Shown: in pieces, positions 1-64,000 of the stretch
Layout: each line of letters opens with the position of its first letter
Numbering within the stretch: the stretch's first letter is position 1
DNA from: Fimbriimonadaceae bacterium
Lineage (GTDB): Bacteria; Armatimonadota; Fimbriimonadia; Fimbriimonadales; Fimbriimonadaceae
Direction: 5' to 3'
Length of the DNA stretch: 64,000 nucleotides
NCBI GenBank assembly: GCA_019638795.1
Contig: JAHBTB010000001.1
Span: 310,001 to 374,000 of the forward strand
Position numbers and translations under genes: made by a program
Notes under the pieces: generated by a model
What the model was told of the DNA's origin: nothing
Databases searched by the model: none
Seen by the model: only the letters and a program-made list of their open reading frames with translations

Positions 1-2028
1 AAAGTCCGCGTCCAGTACCATGGCGCGCCCGAGGCGGGCATCTACTTCGTCCCTGCCAAGTACGCCTTCCCCGCCAAGACCCCGGTTGTCTACACCCAGG
101 GCGAAATGGTCGACAACCGCTACTGGCTCCCCACTTACGACTGGCCCGACGACAAGGCGACCAGCCAGGGAACCGTCCACCTTCCCAAGGGTTGGAAAGC
201 CCTCTCCAACGGGCAGTTGCGCGGGGTCACCCATGGGAAGACCGAAGACGTTTGGCGTTGGCGGATCAGCCGCCCCCATTCGACATACCTCATTTCCTTG
301 GTCGCGGGGCCTTACGACATCGTCGACGACGGCCACGCCAACGTCCCGGTGAGCACTTGGGTGCCCCAAGGCCTCGCCGACTGGGGCAAGGTGACCTTTG
401 GCGGCACCGACAAGGTCATCGCCTTCTACAACAAGCTGACCGGTTTCGATTATCCGTGGGAGAAGTACAGCCAGTCGGCCGTGCCCGACTTCATGTTCGG
501 GGGCATGGAGAACGTGACCTGCACCACGCAGACGATCGGAGCGCTGTTCCCGCCCTCGTACGTCGGTTTCAGCGACGCGACCGGCCTCGTGGCCCACGAA
601 CTGGCCCACCAGTGGTTCGGCGACACGGTCACGTGCCCCGATTGGCCGCATGCCTGGATCAACGAAGGATGGGCGTCGTTCCTCCCGTCTTTCTGGACCA
701 GAGAGAAGGAAGGCGAAGCCGCCTACACCATGGCCCGCCAGGGCACCCTGGACGGGGCCGCCTCGACCTCGATCTTCCAGTCCGACCGCGCGATGATCCA
801 CACGAAGTACAAGGACCCGTTCGACCTCTTCGACGGATTTGCCTACGGCGGCGGCGCGGCGCGCATGTTCATGCTGATGCACGAGGTCGGCGAGGACAAG
901 TTCTGGCCGGCGGTCAAGGCCTATCTCAACGAGCGCAAGTTTGAGAACGTCACGACCGAGCAGTTCTTCGCCTCGTTCTCCAAGTCGGTCGGCCGCGACC
1001 TCGACGCCTTCCGTCGCCAATGGTTCTACACCAAGGGTGCGCCGTCCCTGACCCTTGTGCGGAACGGTCAGCAGACGGTCGTCAAGCAAGCCAAGTACCC
1101 CTTGGCGTACCCGGTGCCGCTCGACGTCCTTCTTGTCGACCATGACGGGAAGGTCGAGAAGCGGAGCCTCCACCTGACCGAGGACGCTGCGATCGACATC
1201 CCGGGCGCAGACGGTCGCCTGGTGGTCCTCGACCCCGATTGCTGGCTGATGGCCCGTCTGGACTACGACGCCGGATACACCGCAGAGGATTGGAAACTGC
1301 TCTACCGCGTCGCCCCGAACGACGGCTGCCGGGACCGGCTGCTCAACGGGCCGATGGCCAAGGCCCTCACCAGCCCCGACTGGGTGGAGTTGGCGCGAAG
1401 GGAACGCAACCCCCGGCTCCTCCGGAACATGGTGGGCCGGATCGACAACGCCGACATCGTCCTCGAACTGACGAACCACGCCGACAAGCAGGTCGCCACC
1501 ACCGCTCTCGGCAGTTTGGGCCGGTTCAAGGGCAACGACGCCGTCCGGGCCAAGCTCGAACGAGTCTGGAAGTCCCCTGACTTCCCGGAGTACATGAAGA
1601 ACTCCGCCCTCCAGGCGCTCTTCCAAATCGAGCCCTCGGACGCCCTCGCCGACGAGGCTTGGGCCAAACCCAGCCAGATGCTCGGGTACCAAGGCCAGGC
1701 CCTCGGCTATTGGACCGGGAAGGCCGACGACAAGGCGCGTCGCTTGTGCCTCACTCTGGTCACCTCGGACGCCACCGCCGAACCCCTCCGTATCAGCGCG
1801 CTCCGGGCACTGGGCCACATCAAAGACAAGCCGGGGAGCCGTGAAGTTTACGACACCCTGGTCGGCTATCTGAAGGAGCGGAGCAACTCACCGCTCCGGA
1901 CGGCGATCAATGCCCTCGCGGACTATGGCGACCCCGCCGCGGCGCCCCTCATCGAAGCTCACCGGAACCACAGCCTCTTCTTCGTCCGTCAAGACGTCGA
2001 ACGGGCGCTCAACCGGCTGAAACGGTGA
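1..2028 (+). CDS. M1 family zinc aminopeptidase (5' end missing)
   Basis: The reading frame is open from base 1, so the gene starts before the window; 675 codons are visible. Seen: the substrate-anchoring motif GGMEN (visible residues 167-171) and a gluzincin site HELAH (199-203) followed 18 residues later by E222 in NEGW, giving HEXXH-X18-E. These define the M1 (aminopeptidase N-like) family, which removes N-terminal residues from peptides. The last ~250 residues look like alpha-helical HEAT/ERAP1-like repeats (repeated ALG.I / AL..IE patterns). The next gene lies on the opposite strand with only 3 bases between the stop codons. Localisation cannot be judged because the N-terminus is missing. 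Confidence 0.93.
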   Translation, partial: KVRVQYHGAPEAGIYFVPAKYAFPAKTPVVYTQGEMVDNRYWLPTYDWPDDKATSQGTVHLPKGWKALSNGQLRGVTHGKTEDVWRWRISRPHSTYLISLVAGPYDIVDDGHANVPVSTWVPQGLADWGKVTFGGTDKVIAFYNKLTGFDYPWEKYSQSAVPDFMFGGMENVTCTTQTIGALFPPSYVGFSDATGLVAHELAHQWFGDTVTCPDWPHAWINEGWASFLPSFWTREKEGEAAYTMARQGTLDGAASTSIFQSDRAMIHTKYKDPFDLFDGFAYGGGAARMFMLMHEVGEDKFWPAVKAYLNERKFENVTTEQFFASFSKSVGRDLDAFRRQWFYTKGAPSLTLVRNGQQTVVKQAKYPLAYPVPLDVLLVDHDGKVEKRSLHLTEDAAIDIPGADGRLVVLDPDCWLMARLDYDAGYTAEDWKLLYRVAPNDGCRDRLLNGPMAKALTSPDWVELARRERNPRLLRNMVGRIDNADIVLELTNHADKQVATTALGSLGRFKGNDAVRAKLERVWKSPDFPEYMKNSALQALFQIEPSDALADEAWAKPSQMLGYQGQALGYWTGKADDKARRLCLTLVTSDATAEPLRISALRALGHIKDKPGSREVYDTLVGYLKERSNSPLRTAINALADYGDPAAAPLIEAHRNHSLFFVRQDVERALNRLKR

Positions 2029-2031
2029 CGG

Positions 2032-2484
2032 TCAGTCGATTTCGAGGGACTTGAACCGCTTTTCCGACTGGGTCATGTCGGCGGTGAGGACGGTGTAGGC
2101 CCACTGCACGCGCGCCCGCAATGCTGTCGCACTCTTGGCCTCGTCCGATCCGGGCGTGAAGTTGTCTGGTTGCGTCCGTCGGTTGAGTTTTTCAAAGGCC
2201 CGGCGGACGGCGTCAAAGTCGTCTTGAGGCCCGACTCCGAGGATCTGGCGGGCCTGCGCTTTCAGGTCTCCCTCGGTCGGCGTCGCCCGGGGGGCTGGTG
2301 CGGCCTGCCCGGAAACCGAATCCACCGCCGACACCTCGCCTTCGGCAAGGTCGCTGGCCGAGGGCGTGCGGGTGGCCGCGTTGAGTTCCTTCCACGCGTC
2401 GTCCCATTCGATGCCCTTGATCCTGTCCCATTCGCGGTTGACATAGCCGCGCAGCAGGTCGTAAGCGCGCTGGAACTCGCTCAA
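2032..2484 (-). CDS. J-domain-like protein with QPD in place of HPD
   Basis: 150 aa. The C-terminal ~70 residues resemble a J domain: an ARQILGVG opening, a helix FDAVRRAFEKLNRRT, then QPD where DnaJ proteins have the invariant HPD, and a closing helix with RVQWAYTVL. In known J domains HPD is needed to stimulate DnaK ATPase, so this copy is probably a J-like protein without that activity (inference). The N-terminal half is charged, with a low-complexity A/P/T-rich linker. Its ATG overlaps the stop of the upstream coiled-coil gene (ATGA), so the two are translationally coupled. No membrane segment is visible. The J-domain call rests on pattern recognition only. Confidence 0.6.
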   Translation of the reverse strand: MSEFQRAYDLLRGYVNREWDRIKGIEWDDAWKELNAATRTPSASDLAEGEVSAVDSVSGQAAPAPRATPTEGDLKAQARQILGVGPQDDFDAVRRAFEKLNRRTQPDNFTPGSDEAKSATALRARVQWAYTVLTADMTQSEKRFKSLEID

Positions 2485-3128
2485 TGCCGGACTCCCATCG
2501 TCGCCTCGACCTCCTCGATCGACGAGCTCAGGCTCTGAAGATGGCTCAGGTTGTCGCGGAGGTCGTCGGCGGTGCCGCGCGCCCCCATGGCCGTCATCAT
2601 CGACATGCGGCTGTGCAGCTCGCTGAGAGCAGCCTCGGCTTCCCGGACCTGCTGGTCAAAACCGGCGAGTTGTCCGTCCGCCTGCTCCAGGGTCTCCTTG
2701 GCCTGCCGGTAGTTCGCCAAGGTGCGCTCGATGGAAGCCTTCTCCTCGACCGAGGCCGCCTGGGCGGACTTGAGTTCAAGCCTGGCCTCCTCGTCCTCGC
2801 TGATCCGGGCGTTGCGGTGGGCGCGGCGGATGTTGTCCCGCTGAAGGGCCACCTGGGTGATCTTGGCGATGAGCTGGGCCGACGCCTCCATGGCCTCCTT
2901 GCCGACCACCTGCAGCTCAGGCAAATTCCGGTTGGCCTTCATCGTGCGCTCGATCTCGTCACGTAACCGGCGGAGCCCAGCGGTCTGGTGACGGACTTCC
3001 GACGGCAGTTCCGTCGGGTGGGGCACCCCGGTGAGCGCCTGGTGCCGGCGAACCGACCACTTGAGGCCGACAATGAAGGCGACCACAACGAGAAGGAACA
3101 GACCAAAGATCGCGCCGAGAAACTCCAT
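2481..3128 (-). CDS. membrane-anchored coiled-coil protein, unknown function
   Basis: 215 aa. One N-terminal hydrophobic segment (about residues 4-22, GAIFGLFLLVVVAFIVGL) is followed by WSVRRHQ and a long charged helical region rich in E, Q, R and A, typical of a coiled coil. The layout (single membrane anchor, long cytoplasmic coiled coil) is faintly PspA- or RmuC-like, but I see no family signature. It sits 12 bases after the putative secreted beta-rich gene and overlaps the J-like gene by 4 bases, so the three are probably one transcript. Confidence 0.65.
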   Translation of the reverse strand: MEFLGAIFGLFLLVVVAFIVGLKWSVRRHQALTGVPHPTELPSEVRHQTAGLRRLRDEIERTMKANRNLPELQVVGKEAMEASAQLIAKITQVALQRDNIRRAHRNARISEDEEARLELKSAQAASVEEKASIERTLANYRQAKETLEQADGQLAGFDQQVREAEAALSELHSRMSMMTAMGARGTADDLRDNLSHLQSLSSSIEEVEATMGVRH

Positions 3129-3140
3129 GCCTCACCCACC

Positions 3141-4028
3141 TTACAGTTTAACGTGGCTGACCAACCCGAAGTCCTTGACCTTAGTCCCTTCGAAGCGGAC
3201 AAACGGCATCCATGTCAGCATGCGGCTGACCGGCACCACGCCGGTCAGACGATAGTAATCCTTTTGCCCCGACCAGTTGCGCGCCCACTCACCCGTCAGC
3301 CGCCAGGTTGTCGGCAGGATCGGCGCGGTGACCCTCAAGACACTCAGGTCAAGGTCACGGTCCTCCACCGTCTCGCCGTTGCGCAGCGCGACGTACTCGC
3401 CGACCACCGTCACGCCGCGCCAGAACACCGTCGTGTCGGCCCCTAGGGCCAACTGGTAACCCCGGTCGCGGCCGAGGGCCTCTTTTGGCAATTGGAAGGC
3501 GGTCAAGTCGGTGGCTTGGTTGGCCCACCCGTCTCCATAGGCAAAGCTGAGTCCGAAGAGGTTGCCCCCCACCCGGCCGATCACGCCCCTCGACCGGCCA
3601 CGACCTCCGTCGGCCAAAGCGACCTTGATCGGGGCGTCTTCGTAAAGCAAAGTCGTGTCGATCCGCGCCGCCACCACCGTCGGCCTGAGTACCGCTCCGG
3701 TGCCAAACGGCAGGTACTGCTTCCCCAACCGCCAAAAACCGCGGTTCTCGATGTAGTACTCGTCCAGGGCCTCGGTGTCTGCGTCGGTGTCGACGCGGTG
3801 GAGGCGCTGGGACACCGTGACCCGGTTGCCCGATTCCAAGATGAGCCGGAACCCGACGACGCTCGGACGCCCCTCGATGTCGTACCAGCGGTACACCACC
3901 CGACGGTCGTTCTCCTTGGCCAAGGTCGGCCACAAATCGGCGAAGAAGGCGACATCCGGTGTTTGGGCCCGGGCCATCGGCCCGACAAGCAAAGCCAAAG
4001 CGAGCGCCGGCAGGCACCGCCTAGTCAT
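3141..4028 (-). CDS. secreted, probably beta-barrel or beta-rich envelope protein
   Basis: 295 aa with a clear signal peptide (MTRR, then LPALALALLVG, with likely cleavage after ARA near residue 21). The mature part alternates aromatic/hydrophobic and polar residues (VVYRWYDIEG, GFRLILESGN, YQLALGAD, WRLTGEWARN) and ends in a hydrophobic pattern, suggesting an outer-membrane barrel or surface beta protein. I do not recognise the family. Its ATG overlaps the hisS stop by 8 bases, so it is read from the hisS transcript. Confidence 0.6.
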   Translation of the reverse strand: MTRRCLPALALALLVGPMARAQTPDVAFFADLWPTLAKENDRRVVYRWYDIEGRPSVVGFRLILESGNRVTVSQRLHRVDTDADTEALDEYYIENRGFWRLGKQYLPFGTGAVLRPTVVAARIDTTLLYEDAPIKVALADGGRGRSRGVIGRVGGNLFGLSFAYGDGWANQATDLTAFQLPKEALGRDRGYQLALGADTTVFWRGVTVVGEYVALRNGETVEDRDLDLSVLRVTAPILPTTWRLTGEWARNWSGQKDYYRLTGVVPVSRMLTWMPFVRFEGTKVKDFGLVSHVKL

Positions 4029-5295
4029 CGGCGATCCTCAACACGACGTCGTGGGGGAGGGTCTTCTGCTCGCCCGTGACCAGGTCTTTCACCGACACCG
4101 TCCCGGCGGCAAGCTCGTCGTCACCGATGACGGCGGCGAGGACGGCCCCGTTGCGGTCGGCCTGCTTGAACTGAGCTTTCACCGACCGCCCGTCCAGGTC
4201 CAGCGAACATCCTGCCCCCCGGGCCCGCAGTTCCCGGGCCAGCCCGCGGGCCGCGTCACGGGCCGCCTCGGTGGCGGCGACGACATACCACCGGGTCGCG
4301 ACCTTGGGCTTGGCCGCTTGCCCGGCGAGCTCGGCGACGTGGAGGGCGCGCTCCACCCCGATACCCACCCCGACGCTGGGTGTCGACGGGCCGCCCAGTT
4401 GTTCGACCAAGCCGTCGTACCGCCCGCCGCCACAGAGGGCGCCGAACTCCGCACTGACCACCTCGAAGACGGTATCCGTGTAGTAGTCCAGGCCGCGGAC
4501 GATGCTGTCGTCGACCTCGAAGGCCGTACCTTGTTCGCGCAGGTGCCCCTGCAGCGCCTCGAACGAAACCTTGCTCTCGTCACCGAGGAAGCCAAGGATC
4601 GACGGCAAGCCGTCGAGGACCCGGCGGAGGTCGGGGTCTTTGGTGTCCAGCAGTCTCAGCGGGTTCTTCTCCGCTTTCGCCCGGGTTTCGCCGTCTTGGT
4701 CGGCCATCCACCCGCCCACGTGCTGGAGCACCGCCCTTTCGTAGTCGGCCCGGGTCTCGCCTCGGCCGATGGAGTTGACTTTCACAACAACGTCCGCGAG
4801 CCCCATCAGGTGGAAGAACCGTACCGTCACGTCGATGATCTCGGCGTCCGCCAACGGCGATGGGCTACCGATCAACTCATAGCCCGCCTGGTGGAACTGG
4901 CGGTACCGCCCCTTCTGCGGTCGGTTGTAGCGGAAGACGGGGCCGAAGTAACCCAACCGGGTGACGACGCCCTGCCCGCCCATCGGGTGCTCGATGTAGG
5001 CGCGCATCGCCGGTGCGGTGCCCTCTGGACGCAGGGCGACGTGCCGCCCCCCCTTGTCCGTGAAGTCGTACATCTCCTTGCTGACGATGTCGCTGGTCTC
5101 GCCGCTCGTGCGCAAGAACAGGTCGAGGTCCTCAAAGATCGGTGTCCGAACTTCTTGGTACCCGTATAAACCTGCCACTTGACGGAACACCTGTTCGGCC
5201 GCCTGCCACCGGTGGACCTCGAAGACCGGTTCCTTGGCGTAGGGGGCGGGAACGATGTCCGCCGTGCCACGGGGAGCCTGGTACTTGCCCGCCAC
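4021..5295 (-). CDS. hisS: histidyl-tRNA synthetase
   Basis: 424 aa, the usual length for bacterial HisRS, which charges tRNA-His in the cytoplasm. Seen: N-terminal RGTADIVP; class II motif 2 region FRYNRPQKGRYRQFHQ; the HisRS signatures GLDYYTDTVFE and GGGRYDGL; and a C-terminal anticodon-binding domain. The start is GTG at 5295, sharing one base with the TAG stop of the upstream aldolase (TAGTG), so translation is probably coupled. Confidence 0.96.
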   Translation of the reverse strand: MAGKYQAPRGTADIVPAPYAKEPVFEVHRWQAAEQVFRQVAGLYGYQEVRTPIFEDLDLFLRTSGETSDIVSKEMYDFTDKGGRHVALRPEGTAPAMRAYIEHPMGGQGVVTRLGYFGPVFRYNRPQKGRYRQFHQAGYELIGSPSPLADAEIIDVTVRFFHLMGLADVVVKVNSIGRGETRADYERAVLQHVGGWMADQDGETRAKAEKNPLRLLDTKDPDLRRVLDGLPSILGFLGDESKVSFEALQGHLREQGTAFEVDDSIVRGLDYYTDTVFEVVSAEFGALCGGGRYDGLVEQLGGPSTPSVGVGIGVERALHVAELAGQAAKPKVATRWYVVAATEAARDAARGLARELRARGAGCSLDLDGRSVKAQFKQADRNGAVLAAVIGDDELAAGTVSVKDLVTGEQKTLPHDVVLRIADD

Positions 5296-5933
5296 TACTC
5301 GAGCCTCCCGTTTAAGGAAACCTTGAGGAGGTGGTCAAACGCGTCGTCAGGCATCGGACGCGGGGTGCCGACCATCCGCGCGTTGGCGATCACTTGGCAC
5401 ACACGCTCTAAGGTTTCCATACGGTTATAGGCGTCGGTCAGGCAATTTCCCATGACCACCGCGCCATGGTGGGAGAGCAGGAACGTCTTGTGGTCCTCAA
5501 GAAAGGGCCGGATCGCCGCAGGCAACTCTTCCGTGCCTGGCATGCCAAACGGGACGTTGGCGACGCTGCCCAAGACGATCGCCGCCTCGGGGAGCCAGTT
5601 GTCGGGCACCGTCTCACCGGCCAAGGCGAAACCGGTCGCCATCGCGGGGTGGGCGTGGACCACCGCCTGGCAGTCCGGACGGCCCGCATAGACCGCCAAG
5701 TGCAGTTTGACCTCGCTGCTCGGGGCGTTCCCCTTGACCACGCCGCCCTTGTAGTCCATGACGACGATGTCGTCTGGGCGCAGATGCCCCTTGCTGAGCC
5801 CGCTCGGCGTGCAGAGAAGGCGCTTGTCGTCCAGGCGCGCGCTGATGTTGCCTTCAGCGGCACCGACTAGCCCACGCTGCCACAAGCGTCGTCCGGTCTC
5901 ACAGATGGCGGCCCGTAGTTCGAGTTCGGTCAT
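5295..5933 (-). CDS. class II aldolase/adducin family protein (fuculose-phosphate aldolase-like)
   Basis: 212 aa from ATG 5933; an upstream TTG at 5969 is in frame, but this ATG has AGGT about 6 bases before it and starts at the usual family N-terminus (MTELELRAAICETGRRL). Seen: GNISARL and the TPSG phosphate-binding turn, SSEVKLH with the catalytic/zinc region, HAH, and HHG zinc ligands. The family cleaves sugar phosphates such as L-fuculose-1-phosphate or L-ribulose-5-phosphate, or handles methylthioribulose-phosphate. The substrate here cannot be fixed. It lies 37 bases after flhA and overlaps hisS by one base. Confidence 0.85.
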   Translation of the reverse strand: MTELELRAAICETGRRLWQRGLVGAAEGNISARLDDKRLLCTPSGLSKGHLRPDDIVVMDYKGGVVKGNAPSSEVKLHLAVYAGRPDCQAVVHAHPAMATGFALAGETVPDNWLPEAAIVLGSVANVPFGMPGTEELPAAIRPFLEDHKTFLLSHHGAVVMGNCLTDAYNRMETLERVCQVIANARMVGTPRPMPDDAFDHLLKVSLNGRLE

Positions 5934-5970
5934 GAAAGTGACCTGATTATGATGGACGGCGACCCGCAAC

Positions 5971-8067
5971 TTAGGCCACGGCGGCGGCGACCGCCACTTG
6001 GCCGCAGAACTCCACCTCGGCCTGGGCGGAGACCTCGTTGTAGGCCATCACCGGCACGGTGACGCCGGTCCGCTCCATCAGCTTACGCAGGGCGAGCCGC
6101 ACTTGGGTGCCGCACAAGAGGACCACTTGCCGGCTTTGGGCCGTCGCCGTCTCCACCTGCTGGGACACTTCCTGGACGAAGGCCTGCTGCTGGGTGGGTT
6201 CCAGGGACACCATCACCCCTCCGGCCGTCGACTGCACCGCCTCCTGCATGGCCCGTTCGGTGGCGGCGTCCATCGTCAGGCACCACAGCTTGCCGGCCTC
6301 GTCGATGTATTGTCGGGTGATGGTGCGTGCGATGCTCGCCCGCACCAGTTCGCCCATCTGCTCCATGTCTTTGACCCGGCCGGCAAAGTCGGCCATGGTC
6401 TCCAGGATGGTGATGACGTCGCGGATCGGGACCCGCTCGCGAAGCAGGTGCTGGAACACCTTTTGGACGTCGCCCAGACCCACCCCGGCAGGTTGGAGTT
6501 CGTTGACGACGGCTTCGTTGGTGTTCTTCGTGGTCTCAAGGAGTTGTTGGACTTCCTGGCGGCTCAGGAGCTCGGCGGCATGGGTCTTGACGACCTCGGC
6601 CAGGTGCGTCGTCATCATCGCGGTCGGTTCGACGACGGTGTAGCCGCTTCTTTCTGCCTGCTCCCGCATCGGCGGTTCGACCCACACGGCGTCCAGCTTG
6701 AACACCGGTTCGACCGTCGGCGTGCCGATGACCGGGTTCAGGACGTTGCCGCTGTCAATCGCCAACAGGCAGTCCGGCTGAGCCTCTCCCTTGGCGACGT
6801 CTTCCCCCCGGACCTTGATGACGTACTCGTAGGGGCCGAGCATCGCGTTGTCGCGGATGCGGACGCTGGGCATGACATAGCCGATCTCCAGGGCGATCTG
6901 GCGGCGGGTGGCCGTGACACGCTCGGAGAGGTCGCCACCGACCCGAGTGTCGGCGAGTTTGGTCAGGCCGTAGCCGATTTCGATCTCCAGTGCGTCGACA
7001 TTGACCAGCGGCAAGACGGCCTCCGGGCCCGTCGGGACGACAGGGACCACCGGCTTGGGCGCCTTCTCGACGGGCGGGGACAAGAGCCCTTTCGAGATGT
7101 CCGGGTTGCTCTTGGCGATGCGGCTGATGGCGAACATCAGCCCCCCGACGGCGAGGAAGATCACGCTCGGAAACCCAGGGACCAGGGCGAAGCACCCGAT
7201 CGCGACACCGGCGGTAGCGAGGGCCCGAGGCTGGCCCAGCACTTGGCCGAACATCGTGCCCGCCATCCCGGTCTCTTGACCGGCGCGGGTGACAAGGAGG
7301 CCGCTTGCGGTGGAGATGAGCAGGGCCGGAATCTGGCTGACCAGACCTTCGCCGACGGACAGGATGGCGTAGGTGCTGAGGATCGCCATGGGGTCGCCTT
7401 CGCCGCGCATGAAGCCCGTGGCAAAGCCACCCAGAATGTTGATCGCGATGATGAGCAGGCTGGCGACCGCGTCGCCCTTCACGAACTTGCTCGCGCCGTC
7501 CATCGCGCCGTAGAAGTCGGCCTCCTGCTTGACCTGTTTGCGGCGGGCCCGGGCTCCTTCTTCGTCGATCAGACCGGCGGCCAAGTCGGCGTCGATCGCC
7601 ATCTGTTTGCCGGGCATGGCGTCGAGGGTGAACCGGGCGACGACCTCGGAGACGCGTGTCGAACCGTTCGTGATGACCACGAACTGCACGATCATGAGGA
7701 TGAGGAAGCTGATGAAACCGACGACGAAGTTACCGCCCAGCACGAACTGGCCGAACGTGCCGATGACGTTGCCGGCATGGCCGTTCCCAAGGATCAGCTT
7801 GGTGGCCGCGATGCTCAAGGCCAGGCGCATCAGCGTGGTGACAAGGAGGAGCGACGGGAAAACGCTGAACTGGAGGGGGTCCTTGACATTGACGCTGGTG
7901 AGCAAGATGACCAGCGACCCGGCGAGGGTGGTGACCAGACCCAGGTCAAGGATGATGTCGGGCAACGGCATGACCAGCATGGCCACGACGACGAGCACGC
8001 CCAAGCCAAGCAAGAGGTCGGTGTGCTTCAGGACTTGTTGCAGCTGGCGCATGGCGTCGAGGTTCAC
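5971..8067 (-). CDS. flhA: flagellar biosynthesis protein FlhA
   Basis: 698 aa, normal FlhA length. FlhA is the large export-gate subunit of the flagellar type III apparatus. Seen: about eight hydrophobic segments in the N-terminal half; the conserved FHIPEP-family stretch MRLALSIAATKLIL; the block STRVSEVVARFTLDAMPGKQ; FKKE-like charged loops; and a soluble C-terminal domain with the typical GYTVVEP and TMADFAGRVKD helices. The start used is GTG at 8067; ATG at 8052 is an alternative. No other flagellar gene is in the window: it lies between mqnE and an aldolase. A non-flagellar SctV homologue is less likely given the FlhA-type N-terminus. Confidence 0.9.
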   Translation of the reverse strand: MNLDAMRQLQQVLKHTDLLLGLGVLVVVAMLVMPLPDIILDLGLVTTLAGSLVILLTSVNVKDPLQFSVFPSLLLVTTLMRLALSIAATKLILGNGHAGNVIGTFGQFVLGGNFVVGFISFLILMIVQFVVITNGSTRVSEVVARFTLDAMPGKQMAIDADLAAGLIDEEGARARRKQVKQEADFYGAMDGASKFVKGDAVASLLIIAINILGGFATGFMRGEGDPMAILSTYAILSVGEGLVSQIPALLISTASGLLVTRAGQETGMAGTMFGQVLGQPRALATAGVAIGCFALVPGFPSVIFLAVGGLMFAISRIAKSNPDISKGLLSPPVEKAPKPVVPVVPTGPEAVLPLVNVDALEIEIGYGLTKLADTRVGGDLSERVTATRRQIALEIGYVMPSVRIRDNAMLGPYEYVIKVRGEDVAKGEAQPDCLLAIDSGNVLNPVIGTPTVEPVFKLDAVWVEPPMREQAERSGYTVVEPTAMMTTHLAEVVKTHAAELLSRQEVQQLLETTKNTNEAVVNELQPAGVGLGDVQKVFQHLLRERVPIRDVITILETMADFAGRVKDMEQMGELVRASIARTITRQYIDEAGKLWCLTMDAATERAMQEAVQSTAGGVMVSLEPTQQQAFVQEVSQQVETATAQSRQVVLLCGTQVRLALRKLMERTGVTVPVMAYNEVSAQAEVEFCGQVAVAAAVA

Positions 8068-8142
8068 GCGGGTCCACTACGGGCCCATTGGTGTTCTCGG
8101 TGTTTTTGCCGGGAAATGGAGGCCAGCAACCGGTCCGAAAGG

Positions 8143-9306
8143 CTAACCGACGACGCTGAGCGGCGTCAGATTCCGCGCCCGCGGTGAGGCGGACCCGCCC
8201 TCGCGCTGGATCGGCCGGTACAGAGAGTCCCGCTCGACCGGCTCGCGCCCCGCCTCCTCGATCATCGCGCACATGTTCGCAAAGGTCAGGACCTGCTTTT
8301 TGTTGCCAAAGTCACCCTCGTTGTAGGTGATCTCGTACTCGTGGACCAGCCCGTCGGTGTCGTTGGCGCCGTACCAGAGGGCGGCCTGGGTGACTTCCGG
8401 CGTGTTCATGATCCAGAAGCTCTTGATGTGGTCGAAATTGTCGAGCATCAGCCGGGCGACCGCGATGTTCCGCAGGTCGACGTAGGCGGACGGCATCTTG
8501 CGGTCGGCGAGCTCGGTGTTCTCCGGGTGGAAGCACAGCGGCGTGAACGAGACGAAGTGACCGGTCTCGTCCTGCAACTCGCGCAACTGGACGAGGTGCT
8601 GGACACGCTCCTCGTTCGTCTCGATGTGCCCGTAAAGCATCGTCGCGTACTGCTTCAGACCGAGCTTGGCGGCCGAACGGGCCACCGCCTTCCACTCCTC
8701 GCCTCCGAGTTTCCGGCCGAACAACTCGCGGTGCACGCGGTCGCTGAGGACTTCGATACCGCCGCCCGGCAACGAGTCCAGACCGGCCTCGATCAAGTCC
8801 TTCAGGGCCTGGTCGATGGAGACGTTGCCCTTTCGGGCGATCTGTTCGATCTCAATGGCGGTGAACGCTTTGACATGCACCCCCGGCAGGGTCTCCTTGA
8901 CGACCCGCACCATGTCCATGTAATAGCTGTACGGCAACCTTGGGTTGATGCCCCCCACCATGTGGATCTCGGTGAGGTCGACCTCCTTGTGCCACTGCGC
9001 CCGCTTGCGGACCTCTTCGATGGACATTTCGTAGGGGTCCGGGCCGCCCTTCTTGGCGTAAAACGAACAGAACTTACAGAACTTGTTACAGATGTTCGTG
9101 TAGTTGATGTGCTGGTTGCGGACAAAGTAGGTGGTCTTGCCGTGCCGCCGCTCTCGCACCAGGTTGGCCATGAAACCGACACCGGTCAAGTTCGGGGAGT
9201 CGAAGAGGGCCACGCCGTCCTCGGCGGTCAACCGCTCGCCCGCCTCGACCTTCAAGTAGACCGGGTAAAGCTCTTCACCGACGACACGCTTCGGGTCGAT
9301 TCCCAT
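8143..9306 (-). CDS. mqnE: aminofutalosine synthase, radical SAM
   Basis: 387 aa from ATG 9306. Radical SAM cluster CX3CX2C at C73, C77, C80 (NICNKFCKFC). The block HMVGGINPRLPYSYY and especially VKAFTAIEIEQIA match MqnE rather than MqnC or CofH. MqnE joins the enolpyruvyl product of MqnA to SAM-derived adenosine to give aminofutalosine, an early step of futalosine-type menaquinone synthesis. An in-frame TTG at 9330 would put a perfect palindrome (9321-9346) inside the coding region; the ATG leaves it in the leader, so I prefer the ATG. flhA follows after 75 bases. Other mqn genes are not in this window. Confidence 0.9.
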   Translation of the reverse strand: MGIDPKRVVGEELYPVYLKVEAGERLTAEDGVALFDSPNLTGVGFMANLVRERRHGKTTYFVRNQHINYTNICNKFCKFCSFYAKKGGPDPYEMSIEEVRKRAQWHKEVDLTEIHMVGGINPRLPYSYYMDMVRVVKETLPGVHVKAFTAIEIEQIARKGNVSIDQALKDLIEAGLDSLPGGGIEVLSDRVHRELFGRKLGGEEWKAVARSAAKLGLKQYATMLYGHIETNEERVQHLVQLRELQDETGHFVSFTPLCFHPENTELADRKMPSAYVDLRNIAVARLMLDNFDHIKSFWIMNTPEVTQAALWYGANDTDGLVHEYEITYNEGDFGNKKQVLTFANMCAMIEEAGREPVERDSLYRPIQREGGSASPRARNLTPLSVVG

Positions 9307-9320
9307 TGTCCTGTTGTCCC

Positions 9321-9346
9321 GAACTTTCAATTTTCATTGAAAGTTC
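9321..9346 (-). promoter_or_regulatory. perfect 10-bp palindrome in the mqnE leader (operator or stem-loop)
   Basis: Arms GAACTTTCAA (9321-9330) and TTGAAAGTTC (9337-9346) are perfect reverse complements around a 6-base AT-rich spacer. The right edge lies 7 bases from a -10-like TACAAT (9354-9359, minus strand), so the palindrome begins about where transcription would start and ends 14 bases before the mqnE ATG. It could be a repressor site or a 5' mRNA hairpin. Confidence 0.7.
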
Positions 9347-9353
9347 CACGTGC

Positions 9354-9359
9354 ATTGTA
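9354..9359 (-). promoter_or_regulatory. -10-like hexamer of mqnE
   Basis: TACAAT on the minus strand (5 of 6 to TATAAT), within the AT-rich octamer TATACAAT in an otherwise GC-rich gap. No convincing -35 is seen 16-18 bases upstream. Confidence 0.45.
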
Positions 9360-9400
9360 TACCAGGTGCCCCCGGCTGGTCGGGCCGAAAGAGGTCGGAA

Positions 9401-10618
9401 TCAGGGCGCCACACCAGCGGGGACCGTCACCAGACTGCCCTCGTCGACGAGTTGGAGCGCCGCCTTCTTCAAATCCTCGAGCTCGATGTTGTCAAATGTC
9501 CGGACCAGGGTCTCGCGGCTGATGACGCTGCCGTTGACCAGGGTCCAGTAGCCCTCCCAGTCGCACCGGTCGGCCAGGCCGTCGCTCAGTGGACGGTCGG
9601 GCACGAGCCGGAACGGAGACGGGGAGAACTGGCCGTAGAGGGCAAGGCGCGCGACCAACTTGGCCCGGGCCAAGGTCGCGTCGTCCCACTTCGCCGAGTC
9701 GTCGCGGACGGCGGCGGCGACCTCGGCGGTCATCGCGAGGCCCTTCGGGTCGGTGTCGGCGGCCCGGAACGCGACGAGGCGGGGCGACCACCCTTTGGAG
9801 GTCGGCCAAAACACCGAACCCAGTTCGTAGCTGAGCCCCTTCTCCTCACGCAGGACGCGGTAGAGCGAACAGTCTTTGCCCACCCCGGCCGCGACGGTGG
9901 CGAGGAGCTTGGCCGAGCCACCGGGGGTGGATGGGGTGAGCGGCTTGCCGAACAAGCCATGGACGGCAAACTTCGCCCCGGTGGAGGCCAGCGGCTTGTC
10001 GCTGACGTCGATCCGTGGCTTGGCGCCCACCGGCGGGATCCGATAGGTCCGGAATCGGTCGAAGACCTCTTTCTGCCCTGCCCCGGGCTGGACGGCCCCG
10101 CCCACGACGACGACCATCTTCTCGGGACGGAACACCCGGTGGTACAGCGCGACGACCTCGTCGTTGCGCAGGGACGACTTGTCGGTGCGCCAGAGGTCCA
10201 TGGCAAGACGCCACGGGTCGTCCGGCCCGTCCAGACCCGCCCGTGCCGCGTCCAAGTCTGCGTCCCTCAGGTTGGCCTCGACGGCCAACGAGGTCGCGAT
10301 GAAGACAGCAAGGCCGAGCGAGTCGGCCGGCATCCACACCTCGATCTTGACGAGGTCTTCCGTCGCCGTGACCCGAGGGCTGACACCGCCTTGCGAGCCG
10401 TACTTGACCAAAGTCAGGTCATTGAAGCTGGACGTGCCCTTCAGCAAGGAAGCCGTCAGTATCTTCCACGCCGCTCGTTCCCGCGGCCCGGTCAAGTCGG
10501 CCCGCGCCCACACTTGAACCACGACCCGGTCCGCACCGGCGTCCGGCACTTCGACGACCCGAGGCGAAACGACCTGCTGGGCGGCGAGAAGGGCGACGGT
10601 CGTGGCGACAAGGCTCAC
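9401..10618 (-). CDS. M16 peptidase-like protein without the zinc motif (partner subunit)
   Basis: 405 aa with an N-terminal hydrophobic segment (SLVATTVALLAAQ), so probably exported. The fold-level pattern is M16 (pitrilysin/MPP): AWKILTASLLKGT, DLTLVKYGSQGGVS, VFRPEKMVVVVGG, KDCSLYRVLREEKGLSYELGS. The inverted zinc motif HXXEH is absent. Such inactive subunits pair with an active M16 subunit (as in alpha/beta MPP); the gene just upstream has an intact HXXEH and overlaps by 4 bases. The pairing is inferred from order and family. Confidence 0.8.
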   Translation of the reverse strand: MSLVATTVALLAAQQVVSPRVVEVPDAGADRVVVQVWARADLTGPRERAAWKILTASLLKGTSSFNDLTLVKYGSQGGVSPRVTATEDLVKIEVWMPADSLGLAVFIATSLAVEANLRDADLDAARAGLDGPDDPWRLAMDLWRTDKSSLRNDEVVALYHRVFRPEKMVVVVGGAVQPGAGQKEVFDRFRTYRIPPVGAKPRIDVSDKPLASTGAKFAVHGLFGKPLTPSTPGGSAKLLATVAAGVGKDCSLYRVLREEKGLSYELGSVFWPTSKGWSPRLVAFRAADTDPKGLAMTAEVAAAVRDDSAKWDDATLARAKLVARLALYGQFSPSPFRLVPDRPLSDGLADRCDWEGYWTLVNGSVISRETLVRTFDNIELEDLKKAALQLVDEGSLVTVPAGVAP

Positions 10619-11757
10619 CGCGTGGCCTCCCCGACGACTTTGTCAAGCATGGCGAGGAAGGCGTCGTCGCTCACTCCCGCGGCTTGCTGGAGGAGGAGGT
10701 CGGCACTCGCCGAGCCCGACGTCTGCATGAGCAAGGCCCGTGTCCGTGCCCCGACCAGCGGGTCTTCCGAGACCCCGCGCGCCCATCCTCGGACGGCCGT
10801 CCGCCCCACGACGGCAAGAGTCCCGCGATCGTCTTTGGCGGCCTGGCGGGCCCGGGCAAGGGCGTCGTCGGTGCGGAACGCCACCACAACCAGGCAAGTG
10901 TGCGCGGAAGGCGTGAACACGGCTTGTACCCCCGGGACCCGGTCCTGGAGTGCGAAGGCGACCGCCATGGCGGTCATGGTCGACGAGAACCCGAGTCCGG
11001 GGACGACGACGGCGCGGACCGTGGCGTCCCCGCCCGCGGTGACGACGTCCTGGGTGGAGTCTCGGGACACTGCGGCCCCCTCACCCTTGGGCAAGACCCC
11101 GACGGCCCGTGCCGCCTCTTTGGCCATCGCATCGGTGTCCAGGTCGGCGACAAGCGACATGGTCGTCCGGCTCCCGACCAGGGTGCGCGACAGGAGTTCG
11201 GCACACTCACCCGGCGTGACCTTGGCGACGTCCTCTGCTTGAGGGAAGAGTGTCGCGCCGCCTGCGCCGAACGCTTCTGTCCAAGCTGCGTCGGTGGACG
11301 AAGCCCACCAAGGCCGAAGCGCCGCCTCTTCGGCCAAGACGGCGCCTTCACGGACGATCTGTTCCTGGGTGACCTTCAGAGGCGACATAAAGAGCCCCCG
11401 CAGCACCGTGACCGCGTCGTTCAGCGCCGCGGTCGGGCCATTGACCTCGATGTACATCGTGTCGCGCGTCGTGGACGCCGACAACGTACAACCTTTCGCT
11501 TCCAAAGTCTTGTCAAGCGTCCCGTCGCCGCGGGCGAACATATGCTCGAGGAGATGACGTCGCCCCTGTACCGCCCCCTCCGTTTTGTCGTCGGCCTCGA
11601 AGGCGACGCACAGGGCGAACCGGTCCATGCCCTTCCTCCGCTCGGTGTAGAGGCGTGCCCCGTTGCCCAGGTCTTTGCGCAGGCGCGGCTGGTCGACTTG
11701 CGGTGCGGAGAGGTGCCCCATGGCGAGGGCGACAAGAAGGGGGGCGGCGATCGCCAC
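10615..11757 (-). CDS. M16 family zinc metallopeptidase, active subunit
   Basis: 380 aa from GTG 11757 (a longer in-frame GTG lies at 11787). Seen: HLLEH, the inverted zinc-binding HXXEH, and the downstream glutamate pair in AVLAEEAALRP, as expected for M16 peptidases. The N-terminus (AIAAPLLVALAMGHLSA) looks like a short signal peptide, implying work in the periplasm. A TATCCT hexamer ends 6 bases before GTG 11757, favouring that start. Its stop overlaps the ATG of the inactive M16 partner, a common two-subunit arrangement. Confidence 0.82.
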   Translation of the reverse strand: MAIAAPLLVALAMGHLSAPQVDQPRLRKDLGNGARLYTERRKGMDRFALCVAFEADDKTEGAVQGRRHLLEHMFARGDGTLDKTLEAKGCTLSASTTRDTMYIEVNGPTAALNDAVTVLRGLFMSPLKVTQEQIVREGAVLAEEAALRPWWASSTDAAWTEAFGAGGATLFPQAEDVAKVTPGECAELLSRTLVGSRTTMSLVADLDTDAMAKEAARAVGVLPKGEGAAVSRDSTQDVVTAGGDATVRAVVVPGLGFSSTMTAMAVAFALQDRVPGVQAVFTPSAHTCLVVVAFRTDDALARARQAAKDDRGTLAVVGRTAVRGWARGVSEDPLVGARTRALLMQTSGSASADLLLQQAAGVSDDAFLAMLDKVVGEATR

Positions 11758-11763
11758 GCAACC

Positions 11764-11769
11764 AGGATA
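11764..11769 (-). promoter_or_regulatory. TANNNT -10 motif of the M16 pair
   Basis: TATCCT on the minus strand, 6 bases before GTG 11757, with no Shine-Dalgarno sequence between. Fits a leaderless start. Confidence 0.45.
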
Positions 11770-11897
11770 CCAGCGGCCCACCCCCACCGGAGTCCCACGG
11801 TCTGTGTGCCTAGGTGGCGGGCGAACTGCCTATTTGTGTGACGGACCTGGTAAAACGCCGCAATCCGCAAGCGACGGGGCGGGCGGGACGGGCACCG

Positions 11898-11960
11898 GGG
11901 CCAGCAGGCGGTAAAGCGTCTGCTGGCCCTTCGCTTATCCCGACCTCGGCCTAGTCGAGG
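11898..11960 (+). promoter_or_regulatory. structured leader of glnA: two hairpins, the second covering the ribosome site
   Basis: Hairpin 1: GGGCCAGCAG (11898-11907) pairs perfectly with CTGCTGGCCC (11920-11929), 12-base loop; only a few T follow, so it is a weak terminator candidate. Hairpin 2: CCTCG (11944-11948) pairs with CGAGG (11956-11960), which overlaps the GAGGA ribosome-binding site 9 bases before the glnA ATG. The set could regulate glnA by attenuation or by hiding the ribosome site. Confidence 0.5.
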
Positions 11961-11969
11961 ATCGACCTT

Positions 11970-13379
11970 ATGACATCAAAAGAAGCCCTCAAATTTATCG
12001 CTGAGAATGAAGCCCAGTTCCTCGACATACGGTTCACCGACCTCTTCGGGATGTGGCACCACTTCACGATCCCGACGACGATGGTCAATGAAGGTGTGTT
12101 TGAAGACGGTTTGATGTTTGACGGGTCGTCGATCCGCGGCTTCCAAACGATCAACGAGTCCGATATGCTCCTCCTGCTCGACCCGGCGGGAATGTTCATG
12201 GACCCCTTCACCGAGCACCCGACCGCGGTCATCTTCACCGACGTCCGCGACCCGTTCACCCGCGAGGAGTACAGCCGCGACCCACGCAACGTCGCCGCTA
12301 AGGCGGAGAAGTACCTTCAGAGCACCGGCATCGCCGACACTTGCTTCTTCGGCCCCGAGGCGGAGTTCTTCATCTTCGACAAGCTGGCCTACCGCAACGA
12401 CCCGCAGTCGGCCGGCTTCACCATCGACAGCGTCGAGGCGCACTGGAACAGCAACGCGGACGACGCGGTGGGATACACGATGCGCAACAAGGGCGGCTAC
12501 TTCCCCGTCGCGCCCAGTGACAAGCTCAACGACCTCCGCAGCGAGATGTGCCTCTTGCTGGAGGAAGTCGGCGTCACCGTCGAACTCCACCACCACGAGG
12601 TCGCCGCTCCCGGACAGTGCGAGATCGACGTCCGGTTCGACACCCTCAAGACCATGGCCGACAAGCAGCAGAAGTACAAGTACGTGGTCAAGAACGTCGC
12701 CGCCCGCTACGGCTATGCCGTGACGTTTATGCCCAAGCCGGTCTTTGCCGACAACGGCAGCGGCATGCATTGCCACCAGTCGTTGTGGAAGAACGGCGAG
12801 AACATCTTCTTCGACGCGAACGGCTACGCCGGTCTTAGCGACACGGCCCGCTGGTACATCGGCGGCCTCCTCAAGCACGCCCCGTCACTCCTCGCCTTCA
12901 CCAACCCCTCGACGAACTCCTACCGCCGGCTCGTGCCCGGCTACGAGGCCCCGATCAACCTCGTCTACTCGGCCCGGAACCGCTCGGCGTGTATCCGCAT
13001 CCCGGTCAGCGGCAGTTCGCCGAAGGCCAAGCGGATCGAGTTCCGCGCCCCAGACCCGACGGCGAACCCGTACCTCGCCTTTGCCGCGATGATGATGGCC
13101 GGCATCGACGGCATCCAGAACCGCATCGAGCCGCGCGCCCCGGTCGACAAAGACCTCTACGAGTTGGCCCCCGAGGAGAAGGCGGACATCCCGCAGACCC
13201 CCGGCTCGCTCCGCGCCGTCCTGGAGAACCTCAAGGCCGACCACTCCTACCTGACCAAGGGCGACGTCTTCACGCCCGACCTCATCGAAGCGTACATCGA
13301 CTACAAAATCAAAGCGGAGTGCGACGCCGTCGACCTGCGGCCGCACCCGTACGAGTTCTATCTGTACAGCGACGTCTAA
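11970..13379 (+). CDS. glnA: glutamine synthetase type I (GSI-beta size)
   Basis: 469 aa, the length of enterobacterial GlnA. It makes glutamine from glutamate, ammonia and ATP as a cytoplasmic dodecamer. Seen: beta-Grasp start with [17 protein letters not shown]; metal-site block [34 protein letters not shown] with [11 protein letters not shown]; and [22 protein letters not shown]. Tyr397 in [10 protein letters not shown] aligns with the tyrosine adenylylated in enteric GlnA, so GlnE-type control is possible. Monocistronic: structured leader in front, strong terminator behind. Confidence 0.97.
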
Positions 13380-13392
13380 GTTCCATTCGCCC

Positions 13393-13438
13393 AAACGGCC
13401 GGTGCCCGGTGCTTCACGCCCGGGCACCGGCCGTTTTT
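13393..13438 (+). terminator. rho-independent terminator after glnA
   Basis: AAACGGCCGGTGCCCG (13393-13408) pairs perfectly with CGGGCACCGGCCGTTT (13421-13436), plus one more G-C pair inside and a 10-base loop; the 3' arm runs into TTTTT. The A-rich 5' edge may also let it work on the minus strand. Confidence 0.9.
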
Positions 13439-13507
13439 GGGCAGTCATATTTGGCGGATTTCATCACGAAGCGGAACGCCCCGCCATGCGCCAACGAGGA
13501 GTTTTGT

Positions 13508-13513
13508 TACACT
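13508..13513 (+). promoter_or_regulatory. TANNNT -10 motif of the first PEP-CTERM gene
   Basis: TACACT, 7 bases before ATG 13521, with no ribosome site in between. Fits a leaderless start. Confidence 0.45.
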
Positions 13514-13520
13514 CCTAGGC

Positions 13521-14318
13521 ATGAAATGTCAATGGATTTCATTGCCTGTCTTGCTTGTCGTTGTCGTCACACAGGCCCACGCCGTCGGCCCGACCAGCCG
13601 CCTCTACATCATGAACTACGGCGAGTTCGGCGCAAACACCGGAATGGACATGGTCCAAGGGGCGACGGTGAGTTCGATCGACACGGGTTTTGGCGTCGAC
13701 ATCTGCATCGGTGTCGCGGCGGGAGACGTCCGCACCATGGGCTACTCCGGCGGCGACCAGGGTGAACGGTTTGACCTCAACGGCGTGTTTATCGGCGGCG
13801 GCCCCTACACCAACTCGATTCAATCCTCCCAACTGCACGACGGCACGTCGGACGGCAGACACAACTACAGTGTCAACTACACCACAGGCGACGTCATCGA
13901 GTTCGACCGCGACTGGGCGAACCCGGTCGTCCTCTTTAACGCCGCACCCCTTATGAGCGACGCCGGCTGGATCACCATGGACGCCAGCGACGGTAGTTTT
14001 TGGCTTTCCCAATGGGGTGGGCCCGACCTTGTCCAGCACCGCAGCCACACGGGCGCCCTCCTCGGCAGCTTCAACTCGGGGATCGTGGGGAGCGCGGGCC
14101 TGGCCTTCGACCGCGTCGACGGCACCCTCTGGACGGGAGACTACAACCTCAATCTCTACCAGTTCGACCAAGCGGGCAACCTGCTGCAGACCCAAGCGTG
14201 GGGCGGCAAGCTGACCGGCCAGTGGTACGGCATGGAGTTCGAGACAAACCCCGTGCCCGAGCCGACCTCCCTTGCGTTCGGGCTCCTTGCGTTGCCCCTG
14301 CTTAAAAGGCGACGCTAG
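13521..14318 (+). CDS. PEP-CTERM sorting domain protein
   Basis: 265 aa from ATG 13521, which begins the signal peptide (MKCQWISLPVLLVVVVTQAHA); a longer frame opens inside the glnA terminator and is rejected. The C-terminus is a PEP-CTERM tag: PVPEPTSLAF, a short hydrophobic stretch, then KRRR. Such tags are recognised by exosortase for surface attachment; no exosortase is in the window. The middle (GDVIEFDRDWAN, MDASDGSFWLSQWGG, LAFDRVDGTLWTGDY) reads like beta-propeller repeats. The stop TAG lies in CTAG, which is also the stop of the convergent reductase gene. Confidence 0.85.
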   Translation: MKCQWISLPVLLVVVVTQAHAVGPTSRLYIMNYGEFGANTGMDMVQGATVSSIDTGFGVDICIGVAAGDVRTMGYSGGDQGERFDLNGVFIGGGPYTNSIQSSQLHDGTSDGRHNYSVNYTTGDVIEFDRDWANPVVLFNAAPLMSDAGWITMDASDGSFWLSQWGGPDLVQHRSHTGALLGSFNSGIVGSAGLAFDRVDGTLWTGDYNLNLYQFDQAGNLLQTQAWGGKLTGQWYGMEFETNPVPEPTSLAFGLLALPLLKRRR

Positions 14319-15343
14319 GCCAAGATCGCTTCGATGTCGGCGATCTCGTCGCTGGTCAGGGGCCCCGAGTCGAGGACTTTGACATTCTCCAGCACTTGTT
14401 GGGGCCGGCTGGCCCCGATGAGGGCGGATGTGACGCGTGGGTCGCGCACCGTCCAGAGCAGCGCCAACTGGGCGAGGGTCTGCCCGCGCCGCTTGGCGAC
14501 CGCATCAAGCTTTTGCGCCTTGGCCACGGCCTCGGGAGTGACCGCCTCCTCCTTCAGAAACCCTTTCTCGTGGGCCGCGCGTGAGTCCTCAGGAATGCCG
14601 TTCAGATACTTCTTCGTCAACAGCCCCTGGGCGAGCGGGCAGAACGCGATGACGCCGGTCCCCGTCCGGGACACCGAGCCCAAAAGGTCCTTCTCGATCC
14701 ATCGGTTGAACATCGAGTAGCTCGGCTGGTTGATGACCGGCTTGTAGAAGCCGTTTTTCTCGCAGGCGGCCAAGGCCAGTTCCAGCTGGACGCCGTTGTA
14801 GTTGCTGAGGCCCGCATACAGCGCCTTGCCGCTCCGGACGGCGGTGTCGAGAGCCGACATCGTCTCTTCGATGGGGGTCTCGGAGTCGGGCCGGTGGTGG
14901 TAGAAGATGTCGACGTAGTCGAGCTGAAGCCGCCTCAAGCTCTGGTCCAGCGAGGCCAAGAGGTACTTGCGCGAGCCGCGGTCGCCGTAGGGCCCCTCCC
15001 ACATCCAGTAGCCCGCCTTGGTGCTGATGACCAGCTCGTCCCGGTGTCCCTGGAAGTCGCTGGCGAGGATACGGCCCACGCGGCTCTCGGCGGCACCGGG
15101 CTTGGGCCCGTAGTTGTTGGCGAGGTCAAAGTGGGTGACGCCGTTGTCAAACGCGGTGACCAGCATCTGCCTGGCGTTGTCGTGGATGCCTTCCTCGGTC
15201 GTGTGGCGGGCCGCGTCGGTGCCGGGGTCGCCGAAGTTGTGCCAGCACCCCAGACTGACCGCCGGCAACTTCAGTCCCGAGCGTCCGCAGTGGCGGAACC
15301 AGTCCGCATGGACTTGATAACGGTCTTTGTTGAAGGTCGGCAT
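14315..15343 (-). CDS. gpr: YghZ-type aldo/keto reductase (L-glyceraldehyde 3-phosphate reductase)
   Basis: 342 aa. Strongly like E. coli YghZ (AKR14): CGRSGLKLPAVSLGCWHNFG, THFDLANNYGPKPGAAE with the catalytic Asp and Tyr, STKAGYWMWEGPYGD, GSRKYLLASLDQSLRRL, YVDIFYHHRPD, and CPLAQGLLTKKYLNGIP. YghZ reduces L-glyceraldehyde 3-phosphate and methylglyoxal with NADPH. The only clear difference from E. coli is a short insert near residues 42-52 (PGTDAARHTTE). Cytoplasmic and apparently monocistronic. Confidence 0.93.
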   Translation of the reverse strand: MPTFNKDRYQVHADWFRHCGRSGLKLPAVSLGCWHNFGDPGTDAARHTTEEGIHDNARQMLVTAFDNGVTHFDLANNYGPKPGAAESRVGRILASDFQGHRDELVISTKAGYWMWEGPYGDRGSRKYLLASLDQSLRRLQLDYVDIFYHHRPDSETPIEETMSALDTAVRSGKALYAGLSNYNGVQLELALAACEKNGFYKPVINQPSYSMFNRWIEKDLLGSVSRTGTGVIAFCPLAQGLLTKKYLNGIPEDSRAAHEKGFLKEEAVTPEAVAKAQKLDAVAKRRGQTLAQLALLWTVRDPRVTSALIGASRPQQVLENVKVLDSGPLTSDEIADIEAILA

Positions 15344-15354
15344 GGCTGCGGCGT

Positions 15355-15360
15355 AGGCTA
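15355..15360 (-). promoter_or_regulatory. TANNNT -10 motif of the YghZ-type reductase
   Basis: TAGCCT on the minus strand, 11 bases before ATG 15343; no ribosome site seen. Confidence 0.35.
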
Positions 15361-15403
15361 CCTGGGGGAGTCAACCGGGATCCCTCCAGGCGGCGCCAGT
15401 CGC

Positions 15404-16192
15404 TTAGGACGCCGACCGGCGGCGGCGCGACAGGGCGAGGGCGAATGCCCCGCCGAAGGCCAGAGACGCCGGCTCCGGCACCGATTCGGTCGTGATGGTC
15501 AGCTCGGGGAAGGGCACCAGGCCCCCCACGTCAGAAAAGCCGAACAGGAGCTCGTCCATTTCCAGCCACTCTCCCGAGTCGTCCGTCCGGGCGTCGTAAG
15601 ACCATGTCGGCATCCAGCCGGACAAGACGAGGTCGCCGTCCTCGTGGGCGCCCACCCAGGAGACACCGTCGGCGTTCAGGTGCACCAACACCGCGAACGG
15701 GAAGGCGTACGACTCGGACATTGAGAACGTGTAGGGGTCGGCGGCGGGATGGTCGTCCAGCGACTCGAAGATCGCCTCGGCCTCGGCCTCGGTGATGCCG
15801 GGGTCGATGACCTTGTCCTTCGGCGCGACGGTGTAGCCCAGTTGAAAGTCTTCGGTCGGATCGTGGACGCCGGGATCGTCGGTGATACCGAAGATCAGGC
15901 TCGTCGGCACAAGCATCTTCAGCTTCAGCGTGACGTCGATGATCGGGCCGTCGAGGGTGGGCACGTGGAACCAGAAGAAGCTCCGTCGCTCCAGAGTGCG
16001 CGAGTGCGGCCCGGCCGACGTGCCGTAGCCGACGTAGTAGTTTTGGAAGGCGGGGTCGTTGTCCTTCCCGCCTTCATCATAGAAAGCGCCGACCTGGAGG
16101 CTCGACACGGTGTACACCGTGCCCATGGCCGGACCAGCCAAGCACATTAGGCCAACCAGGGTTGAGCGTCGGAGAAATGTTGAGCCTCCCAT
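15404..16192 (-). CDS. PEP-CTERM sorting domain protein
   Basis: 262 aa from ATG 16192 (the in-frame TTG at 16222 lies upstream of the promoter hexamer). Signal peptide MGGSTFLRRSTLVGLMCLAGPAMG. The mature part is beta-rich with no family I recognise. The C-terminus is a textbook PEP-CTERM tag: SVPEPASLAFGG, hydrophobic ALAL, then SRRRRSAS. A second PEP-CTERM protein within 3 kb suggests an exosortase system elsewhere in the genome. Confidence 0.85.
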   Translation of the reverse strand: MGGSTFLRRSTLVGLMCLAGPAMGTVYTVSSLQVGAFYDEGGKDNDPAFQNYYVGYGTSAGPHSRTLERRSFFWFHVPTLDGPIIDVTLKLKMLVPTSLIFGITDDPGVHDPTEDFQLGYTVAPKDKVIDPGITEAEAEAIFESLDDHPAADPYTFSMSESYAFPFAVLVHLNADGVSWVGAHEDGDLVLSGWMPTWSYDARTDDSGEWLEMDELLFGFSDVGGLVPFPELTITTESVPEPASLAFGGAFALALSRRRRSAS

Positions 16193-16199
16193 GCCAACC

Positions 16200-16205
16200 T
16201 TTATA
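16200..16205 (-). promoter_or_regulatory. -10 hexamer (TATAAA) of the second PEP-CTERM gene, leaderless spacing
   Basis: TATAAA on the minus strand ends 7 bases before ATG 16192. A TTGTCT lies 16 bases upstream as a possible -35, overlapped by two TTGACA copies at other spacings. Transcription would begin at or next to the ATG. Confidence 0.6.
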
Positions 16206-16258
16206 CAACTGGTTGGTGTCAAGACAATGTCAAGCTGGCATTTATACGGGGCACGCTT

Positions 16259-17398
16259 CTAGCCTTTGTACATGCGGTCGAACGTCTGGTGGGCGTCCAT
16301 GAGCGCCGACCTCATGATGTCCTCGGCGGCACCCGTCCGCCGGTCGGACAACGCGGCCAGCAAGGCCCCCTTGTCGAGCCGTGACGCGGCCTGCTCGCAG
16401 GCGTCCCAGCTGAGCACCGACCGGACGACGCGGTCGATCCCCTGGGCCTCGTCGTCATAGGGACGGGCCTGCATGTCGTGGCCCATCCACCTGCCGTACC
16501 CGGCGTCGAGCATCACCCCGGCCATCGCGATGTTCATCGCAGTGATCTGGGTGCCGAAGTCGATATCGTACTTGCCAGGGCCGCCCAGGTGAAGTCCGTC
16601 GTTGTAGCCCTGGCTGTTCAGGTGGGTGTGGTGGAGCGTGCCCGCCTCGATCTCCTCCACGGTGTCGTACACGTGGTCCAGACCGACCATCTCGGAATGG
16701 CCGATCTCCTTGTTCACCCCCTTCTTGGCCCGGCTGACTCCATGTTCTTCCTCCACGAGCCGCCACACGAGGATCGCGCTCGCGACAGTGGGCAGCAACA
16801 TCGCGGGATGCCCCTCGTTAGGCTTAGGTTCAATGACTATGTACAGCTCCTCGCCAAGAGACTTCTCATATTTGCAAAACTCGGCCAGTCCCGTGCGCAT
16901 GTGCCGGTGCATCTCGCGGACCGCGACCGTCGCGAGATCATAGCCCCATGAGCCGTTCCACAGCACGACCGAGGGGGCCAGGGCCTTGTCGGCGTGCCAC
17001 ACCGGACGCAACGGCCCATAGGTGAGGTCAAGCACCTTCTTGCCGAGGTCTCCCGCCGCAGCCCTTTCCCGAGGGTCCATGGAACAGATGCCGCCATAGG
17101 CGAAGTGGGCATGGGCGCCCGGCGTCGACATCGCCAGGGCCAACCCGGCCTCGCCCATCGCGTCGACAACCGCCGCGACGTTGCCTTCGTTCACCTCCGC
17201 GTCGTAGTGGAGTTCGAATCCAAGCTGGATGTGGTCCGGCAACCTTGGGGCGATCTCTCGGCGGATCAGCCCAGGCACCTTGGCGGTGGGCAGGTTCTCA
17301 CCGCTCCAAGAAGGACGCATGTCGCCAGGGACAAATCCGCCCTTGCCTGCGTTAAAGGTCCAGCGGCAAATGCTGTGGTTGCGCTTAGTCGTGGCCAT
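16259..17398 (-). CDS. xylA: xylose isomerase
   Basis: 379 aa, the size of short (group I) xylose isomerases. Converts D-xylose to D-xylulose with two divalent metals on a TIM barrel. Seen: metal-ligand block E190-PKPNEG; IGHSEMVGLDHVYDT; LHHTHLNSQGYNDG, where the family has a metal-binding region; and a catalytic-type HAHFAYGG near residue 96-103. It lies 8 bases after xylB on the same strand, giving a xylB-xylA operon. No xylose transporter or regulator is in view. Confidence 0.92.
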   Translation of the reverse strand: MATTKRNHSICRWTFNAGKGGFVPGDMRPSWSGENLPTAKVPGLIRREIAPRLPDHIQLGFELHYDAEVNEGNVAAVVDAMGEAGLALAMSTPGAHAHFAYGGICSMDPRERAAAGDLGKKVLDLTYGPLRPVWHADKALAPSVVLWNGSWGYDLATVAVREMHRHMRTGLAEFCKYEKSLGEELYIVIEPKPNEGHPAMLLPTVASAILVWRLVEEEHGVSRAKKGVNKEIGHSEMVGLDHVYDTVEEIEAGTLHHTHLNSQGYNDGLHLGGPGKYDIDFGTQITAMNIAMAGVMLDAGYGRWMGHDMQARPYDDEAQGIDRVVRSVLSWDACEQAASRLDKGALLAALSDRRTGAAEDIMRSALMDAHQTFDRMYKG

Positions 17399-17406
17399 CG
17401 TCGTGC

Positions 17407-18864
17407 TCAGGTCAGATTATCCTGAAGAGCCGCCTGCCACTGCTTGTATGGGCCGTCGTAGGCGCCTGGGTCACGGGGGGTGTGCCGTCCGACCTCGGAC
17501 AGAGCGTGAAAGGCGTCGGCCGGCTCGCGCCACACGCCCAGGCCGATCCCCGCGCCGCGCGCCGCTCCGACCGCGCCGTCAGTGTCGTAGAGTCTGACCT
17601 CGCATTGGGTCACGTCGGCGAACACCTGGGCGAAGAGCGGGCTGAGGAACATGTTGGCCCGTCCGGCCCGAACACTGGTGACCTGGCTTCCCAGGCCCGC
17701 CATCGCCTCGACACCATGCCGGAACGCAAAGGCGACACCCTCCATGCCGGCACGGACGATGTGGGGCCGCCCGTGCCGGGCGAAGTCGAGTCCGGTAAAC
17801 GCGGCCCCCGGAGCGACGTTGCCTAGCGACCTTTCCGCCCCGTTGCCATAGGGCAAGGCCACCAGGCCGTCTGCCCCGGCCGGGGCCTCAGCGGCGAGTC
17901 TGTTCATGTCGTCAAAGGCCATGCCCGGACAGACCGTGCGCCTGACCCAACTGTAGAAGGACCCCGCGCCATTGACACAGAGGAGGGTGCCCGTCTTGCC
18001 GTTCACGTGGAGGAACGGATTGACGCGCTCCCGCGGGTCGGGCCGTGCCTGGTCACTGACGACATAGACGACGCCGCTGGTGCCCGCCGTCGCGGCCGCC
18101 TCGCCCGCCTGAAGGACCCCAAGAGAGAGTGCGTTGTTGGGTTGGTCGCCCGCGCGGTAAGTCACCGGGGTCCCCGTGGGGACGCCGGTCACGGCCGACG
18201 CGTCCGGGGTCACGTGCCCCTGGTCGCCAAAGGTCGGCACGACCTCGGGGACCAGATGGGCCACACCTGCCGCCTCCAGCAGCCCGGCGAACGGTCGGCC
18301 CGACGCAAACGACCAAGCCGCCATTTCGCTCAGGCCGCCTGGTGTGGTGGCCGCCCGACCGGTGAGCCGCCGGGCCACGTCGTCGCCGGGCAAGACCATG
18401 TGCTTGGCCCGGGCGAAGGTCTCCGGCTCGTTGTCCCGGACCCACGCCGCCTTGGCGACGGTGAAGTTGCCCGGCGTGTTCAGCGCCTCACGCAGGCATT
18501 CGTCACGGCCGACCCGTTCGGCCAAGGCCGCTCCGGTCTCGACCGCCCGGCCGTCGCACCAGATGACCGCGGGCCGTACCACCTGCCCGGCACCGTCGAG
18601 CAGCACCAAGCCGTGCATCTGGTACGCGACCCCGACCGCCACCACCTCGCGTACCCGCCCGCCGAGCCCGGTGACAGCCTCGACAAAGTGCCGCCACCAA
18701 TGGTCGGGGTCCTGCTCGGCCCACCCAGGCCGTGGTGACGACAACGGGACCTCGCCGGTCTGCGGAGACTGGCCGGTGGCGACCACCGCCCCGGTCTCGG
18801 CGTCGACAAGGGCCACCTTCACCGCAGACGTGCCGACGTCGACCCCGAGAAGATATGCGGCCAT
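17407..18864 (-). CDS. xylB: xylulokinase (FGGY family)
   Basis: 485 aa from ATG 18864, at the canonical N-terminus AAYLLGVDVGTSAVKVALVD (phosphate-1 loop); the frame extends 58 residues further upstream without family match. Seen: PGWAEQDPDHWW, GVAYQMHGLVLLD, AVIWCDGRA, GTSGVVYVVS and a second ATPase lobe. Phosphorylates D-xylulose to xylulose 5-phosphate for the pentose phosphate pathway. First gene of the xylB-xylA pair, which supports xylulose over other FGGY substrates. Confidence 0.93.
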   Translation of the reverse strand: MAAYLLGVDVGTSAVKVALVDAETGAVVATGQSPQTGEVPLSSPRPGWAEQDPDHWWRHFVEAVTGLGGRVREVVAVGVAYQMHGLVLLDGAGQVVRPAVIWCDGRAVETGAALAERVGRDECLREALNTPGNFTVAKAAWVRDNEPETFARAKHMVLPGDDVARRLTGRAATTPGGLSEMAAWSFASGRPFAGLLEAAGVAHLVPEVVPTFGDQGHVTPDASAVTGVPTGTPVTYRAGDQPNNALSLGVLQAGEAAATAGTSGVVYVVSDQARPDPRERVNPFLHVNGKTGTLLCVNGAGSFYSWVRRTVCPGMAFDDMNRLAAEAPAGADGLVALPYGNGAERSLGNVAPGAAFTGLDFARHGRPHIVRAGMEGVAFAFRHGVEAMAGLGSQVTSVRAGRANMFLSPLFAQVFADVTQCEVRLYDTDGAVGAARGAGIGLGVWREPADAFHALSEVGRHTPRDPGAYDGPYKQWQAALQDNLT

Positions 18865-18905
18865 GAGCGAGGTGATTGTGCGCCAAATGCGGACGGCGCG
18901 ACGCG

Positions 18906-19646
18906 CTACCCGAAGACGAGCATGCCGCCAAGATGCCCGGCCAATGCGACAAGCCCCGCCCCGACGACCAAGGCGACCCAATAGCCCGGTGAATCCAAGT
19001 GGGCGGTCCTTCGCCGCGCGACCACGGCCAACATGCAACCCGAGGCGGCGAGGGCAAGGAGCATATGGGTCTCAGCCTTGCCGTTCAGCCCATAGCCCAG
19101 CCTGATCGCGGCGGTGAAACCCAGCGCGACCGTCGGGACACTGACCAACGCCCCGCCGAGAAGGCACGGCCAGGCCGCGTCTCGTAGGCCTGACTTGCGC
19201 TTGAGTTTGCCGAGAACCTCAAGGAAAGCGCCGAACAGGAACAAGGCGATGGGAAAGTGGACGATGGTCGGGTGAAAGGAGTGGGCGGGGACAAGGGGCC
19301 GTGCGCTTTCTGTCTTTGGAGAAGAGGTCTCGGCCGTGGCCGGGCGTCCGGTCCGGGCAGGCATCTCGGACCCAAATGTCATGCCGTCGTCTCCGGTCAT
19401 TTTTTCGACGGCAGCAAAGACCGCGGCGTCGGGCTCGTCCTTTCCCGACTCGTGCATCACCTGCATCACCGCTTTCCCATATGCGTTGTGTTCGGGAGGC
19501 GATGTGTGGCAGTTACGGCACTGGGCCTCGGCCGCCGGTGAGCCCGGCGCGGGTTTGTAGTGGTCGTCAAAAGCGACCAAGAATTCGGGCTTGGCCGAGG
19601 CCATCGTCGCCAGGACAAAGACGAGGATGGGAATGACCCGGCGCAT
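18906..19646 (-). CDS. c-type cytochrome motif fused to a DUF2231 membrane domain
   Basis: 246 aa from ATG 19646. Order: signal peptide (MRRVIPILVFVLATMASA), a short periplasmic part with one heme motif C43-RNC-H47, a linker, then a DUF2231-type membrane domain opening with HPTIVHFPIALFLFGAF and about four helices. DUF2231 proteins are often linked to cytochromes; the histidines near its start may bind heme (inference). Possible role in a redox chain at the membrane. Longer upstream readings run through the tRNA gene and are rejected. Confidence 0.75.
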   Translation of the reverse strand: MRRVIPILVFVLATMASAKPEFLVAFDDHYKPAPGSPAAEAQCRNCHTSPPEHNAYGKAVMQVMHESGKDEPDAAVFAAVEKMTGDDGMTFGSEMPARTGRPATAETSSPKTESARPLVPAHSFHPTIVHFPIALFLFGAFLEVLGKLKRKSGLRDAAWPCLLGGALVSVPTVALGFTAAIRLGYGLNGKAETHMLLALAASGCMLAVVARRRTAHLDSPGYWVALVVGAGLVALAGHLGGMLVFG

Positions 19647-19695
19647 TGAGGGAATAAACTCGCCTTTGACGGCTAGAGTTCCACCAATTTGGAGA

Positions 19696-19771
19696 TGGCG
19701 CGCTCGAGAGGACTCGAACCTCCGACCCTCAGCTCCGCAAGCTGATGCTCTATCCACTGAGCTACGAGCGC
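19696..19771 (-). tRNA. tRNA-Arg, anticodon GCG, CCA encoded
   Basis: Minus-strand cloverleaf: acceptor GCGCTCG / CGAGCGC, D arm GCTC-AGTGGATA-GAGC, anticodon stem TCAGC / GCTGA with loop TTGCGGA (anticodon GCG, reads CGC), T arm GGAGG-TTCGAGT-CCTCT, discriminator G and genomic CCA (19696-19698). Most bacteria read CGN-pyrimidine with ACG modified to inosine, so GCG is unusual. Confidence 0.95.
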
Positions 19772-19786
19772 GCTCGTGAGAAGGGC

Positions 19787-19792
19787 ATTATA
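19787..19792 (-). promoter_or_regulatory. consensus -10 (TATAAT) of the tRNA-Arg gene
   Basis: Perfect TATAAT on the minus strand, 15 bases before the tRNA 5' end. No good -35 match is visible at 16-18 bases. Confidence 0.65.
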
Positions 19793-19824
19793 TCCGGTCG
19801 GACTGATAGACCAGAGGCCATAGG

Positions 19825-19830
19825 TAATCT
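19825..19830 (+). promoter_or_regulatory. TANNNT -10 motif of the fadN-like gene
   Basis: TAATCT, 8 bases before ATG 19839, no ribosome site. Confidence 0.45.
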
Positions 19831-19838
19831 CGCGACCA

Positions 19839-22010
19839 ATGTCACCAGACAGCCGCAAGGTCTGCGTCCTCGGTGCCGGAACGATGGGATCGGGGATTGC
19901 CGCCCACCTCGCCAACATCGGCTTCGACGTGACGCTTCTCGACGCGACCGCCGAGTCGGCCCGGGCCGCCTATGAGCGGGCCCTCGCCGTCCGCCCGCCC
20001 CACTTCTATTTGTCCGGCACCGCCGACCTCGTCCGACTGGGGTCGGTGGAAAACGACTTGGCGTGGGTCGGCGAGGCGGACTGGGTCTGCGAGGCGATCG
20101 TGGAAAAGCTGGAGGCCAAACGGGCGATGTACCGGGCCATCGAACCTCACCTGAAACCGGGGGCGATGGTGAGCACGAACACCAGCGGCCTGCAAATCTC
20201 GTTGCTCAAGGAAGGGATGGGCGAGAGCTTCCGCCGTGTCTTTTTGGGCACCCACTTTTTCAACCCGCCCCGCTATCTGAAGCTCTTGGAACTGATCCCG
20301 ACCGACGAGACGGACCCGGCGGTCGTGGCGGGCATGACCGAGTTCCTGGAGTCCCGGGTGGCCCGTCGGGTGGTCGTGGCCAAGGACACCCCGGGGTTCA
20401 TCGCGAACCGGTTCGGGATGTGGTCGATGTTCATGGCGGTGCACGCGGCGGAAAAGCTGGGGTTGACGATCGAAGAGGTCGACGCCATCACGGGGCCGTT
20501 CCTCGGCCGTCCACGCAGCGGCAGTTTTCGGCTCAACGACCTTGTCGGCCTCGACATCATGGGCGACATCGCCGCCAACCTGGTCGAACGTTGCCCTCAC
20601 GACCCGGGCACCGCGCACCTGGCCACGCCGCGCTCGATGCAGGTGCTGGTCGAGCGCGGCTGGACCGGGTCGAAGGCCGGCCAGGGCTACTACCGAAAGG
20701 AAGGCAAGGAGTTTGTCAGCTTCGACCTGAACACGCTGGCCTACCGCGAGAGGCGGGAGCCCGACCTGCCCGCCCTGGCCGAACTAGGCCGTCGTCCCCT
20801 TGCCGAGAGGTTGAGCGGAGGATTGCAGGCCCGCGACCAAGTCGGCGAGTTCCTGCGGACGTACCTCGTGCCGACCCTTCGTTATGCGAACGAGATCAGA
20901 GAGGAGATCAGCCACGACGTCCGCGACTTCGACCGCGTCATGAAGTGGGGGTTTGGCTGGGAGGCTGGGCCGTTCGAGATGATCGACATGGTCGGCGCCG
21001 AACACCTAGGGTTGGCCACCCGCAAGTTTTACGAAGGTGCGGAGGTCCTCAGCCACGCGGGGTCTTACTTCCTTCCCAAACCAGAGCCCCTCTTCAAGCC
21101 CCTTACCGATTTTCCCGTCGCGCAGACCTGGGCCAAGTTCCGTACCCGCGACATGGGGGACGGCGTGACGGCGGTGGCGCTCACCACCAAGATGGGGGTC
21201 TATGACCCGGAAGTCGTCCGCGACTTGACGACCCTCCTTGAGAGCGGGCAGATCGACCGGCTGGTCTTGACCAGCGAGGCCAAGTCGTATTCCGCCGGGT
21301 TCGACGTCCGGTTCTTTGTCGAAAAGATGGAGGCTAAGGACTACGGCGCGATCGACGACGCGATCGCCGCGTTCCAGCGCCTCGGCGTCCTGCTCGGCAA
21401 GGTGCCCAGCGTGGCGGCAGTCTGGGGACACTGCTTGGGGGGAGGGTTCGAGATGGCGGCGTCGTGTTCCCTGATCGCTGCCGCGGCCGAAACCCAGATC
21501 GGCCTGCCCGAAGCAAAGGTCGGCGTGATCCCCGGGGGAGGAGGCACCGCGCTGATGCGCACCCGCTGCCAATCCGGCGGAGCCAAGGGCCTCACCGAGG
21601 CGGTCAAGACACTGGCGACGGCCACAGTCAGCGACAACGCCGACCACGCCCGCAAACTCGGGTTCATGAGGAACGAGGACGTCACCGTCTATCACCCGGA
21701 CATGCTCTTCACCGAAGCTAAGCGGCTGGCCCTCACTGCAACGGCACGAGGGAGCAGCCCGTGGGCCAGCGTGGAGGGGCCGGTGACCGGCATGGTGGAC
21801 CGGGCCCTCCAGGAACTGAAGGCCAAGGGCCAGTTGAGCGACCATGACGTCTTCATTGCCGAGCAGGCCAAACCGGTCTTCGGCAAAGCGACCTCATACG
21901 AAGACGCTCTGGACAAAGAGCGGGCTGGGTTTGTGGCCTGTTGCAAGGAAGGACTGAGCTTGGCCCGGGCCCGACACATGCTCGAGTCCGGAAAGCCGTT
22001 GCGCAACTGA
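19839..22010 (+). CDS. fadN: 3-hydroxyacyl-CoA dehydrogenase / enoyl-CoA hydratase (FadN-like)
   Basis: 723 aa. N-terminal NAD-binding Rossmann fold (VLGAGTMGSGIAAHLA), STNTSGLQISLL, the dehydrogenase signature GTHFFNPPRYLKLLELIP and DTPGFIANRFG, then a C-terminal crotonase domain with SAGFDVRFF and GGGFEMAASCSLIAA. Dehydrogenase first, hydratase second is the FadN (B. subtilis YusL) order, opposite to E. coli FadB. It would carry out the two middle steps of fatty acid beta-oxidation. No thiolase or acyl-CoA dehydrogenase adjoins it; leuD follows after 17 bases. Confidence 0.92.
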   Translation: MSPDSRKVCVLGAGTMGSGIAAHLANIGFDVTLLDATAESARAAYERALAVRPPHFYLSGTADLVRLGSVENDLAWVGEADWVCEAIVEKLEAKRAMYRAIEPHLKPGAMVSTNTSGLQISLLKEGMGESFRRVFLGTHFFNPPRYLKLLELIPTDETDPAVVAGMTEFLESRVARRVVVAKDTPGFIANRFGMWSMFMAVHAAEKLGLTIEEVDAITGPFLGRPRSGSFRLNDLVGLDIMGDIAANLVERCPHDPGTAHLATPRSMQVLVERGWTGSKAGQGYYRKEGKEFVSFDLNTLAYRERREPDLPALAELGRRPLAERLSGGLQARDQVGEFLRTYLVPTLRYANEIREEISHDVRDFDRVMKWGFGWEAGPFEMIDMVGAEHLGLATRKFYEGAEVLSHAGSYFLPKPEPLFKPLTDFPVAQTWAKFRTRDMGDGVTAVALTTKMGVYDPEVVRDLTTLLESGQIDRLVLTSEAKSYSAGFDVRFFVEKMEAKDYGAIDDAIAAFQRLGVLLGKVPSVAAVWGHCLGGGFEMAASCSLIAAAAETQIGLPEAKVGVIPGGGGTALMRTRCQSGGAKGLTEAVKTLATATVSDNADHARKLGFMRNEDVTVYHPDMLFTEAKRLALTATARGSSPWASVEGPVTGMVDRALQELKAKGQLSDHDVFIAEQAKPVFGKATSYEDALDKERAGFVACCKEGLSLARARHMLESGKPLRN

Positions 22011-22027
22011 AGCAGAATCATAAGGCG

Positions 22028-22624
22028 ATGGCAGGATTCACCCAGCACACGGGCACCACGGCGGTCTACGACGCCGACCACGTGGACACCGACCGGATCA
22101 TCCCGGCCCGGTTCCTCAGCATGGTCACCCGGTCCGGCTACGGCCGATTGCTCTTCAACGACGTGCGCCGACAGGAGTCCTGCTTCCCGCTTGACCAAGC
22201 GGACGCGGAAGGGGCCAGTGTGCTGGTCGTCGGCACGAACTTTGGTTGCGGGTCCAGCCGCGAGCATGCGGTCTGGGCGATCCAGCAGGCCGGCTTCGTC
22301 GCTGTCGTCGCCCGCCGGGACCCCGACTCGCCGGGATACAGCGACATCTTTCGAAGCAACGCCGGCAACTGTGGCCTGCTCTTGGTCGAGTTGCCGCCCG
22401 AGAGCCACCGCCGTCTCGTCGAAGCTGGTTCGGGGGCCCGGGTCACCGTCGACCTCGTCCGGCAGGTGGTCGTGCTGGACGGCCATGAACTGCCGTTTGA
22501 CATCAACCCCGCCGTCCGCGAGCAACTGCTGGCCGGCCTCGACCTCGTGGGCACGACGCTCGTCCACGAAGGCGACATCGCCCAGTTCGAGGAGAAATGG
22601 GACGCGTTCGCGCCGAAAGTGTGA
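22028..22624 (+). CDS. leuD: 3-isopropylmalate dehydratase small subunit
   Basis: 198 aa, close to the usual ~200. Start ATG 22028 has TAAGG just upstream and gives the family N-terminus (TTAVYDADHVDTDRIIPARFL); the frame extends upstream into fadN but without family match. Signature GTNFGCGSSREHAVWAIQQAGF is the aconitase swivel-domain substrate loop. With LeuC it isomerises 2-isopropylmalate in leucine synthesis. leuC and leuB are not here, and the fadN neighbour gives no clue. Confidence 0.93.
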   Translation: MAGFTQHTGTTAVYDADHVDTDRIIPARFLSMVTRSGYGRLLFNDVRRQESCFPLDQADAEGASVLVVGTNFGCGSSREHAVWAIQQAGFVAVVARRDPDSPGYSDIFRSNAGNCGLLLVELPPESHRRLVEAGSGARVTVDLVRQVVVLDGHELPFDINPAVREQLLAGLDLVGTTLVHEGDIAQFEEKWDAFAPKV

Positions 22625-22670
22625 TGCGCCTCCGTGATAAGAGCGTCAGAATGGACAAGGACGCAATCTG

Positions 22671-23177
22671 ATGATGGTCAGCCTCACCGCACTCGCCCTC
22701 TTCGCCCACGGCGTGCTCACCGCCCCAGTGCAGGGTCAACCCAAGTCGCAGGACAAGCCAAACCCCTTCCGCCGGTTCCAACTGAAGGACTTGGCCAAGG
22801 CGACCATCAAGGTCGACGGGAAGCACGAGTTCACCGCGTGGATCATGGACACCGACGCCAAGCGGATGGAAGGCATGATGTTCCTGGAGGACAGCGACTT
22901 CACCGAAAAGCAGGCGATGGTCTTTGTCTTCAAAGAGGCCGAACCACTTAGCTTCTGGATGAAGAACACGAAGGTGCCGTTGGACATCGCCTACTGCGGC
23001 AAGGACAAGGTGATCAACACTGTCTACACGATGAGCGCCTTCGACACGACGTCCAACTACTCGTCGCGGCAGGCGTCGATGTACGCCATCGAGTTCAAGG
23101 CCGGCGTCTTCAAAAAGCTCGGCATCCGCCCGGGCGCGAAGGTCGACATCCCCTCGACGGTCAAAGCAAAGGACTGA
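22671..23177 (+). CDS. DUF192 family secreted protein
   Basis: 168 aa with a signal peptide (VSLTALALFAHGVLTAPVQG). The mature part carries the DUF192 signature: MDTDAKRMEGMMF, AMVFVFKEAEPLSFWMKNTKVPLDIAYC and a C-terminal GIRPGAKV. DUF192 is a small beta domain of unknown function found in periplasmic proteins. ATG 22674 is an equally possible start. Confidence 0.88.
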   Translation: MMVSLTALALFAHGVLTAPVQGQPKSQDKPNPFRRFQLKDLAKATIKVDGKHEFTAWIMDTDAKRMEGMMFLEDSDFTEKQAMVFVFKEAEPLSFWMKNTKVPLDIAYCGKDKVINTVYTMSAFDTTSNYSSRQASMYAIEFKAGVFKKLGIRPGAKVDIPSTVKAKD

Positions 23178-23185
23178 CCAAGACC

Positions 23186-23210
23186 GTGCCCCCGCCGGTG
23201 ACGGGGGCAC
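23186..23210. terminator. hairpin between convergent DUF192 and prepilin-like genes
   Basis: GTGCCCCCG (23186-23194) pairs perfectly with CGGGGGCAC (23202-23210), 7-base loop. It lies between two convergent stop codons and could serve both; no T-run follows. Confidence 0.55.
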
Positions 23211-23218
23211 AGCCAGCC

Positions 23219-23977
23219 TTAGTCACAAACGCCGTACCACGTCCCCGACCAGGAGTCGGGGTTAGCCTCTCCCGACCGGTGCCCCAGGACATCGACGACC
23301 TGCTGGTCAAAGGCTCCGGCCGAGACGATCCACTTGGCGTGGCCGTCGGCAAAGATCGTCGTACCGCCAAGGTCGCTCCATGTCTTGTAGTAGTCGGCCG
23401 GTGGTGGGCAGTCGTAGCCGTACCGCGCGCATCCGGTGTCGAACTTGTGGTCGAACCACGGCAGCATCTCCGACCTCATGACCCGTGACTCGGCGGGCCA
23501 TTCGATGGCCGTCTCGCTCACGGTGCGGTTGAACGTCATCGGGGTGTTGTTTTGGCTGGACTCGCCGGCCGCCACCGAATAGAGGCACTGGGTGAACCGG
23601 TACGACGACCCGTAAGCCTTCCAATAGGAGTCCGCACCGGGGACGTCGACCGCGGTGTACGGCCCCCCGTTGTCCCAGGGCGAGCGAAAGATGTCCTTAC
23701 TCTTGGTGTAGGGGAACAGCAGGACTTCGACGCCCTTGTGGCCCGGAGCCCCCGCGGGGGGCACGGAGTTGTAGGCATAGAAGAGCGGCATGGTGTCGTC
23801 GTAGTCGCTCAGGTACAGCTTGACCGCGACCCCGATCTGGCGGCCGTTGCTCAGGCATTGGGTGTTCTTGGCCGCCGCCTTGGCCCGCGCGAAAACGGGA
23901 AACAGGATCGCGGCCAGGATCGCGATGATCGCGATGACGACGAGGAGCTCGATGAGCGTGAAGGCTCGGTTTCGCAT
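23219..23977 (-). CDS. prepilin-like secreted protein with C-terminal ADGH motif
   Basis: 252 aa. N-terminal type IV prepilin motif [28 protein letters not shown]: cleavage after Ala, Glu at +5. A C-terminal [11 protein letters not shown] resembles the H-X9-DG tail of DUF1559-type proteins, but the histidine 9 residues before DG is Ser here. The middle is aromatic and cysteine-bearing (CARYGYDC). Such proteins are numerous in Armatimonadota and Planctomycetes and are presumed exported by T2SS/T4P-like machines. Remarkably, it is the only gene downstream of a TPP riboswitch (24055-24151). No thiamine-related domain is recognisable. Confidence 0.85.
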
Positions 23978-24054
23978 GGTTGTCCCGGCTCGTCCCCGAC
24001 GGCGCGACAGCCTGGTTGGCCGTCACGCCCCGGTCATGACCCGAGACCCGTCGG
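23978..24054 (-). promoter_or_regulatory. putative expression platform of the TPP riboswitch
   Basis: 77 bases between riboswitch and ATG. CCGACGG directly 3' of the P1 helix (24048-24054) is complementary to CCGTCGG (23996-24002), which lies just upstream of the start region, so a TPP-dependent switch in accessibility is possible. No T-run, so translational control is more likely than termination. Confidence 0.4.
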
Positions 24055-24151
24055 CCGCAATCCCTCCGCCGGCATGACCCGGATCAGGTTCAAGGGGACA
24101 ACTCTCGCTCGTTCGAGAGAATCTCAGCCCATCGTCGGGCACCCCCTGCGG
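24055..24151 (-). promoter_or_regulatory. TPP riboswitch (THI element)
   Basis: On the minus strand: P1 CCGCA / TGCGG; GGGGGTGCCC; the invariant GGGCTGAGA; an extra P3a hairpin CTCTCG / CGAGAG; CCCTTGAACCTGATC; CCGGGTCATGCCGG (P4-P5 region); and GCGGAGGGA. All core positions contacting the pyrimidine and pyrophosphate are present. It lies downstream of the esterase stop and upstream of the prepilin-like gene, same strand. The element normally controls thiamine synthesis or uptake genes; none is nearby. Confidence 0.93.
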
Positions 24152-24225
24152 TCGCGCGCCAGATGACTGACGCCACCCTTGAGGATACGCCATCGGCGCC
24201 GTGCCGGGAGGAGGAGGCCCAGTCA

Positions 24226-25080
24226 CTACCGCTTGGCCGGGAACAGGTACTGGAGGACCAGGGGGAACCGCTTGGCCCAGGCCGTTTCGTTATGCGCTGA
24301 CCCGATCTCCTCGTAGTAGGTGAAGTCAGACGGTTGCTTCCAGCCTTTCGCAGCCATGACGTCGCGCAGGGCCCGCGTGTCGGTCGAGGCGCCGATCTCC
24401 AGGGTCCCGACGTCCAGCCACAACCGCCGCCATGGGCGCGACCGCAACGCCTCGACCCGCTTCACCATGACCTTCTGGTCCCACCACAAGCTGGGAGAAA
24501 GCACGGCGAGCTTGCCAAAGACCTCGGGCCTGGTCAGCCCCATGTGAAGGGTGACGATGCCGCCGAAGGAAGACCCGCACAGACCGGTGTCGTCTGGGCC
24601 GGTCTTGACGCGGTAGTTTTTGGCGACGAAGGGCATCAGTTCGTCGGTGACGAACTTGGTGTACTGGTCTGCCTTGCCGCCGACGTCCTCCTTCCCGAGC
24701 CTGGCCCGCGTGGGCAGGTACTCGTCGCCCCGGGCTGTCCCGGCGTTGTCGACGCCCACGATGACCACTGGTTCGACAAGCCCCGCCTCGACTCCCGCTT
24801 TCAGGGCTTCGTCGGCCTGCCATTCTTGGTTCGGGATGAACGACGTGAACCCGTCGAAGACGTTCTGGCCGTCATGCATGTAGAGCACGGGGTACTTGCG
24901 GTCGGGCTCGCTCCGGTAGCCCGGCGGGAGGCACACCCAGACGGTGCGCTTGTTGCCAAGCACCTGGCTCGAAAAGTTTTCGTGGCGCACGACCTCGAGG
25001 GACAACGAGTGCCGACGGACGACGGGTTTTTGTCCTTGGCCAAGGAGAATCGAAGCGGCCCAGGCGGCGGCGATGCTCAT
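24226..25080 (-). CDS. secreted esterase of the esterase D / Fes-like family
   Basis: 284 aa from ATG 25080, which starts a signal peptide (SIAAAWAASILLGQG). Alpha/beta hydrolase: VWVCLPPGY, YPVLYMHDGQNVFDG (oxyanion side), nucleophile elbow GSSFGG, acid in LDVGTLE, and catalytic His in SAHNETAW. This is the putative-esterase family (enterochelin esterase, esterase D, feruloyl esterase). The substrate is unknown. The TPP riboswitch begins 74 bases after its stop, so the two are probably separate units. Confidence 0.85.
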   Translation of the reverse strand: MSIAAAWAASILLGQGQKPVVRRHSLSLEVVRHENFSSQVLGNKRTVWVCLPPGYRSEPDRKYPVLYMHDGQNVFDGFTSFIPNQEWQADEALKAGVEAGLVEPVVIVGVDNAGTARGDEYLPTRARLGKEDVGGKADQYTKFVTDELMPFVAKNYRVKTGPDDTGLCGSSFGGIVTLHMGLTRPEVFGKLAVLSPSLWWDQKVMVKRVEALRSRPWRRLWLDVGTLEIGASTDTRALRDVMAAKGWKQPSDFTYYEEIGSAHNETAWAKRFPLVLQYLFPAKR

Positions 25081-25090
25081 CAATGAAGTA

Positions 25091-25096
25091 AGACTA
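25091..25096 (-). promoter_or_regulatory. TANNNT -10 motif of the esterase gene
   Basis: TAGTCT on the minus strand, 10 bases before ATG 25080; no ribosome site. Confidence 0.35.
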
Positions 25097-25175
25097 CCGG
25101 AATGCCCAAGATTGTCGGCGTTTGGCATGTCCCGCTGAACAACCGGGCCGGAATTGCGTCAATTGACTCGTTGTC

Positions 25176-26762
25176 ATGAGGGTGGCCGCCACAGTGGATG
25201 CGCATGAAGAATTGAACGGCAAGGCCACGCTGGGCCTTGAGCACGTCGATCTGGACGAGGTCAAGCCCGAAACATCGGCACTTCAGGCGATACCCAGCGA
25301 GTACGTCCTGCGCTACCAAGTCCTGCCCGTCCGGCTGGAGAGGGACACCCTGGTCGTCGCCGTCGGCGGCGTCGACCACTTGGCCAAGGTCGACGAACTC
25401 AGTGTCCTCGTCGGCAAAGACCTGAGGCCCGTGCTCGCCGACCCCGGCCAGATCCGCGACAAGATCGAAGAGCGGTTCCTGGAGGGGATGATGGAGGGCA
25501 TCTCCCAGGATGACGACGGGCCGACCGCCAACGTCGACATCGACGACACCACCGACCTCGCCGACCTTCAGCGGATGGCGGGCGAAGCGGCCGTCGTCCA
25601 GATGGTGAACCTGATGTTCGCCCAGGCCGTCCGCGACCGGGTCAGCGACATCCACATCGAGCCATATGAGAAGGAGGTCAAAGTCCGGTTCCGGGTGGAC
25701 GGCATCCTCCATGAGGTCGCCAGCCCGCCCAAGCGCATGCAAGCGGCGATCGCCAGCCGCATCAAAATCCTTGCCGAGCTGAACATCGCCGAACGGCGCC
25801 TCCCTCAGGACGGCCGCATCAAGCTCAACATCGCCGGTCGCCAAGTCGACGTCCGGGTCTCGCTCGTCCCCACCGTCCACGGTGAGCGGGTCGTCATGCG
25901 CATCCTCGACAAGGGCACCGCGACCCTGACGATGACCCAGTTGGGCATGCGCGAAGACCAGATCGCCCTGTTCCGCAAGCTCATCAACATCCCTTACGGG
26001 ATGATCCTCGTCACCGGTCCGACCGGTGCCGGTAAGTCGACGACCCTTTACGCCGCGCTTCAGGAGATCTATTCGCCCAAGCGCAACATCCTCACGATCG
26101 AGGACCCCGTCGAATACCAGCTGCCCGGCATCGGCCAGATCCAGGTGCGGTCGAGTATCGGCCTGACCTTTGCCAACGGCCTCCGCAGCATCGTCCGCCA
26201 AGACCCCGACGTCATCATGGTCGGTGAGATCCGCGACCATGAGACGGCGGAGATCGCCATCCACGCCGCCCTGACCGGGCACCTTGTTTTCAGCACCCTG
26301 CACACCAACGACGCGCCGAGCGCCATCACCCGGTTGCTCGACATGGGGGTGGAGCCGTTCCTTGCCGCCAGTTCGATCGTCGGCGTCTTGGCCCAGCGGC
26401 TCGTCCGGGTCAACTGCCCCAACTGCAGCGTCAAAGAGATGGAGTCGCCCGAGGCACTGGCCAGCGTCGGGATCACCGCTTCCGACTACGACCCCGCCAA
26501 CCCTCCGTTCCGCCGCGGCCGAGGTTGCGACAAGTGCGGCGGGACGGGGTTCAAGGGAAGGCGCGGCGTCTACGAACTGCTGACCATCGACGAGCCGGTG
26601 CGCCGGATGACCGTCGAGCACGCTCCGGCGAGCACCATCCGCGACCACGCCCTCGCCAACCAGGGCATGCGGACCCTGCTTGGGGACGGACGTCTGACCA
26701 TCCTCCAGGGCATCACGACCTGTGACGAGGTGCTCAGGGTCTGCCAGAGGGAGGACTTCTAG
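25176..26762 (+). CDS. gspE: type II secretion ATPase GspE
   Basis: 528 aa. Hexameric cytoplasmic ATPase driving pseudopilus assembly. Order: N-terminal GspE/PilB domain, Walker A G281-PTGAGKST, Asp box EDPVEYQL, Walker B-type DPDVIMVGEIRD, His box LVFSTLHTNDA, and a zinc-binding tetracysteine C414-PNC-417 ... C451-DKC-454. First gene of the T2SS run; a 10-base palindrome GTCAATTGAC ends 8 bases before the ATG. PilB of type IV pili is the alternative, but the following gspF-K order indicates T2SS. Confidence 0.93.
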   Translation: MRVAATVDAHEELNGKATLGLEHVDLDEVKPETSALQAIPSEYVLRYQVLPVRLERDTLVVAVGGVDHLAKVDELSVLVGKDLRPVLADPGQIRDKIEERFLEGMMEGISQDDDGPTANVDIDDTTDLADLQRMAGEAAVVQMVNLMFAQAVRDRVSDIHIEPYEKEVKVRFRVDGILHEVASPPKRMQAAIASRIKILAELNIAERRLPQDGRIKLNIAGRQVDVRVSLVPTVHGERVVMRILDKGTATLTMTQLGMREDQIALFRKLINIPYGMILVTGPTGAGKSTTLYAALQEIYSPKRNILTIEDPVEYQLPGIGQIQVRSSIGLTFANGLRSIVRQDPDVIMVGEIRDHETAEIAIHAALTGHLVFSTLHTNDAPSAITRLLDMGVEPFLAASSIVGVLAQRLVRVNCPNCSVKEMESPEALASVGITASDYDPANPPFRRGRGCDKCGGTGFKGRRGVYELLTIDEPVRRMTVEHAPASTIRDHALANQGMRTLLGDGRLTILQGITTCDEVLRVCQREDF

Positions 26763-26765
26763 CCC

Positions 26766-27989
26766 GTGCCGACCTATACCTACGCCGCGGTGGACGTCCA
26801 GGGCCGCCAGCGGGGCGGGACGGTCGAAGCCAGCGACCCCAAGTCGGCGGTCGCCATCCTCACCCGCGAAGGGCGGTTCGTCATCGAGATCCACGAGACC
26901 AAGGAAGGCGAGGCCCACGTCGACCCGCCCAAGGGCGAGTCGCGCCGGAGGGGCCGCACCAGCCGGAGCGACCTGGCCCTCTTCACCCGTCGCATGGCCG
27001 ACCTGACCACGGCAGGCCTGCCCCTTGACCGTGTCCTCCAGGTCCTTGCCGAACAAACCGAAAACCAGCAGCTCTCCGACGCCGTCGCCGACTGCCTGGT
27101 CGAGGTGCGCGGGGGCATGTCCGTCTCTGCCGCCATTGAAATGCACCCGAAGGTCTTCCCGACGGTCTACGTCCAGACATTGAAGTCCGGTGAGGCGAGC
27201 GGTCAGTTCGCGGAAAGTTGCGAGCGCATGGCCGAACTCCTGGAGAACGAAGTCGAGCGCCGGTCCCTGGTCATCTCGTCGCTCATCTACCCCGCTGTCC
27301 TGATCTGTGTCGCGACGTTTGTCGTCATCTTCATGCTGACCTTTGTCGTGCCGCGCCTGTCCGACGTCTTCAAGGGGTTCGGCGCCGACCTTCCCGTGCC
27401 CACCAAGATCCTCCTTGCCATCACCGGGTTCCTGACCAACCAATGGTACATCGTGGTGGGCGGGGTCGTGGCCGTGGTCGTCGGCTACCGGGCGTGGGTC
27501 GCCACCGAGGCGGGCGCGACCGTGCGCGACCGGTTTTTCCTGAACGCCCCGATCATGGGCCCGGTGGTCAAGAAGGGCACGGTCAGCCGCTACGCCCGCG
27601 TCCTGGGCACCCTCGTCTATGGCGGCGTCCCGATTCTGGAAGCGATCGGCCTGGCAGGCAAGTCGACCGGCAACAAAGTGTTCGAGCACTCCAACGACAA
27701 GATCGTCCAGGACGTGCGCGAAGGCGTCCCCTTGGCCGACGCGATGCGCTACGCGGGGGTGTTCCCTCCCGTCCTGACCCACATGGTCGCCATCGGCGAA
27801 GAGACCGGCGACCTGCCCAAGATGCTTGGCCGCGTGGCCAACAGCCTGGACTTCGAGGTCGAACAGGGTCTTCGCCGCATGACTGCCGCGCTCGAACCCG
27901 CCATCCTCCTCGTCATGGGCGGTGTCGTCGCCTTTGTCGTCCTCAGTGTCATGCTCCCGATTTTCGAAGCCCAACAAATGGTGAAATGA
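26766..27989 (+). CDS. gspF: type II secretion inner-membrane platform protein GspF
   Basis: 407 aa, start GTG 26766, 3 bases after gspE. Typical GspF/PilC: N-terminal MPTYTYAAVDVQG, two repeated T2SSF domains (LFTRRMADLTTAGLPLDRVL and RYARVLGTLVYGGVPILEAI), and three membrane helices, the last near the C-terminus (ILLVMGGVVAFVVLSVMLPIF). It connects the ATPase to the pseudopilus. Its stop overlaps the gspG start (ATGA). Confidence 0.94.
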   Translation: MPTYTYAAVDVQGRQRGGTVEASDPKSAVAILTREGRFVIEIHETKEGEAHVDPPKGESRRRGRTSRSDLALFTRRMADLTTAGLPLDRVLQVLAEQTENQQLSDAVADCLVEVRGGMSVSAAIEMHPKVFPTVYVQTLKSGEASGQFAESCERMAELLENEVERRSLVISSLIYPAVLICVATFVVIFMLTFVVPRLSDVFKGFGADLPVPTKILLAITGFLTNQWYIVVGGVVAVVVGYRAWVATEAGATVRDRFFLNAPIMGPVVKKGTVSRYARVLGTLVYGGVPILEAIGLAGKSTGNKVFEHSNDKIVQDVREGVPLADAMRYAGVFPPVLTHMVAIGEETGDLPKMLGRVANSLDFEVEQGLRRMTAALEPAILLVMGGVVAFVVLSVMLPIFEAQQMVK

Positions 27990-28423
27990 TGATTAACCTC
28001 CGACCCCGACATGGCCGCAAGGCGTTCACTTTGATTGAACTCCTCGTGGTCATCACGATCCTCGCCGTCCTCGCGGCGATGATCTTGCCTCGGCTTATCG
28101 GCCGGGCCGAGGACGCGAAGGTCGCCAAGGCGCTGGCCGACTTGTCCGAGCTCAACAAGGAACTCCAGACGTTCCGGCTCGACAACGGTCGCTTTCCGAC
28201 GACCGACGAAGGCCTGAACGCCCTGTGGGAGCAGCCCGCCGACCTCACGGGTTGGAAAGGGCCGTACTCACAAAAGCCCGTGACCAACGACCCTTGGGGC
28301 AACGCCTACCACTATGAGTGGCCCGGTTCCGGCGGTGACGACAGCTTCGTGCTGTTGAGCTACGGGTCCGACGGCCAGACCGGAGGCGACGGATACGCCG
28401 AAGACCTCGTCGAGAGTGAGTAG
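27986..28423 (+). CDS. gspG: major pseudopilin GspG
   Basis: 145 aa. Prepilin motif [25 protein letters not shown] (cleavage after Ala, Glu at +5). The C-terminal half has the GspG signature: LDNGRFPTTDEGLNALW, WKGPYSQKPVTNDPWGNAYHYE and a DGQTGGDG calcium-site-like loop. Main subunit of the pseudopilus. ATG 27989 is an alternative start. Confidence 0.95.
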   Translation: MMINLRPRHGRKAFTLIELLVVITILAVLAAMILPRLIGRAEDAKVAKALADLSELNKELQTFRLDNGRFPTTDEGLNALWEQPADLTGWKGPYSQKPVTNDPWGNAYHYEWPGSGGDDSFVLLSYGSDGQTGGDGYAEDLVESE

Positions 28424-28934
28424 ACGGGCCTTCACCTTCGTCGAGATGACCATCGTCATCGTCTTGGTCGCGTTGTTTGCCACGCTGATCTTGCCGAGGG
28501 CGTTTGTCGTCAGGGACAGCGTCAAGGCGCGGGCCCTGCTGGTCGACATGCGCCGGACCGTCGATGACGCGGTGAACCGGGCGGCCAGCCTACGGCAACC
28601 CGTCGTCCTGCGCGTCAGCACGACCGAACTGACTTTGGCCACCAGCGACGAAGAAGGCACCGAGTCCGTGTTCAAGCGGACCCAACTGGGAGCGGGGACC
28701 ACCGTGACGGCGTCTCAAGTCAACGGCACCGACGTCTCAACCGACGCTTGGTCAATGAAGGTCTTCCCTGACGGGCAGTGCTCGTCTGCGGCCCTGGAAG
28801 TCCATACCGCGACAGGCGACCTCACCCTCAAACGTGACGTCGACGGCACGCCGGTCTGGAAGACCGGCCGCATCGACGACCAACCCGTGGACCGATGGGA
28901 GGCGGGCTCGATTGAACAGCGCATCGCGAACTAG
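28416..28934 (+). CDS. gspH: minor pseudopilin, GspH-like
   Basis: 172 aa, start GTG 28416 inside the end of gspG. Prepilin motif SRRA-FTFVEMTIVIVLVALFATLILP with Glu at +5; the rest is a short beta-rich head. Assigned GspH by position between G and I and by size. Sequence similarity to GspH outside the N-terminus is not obvious by eye. Confidence 0.8.
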   Translation: MSRRAFTFVEMTIVIVLVALFATLILPRAFVVRDSVKARALLVDMRRTVDDAVNRAASLRQPVVLRVSTTELTLATSDEEGTESVFKRTQLGAGTTVTASQVNGTDVSTDAWSMKVFPDGQCSSAALEVHTATGDLTLKRDVDGTPVWKTGRIDDQPVDRWEAGSIEQRIAN

Positions 28935-29310
28935 AGGTTTCTCGGTCGTCGAGGTCGTCATCGCCACCGTCCTCATCGTGGTCGGGGTCACCGCCTTGAT
29001 GCGGGCGATGGGCGGGCTCGACAAAGCCACCGCCGCGCTCATGGAGAAAGACAAGGTCACCCGCCTGGCGAACCAAAAGCTGGACGAGATCATCGCGACC
29101 GAGGAATACAAGACGGCGACCCAAGGCACCTTTGACGTTCCTGACGACAAGTACACGTGGACGCTGGAAAACGTCGCGACCGGCGTGGAGAGTCTTGTCG
29201 GGCTTCGCATCACCGTCGCCGACTCGACCCGTCCCAACGGCCGGACGGGCGTGGCGGAGACCCTCAAGTACGAACCACCCACCACGACCGACGCGGGGGC
29301 CGCGCCATGA
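28912..29310 (+). CDS. gspI: minor pseudopilin, GspI-like
   Basis: 132 aa, start TTG 28912 with GGAGG 13 bases upstream; 23-base overlap with gspH. Prepilin motif RTRG-FSVVEVVIATVLIVVGVTALMRAM and the family's LANQKLDEIIA stretch after the helix. GspI starts the pseudopilus tip complex with J and K. Confidence 0.82.
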   Translation: MNSASRTRGFSVVEVVIATVLIVVGVTALMRAMGGLDKATAALMEKDKVTRLANQKLDEIIATEEYKTATQGTFDVPDDKYTWTLENVATGVESLVGLRITVADSTRPNGRTGVAETLKYEPPTTTDAGAAP

Positions 29311-30005
29311 GACGACGAGGCTTCACCGTCATCGAGCTTCTGATGGTGATGGTCATGACGGCGACCCTGATGATCGGCCTGACCACCGTGTTCAGCAGCG
29401 CCTTGGCGACCTTGCGGAGGGCTCCCGACCTCGACCAGAAATTGGAGCAAGGCCGCCGGTTTGAGAAGCGGGTGACCCAGTTTCTCAGGGGCGCCTACGT
29501 CACCGCGGACAACGCGGACACGCTGACTTATTTTGTCGCGTCGAACCAGAGCGGCTCGACGTCGAAGCCGGACACGATCGTCTTCACCACCACCTCGGCC
29601 CCGCTGAACATGGCCGCGATCGACGACACCGAGCACGACTGGCAACAAAAGAACGAAGAGTACGGGCCCCAGGGCGGGCTCACCGAGGTCTCTTTGTCGC
29701 TGACCGCAGTCGGGTCGGACGCCACGGGCTCGGGGCTCTACCTCCGCACCCAGAGGCCGGCGGACGGCGACCCGACCCAGGGCGGTTACGAGTCCCTGTT
29801 GCTGGCTGGCGTCACGGACATCTCCTTTGAGTTCTGGGACGGGACGGAATGGACCGACACCTGGGACACCACCACCGGCGTCCGGCGCCTGCCCGCGGTC
29901 GTCCGCATCACATACACCCTTGACGGGGAGACGGACAGCCGCGTGATGACGGTGCGTCTGGAGCAGAGCGACGTCACCTCGACCAACCCGGTGGTGCAAC
30001 TGTGA
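29307..30005 (+). CDS. gspJ: minor pseudopilin, GspJ-like
   Basis: 232 aa, ATG overlapping the gspI stop. Prepilin motif RRRG-FTVIELLMVMVMTATLMIGL; larger head, as in GspJ, with the conserved late segment GVTDISFEFWDGTEWTDTW and RLPAVVRITYTLD. Confidence 0.87.
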   Translation: MRRRGFTVIELLMVMVMTATLMIGLTTVFSSALATLRRAPDLDQKLEQGRRFEKRVTQFLRGAYVTADNADTLTYFVASNQSGSTSKPDTIVFTTTSAPLNMAAIDDTEHDWQQKNEEYGPQGGLTEVSLSLTAVGSDATGSGLYLRTQRPADGDPTQGGYESLLLAGVTDISFEFWDGTEWTDTWDTTTGVRRLPAVVRITYTLDGETDSRVMTVRLEQSDVTSTNPVVQL

Positions 30006-31246
30006 GGCCGCGGCGGAGCGGCGTGGCCTTCCTGATGGCCCTGCTCGTCGTCGTGGTCGCAGTGATCATCGTCTCGTCCGTCGGCGCCGCCGTCGGGTCG
30101 AAGATCTTGCGGGAGAGCACCCAGAACGAGGCGGCCGCGGCCGAAGCCGCCGCCCGGGGCGGCATTGAACGGGCCCTCGCCGCCCTCAGCAACCAGTCAC
30201 TGACGGTGACGACCCAAGAGGACGACTGGTACACCCTGAGCCAGAACGGGGCCGTCGACTTCACTGTCGGCAGTGCCCACGTCCGCATCCAGATCGTCGA
30301 CGCTTGCAGCAAGGTCGACATCAACACGGTGACGTCGGACTGGCTCCTGAACATGGGCCTGACCCAAGACCAGATCGACGCGATCATCGACTGGCGTTCG
30401 TCGGGGCCGACGCCCAGCGCCCAAGGGGCCAAAGACGAGTTCTACAACAGCCTGCCCGTCCCCTACAACACCAAGCTGCGCCGGTTCGACACCTTCGACG
30501 AACTCCTCTTGGTCAAGGGTGTCGACGCCCAGACCCTGTACGAACCGCCGACCAACGGCAGCAGCGCCCCGCTGGTCTCCGGGGTCGACACCGACCAACC
30601 GACCCTCTACGACCTTTGCACGTTTGAGAACCGGGCCACCGTCCAGAACCCGAGCGGGCAGTCGCGCACCAATGTCAACACGGCGAACGAACAACAGCTT
30701 GTCAGCCTCGGCCTACGCGCCCAAATCGCCACCGCCATCGTCCAGCGCCGCAACACGGTCAGCACGTTCACTAACTTGGGCGAGGTGTTCCAGGTGGCCG
30801 GGATCAACAACGCCGATGCCAAAGTCATCTTGGATAACCTCACGACCAACAACAGCCCGACGGCAGAGGGAAAGATCAACTTGAACACCGCCACCGAACC
30901 GGTGCTCAATTCCATCCCGAACATGCCCGCCGGGGTGGCCCAGGCGATCATCTCGCGCGGTGGGCAATTTAACTCACTTGGTGAACTTGCGGACCTCCCT
31001 GGCGTCACTCCCCAGACTTTGCGCGACATTGCGGACACGTTCACCGTCTCCAGCCAGTCGTTCCTTGTCCGGACCGTCGGCAGGGCCGGTTCGTCGCGCG
31101 TCGCCCTCGAGGCCCTCGTCGAATTCACCAACGGGCAACCCGTGGTCACCCGGGTCGTGCACCCGTGGTTCAGCGACGCTGAACGGCGGTGGGGGTGGGT
31201 CGACGAGACCACGTCCCAGACGACTCTGATGGAGGCGGCCCGATGA
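30002..31246 (+). CDS. gspK: minor pseudopilin GspK
   Basis: 414 aa, start GTG 30002. N-terminus RRSG-VAFLMALLVVVVAVIIV, a prepilin site without Glu at +5, as expected for GspK, the tip protein. Helix-hairpin-helix-like repeats recur (DINTVTSDWLLNMGLT, NVNTANEQQLVSLG, NLNTATEPVLNSIP), more of them than in classical GspK. Stop overlaps gspL. Confidence 0.88.
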   Translation: MRPRRSGVAFLMALLVVVVAVIIVSSVGAAVGSKILRESTQNEAAAAEAAARGGIERALAALSNQSLTVTTQEDDWYTLSQNGAVDFTVGSAHVRIQIVDACSKVDINTVTSDWLLNMGLTQDQIDAIIDWRSSGPTPSAQGAKDEFYNSLPVPYNTKLRRFDTFDELLLVKGVDAQTLYEPPTNGSSAPLVSGVDTDQPTLYDLCTFENRATVQNPSGQSRTNVNTANEQQLVSLGLRAQIATAIVQRRNTVSTFTNLGEVFQVAGINNADAKVILDNLTTNNSPTAEGKINLNTATEPVLNSIPNMPAGVAQAIISRGGQFNSLGELADLPGVTPQTLRDIADTFTVSSQSFLVRTVGRAGSSRVALEALVEFTNGQPVVTRVVHPWFSDAERRWGWVDETTSQTTLMEAAR

Positions 31247-32496
31247 GCACGGTCGATGTCGTCCCCGTCCTTGAATGGTCAGGCGGCGCCGTGCGCGCCT
31301 TCGACCCGGTGCGCCACCAAACTTTCCTCGCCGAGAGCTTCGAAGACGCCATCACGACCTTGGGCAACCCCAAGACCGTCGGTCTGGCGATCGGCCGCCG
31401 GTCGTCGCTCGTCCGCCAACTCGTCCTGCCCGACGTCGGGGCCGAGCAAGCGCAGGCGATCGTCCGGGTACAACTTGACCAGCTCTTCCCTGTCTCGTCC
31501 GCCGAGCTCACCAGCGACTTCGCTTTCACCAACCGCCAGAACGGGACGGGAAAGAAGGTCGTCGTCTCCGCGATGCGTACCGAGCTGCTGAAGCAGGCCA
31601 AGGACGAACTGGCCCGCCTCGGCGTCCAGACCGCCTGGATCGCCCCGGTGAGCGCGGCGTCTGGCGGGATGGCCTTGGAGCACGGTCTTGACAGTGCGGT
31701 CATCATCGACGACTCTGTAGACGGCACCGGGATCGACATTGTTCAGAACGGCGACGTGTATTACTCCCGGTCCGCACCGGGCGGACTGGGCGAGCACGAA
31801 CTGGAGATGGAGGTCCAGCGCACCTTGGCCAGCGCCAAGGTTCCGCCGAGCACACTTGTGCGGGCCGACCAGAACGGCAGTCTCGCCACCCTCGCCCGCC
31901 ACCGGCCTGCCGTCAACCTTGAGTTGTGGGAGGACGTCAGCAAGCGCAGGGCCCAAGCGGTCAAGAGCCGCCGGACACTGGCCAGCTTGCTCGTCATGGT
32001 GTTCATTGTCTGTTGCGCGATGGTCTACTTCGATTTCGAAGACGCCGCCAAGCGGGTGAAGAAGAACACCGACTCGGGAGCCCGCCAGATCAAGACCTTG
32101 ACCACGAACAAGGGGCTCCTGGACGGTCGCTTGCACCTGGTGAAAAACGCCGCCGACACCCTGGAGTCCTCGGCGCACCCCAAACAGCCCGTCTCCGACA
32201 TCGTCTCCGTCGTCGCCGGCCACTGCCCCGCCGACCTCTGGCTGACGGGCCTGACCGTCGAGCGCGGACGCAACGTCCAGATCCGGGGGGACGCCAAGTC
32301 TAGTGCCGCGGTCTACGAGTTCATGCAGGCGCTGACCAGCGACCCGAGGTTCCGTGACGTCCGCCTTGTCTTTGCCAACGACGGCAAGATCGGCGAGACG
32401 CCGATCGTCCTCTTTGCCGCCACGGGACATGTGGTCGGCAACTATCCGACCTATATCCCGTCTGCCGTCAAGCCCAAGGCAGGAGCGAAGAAATGA
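31243..32496 (+). CDS. gspL: GspL-like assembly protein (PilM-like part fused to PilN-like part)
   Basis: 417 aa from ATG 31243 (overlap with gspK stop). Residues 1-~240 look like the actin-like cytoplasmic domain of GspL/PilM (VGLAIGRRSSLVRQLVLPD). One membrane helix follows (~LASLLVMVFIVCCAMVYF), then a short coiled coil and a PilN-type periplasmic domain (PADLWLTGLTVERGRNVQIRG, VYEFMQALTSDPRFRDVRL). So one protein covers both PilM and PilN roles, as GspL does in T2SS. Confidence 0.82.
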   Translation: MSTVDVVPVLEWSGGAVRAFDPVRHQTFLAESFEDAITTLGNPKTVGLAIGRRSSLVRQLVLPDVGAEQAQAIVRVQLDQLFPVSSAELTSDFAFTNRQNGTGKKVVVSAMRTELLKQAKDELARLGVQTAWIAPVSAASGGMALEHGLDSAVIIDDSVDGTGIDIVQNGDVYYSRSAPGGLGEHELEMEVQRTLASAKVPPSTLVRADQNGSLATLARHRPAVNLELWEDVSKRRAQAVKSRRTLASLLVMVFIVCCAMVYFDFEDAAKRVKKNTDSGARQIKTLTTNKGLLDGRLHLVKNAADTLESSAHPKQPVSDIVSVVAGHCPADLWLTGLTVERGRNVQIRGDAKSSAAVYEFMQALTSDPRFRDVRLVFANDGKIGETPIVLFAATGHVVGNYPTYIPSAVKPKAGAKK

Positions 32497-33068
32497 CCAT
32501 CGGTGACAACATCCCGACCTGGAACTTTGTCTGCGGCCTCGCCATCGCCGGAGTGATCGGATGCGTCATCTTCGACCGTGTCGCCCCCCGGCCCAAGACC
32601 GGTCTTGCCCTCGCCAAGCAAGCCAAGCAGCAGGCCGACCTCACCAACCAGATCACGGGCCTCAAGGCTGACTTGGACAAAGCCCAGAAGGCGATGGGCA
32701 GTTACGCGTGGGCCAGCCCGGTGGCCGACGTCGGCCCCGCTGTGCTCGACCGGGTCAACCGAGCCGCGGCGGCGCGCAAGGTGAAGGTGAGCACGTTCCG
32801 GCCCCAGCGGGTGCAAGAAGTGACCCCGCTCAAGGCGGCTGAGTACTCCGTGAGCGTCCAGGGTCCGTTCTTGGCCGTGGTCTCGTTCGTCAAAGACTTG
32901 GAGGCACCCGGCACCAAGCTCGTCGTCTCGTCCGCCCAGGTCAGTTCGACCGACGCCTCGTCCAGCGCGGTCTCCGCTTCGGTCGGCGTCGTCGCCTTTG
33001 TCAACGAACCTGAGGTTCCCAAGGCCAAGGCAAAGGCACCGCAGGGGGTGAACAATGGCAAAGGGTAA
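32493..33068 (+). CDS. gspM: GspM/PilO-like assembly protein
   Basis: 191 aa. Short N-terminal cytoplasmic part, one membrane helix (FVCGLAIAGVIGCVIF), a coiled coil (LAKQAKQQADLTNQITGLKADLDKAQ), then a ferredoxin-like PilO/GspM domain (VSVQGPFLAVVSFVKDLEA). Assigned by structure and place after gspL. ATGA overlap with gspL, 14-base overlap with the next gene. Confidence 0.78.
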   Translation: MTIGDNIPTWNFVCGLAIAGVIGCVIFDRVAPRPKTGLALAKQAKQQADLTNQITGLKADLDKAQKAMGSYAWASPVADVGPAVLDRVNRAAAARKVKVSTFRPQRVQEVTPLKAAEYSVSVQGPFLAVVSFVKDLEAPGTKLVVSSAQVSSTDASSSAVSASVGVVAFVNEPEVPKAKAKAPQGVNNGKG

Positions 33069-33855
33069 CCGTTTGTACTTGTATGGGGGTTTAGCCCTGG
33101 TGGTTGTCGCAGCCTTGATCCTGACTGAGCCTCAAAAGGTCCAGCGGCCGCCGCGCAAGTCGGCAGCCGTGACCCGGCCTGTCAAAACCGACAAGGCCTT
33201 GGAGGACTTCGACGAGCGGGACCAGAAGGCCACCTTCGAACCGGTCGCGCTCACAACCCGCGACGCGTTCAAGCCGCTTGTCGTCCGGGGCGAAGGCGTC
33301 GGCCCAGACAGTGCCGGACTCCCCAACCAGGTGCCGCCTTCCTTCGCCAGCGGCGAGGCCGGGTGGTTCTTCACCGGTGCCGCCGTCATCGACCAGGTGC
33401 CGACGGCGCTGATCGAGAACACCCAGACGGGCCAGGGACTTTATGTCAAGCAAGGCGACCTCTGGAAGAACTGCCGCGTCGAGCGCATCACCCCGACGAG
33501 CTTGTCCCTGGCGGCGGGCGACAGCGTCCGAACCCTGATGTTGCTCGCGGACGTCCCCCAACCGGAACCGAGCGGGGGGTCGACCCGGCCGCTGAACCCG
33601 TTGACCGGCCCGGTCGGGGTGCAGTCGCGACCGAACCCTCTGCCGGGGAACGTCCCGGCCCAACCGAACAACGGCCAGGTCAACGGCGGCCGGCCCACGG
33701 ACCCACGCCGGTCCGGTCGGCGCGGCAACGGACAGCCCGCCGAGCCGTTCGGACCCCAAGGCGGGCCTCAGGGAGAGCCGGGCCCGTTCGACGAATTCGA
33801 CCTGAACATCCCGACCCACGACGACCAGAACTTGAAGCACGAGGCAAACCTATGA
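33055..33855 (+). CDS. GspC/PilP-like inner-membrane linker protein
   Basis: 266 aa, ATG 33055 with a strong AGGGGGTG ribosome site. One N-terminal membrane helix (YLYGGLALVVVAALILT), a proline-rich spacer, then a small beta domain (GWFFTGAAVIDQVPTALIEN, YVKQGDLWKNCRVERITPTSLSLAA) like the homology region of GspC or PilP, which binds the secretin N0 domain. The last ~85 residues are disordered, rich in P, G, N and R. Placement directly before gspD supports the role; sequence identity alone would not. Confidence 0.65.
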   Translation: MAKGNRLYLYGGLALVVVAALILTEPQKVQRPPRKSAAVTRPVKTDKALEDFDERDQKATFEPVALTTRDAFKPLVVRGEGVGPDSAGLPNQVPPSFASGEAGWFFTGAAVIDQVPTALIENTQTGQGLYVKQGDLWKNCRVERITPTSLSLAAGDSVRTLMLLADVPQPEPSGGSTRPLNPLTGPVGVQSRPNPLPGNVPAQPNNGQVNGGRPTDPRRSGRRGNGQPAEPFGPQGGPQGEPGPFDEFDLNIPTHDDQNLKHEANL

Positions 33856-36260
33856 GACTGAAGCGCACGTTGACCTGGACGGTTCTGATCGCCGCCGTCC
33901 TCCCGACCGCCGTATTCGCCCAGTTCAGCAACGGCGACGGGGTGGCCGCCAAGAAGGCTTGGGAGCAATTCAGCCTGCCCAAGACCAAAAAGGTGACCCT
34001 GAGCTTCCGCAACGCCAACGTCGACCTGGTGCTGGACCTCTTCATGAAGATCTCTGGCATCACGATCGTCAAAGACCCCGCGCTCAAGGACGCCATCACG
34101 GTCTCTTCGCCCAACCCGGTCTCGGTCAGCGACGCCTTCCGCATCCTCGACACCGCCCTCAGCCTGCGCAATTTCGAATTGCAGAAGGAGGGCAACCTCA
34201 TGGTGATCCGTCAGAAGCGCCAACGCCAAGAGATGGACCGGGGCTCCGACTTTGGCCAGGGCAACTTCGACCCCAGCCAGTTCCAACAGCAACAAAACGA
34301 GGTCAAGGTCTACCGGATCAAGTACGCAAACGCCAGCGAGGTGGCCCGGGTGGTCAACGACGTCTTTGCCCCGACCCAGCAAGGTGGCTTTGGTGGTTTC
34401 AATCGGGGCAACTTCGGTCGCGGCGGCCTCACCCAGTTCGGCCGCCCTCAGGGCCGAGGCAACAACCGGTTTGGTGGGTTCAGCGGGTTCAACACGGGCC
34501 AGCAAGACTCCATGCGGGCGTCGTCGGACGATTACAGCAACACCGTCATCATCAACGGCCCGCGCAACATGTTCGATGAGATCGAGAAGCTGATCAAAGA
34601 AATCGACCAACAGACCGACGCGCCGCAGACCACCCAGGTCTACAAGCTGGAGTTCGCCTCGGCCAACGACATCCTGCCGACGATCCAAAACGTCTTGAGC
34701 ACGAACGCGCCCAAGGGCCGGGGCGGCCAAGGCAACCAGACCATCGACCCCCGGCAGCAGTTCCGCCAGGCGTTTCGGACCGGGTCGTTCCAATCGGCCT
34801 TCGGCACCGTCACCGCGGACGTCCGGTCAAACAGCCTCGTCGTGACGGCGACGGCCGAAAACCACAAAGTCGTCGCCCAGGTGATCTCCGAGATCGACCA
34901 AAAGGTGCGGCTGGAAGACTCCACCGTCGTCATCCCCTTGATGAACGCCCGGGCGGACCAATTGGCGACGACCTTGCAGTCGGCGTTCGGCCAACGCACC
35001 GGCGTCAACACCTCGCGTAACACGACGGGCACCGGGTCGAACAGCAACCGCCGGACAAACAACAATAACAACCGGAACTCCAGCGGCCCGCCGAGCCTTG
35101 GCGGCAACAACCTGGGCAACGACTTGGCCGACGCGACAGCCCTCAACATCCCGCTTCAAGACCCTGACGCGGAAAGCGGTGAACTGCAAACGCAGATCCA
35201 GTTTGGAGGCGGCGGATTCGGCGGGGGCGGGTTCCGCGGCGGGCAGAACAACCAAAACCAGAACAACCAACTGGTGCGCGGCGCCGACGGGCGGCTCGTC
35301 AACATCCGTGACCTGACCAACCAAGTGTCGATCATCCCCGACACCAACACGAACAGTCTGATCGTCGTCGGTGCCCCCGACGCGGTGGACCTGGTCAAGA
35401 AAATCCTTCTCCAACTCGACTCGATCCCCGAGCAGGTGATGATCGAGACGATCATCATGGAGGCGACCCTGGACCGGACGAACAAGCTCGGTGTCGAGTG
35501 GAACTTGGTCCAAGCCAAGGCCTTCGGCCAAAACGGGGTCACCGGCAACGTCGGTGCCAACTTCGGCCTGCAGAACACCTCCCCGGCACTGCAAGGGTTC
35601 CGCTATACGATTGCGGGCGGCAACTTGGGTGGGTTCTTGAACGCCCTCCAGCAGGACGACAAGTTTGAAGTCCTCAGCACGCCGCGCATCTTCACGAGCA
35701 ACAACGTGGAGGCCGAGATCAACATCAGCCAGAGCATCCCTTACGTCGTCAGCCAACGGGAAGACGCGAACGGCAACCTGACCTTCAACTATTCGTTCGT
35801 CGATGTGGGCATCATCCTGACCGTGACGCCTCGGATCACCGCAGGCGGCTACGTGACCCTGGACGTGACCCAGACCGCCAACGACCTCCAAGGCTACACG
35901 GAGTTCAACGCGCCGATCATCAACCAACGCGAAGCCCAGACCACCGTGAGCGTGAAGGACGGGGAGACGATGGTCCTCGGCGGCATCATGCGCAACACCG
36001 TCACCTCGTCGGTCCGCAAGGTGCCCTTGCTCGGCGACATCCCCATCCTCGGCCAGTTGTTCCGGTCGACAAGCCACGAAAAGCAGAAGACCGAGCTCCT
36101 TGTCATGCTGACGCCGCGCATCGTGCGCAGCCCCGACGACGCCGCCAAGATCCGCGAGAAAGCCCTCAAGGAGAACGGCAAGACGCTTCCCAACACGATC
36201 ACGACCCCGGACCCCGCCCCCAAGAAGGACGAGGCCAAGAAAGACGGGGGAGGAAACTGA
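33852..36260 (+). CDS. gspD: type II secretion secretin GspD
   Basis: 802 aa from ATG 33852 (signal peptide MRLKRTLTWTVLIAAVLPTAVFA); longer upstream readings are the shadow frame of the previous gene. Order: N0/STN-like domain (VTLSFRNANVDLVLDLFMKI), several N-domains (VYRIKYANASEVARVVNDVF; VYKLEFASANDILPTIQNVL; VVIPLMNARADQLATTLQSAF), interrupted by long G/N/Q/R-rich loops, then the secretin barrel (FVDVGIILTVTPRITAGGYV; KVPLLGDIPILGQLF; ELLVMLTPRIV). Forms the outer-membrane gate. Tail is Lys/Asp-rich. Confidence 0.95.
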   Translation: MRLKRTLTWTVLIAAVLPTAVFAQFSNGDGVAAKKAWEQFSLPKTKKVTLSFRNANVDLVLDLFMKISGITIVKDPALKDAITVSSPNPVSVSDAFRILDTALSLRNFELQKEGNLMVIRQKRQRQEMDRGSDFGQGNFDPSQFQQQQNEVKVYRIKYANASEVARVVNDVFAPTQQGGFGGFNRGNFGRGGLTQFGRPQGRGNNRFGGFSGFNTGQQDSMRASSDDYSNTVIINGPRNMFDEIEKLIKEIDQQTDAPQTTQVYKLEFASANDILPTIQNVLSTNAPKGRGGQGNQTIDPRQQFRQAFRTGSFQSAFGTVTADVRSNSLVVTATAENHKVVAQVISEIDQKVRLEDSTVVIPLMNARADQLATTLQSAFGQRTGVNTSRNTTGTGSNSNRRTNNNNNRNSSGPPSLGGNNLGNDLADATALNIPLQDPDAESGELQTQIQFGGGGFGGGGFRGGQNNQNQNNQLVRGADGRLVNIRDLTNQVSIIPDTNTNSLIVVGAPDAVDLVKKILLQLDSIPEQVMIETIIMEATLDRTNKLGVEWNLVQAKAFGQNGVTGNVGANFGLQNTSPALQGFRYTIAGGNLGGFLNALQQDDKFEVLSTPRIFTSNNVEAEINISQSIPYVVSQREDANGNLTFNYSFVDVGIILTVTPRITAGGYVTLDVTQTANDLQGYTEFNAPIINQREAQTTVSVKDGETMVLGGIMRNTVTSSVRKVPLLGDIPILGQLFRSTSHEKQKTELLVMLTPRIVRSPDDAAKIREKALKENGKTLPNTITTPDPAPKKDEAKKDGGGN

Positions 36261-37019
36261 ATGAAGACCAACCTAAAAACCCTCTTGACGATCGGTCTCG
36301 TCGTTGTTTCTGCCTATGCGATGGCACAAGGCGGAGGCGGCGGGCGGGGCCAGCGATTCGGCTTCGGATTCGGTGGCGGCATGCAGAACAACTCGTTCTT
36401 GCTGAGGCGTGAAGACGTCCAGAAGGACCTGAAGCTGACCACCGAGCAAAAGACCAAGCTGGACGAAATCCAGCAGGCCCAGCGCGAGAAGATGCGGGAG
36501 ATGTTCCAGAACGGCGGCGGTGGCACAGACCGCCAGGCGATGATGGAAGCCATGCAGAAGATGCAGAAGGAGAACGACGAAGCCGTCAACAAGGTTCTCA
36601 CCGCCGACCAGCAGAAGCGCCTGAAGCAGATCGGCATCCAGCTTGCTGGTGACCGGGCGATCCTGGACCCCGAGGTCCAGAAGGAACTTGGCATGACGGC
36701 GGAGCAGACCGACAAGATCAAGAAGCTCCAGTCGGACCAAATGACCGCCAACCAGGAACTGATGCGCAAGATGCGCGACCAAGAGATCGACCGTGACCAG
36801 TTCCAGGGCCTGATGGAGAAGAACAACAAGGCCCTCAACGACGAGATCGCCAAGATCATGACCGAGGAGCAAAAGGCGAAGCTGAAAGAGCTTGCCGGCC
36901 CGAAGTTTGAGGCCGACCCCAACATCCGCGGCGGATTTGGCGGTGGACGGCCCGGCGGCGGTGGTGGTCGCGGAGGCGGTGGCGGCGGCACCGGTGGTGG
37001 CACCGGCATCGGCGGCTGA
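36261..37019 (+). CDS. Spy/CpxP-like periplasmic protein with Gly-rich ends
   Basis: 252 aa; ATG directly follows the gspD stop, so it is the last gene of the secretion run. Signal peptide (LLTIGLVVVSAYAMA). Two Spy-like repeats: DLKLTTEQKTKLDEIQQAQRE and ELGMTAEQTDKIKKLQSDQM, all-helical with many Met and Gln. Gly-rich stretches at both ends; the C-terminal one is nearly pure GG/GR repeats. Spy/CpxP proteins are periplasmic chaperones or stress sensors. A chaperone for exported proteins is a plausible inference. Confidence 0.78.
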   Translation: MKTNLKTLLTIGLVVVSAYAMAQGGGGGRGQRFGFGFGGGMQNNSFLLRREDVQKDLKLTTEQKTKLDEIQQAQREKMREMFQNGGGGTDRQAMMEAMQKMQKENDEAVNKVLTADQQKRLKQIGIQLAGDRAILDPEVQKELGMTAEQTDKIKKLQSDQMTANQELMRKMRDQEIDRDQFQGLMEKNNKALNDEIAKIMTEEQKAKLKELAGPKFEADPNIRGGFGGGRPGGGGGRGGGGGGTGGGTGIGG

Positions 37020-37046
37020 CCCCGCCCTTCACTAAGACCGGAGAGA

Positions 37047-37074
37047 GACCCCCCTGGGAACACCCGGGGGGGTC
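37047..37074. terminator. hairpin terminator closing the T2SS operon
   Basis: GACCCCCCTGGG (37047-37058) pairs with CCCGGGGGGGTC (37063-37074) with one G-U pair and an AACA loop. It lies between convergent genes and could act on both; only a short T-run follows. Confidence 0.65.
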
Positions 37075-37081
37075 GGTCGTC

Positions 37082-37348
37082 TTAGGGGTTCATGATCCGA
37101 AAGATCGTGAACGCCACCACACCGAAAAAGGCGAGCCGGATGAAGCGCAGGGTCAAGAACACCTTGTTGCGTTCGGGTCCGCGGGCCGACAAAAACGCCA
37201 AGAACGAACCGGGCAAGTAGACGAACCCGCCGACAAAGACGAGGAGCGGCAACTCCCCGCGTTTGGTCAAGAGCAGACCCATCAACGCCACGGTCAACCC
37301 AGCCAAGCACAGGGTCACGCCGGTCTTGATCCTCAGGTCGGGGGACAT
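37082..37348 (-). CDS. small membrane protein, three helices, unknown function
   Basis: 88 aa from ATG 37348, which has GAGGTGG immediately upstream; an in-frame TTG 9 bases earlier is the alternative. Three hydrophobic segments: TGVTLCLAGLTVALMGLLL, LPLLVFVGGFVYLPGSFLAFL, and FIRLAFFGVVAFTIFRIM, with basic loops between. No family recognised. It is divergent from rsmG and convergent with the T2SS operon. Confidence 0.7.
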   Translation of the reverse strand: MSPDLRIKTGVTLCLAGLTVALMGLLLTKRGELPLLVFVGGFVYLPGSFLAFLSARGPERNKVFLTLRFIRLAFFGVVAFTIFRIMNP

Positions 37349-37371
37349 CCACCTCAAGTTACCCCTCCTGG

Positions 37372-37377
37372 TACCCT
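37372..37377 (+). promoter_or_regulatory. TANNNT -10 motif of rsmG
   Basis: TACCCT, 11 bases before ATG 37389; no ribosome site. Confidence 0.3.
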
Positions 37378-37388
37378 AACCCCTGGCC

Positions 37389-38096
37389 ATGGACTTCCCC
37401 GCCCTTCGCGCCGTCGCCATGCGGCTGGGCATTGGCTTGTCCCCTGACCAACTGGCGGCACTGCACCGCTACGTCGAGGCGTTGTACCAAGCCAACGAAC
37501 GGGCCAACCTCACCCGGGTGCCGCGCGAAGCGGCTGACGTCTTCCACCTGGCGGACTCGTTGCTGGCCGCTGAGTTCGCCGCCCCCCACGCTCACGTCCT
37601 CGACCTCGGCCCCGGACCGGGCCTGCCCACTGTGCCCTTGGCCCTGTGCCGACCGGACATCCATGTCACCGCCGTCGAGGCCACCGAGAAGTTCGCCAAG
37701 TTCCTCGCCTCTCAAGCGCCAGCGAACGTCGAGGTTATCAACGGTCGCGCTGAGGAACTGGACGGACGAGAGACGACCGACCTTGTGACGGGGCGGGCCT
37801 GTGCGCCCCTTGGCGTCCAGCTCGAAATCAGCGCGGCATGGTGCCGGGTCGGCGGCCTCGTCGTTCCGTTTCGCACCCCCGCCGAGTTGGAGGAGTGCGA
37901 GTCTGTCCCGTGCGGCCAACTCGGCCTAGAACTTGTCGCCACCGAGCTCCGTGACATTCCCGGGACAGACGTCGTGCGCCTGTTTCCCGTGTACCGTAAG
38001 GTGCGGGCGACGCCGAACGAGTTTCCCCGCCCGTGGGCGCGGATCAAGGCTAAGCCTTTGCGGGGGCGTCCTTGTCGGCCGCCTGGATCATCTTGA
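37389..38096 (+). CDS. rsmG: 16S rRNA m7G527 methyltransferase RsmG
   Basis: 235 aa. Seen: LYQANERANLTRV, DVFHLADSLLAAEF, SAM-binding loop VLDLGPGPGLPTVPLAL (usually DIGSGAGLPGIPLAI), GRAEEL, and the end FPRPWARIKAKPL, equivalent to the family's YPR..G...KKPL. Methylates G527 of 16S rRNA. The SAM loop has two Pro substitutions (PGPG), an odd variant. The final ~47 bases overlap the convergent lipoprotein gene, and the last residues (RGRPCRPPGSS) exceed the normal end. Confidence 0.87.
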   Translation: MDFPALRAVAMRLGIGLSPDQLAALHRYVEALYQANERANLTRVPREAADVFHLADSLLAAEFAAPHAHVLDLGPGPGLPTVPLALCRPDIHVTAVEATEKFAKFLASQAPANVEVINGRAEELDGRETTDLVTGRACAPLGVQLEISAAWCRVGGLVVPFRTPAELEECESVPCGQLGLELVATELRDIPGTDVVRLFPVYRKVRATPNEFPRPWARIKAKPLRGRPCRPPGSS

Positions 38097-38688
38097 GCAT
38101 AGAAAGCGCCCGCGAGTTCTGCGGGTCGGCCTTCAGGGCGTTGGCCGCGCTCACCCGGGCCCCGTCGATGTCTTTCGCCTGGATTTGCACCGAGGCCTTG
38201 GTCACCAGGTAGCGCGGCTCAGTCGGGAAGAGCTTCAGGGCCTCGTCGACCTCCTTCCCACCCTCGACCCAACGCCCGTCGGAGACCGCCAGCCGCGCCA
38301 AGTCATGGTGCGCCTCCGCCTCCAACGCCGGGACGCTGGTGTGGTACTTCTGCTGGACCTCGATCGCCTTCTTCAGGTTGGCCTCCGCCTCGGCGTGATT
38401 GCCCAGCACCCATTCGGTGCGGGCGAGGAGCACATAGCTCTCGGGCTCGTTAGGGGAGAACTCAAGGACCTTCTTGACCAGAGGCAACGCCTTGGCCGCG
38501 TTCGCCCGGTCGGCGGCGTCCACCGGGTCGTCGGCGACCAGCTTGACAAAGGCCACCGTCGTCAGGGCCTTCACTTGGAGCACGGTCTGGTTGCGCTCGT
38601 CGAGGTTGCTGATCACCTCAGATTTACGCGGGGCCCCGCACCCCGAAAGGACGACAAGGCCAGCGACGAGAAGGATAGCGTTTTTCAT
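38050..38688 (-). CDS. TPR-repeat lipoprotein
   Basis: 212 aa. Signal peptide with lipobox LSGC (MKNAILLVAGLVVLSGCG), so a lipid-anchored envelope protein. The mature part holds tetratricopeptide-like helices (FSPNEPESYVLLARTEWVLG, ADPQNSRALSMLKMIQAA). TPR proteins are protein-binding scaffolds; the partner is unknown. Its ATG overlaps the leuS stop (ATGA). Confidence 0.83.
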   Translation of the reverse strand: MKNAILLVAGLVVLSGCGAPRKSEVISNLDERNQTVLQVKALTTVAFVKLVADDPVDAADRANAAKALPLVKKVLEFSPNEPESYVLLARTEWVLGNHAEAEANLKKAIEVQQKYHTSVPALEAEAHHDLARLAVSDGRWVEGGKEVDEALKLFPTEPRYLVTKASVQIQAKDIDGARVSAANALKADPQNSRALSMLKMIQAADKDAPAKA

Positions 38689-41399
38689 GAGGCCACGATG
38701 TTGACGAGTTTGCCGGGCACGACGACGACCTTGCGGACCGTCTTGCCTTCAAGGAAGGGCTTGACCTTGTCCCGCGCCAGGGCGGCGTCCTCCAAGGAGT
38801 CGCCCGGGGCGTCGACGGCGGTTTCCATGGTGTCGCGCAGCTTGCCGTTGACTTGGATTGCGATCGTGACGGTGTCGTCGCGGGCGAGTTCGGGGTCATG
38901 CGCCGGCCAAGACAAGTTGTAGGTGAAGCCCTCCCCGCCCAGTCCTTCCCAGATCTCGTCGGCGGTGTGCGGCGCGACGGGAGCCAACACCTTGACCAAG
39001 CACTCCAGAGCCTCGCAAAAGGCAAGCCGTTCGGCCCCGACAGGCTCCTTGGTCGACTTGACCAAGTCGGTCAGCGTGTTGACCGTGATCATCGCCGACG
39101 AGATGTAGGTGTTGAAGGCAAAGCCCTCGATGTCGGCGGTGGCTTTGGCGACAAATTTGTGGGTGGCCCGCCGAACGGACTTGGAAACAACCGTGGGTGC
39201 CACGTCACCGATCCGCATCGACCAGAGGGGGTCCCAGTGCTCGGCCAGCTTGCCGGCGAGGTCAAGGACGCGGTTCAAGAACCGGACCGCCCCAGCCATC
39301 CCCTCGTTCGTCCATTGGACGTTCTGCTCAAAGGGGGCGACGAAGAGCTCGTACACACGCAGGGCGTCGGCACCGTAGTTCTCGACGGCCTCCTCGGGGG
39401 TGACGACATTGCCTTTGGACTTGCTCATGCGCACCCAACGCCACATCAGGTCGCTTTCGTCCATCTTGGCCGCTTCCTGGAAGCTGACCAAGACACCGTC
39501 CTCGCCCACCCCCAAGGTCTCGCCTTCTCTCGGCTGACGGTACGGCGTGTAGCCCAACACCTGGCCCTGGTTCATCAGGCGCTGGAACGGCTCCTTCACG
39601 CTCACCAGCCCGGCGTCATAAAAGACCTTTGTCCAGAACCGGGCGTAGAGGAGGTGCATGACGGCGTGTTCGGCGCCGCCGACGTAGCAGTCGACGGGCA
39701 TCCAGTACTCGGCCCGTTTGAGATCCCATGCCTCCTTGTCGTTGTGGGGGTCGGCAAAGCGCAGGAAGTACCATGACGAGCAGGCAAACCCACCCATCGT
39801 GTCGGTCTCGCGCCGCCCCAGGGTGCCGTCCGGCGTCGTGCAGTTGACAAACTCGGCGATCCGCGAGAGCGGGCTGCTCCCGTCGTCGCTCGGTTCATAG
39901 TGGTCGACGTCGGGCAGTTCGACGGGGAGTTGGTTGTCGGGGACCAGGTCAAGGTCGCCGTCCTTGTCGTAGACGACCGGGATCGGACAACCCCAGTAAC
40001 GCTGGCGGCTGATCAGCCAGTCTCTCAGCTTGTAATTGACCTTGCGCTCCCCGATGCCCTCGGCCTCGGCCCACTGCCCCAGCGAGGCGGCCGCCTCCGC
40101 CGGCGTCATGCCGTTGTGGCTTCCGCTGTTGACCAGGCGGGCGTCCTTGGAGACGAAGGGTGGGTAATAGCTGGTGGGTCCGGACAAGTACGCGGCCAAA
40201 GCCTGGCCATAGTCGAAGTCGCCGTCCTTGTGAAATCCGCGCAGGTACGCCTCGTCAGGCTGGATGACGGGGATCACGTCCAAGCCGTGCTTGACCGCAA
40301 AGTCAAAGTCGCGGTCGTCGTGGCCGGGGACGGCCATGATGGCCCCGGTGCCGTAGCCCATCAAGACGTAGTCGGCCACGTAGACGGGCACCCGCTTCTT
40401 GTTCACCGGATTGACGGCGTAGGCACCGGTGAAGACGCCGGTCTTCTCGCGGGTCGTCGCCTGCCGGTCGACGTCGCTCAAGGCTTTGGCCGAAGCCTGG
40501 TACTCGGCCACGGCCACCTGGTGGCCGGCGTCCACGTGCGCCTTGATCTTCTCCACCAGCGGGTGTTCGGGGGCAAGCACGCAGAACGTCATCCCGTAAA
40601 CCGTGTCCATGCGGGTGGTGAAGACGCGGACCTTGGGAGCCCTTTCGACCACTTCGAACACCTCGGCCTGGTCGACGTCGGCGTCGAAGACGACGTCCAT
40701 CTCGAACTCGACGCCTTCGCTACGGCCGATCCAGTTCCGCTGCATGTGCTTGATGCCTTCGGGCCAGTCGACGTCGTCGAGGTCGTCGATCAGCCGCTGG
40801 GCGTAGTCGGTGATCTTGAAGAACCATTGGGGGATGGCGCGCCTCTCCACCGGCGTGCCGCACCGTTCGCACAGGCCGCCGACGACCTCCTCGTTGGCCA
40901 ACGCGGTCTTGTCCTTGGGGCACCAATTGACGTCGGCCAACCGCCGGTAGGCCAAGCCACGCTCGTAGAGAAGCTTGAAGCACCACTGCGTCCAGCGGTA
41001 ATAGTCGGGGTCCGAGCTAAAGAACGACCGCGACCAATCGTAGCCGACGCCGATCAGTTCCATTTGGCGGCGGTAGGTGGCCCCGTATTCATGGACCATC
41101 GCCTCAGGCTTGCGCTTGTGCTTGATCGCCTCGTTCTCGGCGGGCAGGCCAAAGGCGTCAAAGCCCATCGGATGCAGAACGTTGTAGCCCTGCATCGCCT
41201 TCATGCGGCAGAGGACGTCGGTCGGGATGTAGTTGCGGCAATGCCCGACACTCAGGCCCGCCCCACTCGGATAGGGGAAGAAGTCGAGCCCGTAGAACTT
41301 GGGGCGCCCCGGCTCCTCGCGGGTCTTGAAGAGGTCGGCCGATTTCCACCGGTCGCGCCACTTCTGCTCAAAAGCCGCAGGTTCGTACCGTTCGCGCAT
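38685..41399 (-). CDS. leuS: leucyl-tRNA synthetase
   Basis: 904 aa, bacterial LeuRS size. Class I signatures: HIGH-type PYPSGAGLSVGHCRNY and KMSKS-type RMSKSKGN, an inserted CP1 editing domain (TTRMDTVYGMTFCVLAPEH) and a zinc-like cysteine pair in GLCERCGTPV. Also the long insertion typical of LeuRS around the KMSKS region (MNQGQVLGYTPYRQP). Charges tRNA-Leu. Translation is coupled to the lipoprotein gene behind it. Confidence 0.97.
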   Translation of the reverse strand: MRERYEPAAFEQKWRDRWKSADLFKTREEPGRPKFYGLDFFPYPSGAGLSVGHCRNYIPTDVLCRMKAMQGYNVLHPMGFDAFGLPAENEAIKHKRKPEAMVHEYGATYRRQMELIGVGYDWSRSFFSSDPDYYRWTQWCFKLLYERGLAYRRLADVNWCPKDKTALANEEVVGGLCERCGTPVERRAIPQWFFKITDYAQRLIDDLDDVDWPEGIKHMQRNWIGRSEGVEFEMDVVFDADVDQAEVFEVVERAPKVRVFTTRMDTVYGMTFCVLAPEHPLVEKIKAHVDAGHQVAVAEYQASAKALSDVDRQATTREKTGVFTGAYAVNPVNKKRVPVYVADYVLMGYGTGAIMAVPGHDDRDFDFAVKHGLDVIPVIQPDEAYLRGFHKDGDFDYGQALAAYLSGPTSYYPPFVSKDARLVNSGSHNGMTPAEAAASLGQWAEAEGIGERKVNYKLRDWLISRQRYWGCPIPVVYDKDGDLDLVPDNQLPVELPDVDHYEPSDDGSSPLSRIAEFVNCTTPDGTLGRRETDTMGGFACSSWYFLRFADPHNDKEAWDLKRAEYWMPVDCYVGGAEHAVMHLLYARFWTKVFYDAGLVSVKEPFQRLMNQGQVLGYTPYRQPREGETLGVGEDGVLVSFQEAAKMDESDLMWRWVRMSKSKGNVVTPEEAVENYGADALRVYELFVAPFEQNVQWTNEGMAGAVRFLNRVLDLAGKLAEHWDPLWSMRIGDVAPTVVSKSVRRATHKFVAKATADIEGFAFNTYISSAMITVNTLTDLVKSTKEPVGAERLAFCEALECLVKVLAPVAPHTADEIWEGLGGEGFTYNLSWPAHDPELARDDTVTIAIQVNGKLRDTMETAVDAPGDSLEDAALARDKVKPFLEGKTVRKVVVVPGKLVNIVAS

Positions 41400-41449
41400 G
41401 CGAGGGAGGTTGTACCCTTGGCGGTTGACTTACCGAGGGACGAACTCCC

Positions 41450-43522
41450 TCAGGGAGGCGGCACCCGGCCGGGCCTGCCCCGCTGCCGGACCTGGACGTT
41501 TTGACTCAGCTTCGCAAACGTCCGGTCATATTCGTCGCGGACGCCCTGGGGCAGGCCCTCGAAGGCCGTCACCTCGCTCCCGCCGATGGGCTCGTAGTCG
41601 GTCAGCAGGCGGGACATCGTGTATTGGCCCGCGAAGGAAAGGGTGACCATCACCCGACGCCTCGACATCAACTGGTACTTCGTGTCGGCCGAAGGCTTGT
41701 CGACGGCCCCTGGCCGTGTCTCGGCGACCGCCCTCGTCGCGGCGAGCTCTCGCGGCGAGTAGACCTGGGCGCGGTCCACCAACGGGTCCAGCACTCGCAA
41801 GACGTTCTCGGCGCTGTTCGTCACGAGGACCTGCGTCTGAGCGGGGACGGCACTAAAGACGTCGGTGCGTTCGAACGACCCGCCAGAGTTCGCCTGGAAC
41901 TGCATGGCGTTGCCCGACCGGCCGGCCCGGAACGTCAGCTCCAGGGTCTGCGCCCGACGGGGCTGGCCGGACTTTTGCGGCCCGTCCGAACTCCAGAACA
42001 GGAGGTCGGCCACCGGCCCGACCGCACTGCCGACCGGGAAGGCGGCCCGAGGCTGGTTGCGCCCGTTCACCGGCAACGACCCATAGACTAACATCGCCTC
42101 GCGGTTGGAACCCCGTGTTTCAAGGAACTGTGACCGAAGCGTGTTGCCGCCAAGGGCCTGGGCATACGCGGTGTCCCACGAGTTCTCCGTGAGGGAGGGC
42201 GACGCCTGGGCATAGGGGACCAAGGCGTCCAAGGATGCGACACCCAAATGGCGTGACGAGTCCACCACCCGCTTGAACGCGGCCCGGTCGAGCCGGTGCC
42301 CCAAGTCACGGGTGATGTCCACCGGCCGCGCAGCGGCCCAACCGTCCTTCTCTTCCCACTCGTAACCGTCCCGCGACACGGCGTCTCGGACGGCGGCCAC
42401 CGAGGCGTCTTTGTCGAACAGGACCTGCCGCACGGTCTCGAAGAGTTCGTCGCTCAGGAGGGCCACCGCCGGTTTGTCGGCCGGCATGGTCTGCCGCACC
42501 GCCTCCCCGACAAAGAAGCTGAGCGGGTCACGCGCCACCGGGTCGAGCATGAGGGAGGCGGCAGACTGGTCGACCTCCAGGTCGTCGGCCGGGAGCAACC
42601 TTGCCGACTCGAACCGCTGGAGACCAATGACGATCGCCTTGTCACCACCGCGGGCCTGGCGCCTCGTCCCCACCATCAGCCGCGCCTCGTCCGAAAGCTT
42701 GACCTTGGCCGCGGAGTCCCCCGCCCCCGATTCCGGAGCGGGTGTGGCCACGACTGCCGTGGACCCAAAGAGGAGCTGGTCGCCGGCCTGGTCAACCACC
42801 CGGACCGAGGCGGTGAGGACCGGGCTCCAGCCCGGTCGTTGGACCACAAGGTACGCCTTGGCATAGGTGCCCGTCCGCAGGCTCTCGTACCGCCGTTGGG
42901 CGGCACGGTCATTGGGCCGTGGCGCCGGGGTGGCCGCCAACTGGTCGGCCATCGCTTGGCGCACCGCGGTCAGGGCAGGTCCGGGCAAGGCGACCTGGAC
43001 TCCGAAGGGCATGTTGGTGAAGACCACCCTGGCCCCCGGCGCGACCCTCGCCAGGGTGGCGGGAGGGACTTGGGACAGCACATGGGCGACGGCCCTTTGG
43101 GCGTCGCGCCAACGGGACGACCGCCCGCCTTGTTGGGGACTGGCCCCAGCTGGGGCCAACATCTTGTCGACCGCGTCCTTGAAGGCCGAGGTCTCCCGGG
43201 CGATCCTCGCGTTCACCGCGTTCTTTTGCTCGGTGTCCCGAAGCAGCAACTGGTACGACTCCCCGGACTTGGCCCATTCCGCGTGCATCACCCAGGCAAG
43301 TCGCGACATCAGTTCGTCGGCGGGGACTCCGTCGACGTCGACCAGCACGACTTCTTTGCCCAACTGGCTCGTGACACGGAGGTCGGTCTGGGTCAGGCCC
43401 CTCAGCTGTCGGACGACCTCGGCGACCGTCGTACCGTTGGTGTGCAGGCTCACCGGGGCCTTCAGGCCCGGGGCTGGGGCCACCGTCGCAACGAGCACCA
43501 GCGCGACTAATTGGATACCCAT
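41450..43522 (-). CDS. large secreted protein, STN-like N-terminus, paralogue B
   Basis: 690 aa from ATG 43522 with signal peptide (GIQLVALVLVATVAPAPG). An STN/secretin-N-like segment follows (TTVAEVVRQLRGLTQTDLRV, GKEVVLVDVDGVPADELMSR). Then ~550 residues of unrecognised sequence, co-linear with the gene just upstream (43631-45886): VGEAVRQTMPADKPAVALLS, AYLVVQRPGW, MSRRRVMVTLSFAGQYTMSR. No catalytic motif or membrane segment is visible. Same strand as leuS, 50 bases upstream of it. Probably periplasmic or outer-membrane associated; function unknown. Confidence 0.75.
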   Translation of the reverse strand: MGIQLVALVLVATVAPAPGLKAPVSLHTNGTTVAEVVRQLRGLTQTDLRVTSQLGKEVVLVDVDGVPADELMSRLAWVMHAEWAKSGESYQLLLRDTEQKNAVNARIARETSAFKDAVDKMLAPAGASPQQGGRSSRWRDAQRAVAHVLSQVPPATLARVAPGARVVFTNMPFGVQVALPGPALTAVRQAMADQLAATPAPRPNDRAAQRRYESLRTGTYAKAYLVVQRPGWSPVLTASVRVVDQAGDQLLFGSTAVVATPAPESGAGDSAAKVKLSDEARLMVGTRRQARGGDKAIVIGLQRFESARLLPADDLEVDQSAASLMLDPVARDPLSFFVGEAVRQTMPADKPAVALLSDELFETVRQVLFDKDASVAAVRDAVSRDGYEWEEKDGWAAARPVDITRDLGHRLDRAAFKRVVDSSRHLGVASLDALVPYAQASPSLTENSWDTAYAQALGGNTLRSQFLETRGSNREAMLVYGSLPVNGRNQPRAAFPVGSAVGPVADLLFWSSDGPQKSGQPRRAQTLELTFRAGRSGNAMQFQANSGGSFERTDVFSAVPAQTQVLVTNSAENVLRVLDPLVDRAQVYSPRELAATRAVAETRPGAVDKPSADTKYQLMSRRRVMVTLSFAGQYTMSRLLTDYEPIGGSEVTAFEGLPQGVRDEYDRTFAKLSQNVQVRQRGRPGRVPPP

Positions 43523-43630
43523 ATCAATTCTGACGCCCGGGCGCACCACGCATTCCGTGGGGCACGGGCTCCCTTACCCATGGTGGACGTGTCCGCCGGG
43601 TCAAAGTTCAGAAGTCACCGCAACGACGGG

Positions 43631-45886
43631 TCAGGGTTGCGGTGGACGGACTCGCCCACCTGATTCGTCGAAGTGGACTTGGGCCTTGCTGTACATCTCC
43701 TTGGCGCGTTTGTACGAGGCGGCGATGCGGTCTTGGAGCTCCAGCGGAAGCTCGTTCCACGACACCAGCTTGGACTGGGCCTGCGGAGCGTAGTCGCTCA
43801 GGGAACGGGTCATCTGGTACCGCCCGCTGAAGTTGACCTGCATGTTCACCCGACGGCGCGAGAGGACCTGCACCTTCTTGCCTTCACCCACCGAGTCGCC
43901 CACGTACTGCCCCCATGACTGCTCGCTCATCGCCCGGTAGTCGCCGACTTGGTCGGGGCCCATGATCTGCGACTGGCCCGTCTTGGGGTCGTAGACGCGC
44001 AGGACGGTGTCTTCCTTCCCGTCCAACACCAATCCGGTGGGCGGGACGCCGACAAAGACGTCGGTCCGCTCGAAGGCGGGGCCAAACAGGTCCGAAGCGT
44101 CGGGTAGGTCCGGATTGGGGAACGAAGACGTCACCGAAACAGCCATGTTGACGTTTCGTGGGCCGCCCCGGCGGAACGGCTTCGGCCCGTCATGGCTACG
44201 GAAGACGAGGCTGGAAATGTCCCCGGTGTCCAGCCCACCCGGGGCCAATGTCCGCCCGTTGGCCCGCCGTTGCCCCTCGGGCAACCGAGCGTAGATCCGT
44301 AGGGCTTCGCGCAAGCGGCCACGGGTGTCCACGACTTCGTCGCCCGCCGCCGACCCGTATAGGGCGCTTGCGTAAGTCTGGTCCCACAAGGGCTCGTTGG
44401 TTTCCGGGGACGTCAAGGCGTACCGGGCCACAGAGTCCAGCGGTGCGGCCCCGATCGCCGCCGTCGCGTCGAGGAGGGCCTTGAACTCCTTCCGGTCGAC
44501 GCGGTGCTTCTGGCACCGGTCAATGTCAAGCGGTTTCGCGACCTGCCACCCGTCCTTGTCGATGAACTCATAGCCGGCGTCGACAAGCGTCTTCGCCACC
44601 TGTCCTGTCGTGGCCGTCCCCCCCGCCACGACCGTGCGGATTTTTTCAAAGAGCTCGTCACTGAGGAGCGCGACCACCGGCCGGTCGGCGGGCATCACTT
44701 GCCGCACTGACTCACCGACAAAGTACGAAAGCGGCTCATGGGCGACAGGGTCGCGCATGAACCCCGCCGCCTTCCCGGCGGTGAGTTTGTTCGGGCCGGC
44801 GCTGGTGAAGGTCGCCCCGTCGTCGTCGCTCGTCCGGGCGACAAAGATGACGTCCATGACTTGCGCGCCTCCGTGCACCGGCGAGATGTCAGCGAGGTTC
44901 TTGGCGTCCTCGGAGAGCTCGACCTTCTTTCCCTCGGCCTCGGGCTTTTCGGCTTGTTGCACACCGTGGCCTGCCCCCGCCAAATCCAACCCCCGGGCCA
45001 AGGTGAACTCAGGCACACCGTCCGGGCCCAGCATCGTCGTCGCACTGACCATTCGTTCGCCTCGGGGGTCGACGACCGTGAACGTGGCGACAAAGTTTGG
45101 GTCCCATCCATTGCGGCGCACCACCAAGTACGCCTTGCCGTAGACCCCACGGCGGAGCGCCGCGAGCGACCGGTCGACCTTGTCGGGCCCGATGACGACC
45201 TGCGACCGTCCTCCTGTGCCCGCCTCGGCGGCCTTGAGCTCGTCAGCGATGGCCCTGCGGACCTCGGCGTCGGCGTTGCCCGGAATGGGCAGCTGCACCC
45301 CGGTCGGAGACGTGGCGAAGACGACCCGTCCTCCGGGGGCGATGGAGGCAAGGGTCAGCGGTGAAATGCCCGACAGGATGCGGGCCAGTTGTTTCTGGCC
45401 GGCCGTCGAACCGCCGGCGGACAGGAAGACTTGGGACACCCCTTCGTCCGAGACGATGCGGGGCCCCTCGCCCGGCGGTGGCGGCGTGAACGGCTCGTCG
45501 GGCTTGATCTGACCGACCATTTTGGCCAGTGCCTTCTTGACGGTGAGCGCGTCCGTGGCGGTCCGTTGGCTCACCGCCTTCCGGAGGGCCGTGTCACGGA
45601 CGAGGAGTTGGTACATCGAGTCGGACTTCACCCACTCACCCCCCACCGCCGCGGCCAGCTTGGCCATCAGGTCGGACGCCTTGACGCCGTCGGCGTCGAT
45701 CAAGACCACCTCCTTCCCTACGACTCCGGTGACGCGGAGGTCCGCTTTCGTCTCGGCGCGCAACTTGGCGACGACATCGGCGACCGACATACCCGTGGTC
45801 TTGAACGTGACCGCCTTGTCCAGATCCTGGGCCCAAGCCGCCGTCGTCGCCGCCAGGGCCACCAATGCAAGCGTCGTCGTCCTCAT
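43631..45886 (-). CDS. large secreted protein, STN-like N-terminus, paralogue A
   Basis: 751 aa from ATG 45886, which has GGAG 7 bases upstream (GTG 45898 also in frame). Signal peptide RTTTLALVALAATTAAWAQ. STN-like region: MSVADVVAKLRAETKADLRV, GKEVVLIDADGVKASDLMAK. The body matches paralogue B along most of its length: VGESVRQVMPADRPVVALLS, AYLVVRRNGW, LSRRRVNMQVNFSGRYQMTR. It carries an extra ~60 residues, including PPPPGEG and GAGHGVQQAEKPEAEGKK. 108 bases separate it from B. No known family recognised outside the STN-like part. Confidence 0.75.
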   Translation of the reverse strand: MRTTTLALVALAATTAAWAQDLDKAVTFKTTGMSVADVVAKLRAETKADLRVTGVVGKEVVLIDADGVKASDLMAKLAAAVGGEWVKSDSMYQLLVRDTALRKAVSQRTATDALTVKKALAKMVGQIKPDEPFTPPPPGEGPRIVSDEGVSQVFLSAGGSTAGQKQLARILSGISPLTLASIAPGGRVVFATSPTGVQLPIPGNADAEVRRAIADELKAAEAGTGGRSQVVIGPDKVDRSLAALRRGVYGKAYLVVRRNGWDPNFVATFTVVDPRGERMVSATTMLGPDGVPEFTLARGLDLAGAGHGVQQAEKPEAEGKKVELSEDAKNLADISPVHGGAQVMDVIFVARTSDDDGATFTSAGPNKLTAGKAAGFMRDPVAHEPLSYFVGESVRQVMPADRPVVALLSDELFEKIRTVVAGGTATTGQVAKTLVDAGYEFIDKDGWQVAKPLDIDRCQKHRVDRKEFKALLDATAAIGAAPLDSVARYALTSPETNEPLWDQTYASALYGSAAGDEVVDTRGRLREALRIYARLPEGQRRANGRTLAPGGLDTGDISSLVFRSHDGPKPFRRGGPRNVNMAVSVTSSFPNPDLPDASDLFGPAFERTDVFVGVPPTGLVLDGKEDTVLRVYDPKTGQSQIMGPDQVGDYRAMSEQSWGQYVGDSVGEGKKVQVLSRRRVNMQVNFSGRYQMTRSLSDYAPQAQSKLVSWNELPLELQDRIAASYKRAKEMYSKAQVHFDESGGRVRPPQP

Positions 45887-45972
45887 CTTCGTCTCCACTC
45901 CATCAACAATACCGACCCCGCCCCAAGTTCCGTCACCGCATCATCCATCGAGGCGTCTGCCAAACTGTCCAC

Positions 45973-46878
45973 GTGCTCTTCGTCGCCGACAGCAAGGAAC
46001 GGCTCGACACCTTCCTGGCCCGCATGATGCCGCACGAGAGCCGCACGCGCCTGGCCAAACTTGTCGAGGCGGGCGGAGTCCTCGTCGAGGGCGAGGCCGC
46101 CCCTAAGCCCGGAATGATGCTTCGGGCAGGCTGGTCGGTCCAATGCGACGAGGTGCCCGAGCCGAAGCCACACGATTTGACCCCGGTCGAGATACCGCTC
46201 GACGTGGTGTTTGAGGACGAGTCTTTGATCGTCGTCAACAAGCCCCGTGGCCTCGTTGTCCACCCGGGCCCCTCGGTGCGCGGGGCGACGCTGGTCCAGG
46301 CCCTGTTGGCCCGGGGGGGAGCCCTCTCGACGGGATCGGCGTCGTTCCGACCCGGAATCGTGCACCGGCTGGACAAGGAGACGACCGGTTTGATTGCCGT
46401 CGCCAAAGCGGACGCCGTCCACCGGTCCCTTGCCGAGCAACTGCGCGCCAAGACCGCCGAACGGCGCTACCTGACCGCGGTCAAGGGCGAACCCGCCCAG
46501 GCCCGGTTCACCGTCGAGGCCCCGATTGGCCGCGACCCTCGCCGGGCGACGAGAATGGCGGCGGTTGCGGGCGGCAAACCGGCGGTCACCCACTTCAAGG
46601 TGTTGGGCCGGATTGAGAAGGGCGCCTTGCTTGCTTGCCGCCTGGAAACGGGCCGCACCCACCAGGTGCGCGTCCACTTGTCGGCTGTCGGCTTCCCCGT
46701 CCTCGGAGACGACCTTTATGCCCCGCCGCCCTATGGCGACGGCCCCATGCAACTCCATGCCGGGTACCTCTCCTTCGTCCACCCCGTTACTGGTGCGACG
46801 ATGGCGTTCTACGCCCCGCCGCCGCCCGACTTTGTCCAGTTGCCCGTCGACCCCCGCGAAGCGCTGGAGGCTTGGTGA
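45973..46878 (+). CDS. RluD-family 23S rRNA pseudouridine synthase
   Basis: 301 aa from GTG 45973; the frame is open further upstream, but the family N-terminus (FVADSKERLDTFLARMM, S4 domain) starts here. Seen: S4 RNA-binding domain, VNKPRGLVVHPGP, the catalytic-Asp motif HRLDKETTGLIAVAK, RRYLTAVKG, and ETGRTHQVRVHLSAVGFPVLGD. Most like RluD (positions 1911/1915/1917), though RluC-type targets cannot be excluded. radC starts inside its stop (TGATG). Confidence 0.88.
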   Translation: MLFVADSKERLDTFLARMMPHESRTRLAKLVEAGGVLVEGEAAPKPGMMLRAGWSVQCDEVPEPKPHDLTPVEIPLDVVFEDESLIVVNKPRGLVVHPGPSVRGATLVQALLARGGALSTGSASFRPGIVHRLDKETTGLIAVAKADAVHRSLAEQLRAKTAERRYLTAVKGEPAQARFTVEAPIGRDPRRATRMAAVAGGKPAVTHFKVLGRIEKGALLACRLETGRTHQVRVHLSAVGFPVLGDDLYAPPPYGDGPMQLHAGYLSFVHPVTGATMAFYAPPPPDFVQLPVDPREALEAW

Positions 46879-47534
46879 TGGCGGAAGAGTCGGCGTGGGA
46901 CCGGGTTCAACGGCTCGGCGTCAAGGCGGCGAGCAACATCGACCTGCTCGCCATCGCCATGACGCGAGAACCGGGCGACCTGGAGAACGGTGAGGCCACT
47001 GCCCAAAGACTGGCCCGCCGCCTTGGGGCGGGCAGGCTGATCGATGTCAGCGCGGGTGACCTCAAGGACGCCGCCGGGCTGGAAGCCTATGAAGCCGCCC
47101 GCGTCCTATCGGCCATCGAGTTGGGCCGTCGACTGGCGGGCCAAGGCAAGGTGAAAACCGACGAGATCACCTCCAGCGAGGCGGCCTACGCCATGTTCGC
47201 CCATCTGGCCGACGAACCGGCCGAGAACTTCTGCGTGGGGTTCCTCGATGCCAAGGCCAAGCTCCTGAGTGTCGAGACGGTCCACAAGGGGACGCTGACC
47301 ATGAGCGTCGTCGGGCCCCGCGAGGTGTTCCGCGCCGCGGTCCGCGAAAACGCGGCGATGATCGTATTGGCCCACAACCACCCCAGCGGTGACCCGACCC
47401 CCTCGCCCGAAGACGTGCGCGTGACCCACAAACTCGTGGAGGTCGGCGAGGCCCTGGAGATCACCGTCGTCGACCACATTGTCGTCGGTCACGACGGCAG
47501 GTACGTCAGCCTGCGCCAGAAAGGGATGATGTAG
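46878..47534 (+). CDS. radC: RadC family protein (JAB/MPN domain)
   Basis: 218 aa; ATG within the previous stop, with GGAGG 8 bases upstream. N-terminal helix-hairpin-helix region (LLAIAMTREPGD), then the JAB1/MPN metal site: FLDAKAKLLSVETVHKGTL, HNHPSGDPTPSPEDVRVT (HXHX7-S-X2-D type) and DHIVVGHDGRYVSLRQKG. Despite the name, a DNA repair role is doubtful in the family; activity is unknown. Confidence 0.92.
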   Translation: MAEESAWDRVQRLGVKAASNIDLLAIAMTREPGDLENGEATAQRLARRLGAGRLIDVSAGDLKDAAGLEAYEAARVLSAIELGRRLAGQGKVKTDEITSSEAAYAMFAHLADEPAENFCVGFLDAKAKLLSVETVHKGTLTMSVVGPREVFRAAVRENAAMIVLAHNHPSGDPTPSPEDVRVTHKLVEVGEALEITVVDHIVVGHDGRYVSLRQKGMM

Positions 47535-47537
47535 CAT
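47532..47537 (+). promoter_or_regulatory. TANNNT -10 motif of the translin gene
   Basis: TAGCAT, 6 bases before ATG 47544; it overlaps the radC stop codon. Confidence 0.35.
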
Positions 47538-47543
47538 GGCCGG

Positions 47544-48164
47544 ATGGGTTGGGACGAGATCGTCGGTTCCGTGAAAGCGGACATGGAGTTCAAGCACAAG
47601 GCGCGCGAGCAGGCGCTCCAACTGTGCCGGCAACTCATCCAATGTTGCAGCCGGTGCATCAAGCACGTCCACCGCGGTCAGTTCTCCGAAGCGGCCGCGA
47701 TCCTAGCTGAAGCACGCGGCATCCGCGACACGTGCCGGGACGCCCTCCGACCGCACGGCGAACTGTTCTATGCGGGATACCTGCAAGACGCGGAGAAGGA
47801 GTTTGTCGAAGCCGCGGCCACGCTGGCCATCGTGACCGGTTGCCCCTGGCCCACGCCAGAGTCGCTTGAAGTGGGGTCGTCGGTCTATCTGAACGGTGCC
47901 GCCGAGGCGGCCAGCGAGTGTCGGCGCGCCGCACTTGACCGGATGCGGCACGGGCAGTTGGACGAGGCGGAGAGGTTGCTTGACGCCATGGTGACGGTGT
48001 ACGAAGACTTGGCCACCTTCGACTTTCCGGACTCGCTGACCGGTGGCCTGCGCCGGACGAACGACGCGTTGCGGGCCGTGGTGGAGCGGACGCGGTCTGA
48101 CCTGACGCTCACCCGGGTGCAGCACGACTTGATGGAAGAGTTGCGGGCGCGACGGCCAGACTGA
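47544..48164 (+). CDS. translin family protein
   Basis: 206 aa, all-helical. Matches the translin/TRAX pattern: KAREQALQLCRQLIQCCSRCIKHVHRG near the start, YAGYLQDAEKEFVEAAAT in the middle, the late SSVYLNGAAEAASECRRAALD, and the family hallmark FDFPDSLTGGLRRTNDALR followed by VVERTRSDLT. Translin is an octameric ring that binds RNA/DNA; with TRAX it forms the eukaryotic nuclease C3PO. Prokaryotic members are mostly archaeal, with scattered bacterial ones. The TRAX-type catalytic acids are not clearly identifiable here. Confidence 0.78.
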   Translation: MGWDEIVGSVKADMEFKHKAREQALQLCRQLIQCCSRCIKHVHRGQFSEAAAILAEARGIRDTCRDALRPHGELFYAGYLQDAEKEFVEAAATLAIVTGCPWPTPESLEVGSSVYLNGAAEAASECRRAALDRMRHGQLDEAERLLDAMVTVYEDLATFDFPDSLTGGLRRTNDALRAVVERTRSDLTLTRVQHDLMEELRARRPD

Positions 48165-48283
48165 TTCTCCACGACCGAAGCTATGAAGGGTCTCGACCCG
48201 ACCGGGTCCTGGTCATGACACCCTACCGCCAAAACCAAGGGGGCGAACACAAAATCTTGACGGCACCGCGACCGTCCCCCAGG

Positions 48284-48289
48284 TACGCT
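48284..48289 (+). promoter_or_regulatory. TANNNT -10 motif of the triple UPF0145 gene
   Basis: TACGCT, 10 bases before ATG 48300, in a 135-base gap that shows nothing else clear. No ribosome site. Confidence 0.35.
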
Positions 48290-48299
48290 CCCCCTCACC

Positions 48300-49430
48300 A
48301 TGGCCGTGATGACGGGGCTCAGCGGGAACGAGATCTATTGCCTCCACCAGAAGGGCTTCAAGCCCGGGGAGTTGACGATCGGCAACAGCGTCTACTCAAT
48401 GGGGTTTGTCGGTGGCATCGGCGCGGGGATCAACACGTTCGTCGGCGGCGAAGTCAACCAGGTCACCGAGATCATCCACACGGGGCGGTTGCTCAGCTAC
48501 AACCGCATGCTGGAGCACGCCGGACGCAACCAGGCGACCGGAATCACCGGCGTCAGCAGCGAGTTGATCCAGCACAGCGGAAACATCGAGTTCCTGAGCG
48601 TCGCCAGTTGCCTGCACCGCCAGAACGGCGACACCGCGTTTGAGTTCAGCACCAGCAGCGACGGTCAGGAGCTCTACTGCCTCATCGACGCCGGTTTCAC
48701 GCCCAAGAAGTTCGTGTTTGGCAACGTCGCCTACTCGATCGGCATCGGCGGCGGCATCGGCGGCATGTTCCGCAGCCTCCAGCGGGGCGAGATACGCGAG
48801 TTCAGCGACATCTTCAACACGACCCGCCACATGGCGCTCCAACGCATCAAACACGAGGCGGCGGCGGCGGGGGCGAACGCCGTCGTCGGTATCCAGACGA
48901 CCATCGTCCCGTTCCAGGGCATGCAAGAGATGCTCATGATCGGCACGGCCGCCCACCACCCTGCCGTCCCGCCCACCCCGGGAGGCGAACCCCTCACGAG
49001 CGACCTGACATGCGAGGAGATGTGGAACATGGTCAACCTCGGCTACATGCCCCTGGAGCTGGTGCTCGGCGTGTCCGTCTACTCCCTTGGCCTGGCCGGG
49101 GGCATCGCCGCCGCGATCAAGAGCTTCACCAAGGGTGAGATCAATGAAATGACGACGATGATCTACGAGGCCCGCGAGAACGCGGTCGCCCACCTCCAGC
49201 GCGACGCGGCCCGGGTCGGCGCCGACGACGTCGTCGGCATCAAGACGTATGTCTATGCCCTCGGGGGCGGCGTGATCGAGTTCATGGCCATCGGCACGGC
49301 GGTGAAGAGGTTCGACGGCCTGACCACGGTCAGTCCGACCCTGCCGCCGCAGGCGATCATCCGCGACAAAGACACCTTCTTCAACACCGCCGAACTGGCC
49401 CTCGGCAAGAACCTGAACGAAGGCAGTTGA
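48300..49430 (+). CDS. protein of three UPF0145 (YbjQ-like) domains
   Basis: 376 aa. Three consecutive UPF0145/DUF74 units start near residues 8, 120 and 238, each with the same plan: L..GF.P..L..G..VYS.G..GGI.. then E......AR..A...... and A...GA..VVGI. The third ends GADDVVGIKTYVYALGGGVIEFMAIGTAV. Single-domain YbjQ (~105 aa) forms pentamers; a three-in-one chain is unusual. Function of the family is unknown. No signal peptide. Confidence 0.8.
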   Translation: MAVMTGLSGNEIYCLHQKGFKPGELTIGNSVYSMGFVGGIGAGINTFVGGEVNQVTEIIHTGRLLSYNRMLEHAGRNQATGITGVSSELIQHSGNIEFLSVASCLHRQNGDTAFEFSTSSDGQELYCLIDAGFTPKKFVFGNVAYSIGIGGGIGGMFRSLQRGEIREFSDIFNTTRHMALQRIKHEAAAAGANAVVGIQTTIVPFQGMQEMLMIGTAAHHPAVPPTPGGEPLTSDLTCEEMWNMVNLGYMPLELVLGVSVYSLGLAGGIAAAIKSFTKGEINEMTTMIYEARENAVAHLQRDAARVGADDVVGIKTYVYALGGGVIEFMAIGTAVKRFDGLTTVSPTLPPQAIIRDKDTFFNTAELALGKNLNEGS

Positions 49431-50014
49431 CGCCGGACGGAGAGAGCCTCCGACGGTCCCTCGCCGGACTCCCGGTCTGGGAATCGGCCCCGCTCTTGGT
49501 CGGCGCCGTGCTGGAGACTGCCGAGGTCCGGGCGCAGATCGTCGAGGTGGAGGCCTATGCCGGAAACATCGACCCCGGCAGTCACGCCTACCGTGGCCGG
49601 ACACCACGCAACGCGGTGATGTACGGCCGGGCGGGGTCGGCCTACGTCTACTTCTGCTACGGGTGCCACTGGATGCTGAACGTGGTGGCCGGGCCGGAAG
49701 GAGTGCCTTGGGCCATCCTCGTGCGCGCCGCCATGCCCCTCGACGGGGTCGACCGGGTCCGGGCCCGACGCCCTAGGGCGCGCAACGACAAAGACTTGCT
49801 GTCGGGGCCTGGCAAACTCGCCCAAGGGTTGGCGGTCGGGCCAACCCTGAACGGGGCCGACCTCTTAAACGGTCGCTCGGCTCTCCGCCTCGTGCCTGGC
49901 GTCGAACGACGCGTCGTCTCCAGCACCCGGGTCGGCCTCGCCCCGGGCAAGGGAGAAGACCTCCCCTGGCGTTTCGTCGACGCCGAGCTGGGCGCGTGGG
50001 CCAGCCGTGGCTGA
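49427..50014 (+). CDS. mpg: 3-methyladenine DNA glycosylase (AAG/Mpg family)
   Basis: 195 aa, start TTG 49427 overlapping the previous stop (TTGA). Seen: IVEVEAYAGNIDPGSHAYRGRTPRN with the catalytic Glu (EVEAY), MYGRAGSAYVYFCYGCHWMLNVV, AILVRAAMPL and LLSGPGKLAQGLAV, the AAG family core. Excises alkylated purines such as 3-methyladenine and hypoxanthine. Its last 150 bases overlap the convergent DUF454 gene. Confidence 0.93.
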   Translation: MTPDGESLRRSLAGLPVWESAPLLVGAVLETAEVRAQIVEVEAYAGNIDPGSHAYRGRTPRNAVMYGRAGSAYVYFCYGCHWMLNVVAGPEGVPWAILVRAAMPLDGVDRVRARRPRARNDKDLLSGPGKLAQGLAVGPTLNGADLLNGRSALRLVPGVERRVVSSTRVGLAPGKGEDLPWRFVDAELGAWASRG

Positions 50015-50413
50015 CGACGGCTTGGTACGGCACGAGAGGATGTAGGCGACCCCCGCCACGGCGGTGACGGCGATGCTCACCGGGATCACGACCAACGTCG
50101 CCTTGCGCGTCCAAACCGGTCGAAGGGCGATGATGGAGACGGTGCTGAAAAACACGACGCAACTGACCGAGATCACCTTCACCCGGGCTGAAATCCACTT
50201 GTTCTCGTGCCAGTCACGAAGGATATGGCCGAAGAGGGGGTGGTTCAAAATCCACGCGACCTGCTTCTCGTTGGCTCCCTTCATGAACGCACCAAGGGCC
50301 AAGATCATGAAGACGGTCCCGGGCAGGCCAGGCACCCAGTAGCCCACGAGCCCCGCGCTCAAAAAGGTGAACCCGACCGCATTCCACATCCACCGCGGAA
50401 CCATGATTCTCAT
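49865..50413 (-). CDS. DUF454 (YbaN-like) membrane protein
   Basis: 182 aa. DUF454 signature: GFTFLSAGLVGYWVPGLPGTVFMILALGAFMKG, LNHPLFGHILRDWHENKWIS, with three to four membrane helices ending near residue 128 (SIAVTAVAGVAYIL). Normal DUF454 proteins stop about here; the remaining ~54 residues are charged and low-complexity and lie antisense to the mpg 3' end. The tail may be real or simply the next available stop. Function unknown. Confidence 0.75.
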   Translation of the reverse strand: MRIMVPRWMWNAVGFTFLSAGLVGYWVPGLPGTVFMILALGAFMKGANEKQVAWILNHPLFGHILRDWHENKWISARVKVISVSCVVFFSTVSIIALRPVWTRKATLVVIPVSIAVTAVAGVAYILSCRTKPSSATAGPRAQLGVDETPGEVFSLARGEADPGAGDDASFDARHEAESRATV

Positions 50414-50489
50414 GATGGGCGATCAGAAGCGCGAGTAGGCACAACGCCTGACGGCATCTTGACTTTTTTGATGATATTGACCGACAGGC

Positions 50490-51233
50490 CTAGGCACTCT
50501 CGGCTTCTTCGGGAGGCGGCAGGGCGGCGAGCACGTCCCGAGCGTCGGTCGGCGACTCGACCTTTTCGTCGCGCTGGACGCGACCGTCCCGGAACCGGAT
50601 GATCCTTTTGCAGTGTCGGGCCACCTCTTCTTCGTGGGTGACAATGACGATGGTCTTCCCCGCTTGGTTGAGTTCCTGGAACAGGGCGAGGACCTCCTCG
50701 GTGGTCCGGGTGTCGAGGTTGCCGGTCGGCTCGTCGCCCAGGATGAGGACCGGGTTGTTGACGATCGCCCGGGCGATGGCGACCCTTTGTTGCTGGCCGC
50801 CCGAGAGCTCGTTGGGCTTATGCCCGATGCGTTGGGCCAGACCGACTTTGACCAAGGCTTCCTTGGCCTTCTCTGTGCGGTTCTTGGCCCCCGCGTACAT
50901 GAGCGGAAGCTCAACGTTCTTCAGGGCGCTGGTCCGCGGCAAGAGGTTGTAGGACTGGAAAACGAACCCGATCGTCTTGTTCCGGACGTCGGCGAGTTGG
51001 TTGTCGGTCATCCGGCTGACGTCTTGGCCGTCCAAGATGTACTGGCCGTGCGACGGCCGGTCCAGGCACCCGATCAGGTTCATAAACGTGGACTTGCCCG
51101 AGCCCGACGGCCCCATGATCGCGACGAACTCGCCGGTGCCGATGGTGATGTCCACCTCACGCAAGGCATGGACGACCATCTCGCCCATCGTGTAGTCCTT
51201 GCTGAGCGCATGGGTCTGGATGACGTAGCTCAT
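50490..51233 (-). CDS. macB: MacB-type ABC transporter ATPase
   Basis: 247 aa. Complete nucleotide-binding domain: Walker A MGPSGSGKST, Q-loop GFVFQSYNLLPRTSALKNV, signature LSGGQQQRVAIARAI, Walker B VLILGDEPTGNLD, and His switch IVTHEEEVARHCKRII. The LolD/MacB subfamily pattern, with N-terminal TMGEMVVHALREVDI. Separate from its permease (E. coli MacB is a fusion). Overlaps the permease stop by 4 bases. Confidence 0.93.
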   Translation of the reverse strand: MSYVIQTHALSKDYTMGEMVVHALREVDITIGTGEFVAIMGPSGSGKSTFMNLIGCLDRPSHGQYILDGQDVSRMTDNQLADVRNKTIGFVFQSYNLLPRTSALKNVELPLMYAGAKNRTEKAKEALVKVGLAQRIGHKPNELSGGQQQRVAIARAIVNNPVLILGDEPTGNLDTRTTEEVLALFQELNQAGKTIVIVTHEEEVARHCKRIIRFRDGRVQRDEKVESPTDARDVLAALPPPEEAESA

Positions 51234-52441
51234 TCGTGTCTCAACGCCTCGATCGGGACGAGGTTACTGGCTCGGATCGCCGGGTACAGGCCAAAGAACA
51301 CGCCGACCGCCACGGAAAAGCCGAAGGCCGCGGCGACTCCGGCCATGTTGAGGACCGGGGGCACCTGCAAGGCGGTGGCGACCAAGTTTGTGGCGAAGAC
51401 ACCGAGCACCATGCCGATCACCCCTCCCAAGAAGCACATCACGACGCTTTCATACAGAAACTGGGCGAGGATAGATTCACGCCTGGCCCCAATGGCCTTT
51501 CGCAACCCGATTTCGCGCGTCCGCTCGGTGACGCTGACCAGCATGATGTTCATGATGCCGATACCGCCGACTAGGAGCGATACCGAGGCGATGCCGGCAA
51601 GGAGCCAACTCAGAATCTGCGACTGGGTCTGGATCTGCTGCAACGTGTCGGCCTGGTTGAAGACGCGGAACAGTTCCTCACCAGTCGCGCTGACGCGGGT
51701 CTGCCACAAGACGTCTTCGACCTGGGACTGGGTCAACGGCAAGAACTCGCTGCTCATCGCCGTCATGGAGATCATCCGCACCCGGTCCTTGGTGCCCATC
51801 ATGCGGTTTTGGGCGGTCTTCAGCGGGATGTACACCTGGTCGTCGGGGTTGTTCCACCCCGAGCCACCCTTGTAGTCCACGACGCCGACCACCGTGTAGT
51901 TTTGGGTGTCGATCTTCACCGTCGTGTCGATGGCGTTGTCGTTGCCGTAGAGTTCGGTGTAGACCTGGTAGCCCAAGACGACGACCCGGTTCTCCATGGC
52001 CTCGTCATTGTAGGTGTACCACTTGCCCTGGAGCATCTTGTTGGAGTTCATGATGTCCTTGATCACGGGCTCCGCTCCGGTGATGTTCGTCCGCTTGTCG
52101 TTGCCGCTGAAGCTCACCGTCCGGTTGCTGTTGACCATCCCGGTGATGTACTTGACCAGCGGCACGTTCTTGCGGATGCGCTCGACGTCGGACATGCGCA
52201 GGGTGCTGGCGTCGTCTTGGCCACGGCCGTGACCCCGGCCCCAGTTCGGCATGACGGTGATGCGGTTCGACCCCATGACCTCGAGTTCGGCGAGGGACTT
52301 CCGCTTCGTCCCCTCTCCGATGCCGATCATGGCGATGACCGAACCGACGCCGATGACGACGCCGAGCATCGTCAGGGCCGACCGAAGCTTGTTCGCACCG
52401 ACGGCCCGGACCGCGCTATCGAAGCTGTCTCCAAAGTTCAT
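51230..52441 (-). CDS. MacB-type ABC transporter permease (FtsX domain)
   Basis: 403 aa. One N-terminal membrane helix (ALTMLGVVIGVGSVIAMIGIG), a large periplasmic MacB_PCD domain (YQVYTELYGNDNAIDTTVKI), then three C-terminal helices of the FtsX fold with ERTREIGLRKAIGARRESI, the coupling-helix hallmark. Works by mechanotransmission, driving export through MacA and TolC. Confidence 0.92.
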   Translation of the reverse strand: MNFGDSFDSAVRAVGANKLRSALTMLGVVIGVGSVIAMIGIGEGTKRKSLAELEVMGSNRITVMPNWGRGHGRGQDDASTLRMSDVERIRKNVPLVKYITGMVNSNRTVSFSGNDKRTNITGAEPVIKDIMNSNKMLQGKWYTYNDEAMENRVVVLGYQVYTELYGNDNAIDTTVKIDTQNYTVVGVVDYKGGSGWNNPDDQVYIPLKTAQNRMMGTKDRVRMISMTAMSSEFLPLTQSQVEDVLWQTRVSATGEELFRVFNQADTLQQIQTQSQILSWLLAGIASVSLLVGGIGIMNIMLVSVTERTREIGLRKAIGARRESILAQFLYESVVMCFLGGVIGMVLGVFATNLVATALQVPPVLNMAGVAAAFGFSVAVGVFFGLYPAIRASNLVPIEALRHE

Positions 52442-52446
52442 GTCGT

Positions 52447-54222
52447 CTATCCTCCCGAACGGGCCCGTGGGGCCGCCGCACCAGCACGCGATCCGCTGGT
52501 CGCTTGGCTGCCTCCCCGGCTCGTGCTGGGGCCACCGCGTCGCTGCGTGCCAAACCCGCCGCCTTGCTCGGCCTGTTCGATGCGCTGCTGCCGGTCCCGA
52601 AGCTCGGCCAAGTTCAATTCGGCCACGACGACTTCGTCACCGTCTTTGATCCCGTCCGTGATCTCGACCATGTCGTTGCCGCGGTCGCCGACCTTCACCG
52701 ACCGCCGTTCAGGTTTGAGCGGGTTGCTCGACCTGACGAGGACGTACGATCCTTGGTCGTCTTGCTTAAGCGCCTGTTGGGGCACCAGCATCACGTTCTC
52801 CTTCGCCAACTGGATGAACTCACAAGTGGCGTTCATGCCCGGGCGCAAGGGGGTCTTGGTCTGGTCGACCTGGTCGAGCCCGGTCAATTCGACGCGGACC
52901 TTGATCGACGTGATCGAATTGGCTGTCGTCGCGGCTGGGAAAATCTTGCGCACTTTGGCGGGGAACTTACGACCCGGATAGGCCTCGACGACGACGTTGA
53001 CGTCCTGGTCTTCGTGGATGCTGGCGATGTCGGCCTCGTCGACCGCGCACTCGATAAAGAGTCTGGTGACGTCGCTCAACTGGACCAGGCTGGTGCCCTG
53101 GGAGAAGGTGCTCGTCCCCGGCGGGATGATCGTGCCCTCTTCGAGGTACTTGAGGGTCACCACGCCGTCACGCGGCGCGACGACCGTCGTGCTGTCGAGC
53201 TGGACTTTGGCGTTTTCGAGCGAGACGCGGCTGCGCACCATCGACGCCTTGGCGTTCTGGATGTCGATCCCTCGGGCCTTCACGGTGAGTTCCCGGTCTT
53301 GGGCCTGCTTGAGGGCGACCCGTGCCCCCGCGAGAGCCTGTTCGGCGTCGCGGACGGTCTGCTCGGCGAGGGCGACGTCCTTGCCGTTGGCCTGGGCTTG
53401 GCGTTGGGTCTGGACAGCCTGGCGCACACGGGCCTGGGCGGCGGCGGTCTCGCTGGTCAAGGCGGCCTCCAACGTCCGTTGGCGCTGGAGCGCCGAACCG
53501 TAGGCCGCCTGGGCCGAGGCGACTTCCGACTCGGCGGCTTCGACTGTGTTGAGGGCGGAGTACCCCTGGTCGACGAGAGCTTTTTGCCGGGTCAGGTTGG
53601 CTTTGGCGTTGTCCAGGTCGACCTTGGCCTTGTTGAGGGCGACCCGGGCGTCCTCACGCCGTTGGGGGGCGTCGACTTCGGTCAGTTGGCGCAACGCCTC
53701 CTGCTGGGTCCGCAAATTGGCGTCGGCGGCCCGTTGTTCGGCGTCGGTCAGGGTCGGCTGGACCCGGTTGTCGGTGCGGGCGCGCTCCAAGGCGATCTTC
53801 GCCTGGGCCAGACGGCGCTCGGCGTCCTGGACCCCCGTGACCATTCCCCTCTTTTCGATGGCGGCATTGGTCTCGGCGGTGGCGACCCTGGTCTGGGCGG
53901 AGGTCATGTCGGCGGAAGCCTGGTCGTAGGCGGCGCGGGTGTCGCGGGGGTCGATCTCGGCGATCTTGTCGCCCTTGTGGACGAAGTTGCCTTCCTCGAC
54001 ATACAGCCGGACGACCTCGCCGCCGGCCTTGGACTTGATATCGACTTGGGTCAGGGCGACGAGCGTGCCCGTGGACGATGTGGACCGGATCAGCTCACCC
54101 TTTTCGACCGGCGCGTACCGATATTCGACTTCTTGCCCTTTGTTCGTGCCCGCGAGCATCCACCAAACACCGGCCACGATCCCGACGACAACCGCCGTGA
54201 TCCAGATCCACCTTCGATTCAT
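52447..54222 (-). CDS. macA: MacA-like periplasmic adaptor (HlyD family) with long coiled coil
   Basis: 591 aa, well above the ~370 of E. coli MacA. N-terminal membrane anchor (WIWITAVVVGIVAGVWWML), lipoyl half (VDIKSKAGGEVVRLYVEEGN), a very long hairpin coiled coil (~residues 90-340, rich in A, Q, R), the second lipoyl half (VVAPRDGVVTLKYLEEGTII), beta-barrel and proximal domains, then a Gly/Ser/Arg-rich tail. The longer hairpin would reach further across the periplasm. 5 bases from the permease gene. Confidence 0.9.
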   Translation of the reverse strand: MNRRWIWITAVVVGIVAGVWWMLAGTNKGQEVEYRYAPVEKGELIRSTSSTGTLVALTQVDIKSKAGGEVVRLYVEEGNFVHKGDKIAEIDPRDTRAAYDQASADMTSAQTRVATAETNAAIEKRGMVTGVQDAERRLAQAKIALERARTDNRVQPTLTDAEQRAADANLRTQQEALRQLTEVDAPQRREDARVALNKAKVDLDNAKANLTRQKALVDQGYSALNTVEAAESEVASAQAAYGSALQRQRTLEAALTSETAAAQARVRQAVQTQRQAQANGKDVALAEQTVRDAEQALAGARVALKQAQDRELTVKARGIDIQNAKASMVRSRVSLENAKVQLDSTTVVAPRDGVVTLKYLEEGTIIPPGTSTFSQGTSLVQLSDVTRLFIECAVDEADIASIHEDQDVNVVVEAYPGRKFPAKVRKIFPAATTANSITSIKVRVELTGLDQVDQTKTPLRPGMNATCEFIQLAKENVMLVPQQALKQDDQGSYVLVRSSNPLKPERRSVKVGDRGNDMVEITDGIKDGDEVVVAELNLAELRDRQQRIEQAEQGGGFGTQRRGGPSTSRGGSQATSGSRAGAAAPRARSGG

Positions 54223-54229
54223 CCTTCGT

Positions 54230-55516
54230 TCAGTCCTTTTCGCCCGGCATCGGTTGTCCGGTGGCGAGCCGGAACCGCACGTCGCTGGTCAAGAGATCAT
54301 AGACCGCTTCGACGTAGTTCGACTCAGCCGTCGCCAAGCTGACCTGTGACGTCAAGAGGTCGATGAGCGTGGCGGCCTTCTCTTGGTAAGCCCCACGAGT
54401 CATCGTGTAGTTCTGGCGCGCCACCGTCCGAGCTTCCTCTGCCACCTTCAACCTGTCACGGTTCTGCTTGAGTTCCGCAAACGAGCCCTCGATGTCCGCC
54501 CGGGCGTCGAGCTCGCTCTGCCGCAGAGACGCCTCTGCGGACCGAAGGTTCAGTTCAGCCGACCGTAACAGGCTCTTTGACCTTTGGCCGTCATACAAGG
54601 GGACGGAAACTTGGAACTGCAGGAGGCGAGAGTCAAAGACGTCTTGCCCAAACGACTTCGTGAAGGAGGTCGACAGCGAAAGATTCGCCATTGAGTCGAG
54701 CTTGGCGGCCCGGACACGTTGCTTTTGCGCCTCGACCTGGCGGCGCGACGCCTGCAAGTCGGCACGGGCCTCAAGGCCTTCACGGATCGCTTGGTCGAGC
54801 TCTGGCTCGGCCCCGATGGCCGGCGGTTCGACCGCTTCCAGCTGAGGAGACGCGGCCTCGTCCCAGCCGATGATCGCCCGGAGGTTAGCGTCCGCGTTGG
54901 TCATGCGGTTCTTCGCCGCCAGAGAGCTTGCCTGCGCGTTGAGCATGTCGGTCTGGGCCTGGAGTTCCTCGCGCTTGGCCGCGTCACCCAGGCTGACCCG
55001 CACCTGGGTCGCCTTGAGCGACTCCGTCGCCCGGGAGTAGTTGGCTTCCTGCACCTTGAGCAATTCGCTGGCCCTCAGGGCCTCAAAGTAGCTCACATGG
55101 ACGTTAGACAGCGTCACGCGGAGGGTTTGGAGAGCACTGAACTCGCTGGCGTCCAAGCCGTAGCGGGCGATGCGGTAACTCGTGTCGCGCCCCCCGTTGT
55201 CAAGGAGGAGCCAGCTCGCGGTGATCTCGGTCGAGGTGGACGAACTGTTCGTGCTCCCCCGGAACGGCCCCGTCGAGTTGTTGGTGCGCCCGTCACTGTA
55301 AAGGAAGCTCGGCGTCACGGTCGGGAGGAACGCGCTGTAGGCGGCGTCGACTCCTGCCTTGGCGTTCAAGTAGTCGAAGCGCGCCGCACGGACGAGGCCG
55401 TTGCGCTCCTTGGCCATTTTCAGCGCGTCAGCCAGCGATACCTGCTGGGCGCCTGCCCAACAGGCGAGCGCCAAGACTCCGGACATGATGACGGGTCGCC
55501 AGTTCTTCGTTCCCAA
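54230..55516 (-). CDS. tolC: TolC-like outer membrane efflux protein
   Basis: 428 aa, start TTG 55516 with GGGGGAAT about 6 bases upstream (ATG 55486 also possible). Signal peptide ends near CWAGAQQ. Two internally repeated TolC halves: SLADALKMAKERNGLVRAARFDYLNAKAGVDAAYSAFLP, and the later RQVEAQKQRVRAAKLDSMANLSLS. Forms the trimeric outer-membrane duct. First gene of tolC-macA-macB. Confidence 0.92.
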   Translation of the reverse strand: MGTKNWRPVIMSGVLALACWAGAQQVSLADALKMAKERNGLVRAARFDYLNAKAGVDAAYSAFLPTVTPSFLYSDGRTNNSTGPFRGSTNSSSTSTEITASWLLLDNGGRDTSYRIARYGLDASEFSALQTLRVTLSNVHVSYFEALRASELLKVQEANYSRATESLKATQVRVSLGDAAKREELQAQTDMLNAQASSLAAKNRMTNADANLRAIIGWDEAASPQLEAVEPPAIGAEPELDQAIREGLEARADLQASRRQVEAQKQRVRAAKLDSMANLSLSTSFTKSFGQDVFDSRLLQFQVSVPLYDGQRSKSLLRSAELNLRSAEASLRQSELDARADIEGSFAELKQNRDRLKVAEEARTVARQNYTMTRGAYQEKAATLIDLLTSQVSLATAESNYVEAVYDLLTSDVRFRLATGQPMPGEKD

Positions 55517-55557
55517 GGTGATTCCCCCACGGCTGTGGCCGGTCGGCCACGCCCAAC

Positions 55558-55563
55558 CTTATA
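55558..55563 (-). promoter_or_regulatory. -10-like hexamer of the tolC-macAB operon
   Basis: TATAAG on the minus strand, giving a leader of about 35 bases that contains the hairpin GTGGCC / GGCCAC (55535-55550). No clear -35. Confidence 0.35.
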
Positions 55564-55635
55564 CCAAGGTGACGCACTGCGCAGTTGCGCGGTGTCGCAA
55601 TAGGCCCAGGCAGGTCTATCGGCCACAATCACGGT

Positions 55636-56724
55636 ATGGCTTCGACCGCATCCAGCTCGATCGACCACATTGCCGCGACGTTGGGCAAAGAGGGCGAAGG
55701 GTTGCTCACCCACGTGTGCAAGACCGTCCCCAAGGAATCCTTGCACCTGCCTGGCGCCGACTTCGTCGACCGCGTCTGGGCCATGTCCGACCGGAACGTG
55801 CCGACCTTGCGCAGCATCCAGACCCTGTTCGGCCACGGCCGTCTGGCGGGCACGGGCTATCTGAGCATCCTCCCGGTGGACCAAGGCATCGAGCACTCGG
55901 CGGGAGCGAGCTTCGCCGCGAATCCAGCGTACTTTGACCCGGAGAACATCGTCAAACTCGCGATAGAGGGCGGGTGCAACGCGGTCGCTTCGACCCTCGG
56001 TGTCCTGGGTGCCTGCAGCCGGAAGTACGCCCACAAGATCCCGTTTGTCGTCAAGGTCAACCACAACGAGTTGCTCACCTACCCCAACAAGAGCGAACAG
56101 ATCCTCTTCGGCCAGGTGGAACAGGCCTGGGAGATGGGCGCGGTCGCCATCGGCGCGACCATCTACTTTGGCAGTGACGACGCCACGCGGGAGATCGTCG
56201 AGGTCAGCCAGGCCTTTGCCCATGCCCACGAACTCGGGATGGCGACGATCCTTTGGTGCTACCTACGCAACAGCGCCTTCAAGAAGGGTTCGACCGACTA
56301 CCACCTGAGCGCGGACCTCACCGGCCAGGCGAACCATTTGGGCGTCACGATCGAGGCCGACATCATCAAGCAGAAGATGCCCGAGTGCAATGGCGGGTTC
56401 ACGGCGCTGAACTCGGGTTCGAGCAGCTACGGCAAGCTTGACGAACGGATCTACTCCCAGCTGACCAGCGACCACCCCATCGACCTGTGCCGGTATCAAG
56501 TCGCGAACTGCTACATGGGCCGAGCCGGGTTGATAAACAGCGGAGGCGCCAGCGGGGCCAACGACCTGCGAGACGCCGTGACGACCGCGGTCATCAACAA
56601 GCGGGCAGGTGGTATGGGCCTGATCTCGGGCCGCAAGGCGTTCCAAAAGCCGATGGCCGAAGGCGCCGCCCTGCTCCAGTCAATCCAAGACGTCTACCTC
56701 TGCGACGGCGTCACGATAGCTTGA
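55636..56724 (+). CDS. fbaB: class I fructose-bisphosphate aldolase (FbaB/DhnA type)
   Basis: 362 aa from ATG 55636. Nearly colinear with E. coli Fba[124 protein letters not shown] and [21 protein letters not shown]. Splits fructose 1,6-bisphosphate through a Schiff-base lysine. The archaeal-type family is used in glycolysis or gluconeogenesis. Confidence 0.95.
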
Positions 56725-56740
56725 CCACTTCTTGTCATTG

Positions 56741-56762
56741 GTCCCCTGCCGTGGCCGGGGAC
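56741..56762 (+). terminator. possible terminator hairpin after fbaB
   Basis: GTCCCC (56741-56746) pairs with GGGGAC (56757-56762), with inner GCC/GGC pairing around one mismatch. No T-run, so weak. Confidence 0.35.
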
Positions 56763-56805
56763 TGATGACTGGTCGCCCGGCGAGATTTCCAGGTCAAATA
56801 GCGCC

Positions 56806-57615
56806 GTGAAAGCGCACCTGGTCGCCTTGGCCCTCCTTGCCCCTTGTTCGGCCCTGGCATGGCATGACACCGGCCACCGTCTGGTCGGGGAGATCGCCTG
56901 GAGGAGCCTGAGCGGCCCCGAACAGGCCAAGGTCCAGGCCATCCTCGACAAGCTGACTCCCAAATACCGGAGCCTTCAGGGCGCGTGTGTCCTGCCCGAC
57001 GACGTCAAGCGGTTCCCCGAGTCCGAGACCGGCTACAAGCAGGACCGGTCGAAGTCGAACTGGCACTACTTTGACAAGTCGGTCTCACCGGGGCACGAAG
57101 TCACCGACGACGACGGTCAGTTGATGAGAAGGCTGCCCGAGCTCATCACCAGCTTGACCTTTGACCACGAGCCCACCGAAGCCAACGCCCTCAAGCTCGC
57201 CATGTTGGGGCACCTGGTCGGCGACATCCACCAACCCCTTCACACGAGCGCGTTCTATCTGCCCGAGACGGCCAAGTTCGACCGCGGCGGCAACGATTAC
57301 AAGCTCCAAGACAACCAGCACAACCTCCACTACCTGTGGGACGCCCTGGCCACCGGTGACGTCGACCGGCTGGTCGAGAAGATCATGCGCGACCACCCGG
57401 AGAAGTCGTACTCCCACCGTCGACTGACGGTCGGCCCAGAGGTGTGGGCGGACGAGAGTTGGAAGATCAGCAAAAAGTTTGTGTACTCGACGCCCCGGGG
57501 TCAAAAGCCGAGCCAAGAGTATATGGACAAGGCCCAACGGATCGCTTATGACCAAATCGCCTTGGCGGGATACCGCTTGGCCGAAACGATCAAGACGATT
57601 CTGAAGGGTCGCTAA
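56806..57615 (+). CDS. secreted S1/P1-type nuclease
   Basis: 269 aa, start GTG 56806. Signal peptide (LVALALLAPCSALA) cleaved to expose the N-terminal Trp-His (WHDTGHRLVGEIA), whose amino group and His bind zinc in this family. Further zinc ligands: WHYFD, HLVGDIHQPLH and GGNDY with HNLHYLWD. All nine positions expected of the trinuclear zinc site appear present. Degrades single-stranded nucleic acid or removes 3' phosphates outside the cytoplasm. Ends 26 bases inside rmuC's 3' end. Confidence 0.92.
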   Translation: MKAHLVALALLAPCSALAWHDTGHRLVGEIAWRSLSGPEQAKVQAILDKLTPKYRSLQGACVLPDDVKRFPESETGYKQDRSKSNWHYFDKSVSPGHEVTDDDGQLMRRLPELITSLTFDHEPTEANALKLAMLGHLVGDIHQPLHTSAFYLPETAKFDRGGNDYKLQDNQHNLHYLWDALATGDVDRLVEKIMRDHPEKSYSHRRLTVGPEVWADESWKISKKFVYSTPRGQKPSQEYMDKAQRIAYDQIALAGYRLAETIKTILKGR

Positions 57616-58990
57616 GGGCCAGACCTGGCAGCGCGTCGCCGATTAACTCCGCTGATTTCAGCACCCGGGTAGGTTTGTGGACGGGCCTGGGTTCGACGAT
57701 AGGCTTCGTCGTCTGCACACCCGCGTCCTTGAACCGGCGGGCGGCAGGAAGGACGTTGCGCTCAAGCGAGCCGCCCAGCGCCTCGTAACTGTCGACCGCC
57801 TTCGACAGGTTCTTGCCCATGTCGTCGTAATAGGCGGTCATGTCGCCCAGGGACTTGTAGAGGCGTGCGGCGTCTTGTTGGATCTGCTTGGCCTCATTGG
57901 CCAACTTTTCCTGTTGCCAGCCATAGGAGACCGCGCGCAAGAGCGCCAAGAGGGTCGTCGGGGTCGCCACGACCACGTTGACCGCCATGCAGTCCTCGAT
58001 CAGACTGGGCCGGGCCTCCACCGCCGAGCGGTACGAGGATTCCGAACTGACAAACATGACGCTGAAATCGACCGCCTCCGACTTGTGGGTGTAGTCCCTC
58101 TTTGCCAGCACCTTGGCATGCTCGTAGAGCTTGGCGGCGTGGTCGTTCACCAGCACCCGTGCCGATTCAGGGGAGTCGGCGTTCTGCGCCTCAAGGTAGG
58201 ACTTCATCGGGGCCTTAGAGTCGACGACCAGTTCCCGCCCTCCCGGCATCTTGACGATGGCGTCGGGCCGCTTGCCGTCGTCGAGGGTCGGCTGGAGGAC
58301 GTAGTCGACGTTCTCGGTCATGCCCGCCAGCTCGAACACGCGCTCCAGCACGAACTCGCCCCACTGACCGGCCTGACCCGAGTCTTGCAATGCCCGGACC
58401 AACCGCGTCGTCTCCGTCGAGAGCTTCACCTGGTTTTGGTCAAGTTCGGTGATCTTGTTGAACAGCGCGCCAAACGACGTGTTGCGGGCCTGTTCGAGTC
58501 GCTTCGTCTCTTCGTCCAACTTCGTCAGGCCGTCTTTGACCGGTTCAAGCAACCGTTCGATCCGCACGCGGCGTTGCTCGTCCTCCCCCTCCAAGGCCTT
58601 TTTGTAGCCGTCGAAGACGGCCTGGACGTCTTTCTGCAGGGCTTCGCGCGACTCGGTGAGGGCCTTGCCGGCAAGGTTGGCAAAGGAATCGGCCATGGCC
58701 TCGCGGGCCGTCTCATAGGCGGCGAGTTTCTCGCCGTGGGCCCTCTCCCGCTCGGCCAACTCGGTTTCCAAGCGGGTGACGGCGAACCCGTACTCGCTGA
58801 GTGAGTTTTGGGCTCCTTCCAAGTCTGCGGTCGCCTTCCGCAACTGCTCGTCCTGCTCGGCGGCCCGGCGACTGGCGGCGTCCAGCATGACTTGCAACGC
58901 GGACTGCCGGGCCCTCGCCAGAGTCCAGGCGAACGCCCCACCGACGACCAGACCGACGAACACGCCCACGACGATCCAGAGGCCGTCCAT
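57590..58990 (-). CDS. rmuC: RmuC family DNA recombination protein
   Basis: 466 aa from ATG 58990 (one membrane helix, LWIVVGVFVGLVVGGAFAWTL); upstream frame extension lies antisense to prpB and is rejected. Long coiled coil (~residues 30-170), then the RmuC nuclease-like domain: LVRALQDSGQAGQWGEFVLERVFELAGM, GGRELVVDSKAPMKSYLEA, SEAVDFSVMFVSSES, VVVATPTTLLALLRAVSYGW. Thought to limit DNA inversions at repeats; PD-(D/E)XK-like core. Confidence 0.92.
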   Translation of the reverse strand: MDGLWIVVGVFVGLVVGGAFAWTLARARQSALQVMLDAASRRAAEQDEQLRKATADLEGAQNSLSEYGFAVTRLETELAERERAHGEKLAAYETAREAMADSFANLAGKALTESREALQKDVQAVFDGYKKALEGEDEQRRVRIERLLEPVKDGLTKLDEETKRLEQARNTSFGALFNKITELDQNQVKLSTETTRLVRALQDSGQAGQWGEFVLERVFELAGMTENVDYVLQPTLDDGKRPDAIVKMPGGRELVVDSKAPMKSYLEAQNADSPESARVLVNDHAAKLYEHAKVLAKRDYTHKSEAVDFSVMFVSSESSYRSAVEARPSLIEDCMAVNVVVATPTTLLALLRAVSYGWQQEKLANEAKQIQQDAARLYKSLGDMTAYYDDMGKNLSKAVDSYEALGGSLERNVLPAARRFKDAGVQTTKPIVEPRPVHKPTRVLKSAELIGDALPGLALSDPSESS

Positions 58991-58999
58991 TTCAATTAC

Positions 59000-59005
59000 A
59001 GTATA
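59000..59005 (-). promoter_or_regulatory. -10 hexamer (TATACT) of rmuC
   Basis: TATACT on the minus strand (5 of 6 to consensus), 9 bases before ATG 58990, in a 51-base divergent gap shared with prpB; no ribosome site. Confidence 0.5.
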
Positions 59006-59029
59006 TCCTTGTCTGGGTCTTTGCACGGG

Positions 59030-59035
59030 TAGGCT
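59030..59035 (+). promoter_or_regulatory. TANNNT -10 motif of prpB
   Basis: TAGGCT, 6 bases before GTG 59042; no ribosome site. Confidence 0.45.
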
Positions 59036-59041
59036 TCTCCC

Positions 59042-59923
59042 GTGATCCACGCCCCCCTCGACCGACCCGGGCAACAGCTGCGCGACATGATGGCCCGGGG
59101 CACCGTCGTGATGCCCGGAGCATTCAGCGCCCTGACCGCCTTGGCCGCCTACAAGCAAGGGGCAAAGGCCGTCTACCTGAGTGGCGGGGCGGTCACCAAC
59201 AACCTGGTCGGCGTGCCCGACATTGCTCTGGTGACCTTGGAAGAGATGGCGGGCACCGCGGCCCGGGCCTGCCAGGTCGCCCCGGTGCCGGTGGTCTGCG
59301 ACGCCGACACCGGCTTCGGCGAGGTCTGGAACGTCGTGCGAACGATCGTCGAGATGGAACGCGCCGGCTTGGCCGGGGTCCACCTGGAAGACCAGGTGAG
59401 CCCCAAGCGGTGCGGCCACTTGGACGGCAAGGACGTCGTGCCGCGCCAACAGATGGAAGCCAAACTACGGGCCGCCGCGTCGGCCAAGCGTGACCCGTCG
59501 TTCCTCGTCATCGCCCGCACCGACGCCCGGGGTGTCGAAGGGATGGACGGGGCGTTGGACCGCGCCAAAGCGTATGTCCAGGCCGGTGCGGACGCCGTGT
59601 TTCCTGAGGGCCTGACGAGCGAGGCAGAGTTCGCCGCGTTCCGCGAGGCCGTCGACGTGCCGTTGCTCGCCAACATGACCGAGTTCGGCAAGACGCCGTT
59701 GATCCCCGCGTCCCGGTTCGCCGAACTCGGCTACCAGATGGTCATCTTCCCGGTCACCGCGTTGCGAGTGATGTTGAAGGCGGTGGAGGACTTCTATGCG
59801 GAGTTGCTCGCCACCGGCACCCAGGCGGGGTGGATGGACAAGATGCGCACCCGGGCCGAACTGTACGACACGGTGGACTACGACGCCTTCACGCGGCAAG
59901 ACGCTGAGTGGTCGCGACCGTAG
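59042..59923 (+). CDS. prpB: methylisocitrate lyase
   Basis: 293 aa, close to E. coli PrpB (296), start GTG 59042. Seen: [45 protein letters not shown] (metal-site Asp), [16 protein letters not shown] with the lyase motif KRCGH, and [19 protein letters not shown]. Cleaves 2-methylisocitrate to pyruvate and succinate in propionate breakdown. Citrate synthase, possibly also acting on propionyl-CoA, lies 1.5 kb away with mntH between. Ends 35 bases inside the mntH 3' end. Confidence 0.93.
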
Positions 59924-61265
59924 GGGCCGGCTTCACCCAGCCCGAGACCGTGTTATAGAGCAGGTAGACGTTGAGCGCGATGATGACCGTCGCGACCGTC
60001 CAGCCCACCACTTTCGTGAGCGGCTTGTTCACAAAGGGCCCCATGAGCTTCTTGTCGCCGGTGAACTTGAGCAAGGGCACGATGGCAAACGGCAACTGGA
60101 GGCTCAGCACCACCTGGCTGAAGACGAGGAGGTCCATCGCCTTCCCTTCGCCATAGACGCCGATGATGAAGACGGTCGGCACAATGGCGACGACCCGGGT
60201 GATCAGCCTCCTCGCCCACCCCGGGATGCGGAGGTCGAGGAACCCTTCCATCACGATCTGCCCGGCCAACGTCCCCGTGATCGTCGCGTTCTGTCCGCTG
60301 GCGAGCAAGGCGACGGCAAAGAGCGTCGAGGCCGCCGTCACCCCCAGGACGGGGGCGAGGAGTTTGTACGCCTGGTCGATCTCGGTCACTTCGTGACGCC
60401 CGTGGAAGGCCGCCGCCGACACGATGAGGATCCCGGCGTTGACGAACAGGGCGAGAAGCAGCGCGATGTTCGAGTCCCACGTCGCGAACTTAAGGGCCTC
60501 ACGTTTGGCGGGTTCGTCCTCGCCGACCGCGCGCGTCTGGACGATGCTCGAATGCAAGTACAGGTTGTGCGGCATCACTGTCGCGCCCAAGATGCCGATC
60601 GCGATGTACAGGGCGGTCGGGTTAGACACGATCTCGGGCGACGGGACGAACCCACGGGCGACCGCGGCCCAGTCGGGGTGCGCCCAGAAGACGACCAGGG
60701 CGAAGCACGCGCCGACGCCGAGCACCAGCAGGGTGACGAGCCCTTCTAGGACGCGGAACTTGCGCCCTTGCAGGAGCAGGACGACCAGCACGTCGGCAGC
60801 GGTCAAGACGACGCCCCACACCAGCGGGATGCCGAACAGCAATTTCAAGGCGATGGCCGAGCCCAGCAACTCGGCCAGGTCACAGGCGGTGATCGCCAGT
60901 TCGCACAGCACCCACAAGACCTTGGAGACCCACGGCGAGTATTGGTCGTGGCAAGCCTGGGCGAGGTCGCGGCCTGCGACGATCCCCAGCTTGGCGCACA
61001 GAGACTGCAGGAACATCGCCGCAAAGTTGCTGAGCAAGATGACGGCCAAGAGGAGATAGCCGAACTGGCTGCCACCGGCAAGGTCGGTCGCCCAGTTGCC
61101 CGGGTCCATGTAGCCGACCGCGACCAGGTAGCCCGGCCCGGCGAACGCCAAGAACCGCTTGAGGCCGCGGAGGCCGGAGACGCCGACCGTCCGGTGTGAC
61201 TCGGGCAAAGACGGCATGGACGGCTTCCGCCGCCAACCGTCAAGTAGGCCCGAGTTCCATGTCAT
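59889..61265 (-). CDS. mntH: Nramp-type divalent metal transporter
   Basis: 458 aa, about 11 membrane helices. Metal-site motif DPGNWATD in the first helix and [15 protein letters not shown] in the sixth, the two hallmarks of MntH/Nramp; also [18 protein letters not shown] and [20 protein letters not shown]. Proton-coupled uptake of Mn(II), possibly Fe(II). The ATG follows TAAGAT by 6 bases. No obvious MntR palindrome or yybP-ykoY element is seen upstream. Confidence 0.94.
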
Positions 61266-61270
61266 GGTTC

Positions 61271-61279
61271 GATCTTACC
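61271..61279 (-). promoter_or_regulatory. GGTAAGATC box containing the mntH -10
   Basis: TAAGAT (61272-61277, minus) ends 6 bases before the mntH ATG, without a ribosome site. The 9-mer GGTAAGATC recurs inverted at 61348-61356 in front of citrate synthase, both preceded by GCCA plus 2-3 bases. Confidence 0.5.
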
Positions 61280-61347
61280 ATTGGCTAAATCTCTTTGCCA
61301 CACCTATTCTCGGAAATATGGGGCCAGGGACTCACATTTGGCCAGCA

Positions 61348-61356
61348 GGTAAGATC
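61348..61356 (+). promoter_or_regulatory. GGTAAGATC box upstream of citrate synthase
   Basis: Contains TAAGAT (61350-61355), a candidate -10 giving a leader of about 90 bases. Inverted copy of the mntH box 68 bases away. Confidence 0.4.
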
Positions 61357-61372
61357 ATTTCGATAAATGAGT

Positions 61373-61451
61373 GGTCCGGCGACCGGACCGCATGTGGAGC
61401 GGCACATGCCGCGATGTGGGGTCGCCCGGCCAGTTTCAACGGCGAATGGCC
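61373..61451 (+). promoter_or_regulatory. structured leader of citrate synthase with mutually exclusive helices
   Basis: Hairpin 1: GGTCCGG / CCGGACC (61373-61379, 61383-61389, triloop). Hairpin 2: CATGTG / CACATG (61391-61396, 61403-61408). Hairpin 3: GGCCA / TGGCC (61428-61432, 61447-61451) ending at the ATG. An alternative helix GGCGACC (61378-61384) with GGTCGCC (61420-61426) would break hairpin 1 and enclose hairpin 2. Confidence 0.4.
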
Positions 61452-62594
61452 ATGAGCGCGACGACATACCCGAATTACAGCCCCGGACTCGAAGGCGTGA
61501 TCGGTGGCATCACCACCATCAGCGACATCATCAGCGAGACAAGCACCCTCGTCTACCGTGGTTACAACGTCCACGACTTGGCGAGTAACGGCTCGTTTGA
61601 GGAGACCGCTTACCTCCTGCTCTTCGGCCACCTGCCGAACCGGACCGAGCTTGACGGCTTCAAGGCGACCTTGGCCGCGGAGCGCGAGGTGCCCGCCCAG
61701 GTCTACACGGCCCTGCAGCAGCTGCCTCCCACCACCCACCCGATGGACATCGCCCGGCTTGGCTTCGCCGCGTATGCCCCGTTCGACCCCGACTATGCGG
61801 CACCGTCCACCGACCACGAGGCCAACCTCCGCAAGGCGGTCCGCATCGTCGCCAAGGCCAGCACCATCGTCGGCAACGGGCACCGCATCCGGACGGGCAA
61901 GGCTCCCCTGGCGCCCCAGGCCGGCCACAGCGTCGCCGAGAACTTCCTCTATCTGGCCAACGGCACAGAGCCGGACGCGGACACGGCCCACGTCATGGAC
62001 TCGTCACTCACCCTCTATGCCGAGCACGGGTTCAACGCGTCCACCTTCGCCTGCCGGGTCTGCGTCGCGACCCTCAGCGACCTCTACAGCGGCGTCTGCG
62101 CCGGCATCGGCACCCTGCGCGGGCCTCTCCACGGCGGCGCCAACGAAGAGGCGATGAGGATGCTTCAGGAGATCGGCACCCCCGAGAACGCCGAACCCTG
62201 GATCCGCGACGCCCTGGCCAACAAGAAGAAGATCATGGGCTTCGGTCACCGCGAGTACAAGAAGCGTGACCCGCGCGCCATCTACATGACCAAGGTCGCC
62301 AAGGATCTCGGCGAGAAGACCGGCGACACCAAGTGGGGCAAGATCGCCGACACGCTGGAGCACATCATGGAGACGGAGAAGAACATCCACCCCAACGTGG
62401 ACTTCCCCGCCGCCTACGCTTACTACCTGCTCGGCATCCCCGTCGACCTCTACACACCCATCTTCGTCATGGCCCGCGTGTCCGGCTGGACGGCGCATAT
62501 GGTGGAACAGTTGGCCAACAACCGCCTGATCCGGCCGAAGTGCATCTATGAAGGCCCGACCCACGCGACGTGGGTCCCCGTGGACGAGCGCTGA
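61452..62594 (+). CDS. gltA: citrate synthase (citrate / 2-methylcitrate synthase type)
   Basis: 380 aa from ATG 61452 (ATG 61446 also in frame), the size of the short, Gram-positive/archaeal or PrpC-like type rather than long E. coli GltA. Seen: GLEGVIGGITTISDI, YRGYNVHDLA, catalytic His in GPLHGGANEEAM, IMGFGHREYKKRDPRA (usually GHRVYK) and NVDFPAAYAYYLLGIP with the catalytic Asp. Condenses acetyl-CoA, perhaps also propionyl-CoA, with oxaloacetate. prpB nearby makes the methylcitrate activity plausible but does not prove it. Confidence 0.92.
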   Translation: MSATTYPNYSPGLEGVIGGITTISDIISETSTLVYRGYNVHDLASNGSFEETAYLLLFGHLPNRTELDGFKATLAAEREVPAQVYTALQQLPPTTHPMDIARLGFAAYAPFDPDYAAPSTDHEANLRKAVRIVAKASTIVGNGHRIRTGKAPLAPQAGHSVAENFLYLANGTEPDADTAHVMDSSLTLYAEHGFNASTFACRVCVATLSDLYSGVCAGIGTLRGPLHGGANEEAMRMLQEIGTPENAEPWIRDALANKKKIMGFGHREYKKRDPRAIYMTKVAKDLGEKTGDTKWGKIADTLEHIMETEKNIHPNVDFPAAYAYYLLGIPVDLYTPIFVMARVSGWTAHMVEQLANNRLIRPKCIYEGPTHATWVPVDER

Positions 62595-62602
62595 ACACCG
62601 TG

Positions 62603-62635
62603 AAGGGCCCCTGCGAAAAGCTAGGGCCCTTTTTG
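62603..62635 (+). terminator. rho-independent terminator after citrate synthase
   Basis: AAGGGCCC (62603-62610) pairs perfectly with GGGCCCTT (62624-62631), 13-base loop, followed by TTT to make a run of five T. Confidence 0.85.
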
Positions 62636-62651
62636 TGTCTGACCGGCCACA

Positions 62652-63674
62652 ATGTCCGACATGAAGCCGATTCTGCTGGCCGCCGCGCTCATCGCCATCG
62701 CCCCGGCCGCCGAACAAGTCCCGCCCGCGAGTGCGGACTACCTGCGGGCCCACGAGAAGTTCCTTGCCAGCGACCTGCTCGAAGGCCGAGGGACGCCGAG
62801 TCGGGGGCTCGACATCGCCGCCCAGTACATCGCGAGCGAATTTGAGAAGTACGGCCTGAAGCCGGCCGTCGGCGACAGCTACTTTCAGGAGACGACCTAC
62901 AAGAGCCGCCAAGGCGTCGAGGGCAAGGTCCGTAACGTCGTCGGCGTGCTACCGGGCAGCGACCCCAAACTCAAGGACACCTACGTCCTCGTCACCGCCC
63001 ACTACGACCACCTGGGCGTCCGCAAGAAGGAGAACCCCGAGCCCGGTGAGGACCTCATCTTCAACGGGGCCAACGACGACGGGAGCGGCACCGCCGGGGT
63101 GATGGAGTGCGCCCGTATCCTCAGCCAGATGAAGACCCGGCCCAAGCGGTCGATCGTCTTCATGTGTTTCTGGGGGGAGGAGCAGGGTCTGCGCGGAAGC
63201 GCCTATTACGGCAAGAACCCCGTGTTCCCCCTGGCGGCGACGACCGCCCAGATCAACCTGGAACAGATCGGCCGGAGCGACAGCGACGAAGGAGTCAAGA
63301 AAGCCGGGTTCAATATCACCGGCGCGACCTACAGCGACCTCCCCCAGATGATCGCCAAGGCGGCCGCGACCGTAGGCGTCAAGTACATCGAAGACCCGCA
63401 GCACAGCGACCCCTACTTCATGGCGAGCGACAACGGCGCCCTCGCCATGGTCGGTGTCCCCGCCCACACCATCAGCGTCGCATACAGCTATTCCGACTAC
63501 CACCGGGTCGGCGACCATTGGGACAAGCTGGACTATCCGAACTTCGCGTTGGTCGTCCGGGCGGCCGCGACCGCAGCCTACGCGGTGGCCGACTCCACTG
63601 CCGAGCCGAAGTGGAACACCGAAAACCCGAGGGCGAAGCGCTATGCCGAGGCCCGGGCAAAAGGCGGCGGCTAG
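62652..63674 (+). CDS. secreted M28 family metallopeptidase
   Basis: 340 aa; ATG 62661 (MKPILLAAALIAIAPAAEQ) is a likely alternative start for the signal peptide. Two-zinc M28 motifs: LVTAHYDHLG, FNGANDDGSGTAGVMECARIL (bridging Asp), FWGEEQGLRGSAYY (catalytic and ligand Glu), NLEQIGRSDSD, and the last His in YSDYHRVGDHWDKLD. An aminopeptidase-like enzyme working outside the cytoplasm. Confidence 0.92.
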   Translation: MSDMKPILLAAALIAIAPAAEQVPPASADYLRAHEKFLASDLLEGRGTPSRGLDIAAQYIASEFEKYGLKPAVGDSYFQETTYKSRQGVEGKVRNVVGVLPGSDPKLKDTYVLVTAHYDHLGVRKKENPEPGEDLIFNGANDDGSGTAGVMECARILSQMKTRPKRSIVFMCFWGEEQGLRGSAYYGKNPVFPLAATTAQINLEQIGRSDSDEGVKKAGFNITGATYSDLPQMIAKAAATVGVKYIEDPQHSDPYFMASDNGALAMVGVPAHTISVAYSYSDYHRVGDHWDKLDYPNFALVVRAAATAAYAVADSTAEPKWNTENPRAKRYAEARAKGGG

Positions 63675-63688
63675 GGTTCAATCGGCCC

Positions 63689-64000
63689 GTGCCCCGCGTC
63701 CTTGACTACCCGATCCGTAGCGGCTACTTTGCCCACCGCGTCCAAGTCGAGGAGACTGTCTGCGACGTCCAGACAGAGTTTCAGCGGGTCGAGGTCGTCG
63801 AGACGGTCGAGTTTGGGCGGATGCTCTTGCTTGACGGTCACATCCAACTGGCGACCCGCGACGAGCACGCCTACCACGAGGCCCTCGTCCAAGTGCCCCT
63901 TCTGAGCGTCAGGGAGCCGAAGACAGCCCTCGTGGTCGGCGGCGGTGACGGTGGGGTCGTCCGCGAGATCTGCCGCCACGACAGCGTCCACAGGGTTGAC
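63689..64000 (+). CDS. speE: spermidine synthase (3' end beyond the window)
   Basis: 104 codons visible, start GTG 63689, open to the last base. Seen: beta-strand tetramerisation domain, EFGRMLLLDGHIQLATRDEHAYHEALVQVPLL and the SAM-type loop ALVVGGGDGGVVREI, the polyamine synthase signature. Transfers aminopropyl from decarboxylated SAM to putrescine. A larger frame on this strand is a shadow. 14 bases after the M28 peptidase stop. Confidence 0.93.
   Translation, partial: MPRVLDYPIRSGYFAHRVQVEETVCDVQTEFQRVEVVETVEFGRMLLLDGHIQLATRDEHAYHEALVQVPLLSVREPKTALVVGGGDGGVVREICRHDSVHRVD

Follow-up and report, generated by a model that had tools for sequence, protein, structure and literature searches.

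The gene pair and its products

The window (the whole stretch of 64,000 nucleotides that was analysed) carries two adjacent genes for secreted proteins on its minus strand. Gene A (43631..45886, minus strand) encodes an STN-body protein of 751 amino acids, assigned from its open reading frame, its paralogy with B and a strong match to the family profile. Gene B (41450..43522, minus strand) encodes an STN-body protein of 690 amino acids, assigned from its open reading frame and as a paralogue of A. Positions and lengths of both genes agree with the first-pass annotation of this DNA. B lies 108 bp downstream of A and about 50 bp upstream of leuS, and the pair is flanked by leuS on the minus strand and, on its other side, by the divergently oriented rluD on the plus strand. 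An operon of the type II secretion / type IV pilus kind, comprising T2SS J, T2SS K, PilN, PilO and a secretin, is located at 29157-36260 (plus strand).

Alignment of A and B displays 36-40% identity across nearly the full length (E 5e-129 to 6e-115). The proposed paralogy thus extends beyond the N-terminus: the proteins are homologous throughout, and the reservation that the similarity might end with the front part did not materialize. In a FastTree phylogeny, A pairs with a relative from genome G001 (55% identity) and B comes next; because A pairs with the G001 relative, the duplication is probably older than the split between the window's species (genome G000) and that of G001.

Signal peptides were assigned by eye and from hydropathy. 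A starts with a type I signal peptide as read by eye (MRTTTLALVALAATTAAWA; 45830..45886, minus strand), and the signal peptide of B is less clear. A lipobox cysteine, a trait of the DotD / VirB7 N0 lipoproteins, is absent from the N-termini of A and B, as are a cytoplasmic anti-sigma domain and a transmembrane helix, both proteins starting with a signal peptide. The C-terminal tails, delimited from a count of PP across the family, end in GGRVRPPQP in A (43634..43681, minus strand) and in GRPGRVPPP in B (41453..41500, minus strand). PP occurs within the last 7 residues of 42 of 68 family members and of 3 of 125 other secreted-type genes, the relatives in this count not being independent of one another. 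Frequent C-termini in the family are PP(P)x or IxP, commonly preceded by a glycine-rich stretch.

Fold and modules

The suggestion of an STN-like front end is borne out by structure prediction. The STN domain of A (residues 25-97; 45596..45814, minus strand), delimited by comparing an AlphaFold2 model (model residues 26-98) with PDB folds, is closest to the STN subdomain of PupR (Z 9.7, rmsd 1.6, 73 residues), followed by EscC (Z 9.6) and the N0 domain of PilQ (Z 9.5); PilQ N0 was also matched by a sequence profile (E 0.006). The STN domain of B (residues ~22-95; 43238..43459, minus strand) was placed by gapless alignment to A. The Pfam STN model PF07660 does not match A or B even at E 1; it matches one of 21 relatives (E 0.0094) and one of 10 distant relatives (E 2e-6).

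Modelling of A with 21 sequences (pTM 0.80) returned the STN fold and a mixed, barrel-free body, and modelling of the body alone with 82 sequences reached a pTM of 0.87 and a pLDDT of 83. The body has no match among Pfam, NCBIfam and PDB sequences. Its fold has none in the PDB with E < 0.001 in Foldseek or with Z >= 5 in VIA, and none among viral structures. Profile searches thus place the body in no characterized family, and the description of the family as undescribed holds within the libraries searched.

The earlier statement that the body resembles nothing known stands for these database searches and has to be modified for one region: the block VGE.VRQ.MPAD.P.VALLSDELFE very probably belongs to a second, diverged STN-like module. 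It covers residues ~385-455 of A (44522..44734, minus strand; containing VGESVRQVMPADRPVVALLSDELFE), as located by a chain of profile matches, and residues ~332-402 of B (42317..42529, minus strand), as located by alignment to the module of A. This assignment is based on the profile chain via distant homologues and on controls that fail to match. The window-type internal segment matches the internal segment of distant homologues (E 1.6e-6), which in turn matches their N-terminal STN (E 2.4e-8 and 3e-7). The controls, with columns shuffled or reversed or with windows placed outside both STN regions, gave no match. When the N-terminal and internal modules of the window-type proteins are compared with each other directly, the result is not significant (probability 0.5-1.7), and Pfam scans of internal modules on their own did not match STN.

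Behind this segment lies a helical module (A residues ~460-562; 44201..44509, minus strand), which is conserved phylum-wide (E 3.8e-13 versus distant homologues). A profile was built from ten distant proteins, of which one comes from a genome of the same order (G041) and nine come from outside it; this profile matches window-type bodies over A residues ~388-562 (E 3e-18).

Neither secretin nor TonB receptor

The absence of both a secretin and a TonB barrel, as noted in the first reading of the sequence, is supported by Pfam and by the barrel-free models. Identity as a secretin was rejected, as A and B have no PF00263 match and no barrel is apparent in the models; identity as a TonB-dependent transducer of the FecA or PupB kind was rejected as well, as neither protein has a Pfam plug or barrel match. 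The plug domain PF07715 was not found across the whole G000 genome, and the FecR domain PF04773 was found neither in A and B nor in that genome. Signalling through FecR in G000 was rejected on these two absences.

Distribution and neighbourhoods of the family

A and B belong to an unnamed family that is spread across Armatimonadota. Of the 85 genomes in the window's GTDB family, 80 contain strong matches to the family profile (E 3e-30 or better), related genomes in such counts not being independent of one another. Among the others, G010 and G022 have weak matches, the one in G010 sitting inside a secretin-bearing reading frame, and G020, G029 and G157 have none. The profile of the ten distant proteins matches in 201 of 291 Armatimonadota genomes. 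No match was found in the plasmids searched.

The window's genome (2.7 Mb) holds three family copies. Near the third one, an ECF sigma gene, a short TM-type protein and a secreted-type protein stand in a row (L055:13787-15910), an order that resembles rpoE-rseA-rseB; the TM-type and secreted-type proteins have no Pfam match. Elsewhere the family forms tandem arrays of seven (L058), six (L060) and five (L059) genes. Recurrent neighbourhoods are rluD/leuS (the window's type), carB/surE, purB and a PMT-type gene; some neighbouring gene products were named from sequence by eye, and in the relatives genes and their starts were called manually, guided by start codons and GC composition. A sigma gene is lacking next to most family genes, among them those in tandem arrays of up to seven.

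Fused forms and a membrane partner

Outside the window's GTDB family, the STN-body module occurs in fusion with anti-sigma-type proteins. In G070 (L145), a single frame of 871 amino acids comprises a zf-HC2 domain (E 3.8e-5), a hydrophobic stretch (transmembrane), an STN domain and a body, and the gene immediately preceding it encodes an ECF sigma factor (Sigma70_r2, E 8e-19). The same layout behind an ECF sigma gene is found in G098 (L152), with an H..C..C zinc-finger-like motif that has no Pfam match, and in G068 (L149), with no zinc finger; a similar fusion in G211 (L164) also has no zinc finger. In G079 (L119:3653-6240), the anti-sigma zinc-finger part is read in another frame than the STN-body part; this apparent frameshift may be an assembly error or a broken gene. 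The bodies of the fusions match window-type bodies with E 1.5e-13 over 342 columns. A split arrangement is seen in G220 (L181), a genome of another GTDB family, in the order family gene, ECF sigma gene, zf-HC2 protein.

Within the window's GTDB family, a membrane protein of about 260 amino acids consists of an N-terminal domain, a hydrophobic stretch (starting at residue 74-84 in 41/41) and a periplasmic STN, which matches the STN of the family (E 3e-12). The cytoplasmic domain of this partner has no Pfam match. Of 51 genomes of this GTDB family, 47 have the partner, usually as a single copy, and its gene stands behind an ECF sigma gene in all 40 fetched loci. In 8/40 of these loci the gene immediately upstream of the sigma gene belongs to the family; this is not a blind rate, because the loci were mostly chosen down the match list and a few (G015, G008 and G032) were picked knowing that a family gene is nearby. 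Two further loci, met from the family side (L100, L122), have the same order of family gene, sigma gene and partner, bringing the arrangement to 8 genera in all, and L104 has a divergent order. The operon-borne family genes are spread over at least two clades, in a tree rich in long branches. Partner and family do not always occur together: G010 and G020 carry the partner but not the family, and in G014 the family is present and no partner was matched.

In the window's genome, which has 18 sigma-70 region 2 matches, the partner gene is located at C1:501863-502597, in the order PMT, ECF sigma, partner near 503 kb (L219). In G013 and G017 the order is PMT, family gene, sigma, partner; the orthologous G000 locus has the same order minus the family gene. 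The segment L219:7813-10583 holds the PMT-type gene, the ECF sigma gene and the STN membrane protein, with an ECF-type motif before the sigma gene.

A motif upstream of the sigma genes

In 25 of 39 loci, G000 included, the start of the sigma match is preceded at 28-86 nt by the motif GTAAC-N15..18-CGTC, which has the form of ECF promoters. It has 35 matches in total, these 25 included, on both strands of about 1.03 million bases. The motif was found by enumeration on the same sequences, against five mononucleotide shuffles, and is for this reason a discovered pattern rather than an independent test. In three loci (L231, L233, L257) it begins at the last base of the family gene's reading frame, overlapping the stop codon. 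It occurs upstream of 0/101 family genes tested, so that family genes are not targets of the sigma factor by this motif.

In G000 the motif has 10 matches, all on one strand, versus 4 for the reversed pattern; since the reversed pattern gives 4, some of the 10 are chance matches. Two of them (L266, L267) precede the starts of secreted-type proteins by 20 and 64 nt; one of these two proteins has a weak PPC match.

Proposed function and alternatives

It has been described that anti-sigma factors and the transducers of cell-surface signalling bind to each other via their STN domains, and STN cell-surface signalling itself is familiar from the TonB-dependent transducers that serve iron uptake (PMC11637429). 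The fusions and neighbours of the present family, involving membrane regulators, suggest envelope-to-gene signalling without the usual outer-membrane receptor. Based on this dataset, we hypothesize that A and B are secreted, presumably periplasmic, soluble members of a family whose STN-body module acts on an ECF sigma/anti-sigma pathway from its periplasmic side, a reading to which we assign a probability of roughly one half. Of the two roles initially considered, signalling is supported by the anti-sigma fusions and the operons with ECF sigma factors. The periplasmic STN of the membrane partner is a third line of evidence that ties the family to such signalling, and the absence of plug and FecR matches from G000 also speaks for the proposed reading.

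In some lineages, an anti-sigma-type N-terminus, a transmembrane helix and the STN-body module form one fused protein. In the window's GTDB family, the halves are split into a membrane protein and one or more secreted STN-body proteins. The membrane half, presumably an anti-sigma factor, consists of a cytoplasmic N-domain, one transmembrane helix and a periplasmic STN, its gene overlapping that of the ECF sigma factor, and a secreted STN-body gene sometimes shares the operon with both. Secreted proteins may dock STN-to-STN on the membrane partner, as PupB does on PupR, and docking would control the stability of the partner, as RseB does for RseA; an envelope signal, putatively sensed by the body, would thereby alter sigma-dependent transcription. 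The existence of both fused and split forms suggests a transducer role for the secreted STN-body proteins that needs no barrel, perhaps as an RseB-like soluble partner.

The link to sigma is weakest for the window pair, because it is detached from the sigma locus: the sigma/partner locus of G000 has no family gene, and A and B stand beside rluD and leuS instead, which speaks against the proposed circuit. Further points against it are the uneven occurrence of family and partner in G010, G020 and G014, the lack of a sigma gene next to most family genes, the missing motif upstream of all 101 family genes tested, and the partner's cytoplasmic domain having no Pfam match. We consider it most likely that the pair represents detached, secreted partners of the circuit, presumably serving it. 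This detachment would also be expected if the proteins are periplasmic binding or scaffolding proteins, in which the STN is a mere interaction module and the link to sigma is confined to fused and operon-borne relatives. High sequence divergence fits such a role as well, since invariant residues are few and inspection by eye reveals no obvious catalytic set; the fusion to anti-sigma-type proteins and the occurrence of two or more separate family clades in sigma operons argue against it, and we regard it as rather improbable. The secreted proteins might instead be outputs, that is, envelope proteins belonging to sigma regulons, in which case the shared neighbourhood would reflect co-regulation and not signalling. 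The large number of paralogues and the tandem arrays, a pattern as in abundant envelope proteins, and the operon neighbourhood with sigma are in line with this. However, fusion to an anti-sigma-type protein puts the STN-body module on the input side, and the sigma motif, where found, is placed at the end of the family gene or beyond it and in no case upstream of the 101 tested; we regard an output role as unlikely.

The other possibility raised initially is a role in envelope assembly. A further alternative is that A and B are periplasmic adaptors of secretins in type II secretion or type IV pili, with their own STN docking on N0. A secretin is present in 37/37 relatives, PilQ N0 is among the nearest matches in both sequence and fold, and the secretin-bearing operon is 5 kb away from the pair. 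On the other hand, G010 and G020, which have no full-length family match, keep 4 and 3 secretin matches, and among the fetched loci of the rluD/leuS type a nearby secretin recurs in the same genus only (L062). The secretin neighbourhood was accordingly rejected as a functional link, envelope assembly finds no support, and we hold an adaptor role to be improbable.

Returning to the proposed sigma/anti-sigma pathway, a tentative and rather doubtful extension would be a phylum-wide, TonB-receptor-free form of cell-surface signalling, in which soluble, secreted transducers with two STN-like modules, present as many paralogues per genome, convey various envelope signals to one conserved pair of ECF sigma factor and STN anti-sigma factor. 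If the proposed pathway holds, the same STN-to-STN logic operates with no receptor in the outer membrane, in a phylum where next to no genetics exists, and a large unnamed family with strong matches in 80 of the 85 genomes of a single GTDB family would be explained.

Comparison with known systems

The N-terminal module shares its fold with the N0 domain of secretins (PilQ, GspD, EscC; Z 9.5-9.6 for PilQ and EscC), whereas A and B have no secretin barrel. Anti-sigma factors of the zf-HC2 type resemble the relative L145 in its N-terminal zf-HC2 domain and transmembrane stretch; in contrast, A and B have a signal peptide where zinc finger and transmembrane helix would be. RseA-RseB/sigma E is similar to the proposed circuit in that a soluble periplasmic protein acts on the membrane-bound anti-sigma factor belonging to an ECF sigma factor. 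An STN domain is absent from RseB and no sequence relation to it was found, so that the likeness concerns the working principle only.

FecA-FecR-FecI and PupB-PupR-PupI likewise combine an ECF sigma factor with a membrane protein whose STN is periplasmic and with an outer component that also carries an STN; in the present family the three are co-encoded in some genomes, and PupR provides the nearest STN fold to A. The present system differs from them in having no TonB barrel or plug and no FecR domain. Its STN component is soluble and carries an unrelated body with a second STN-like module, and its gene order is component, sigma factor, membrane protein.
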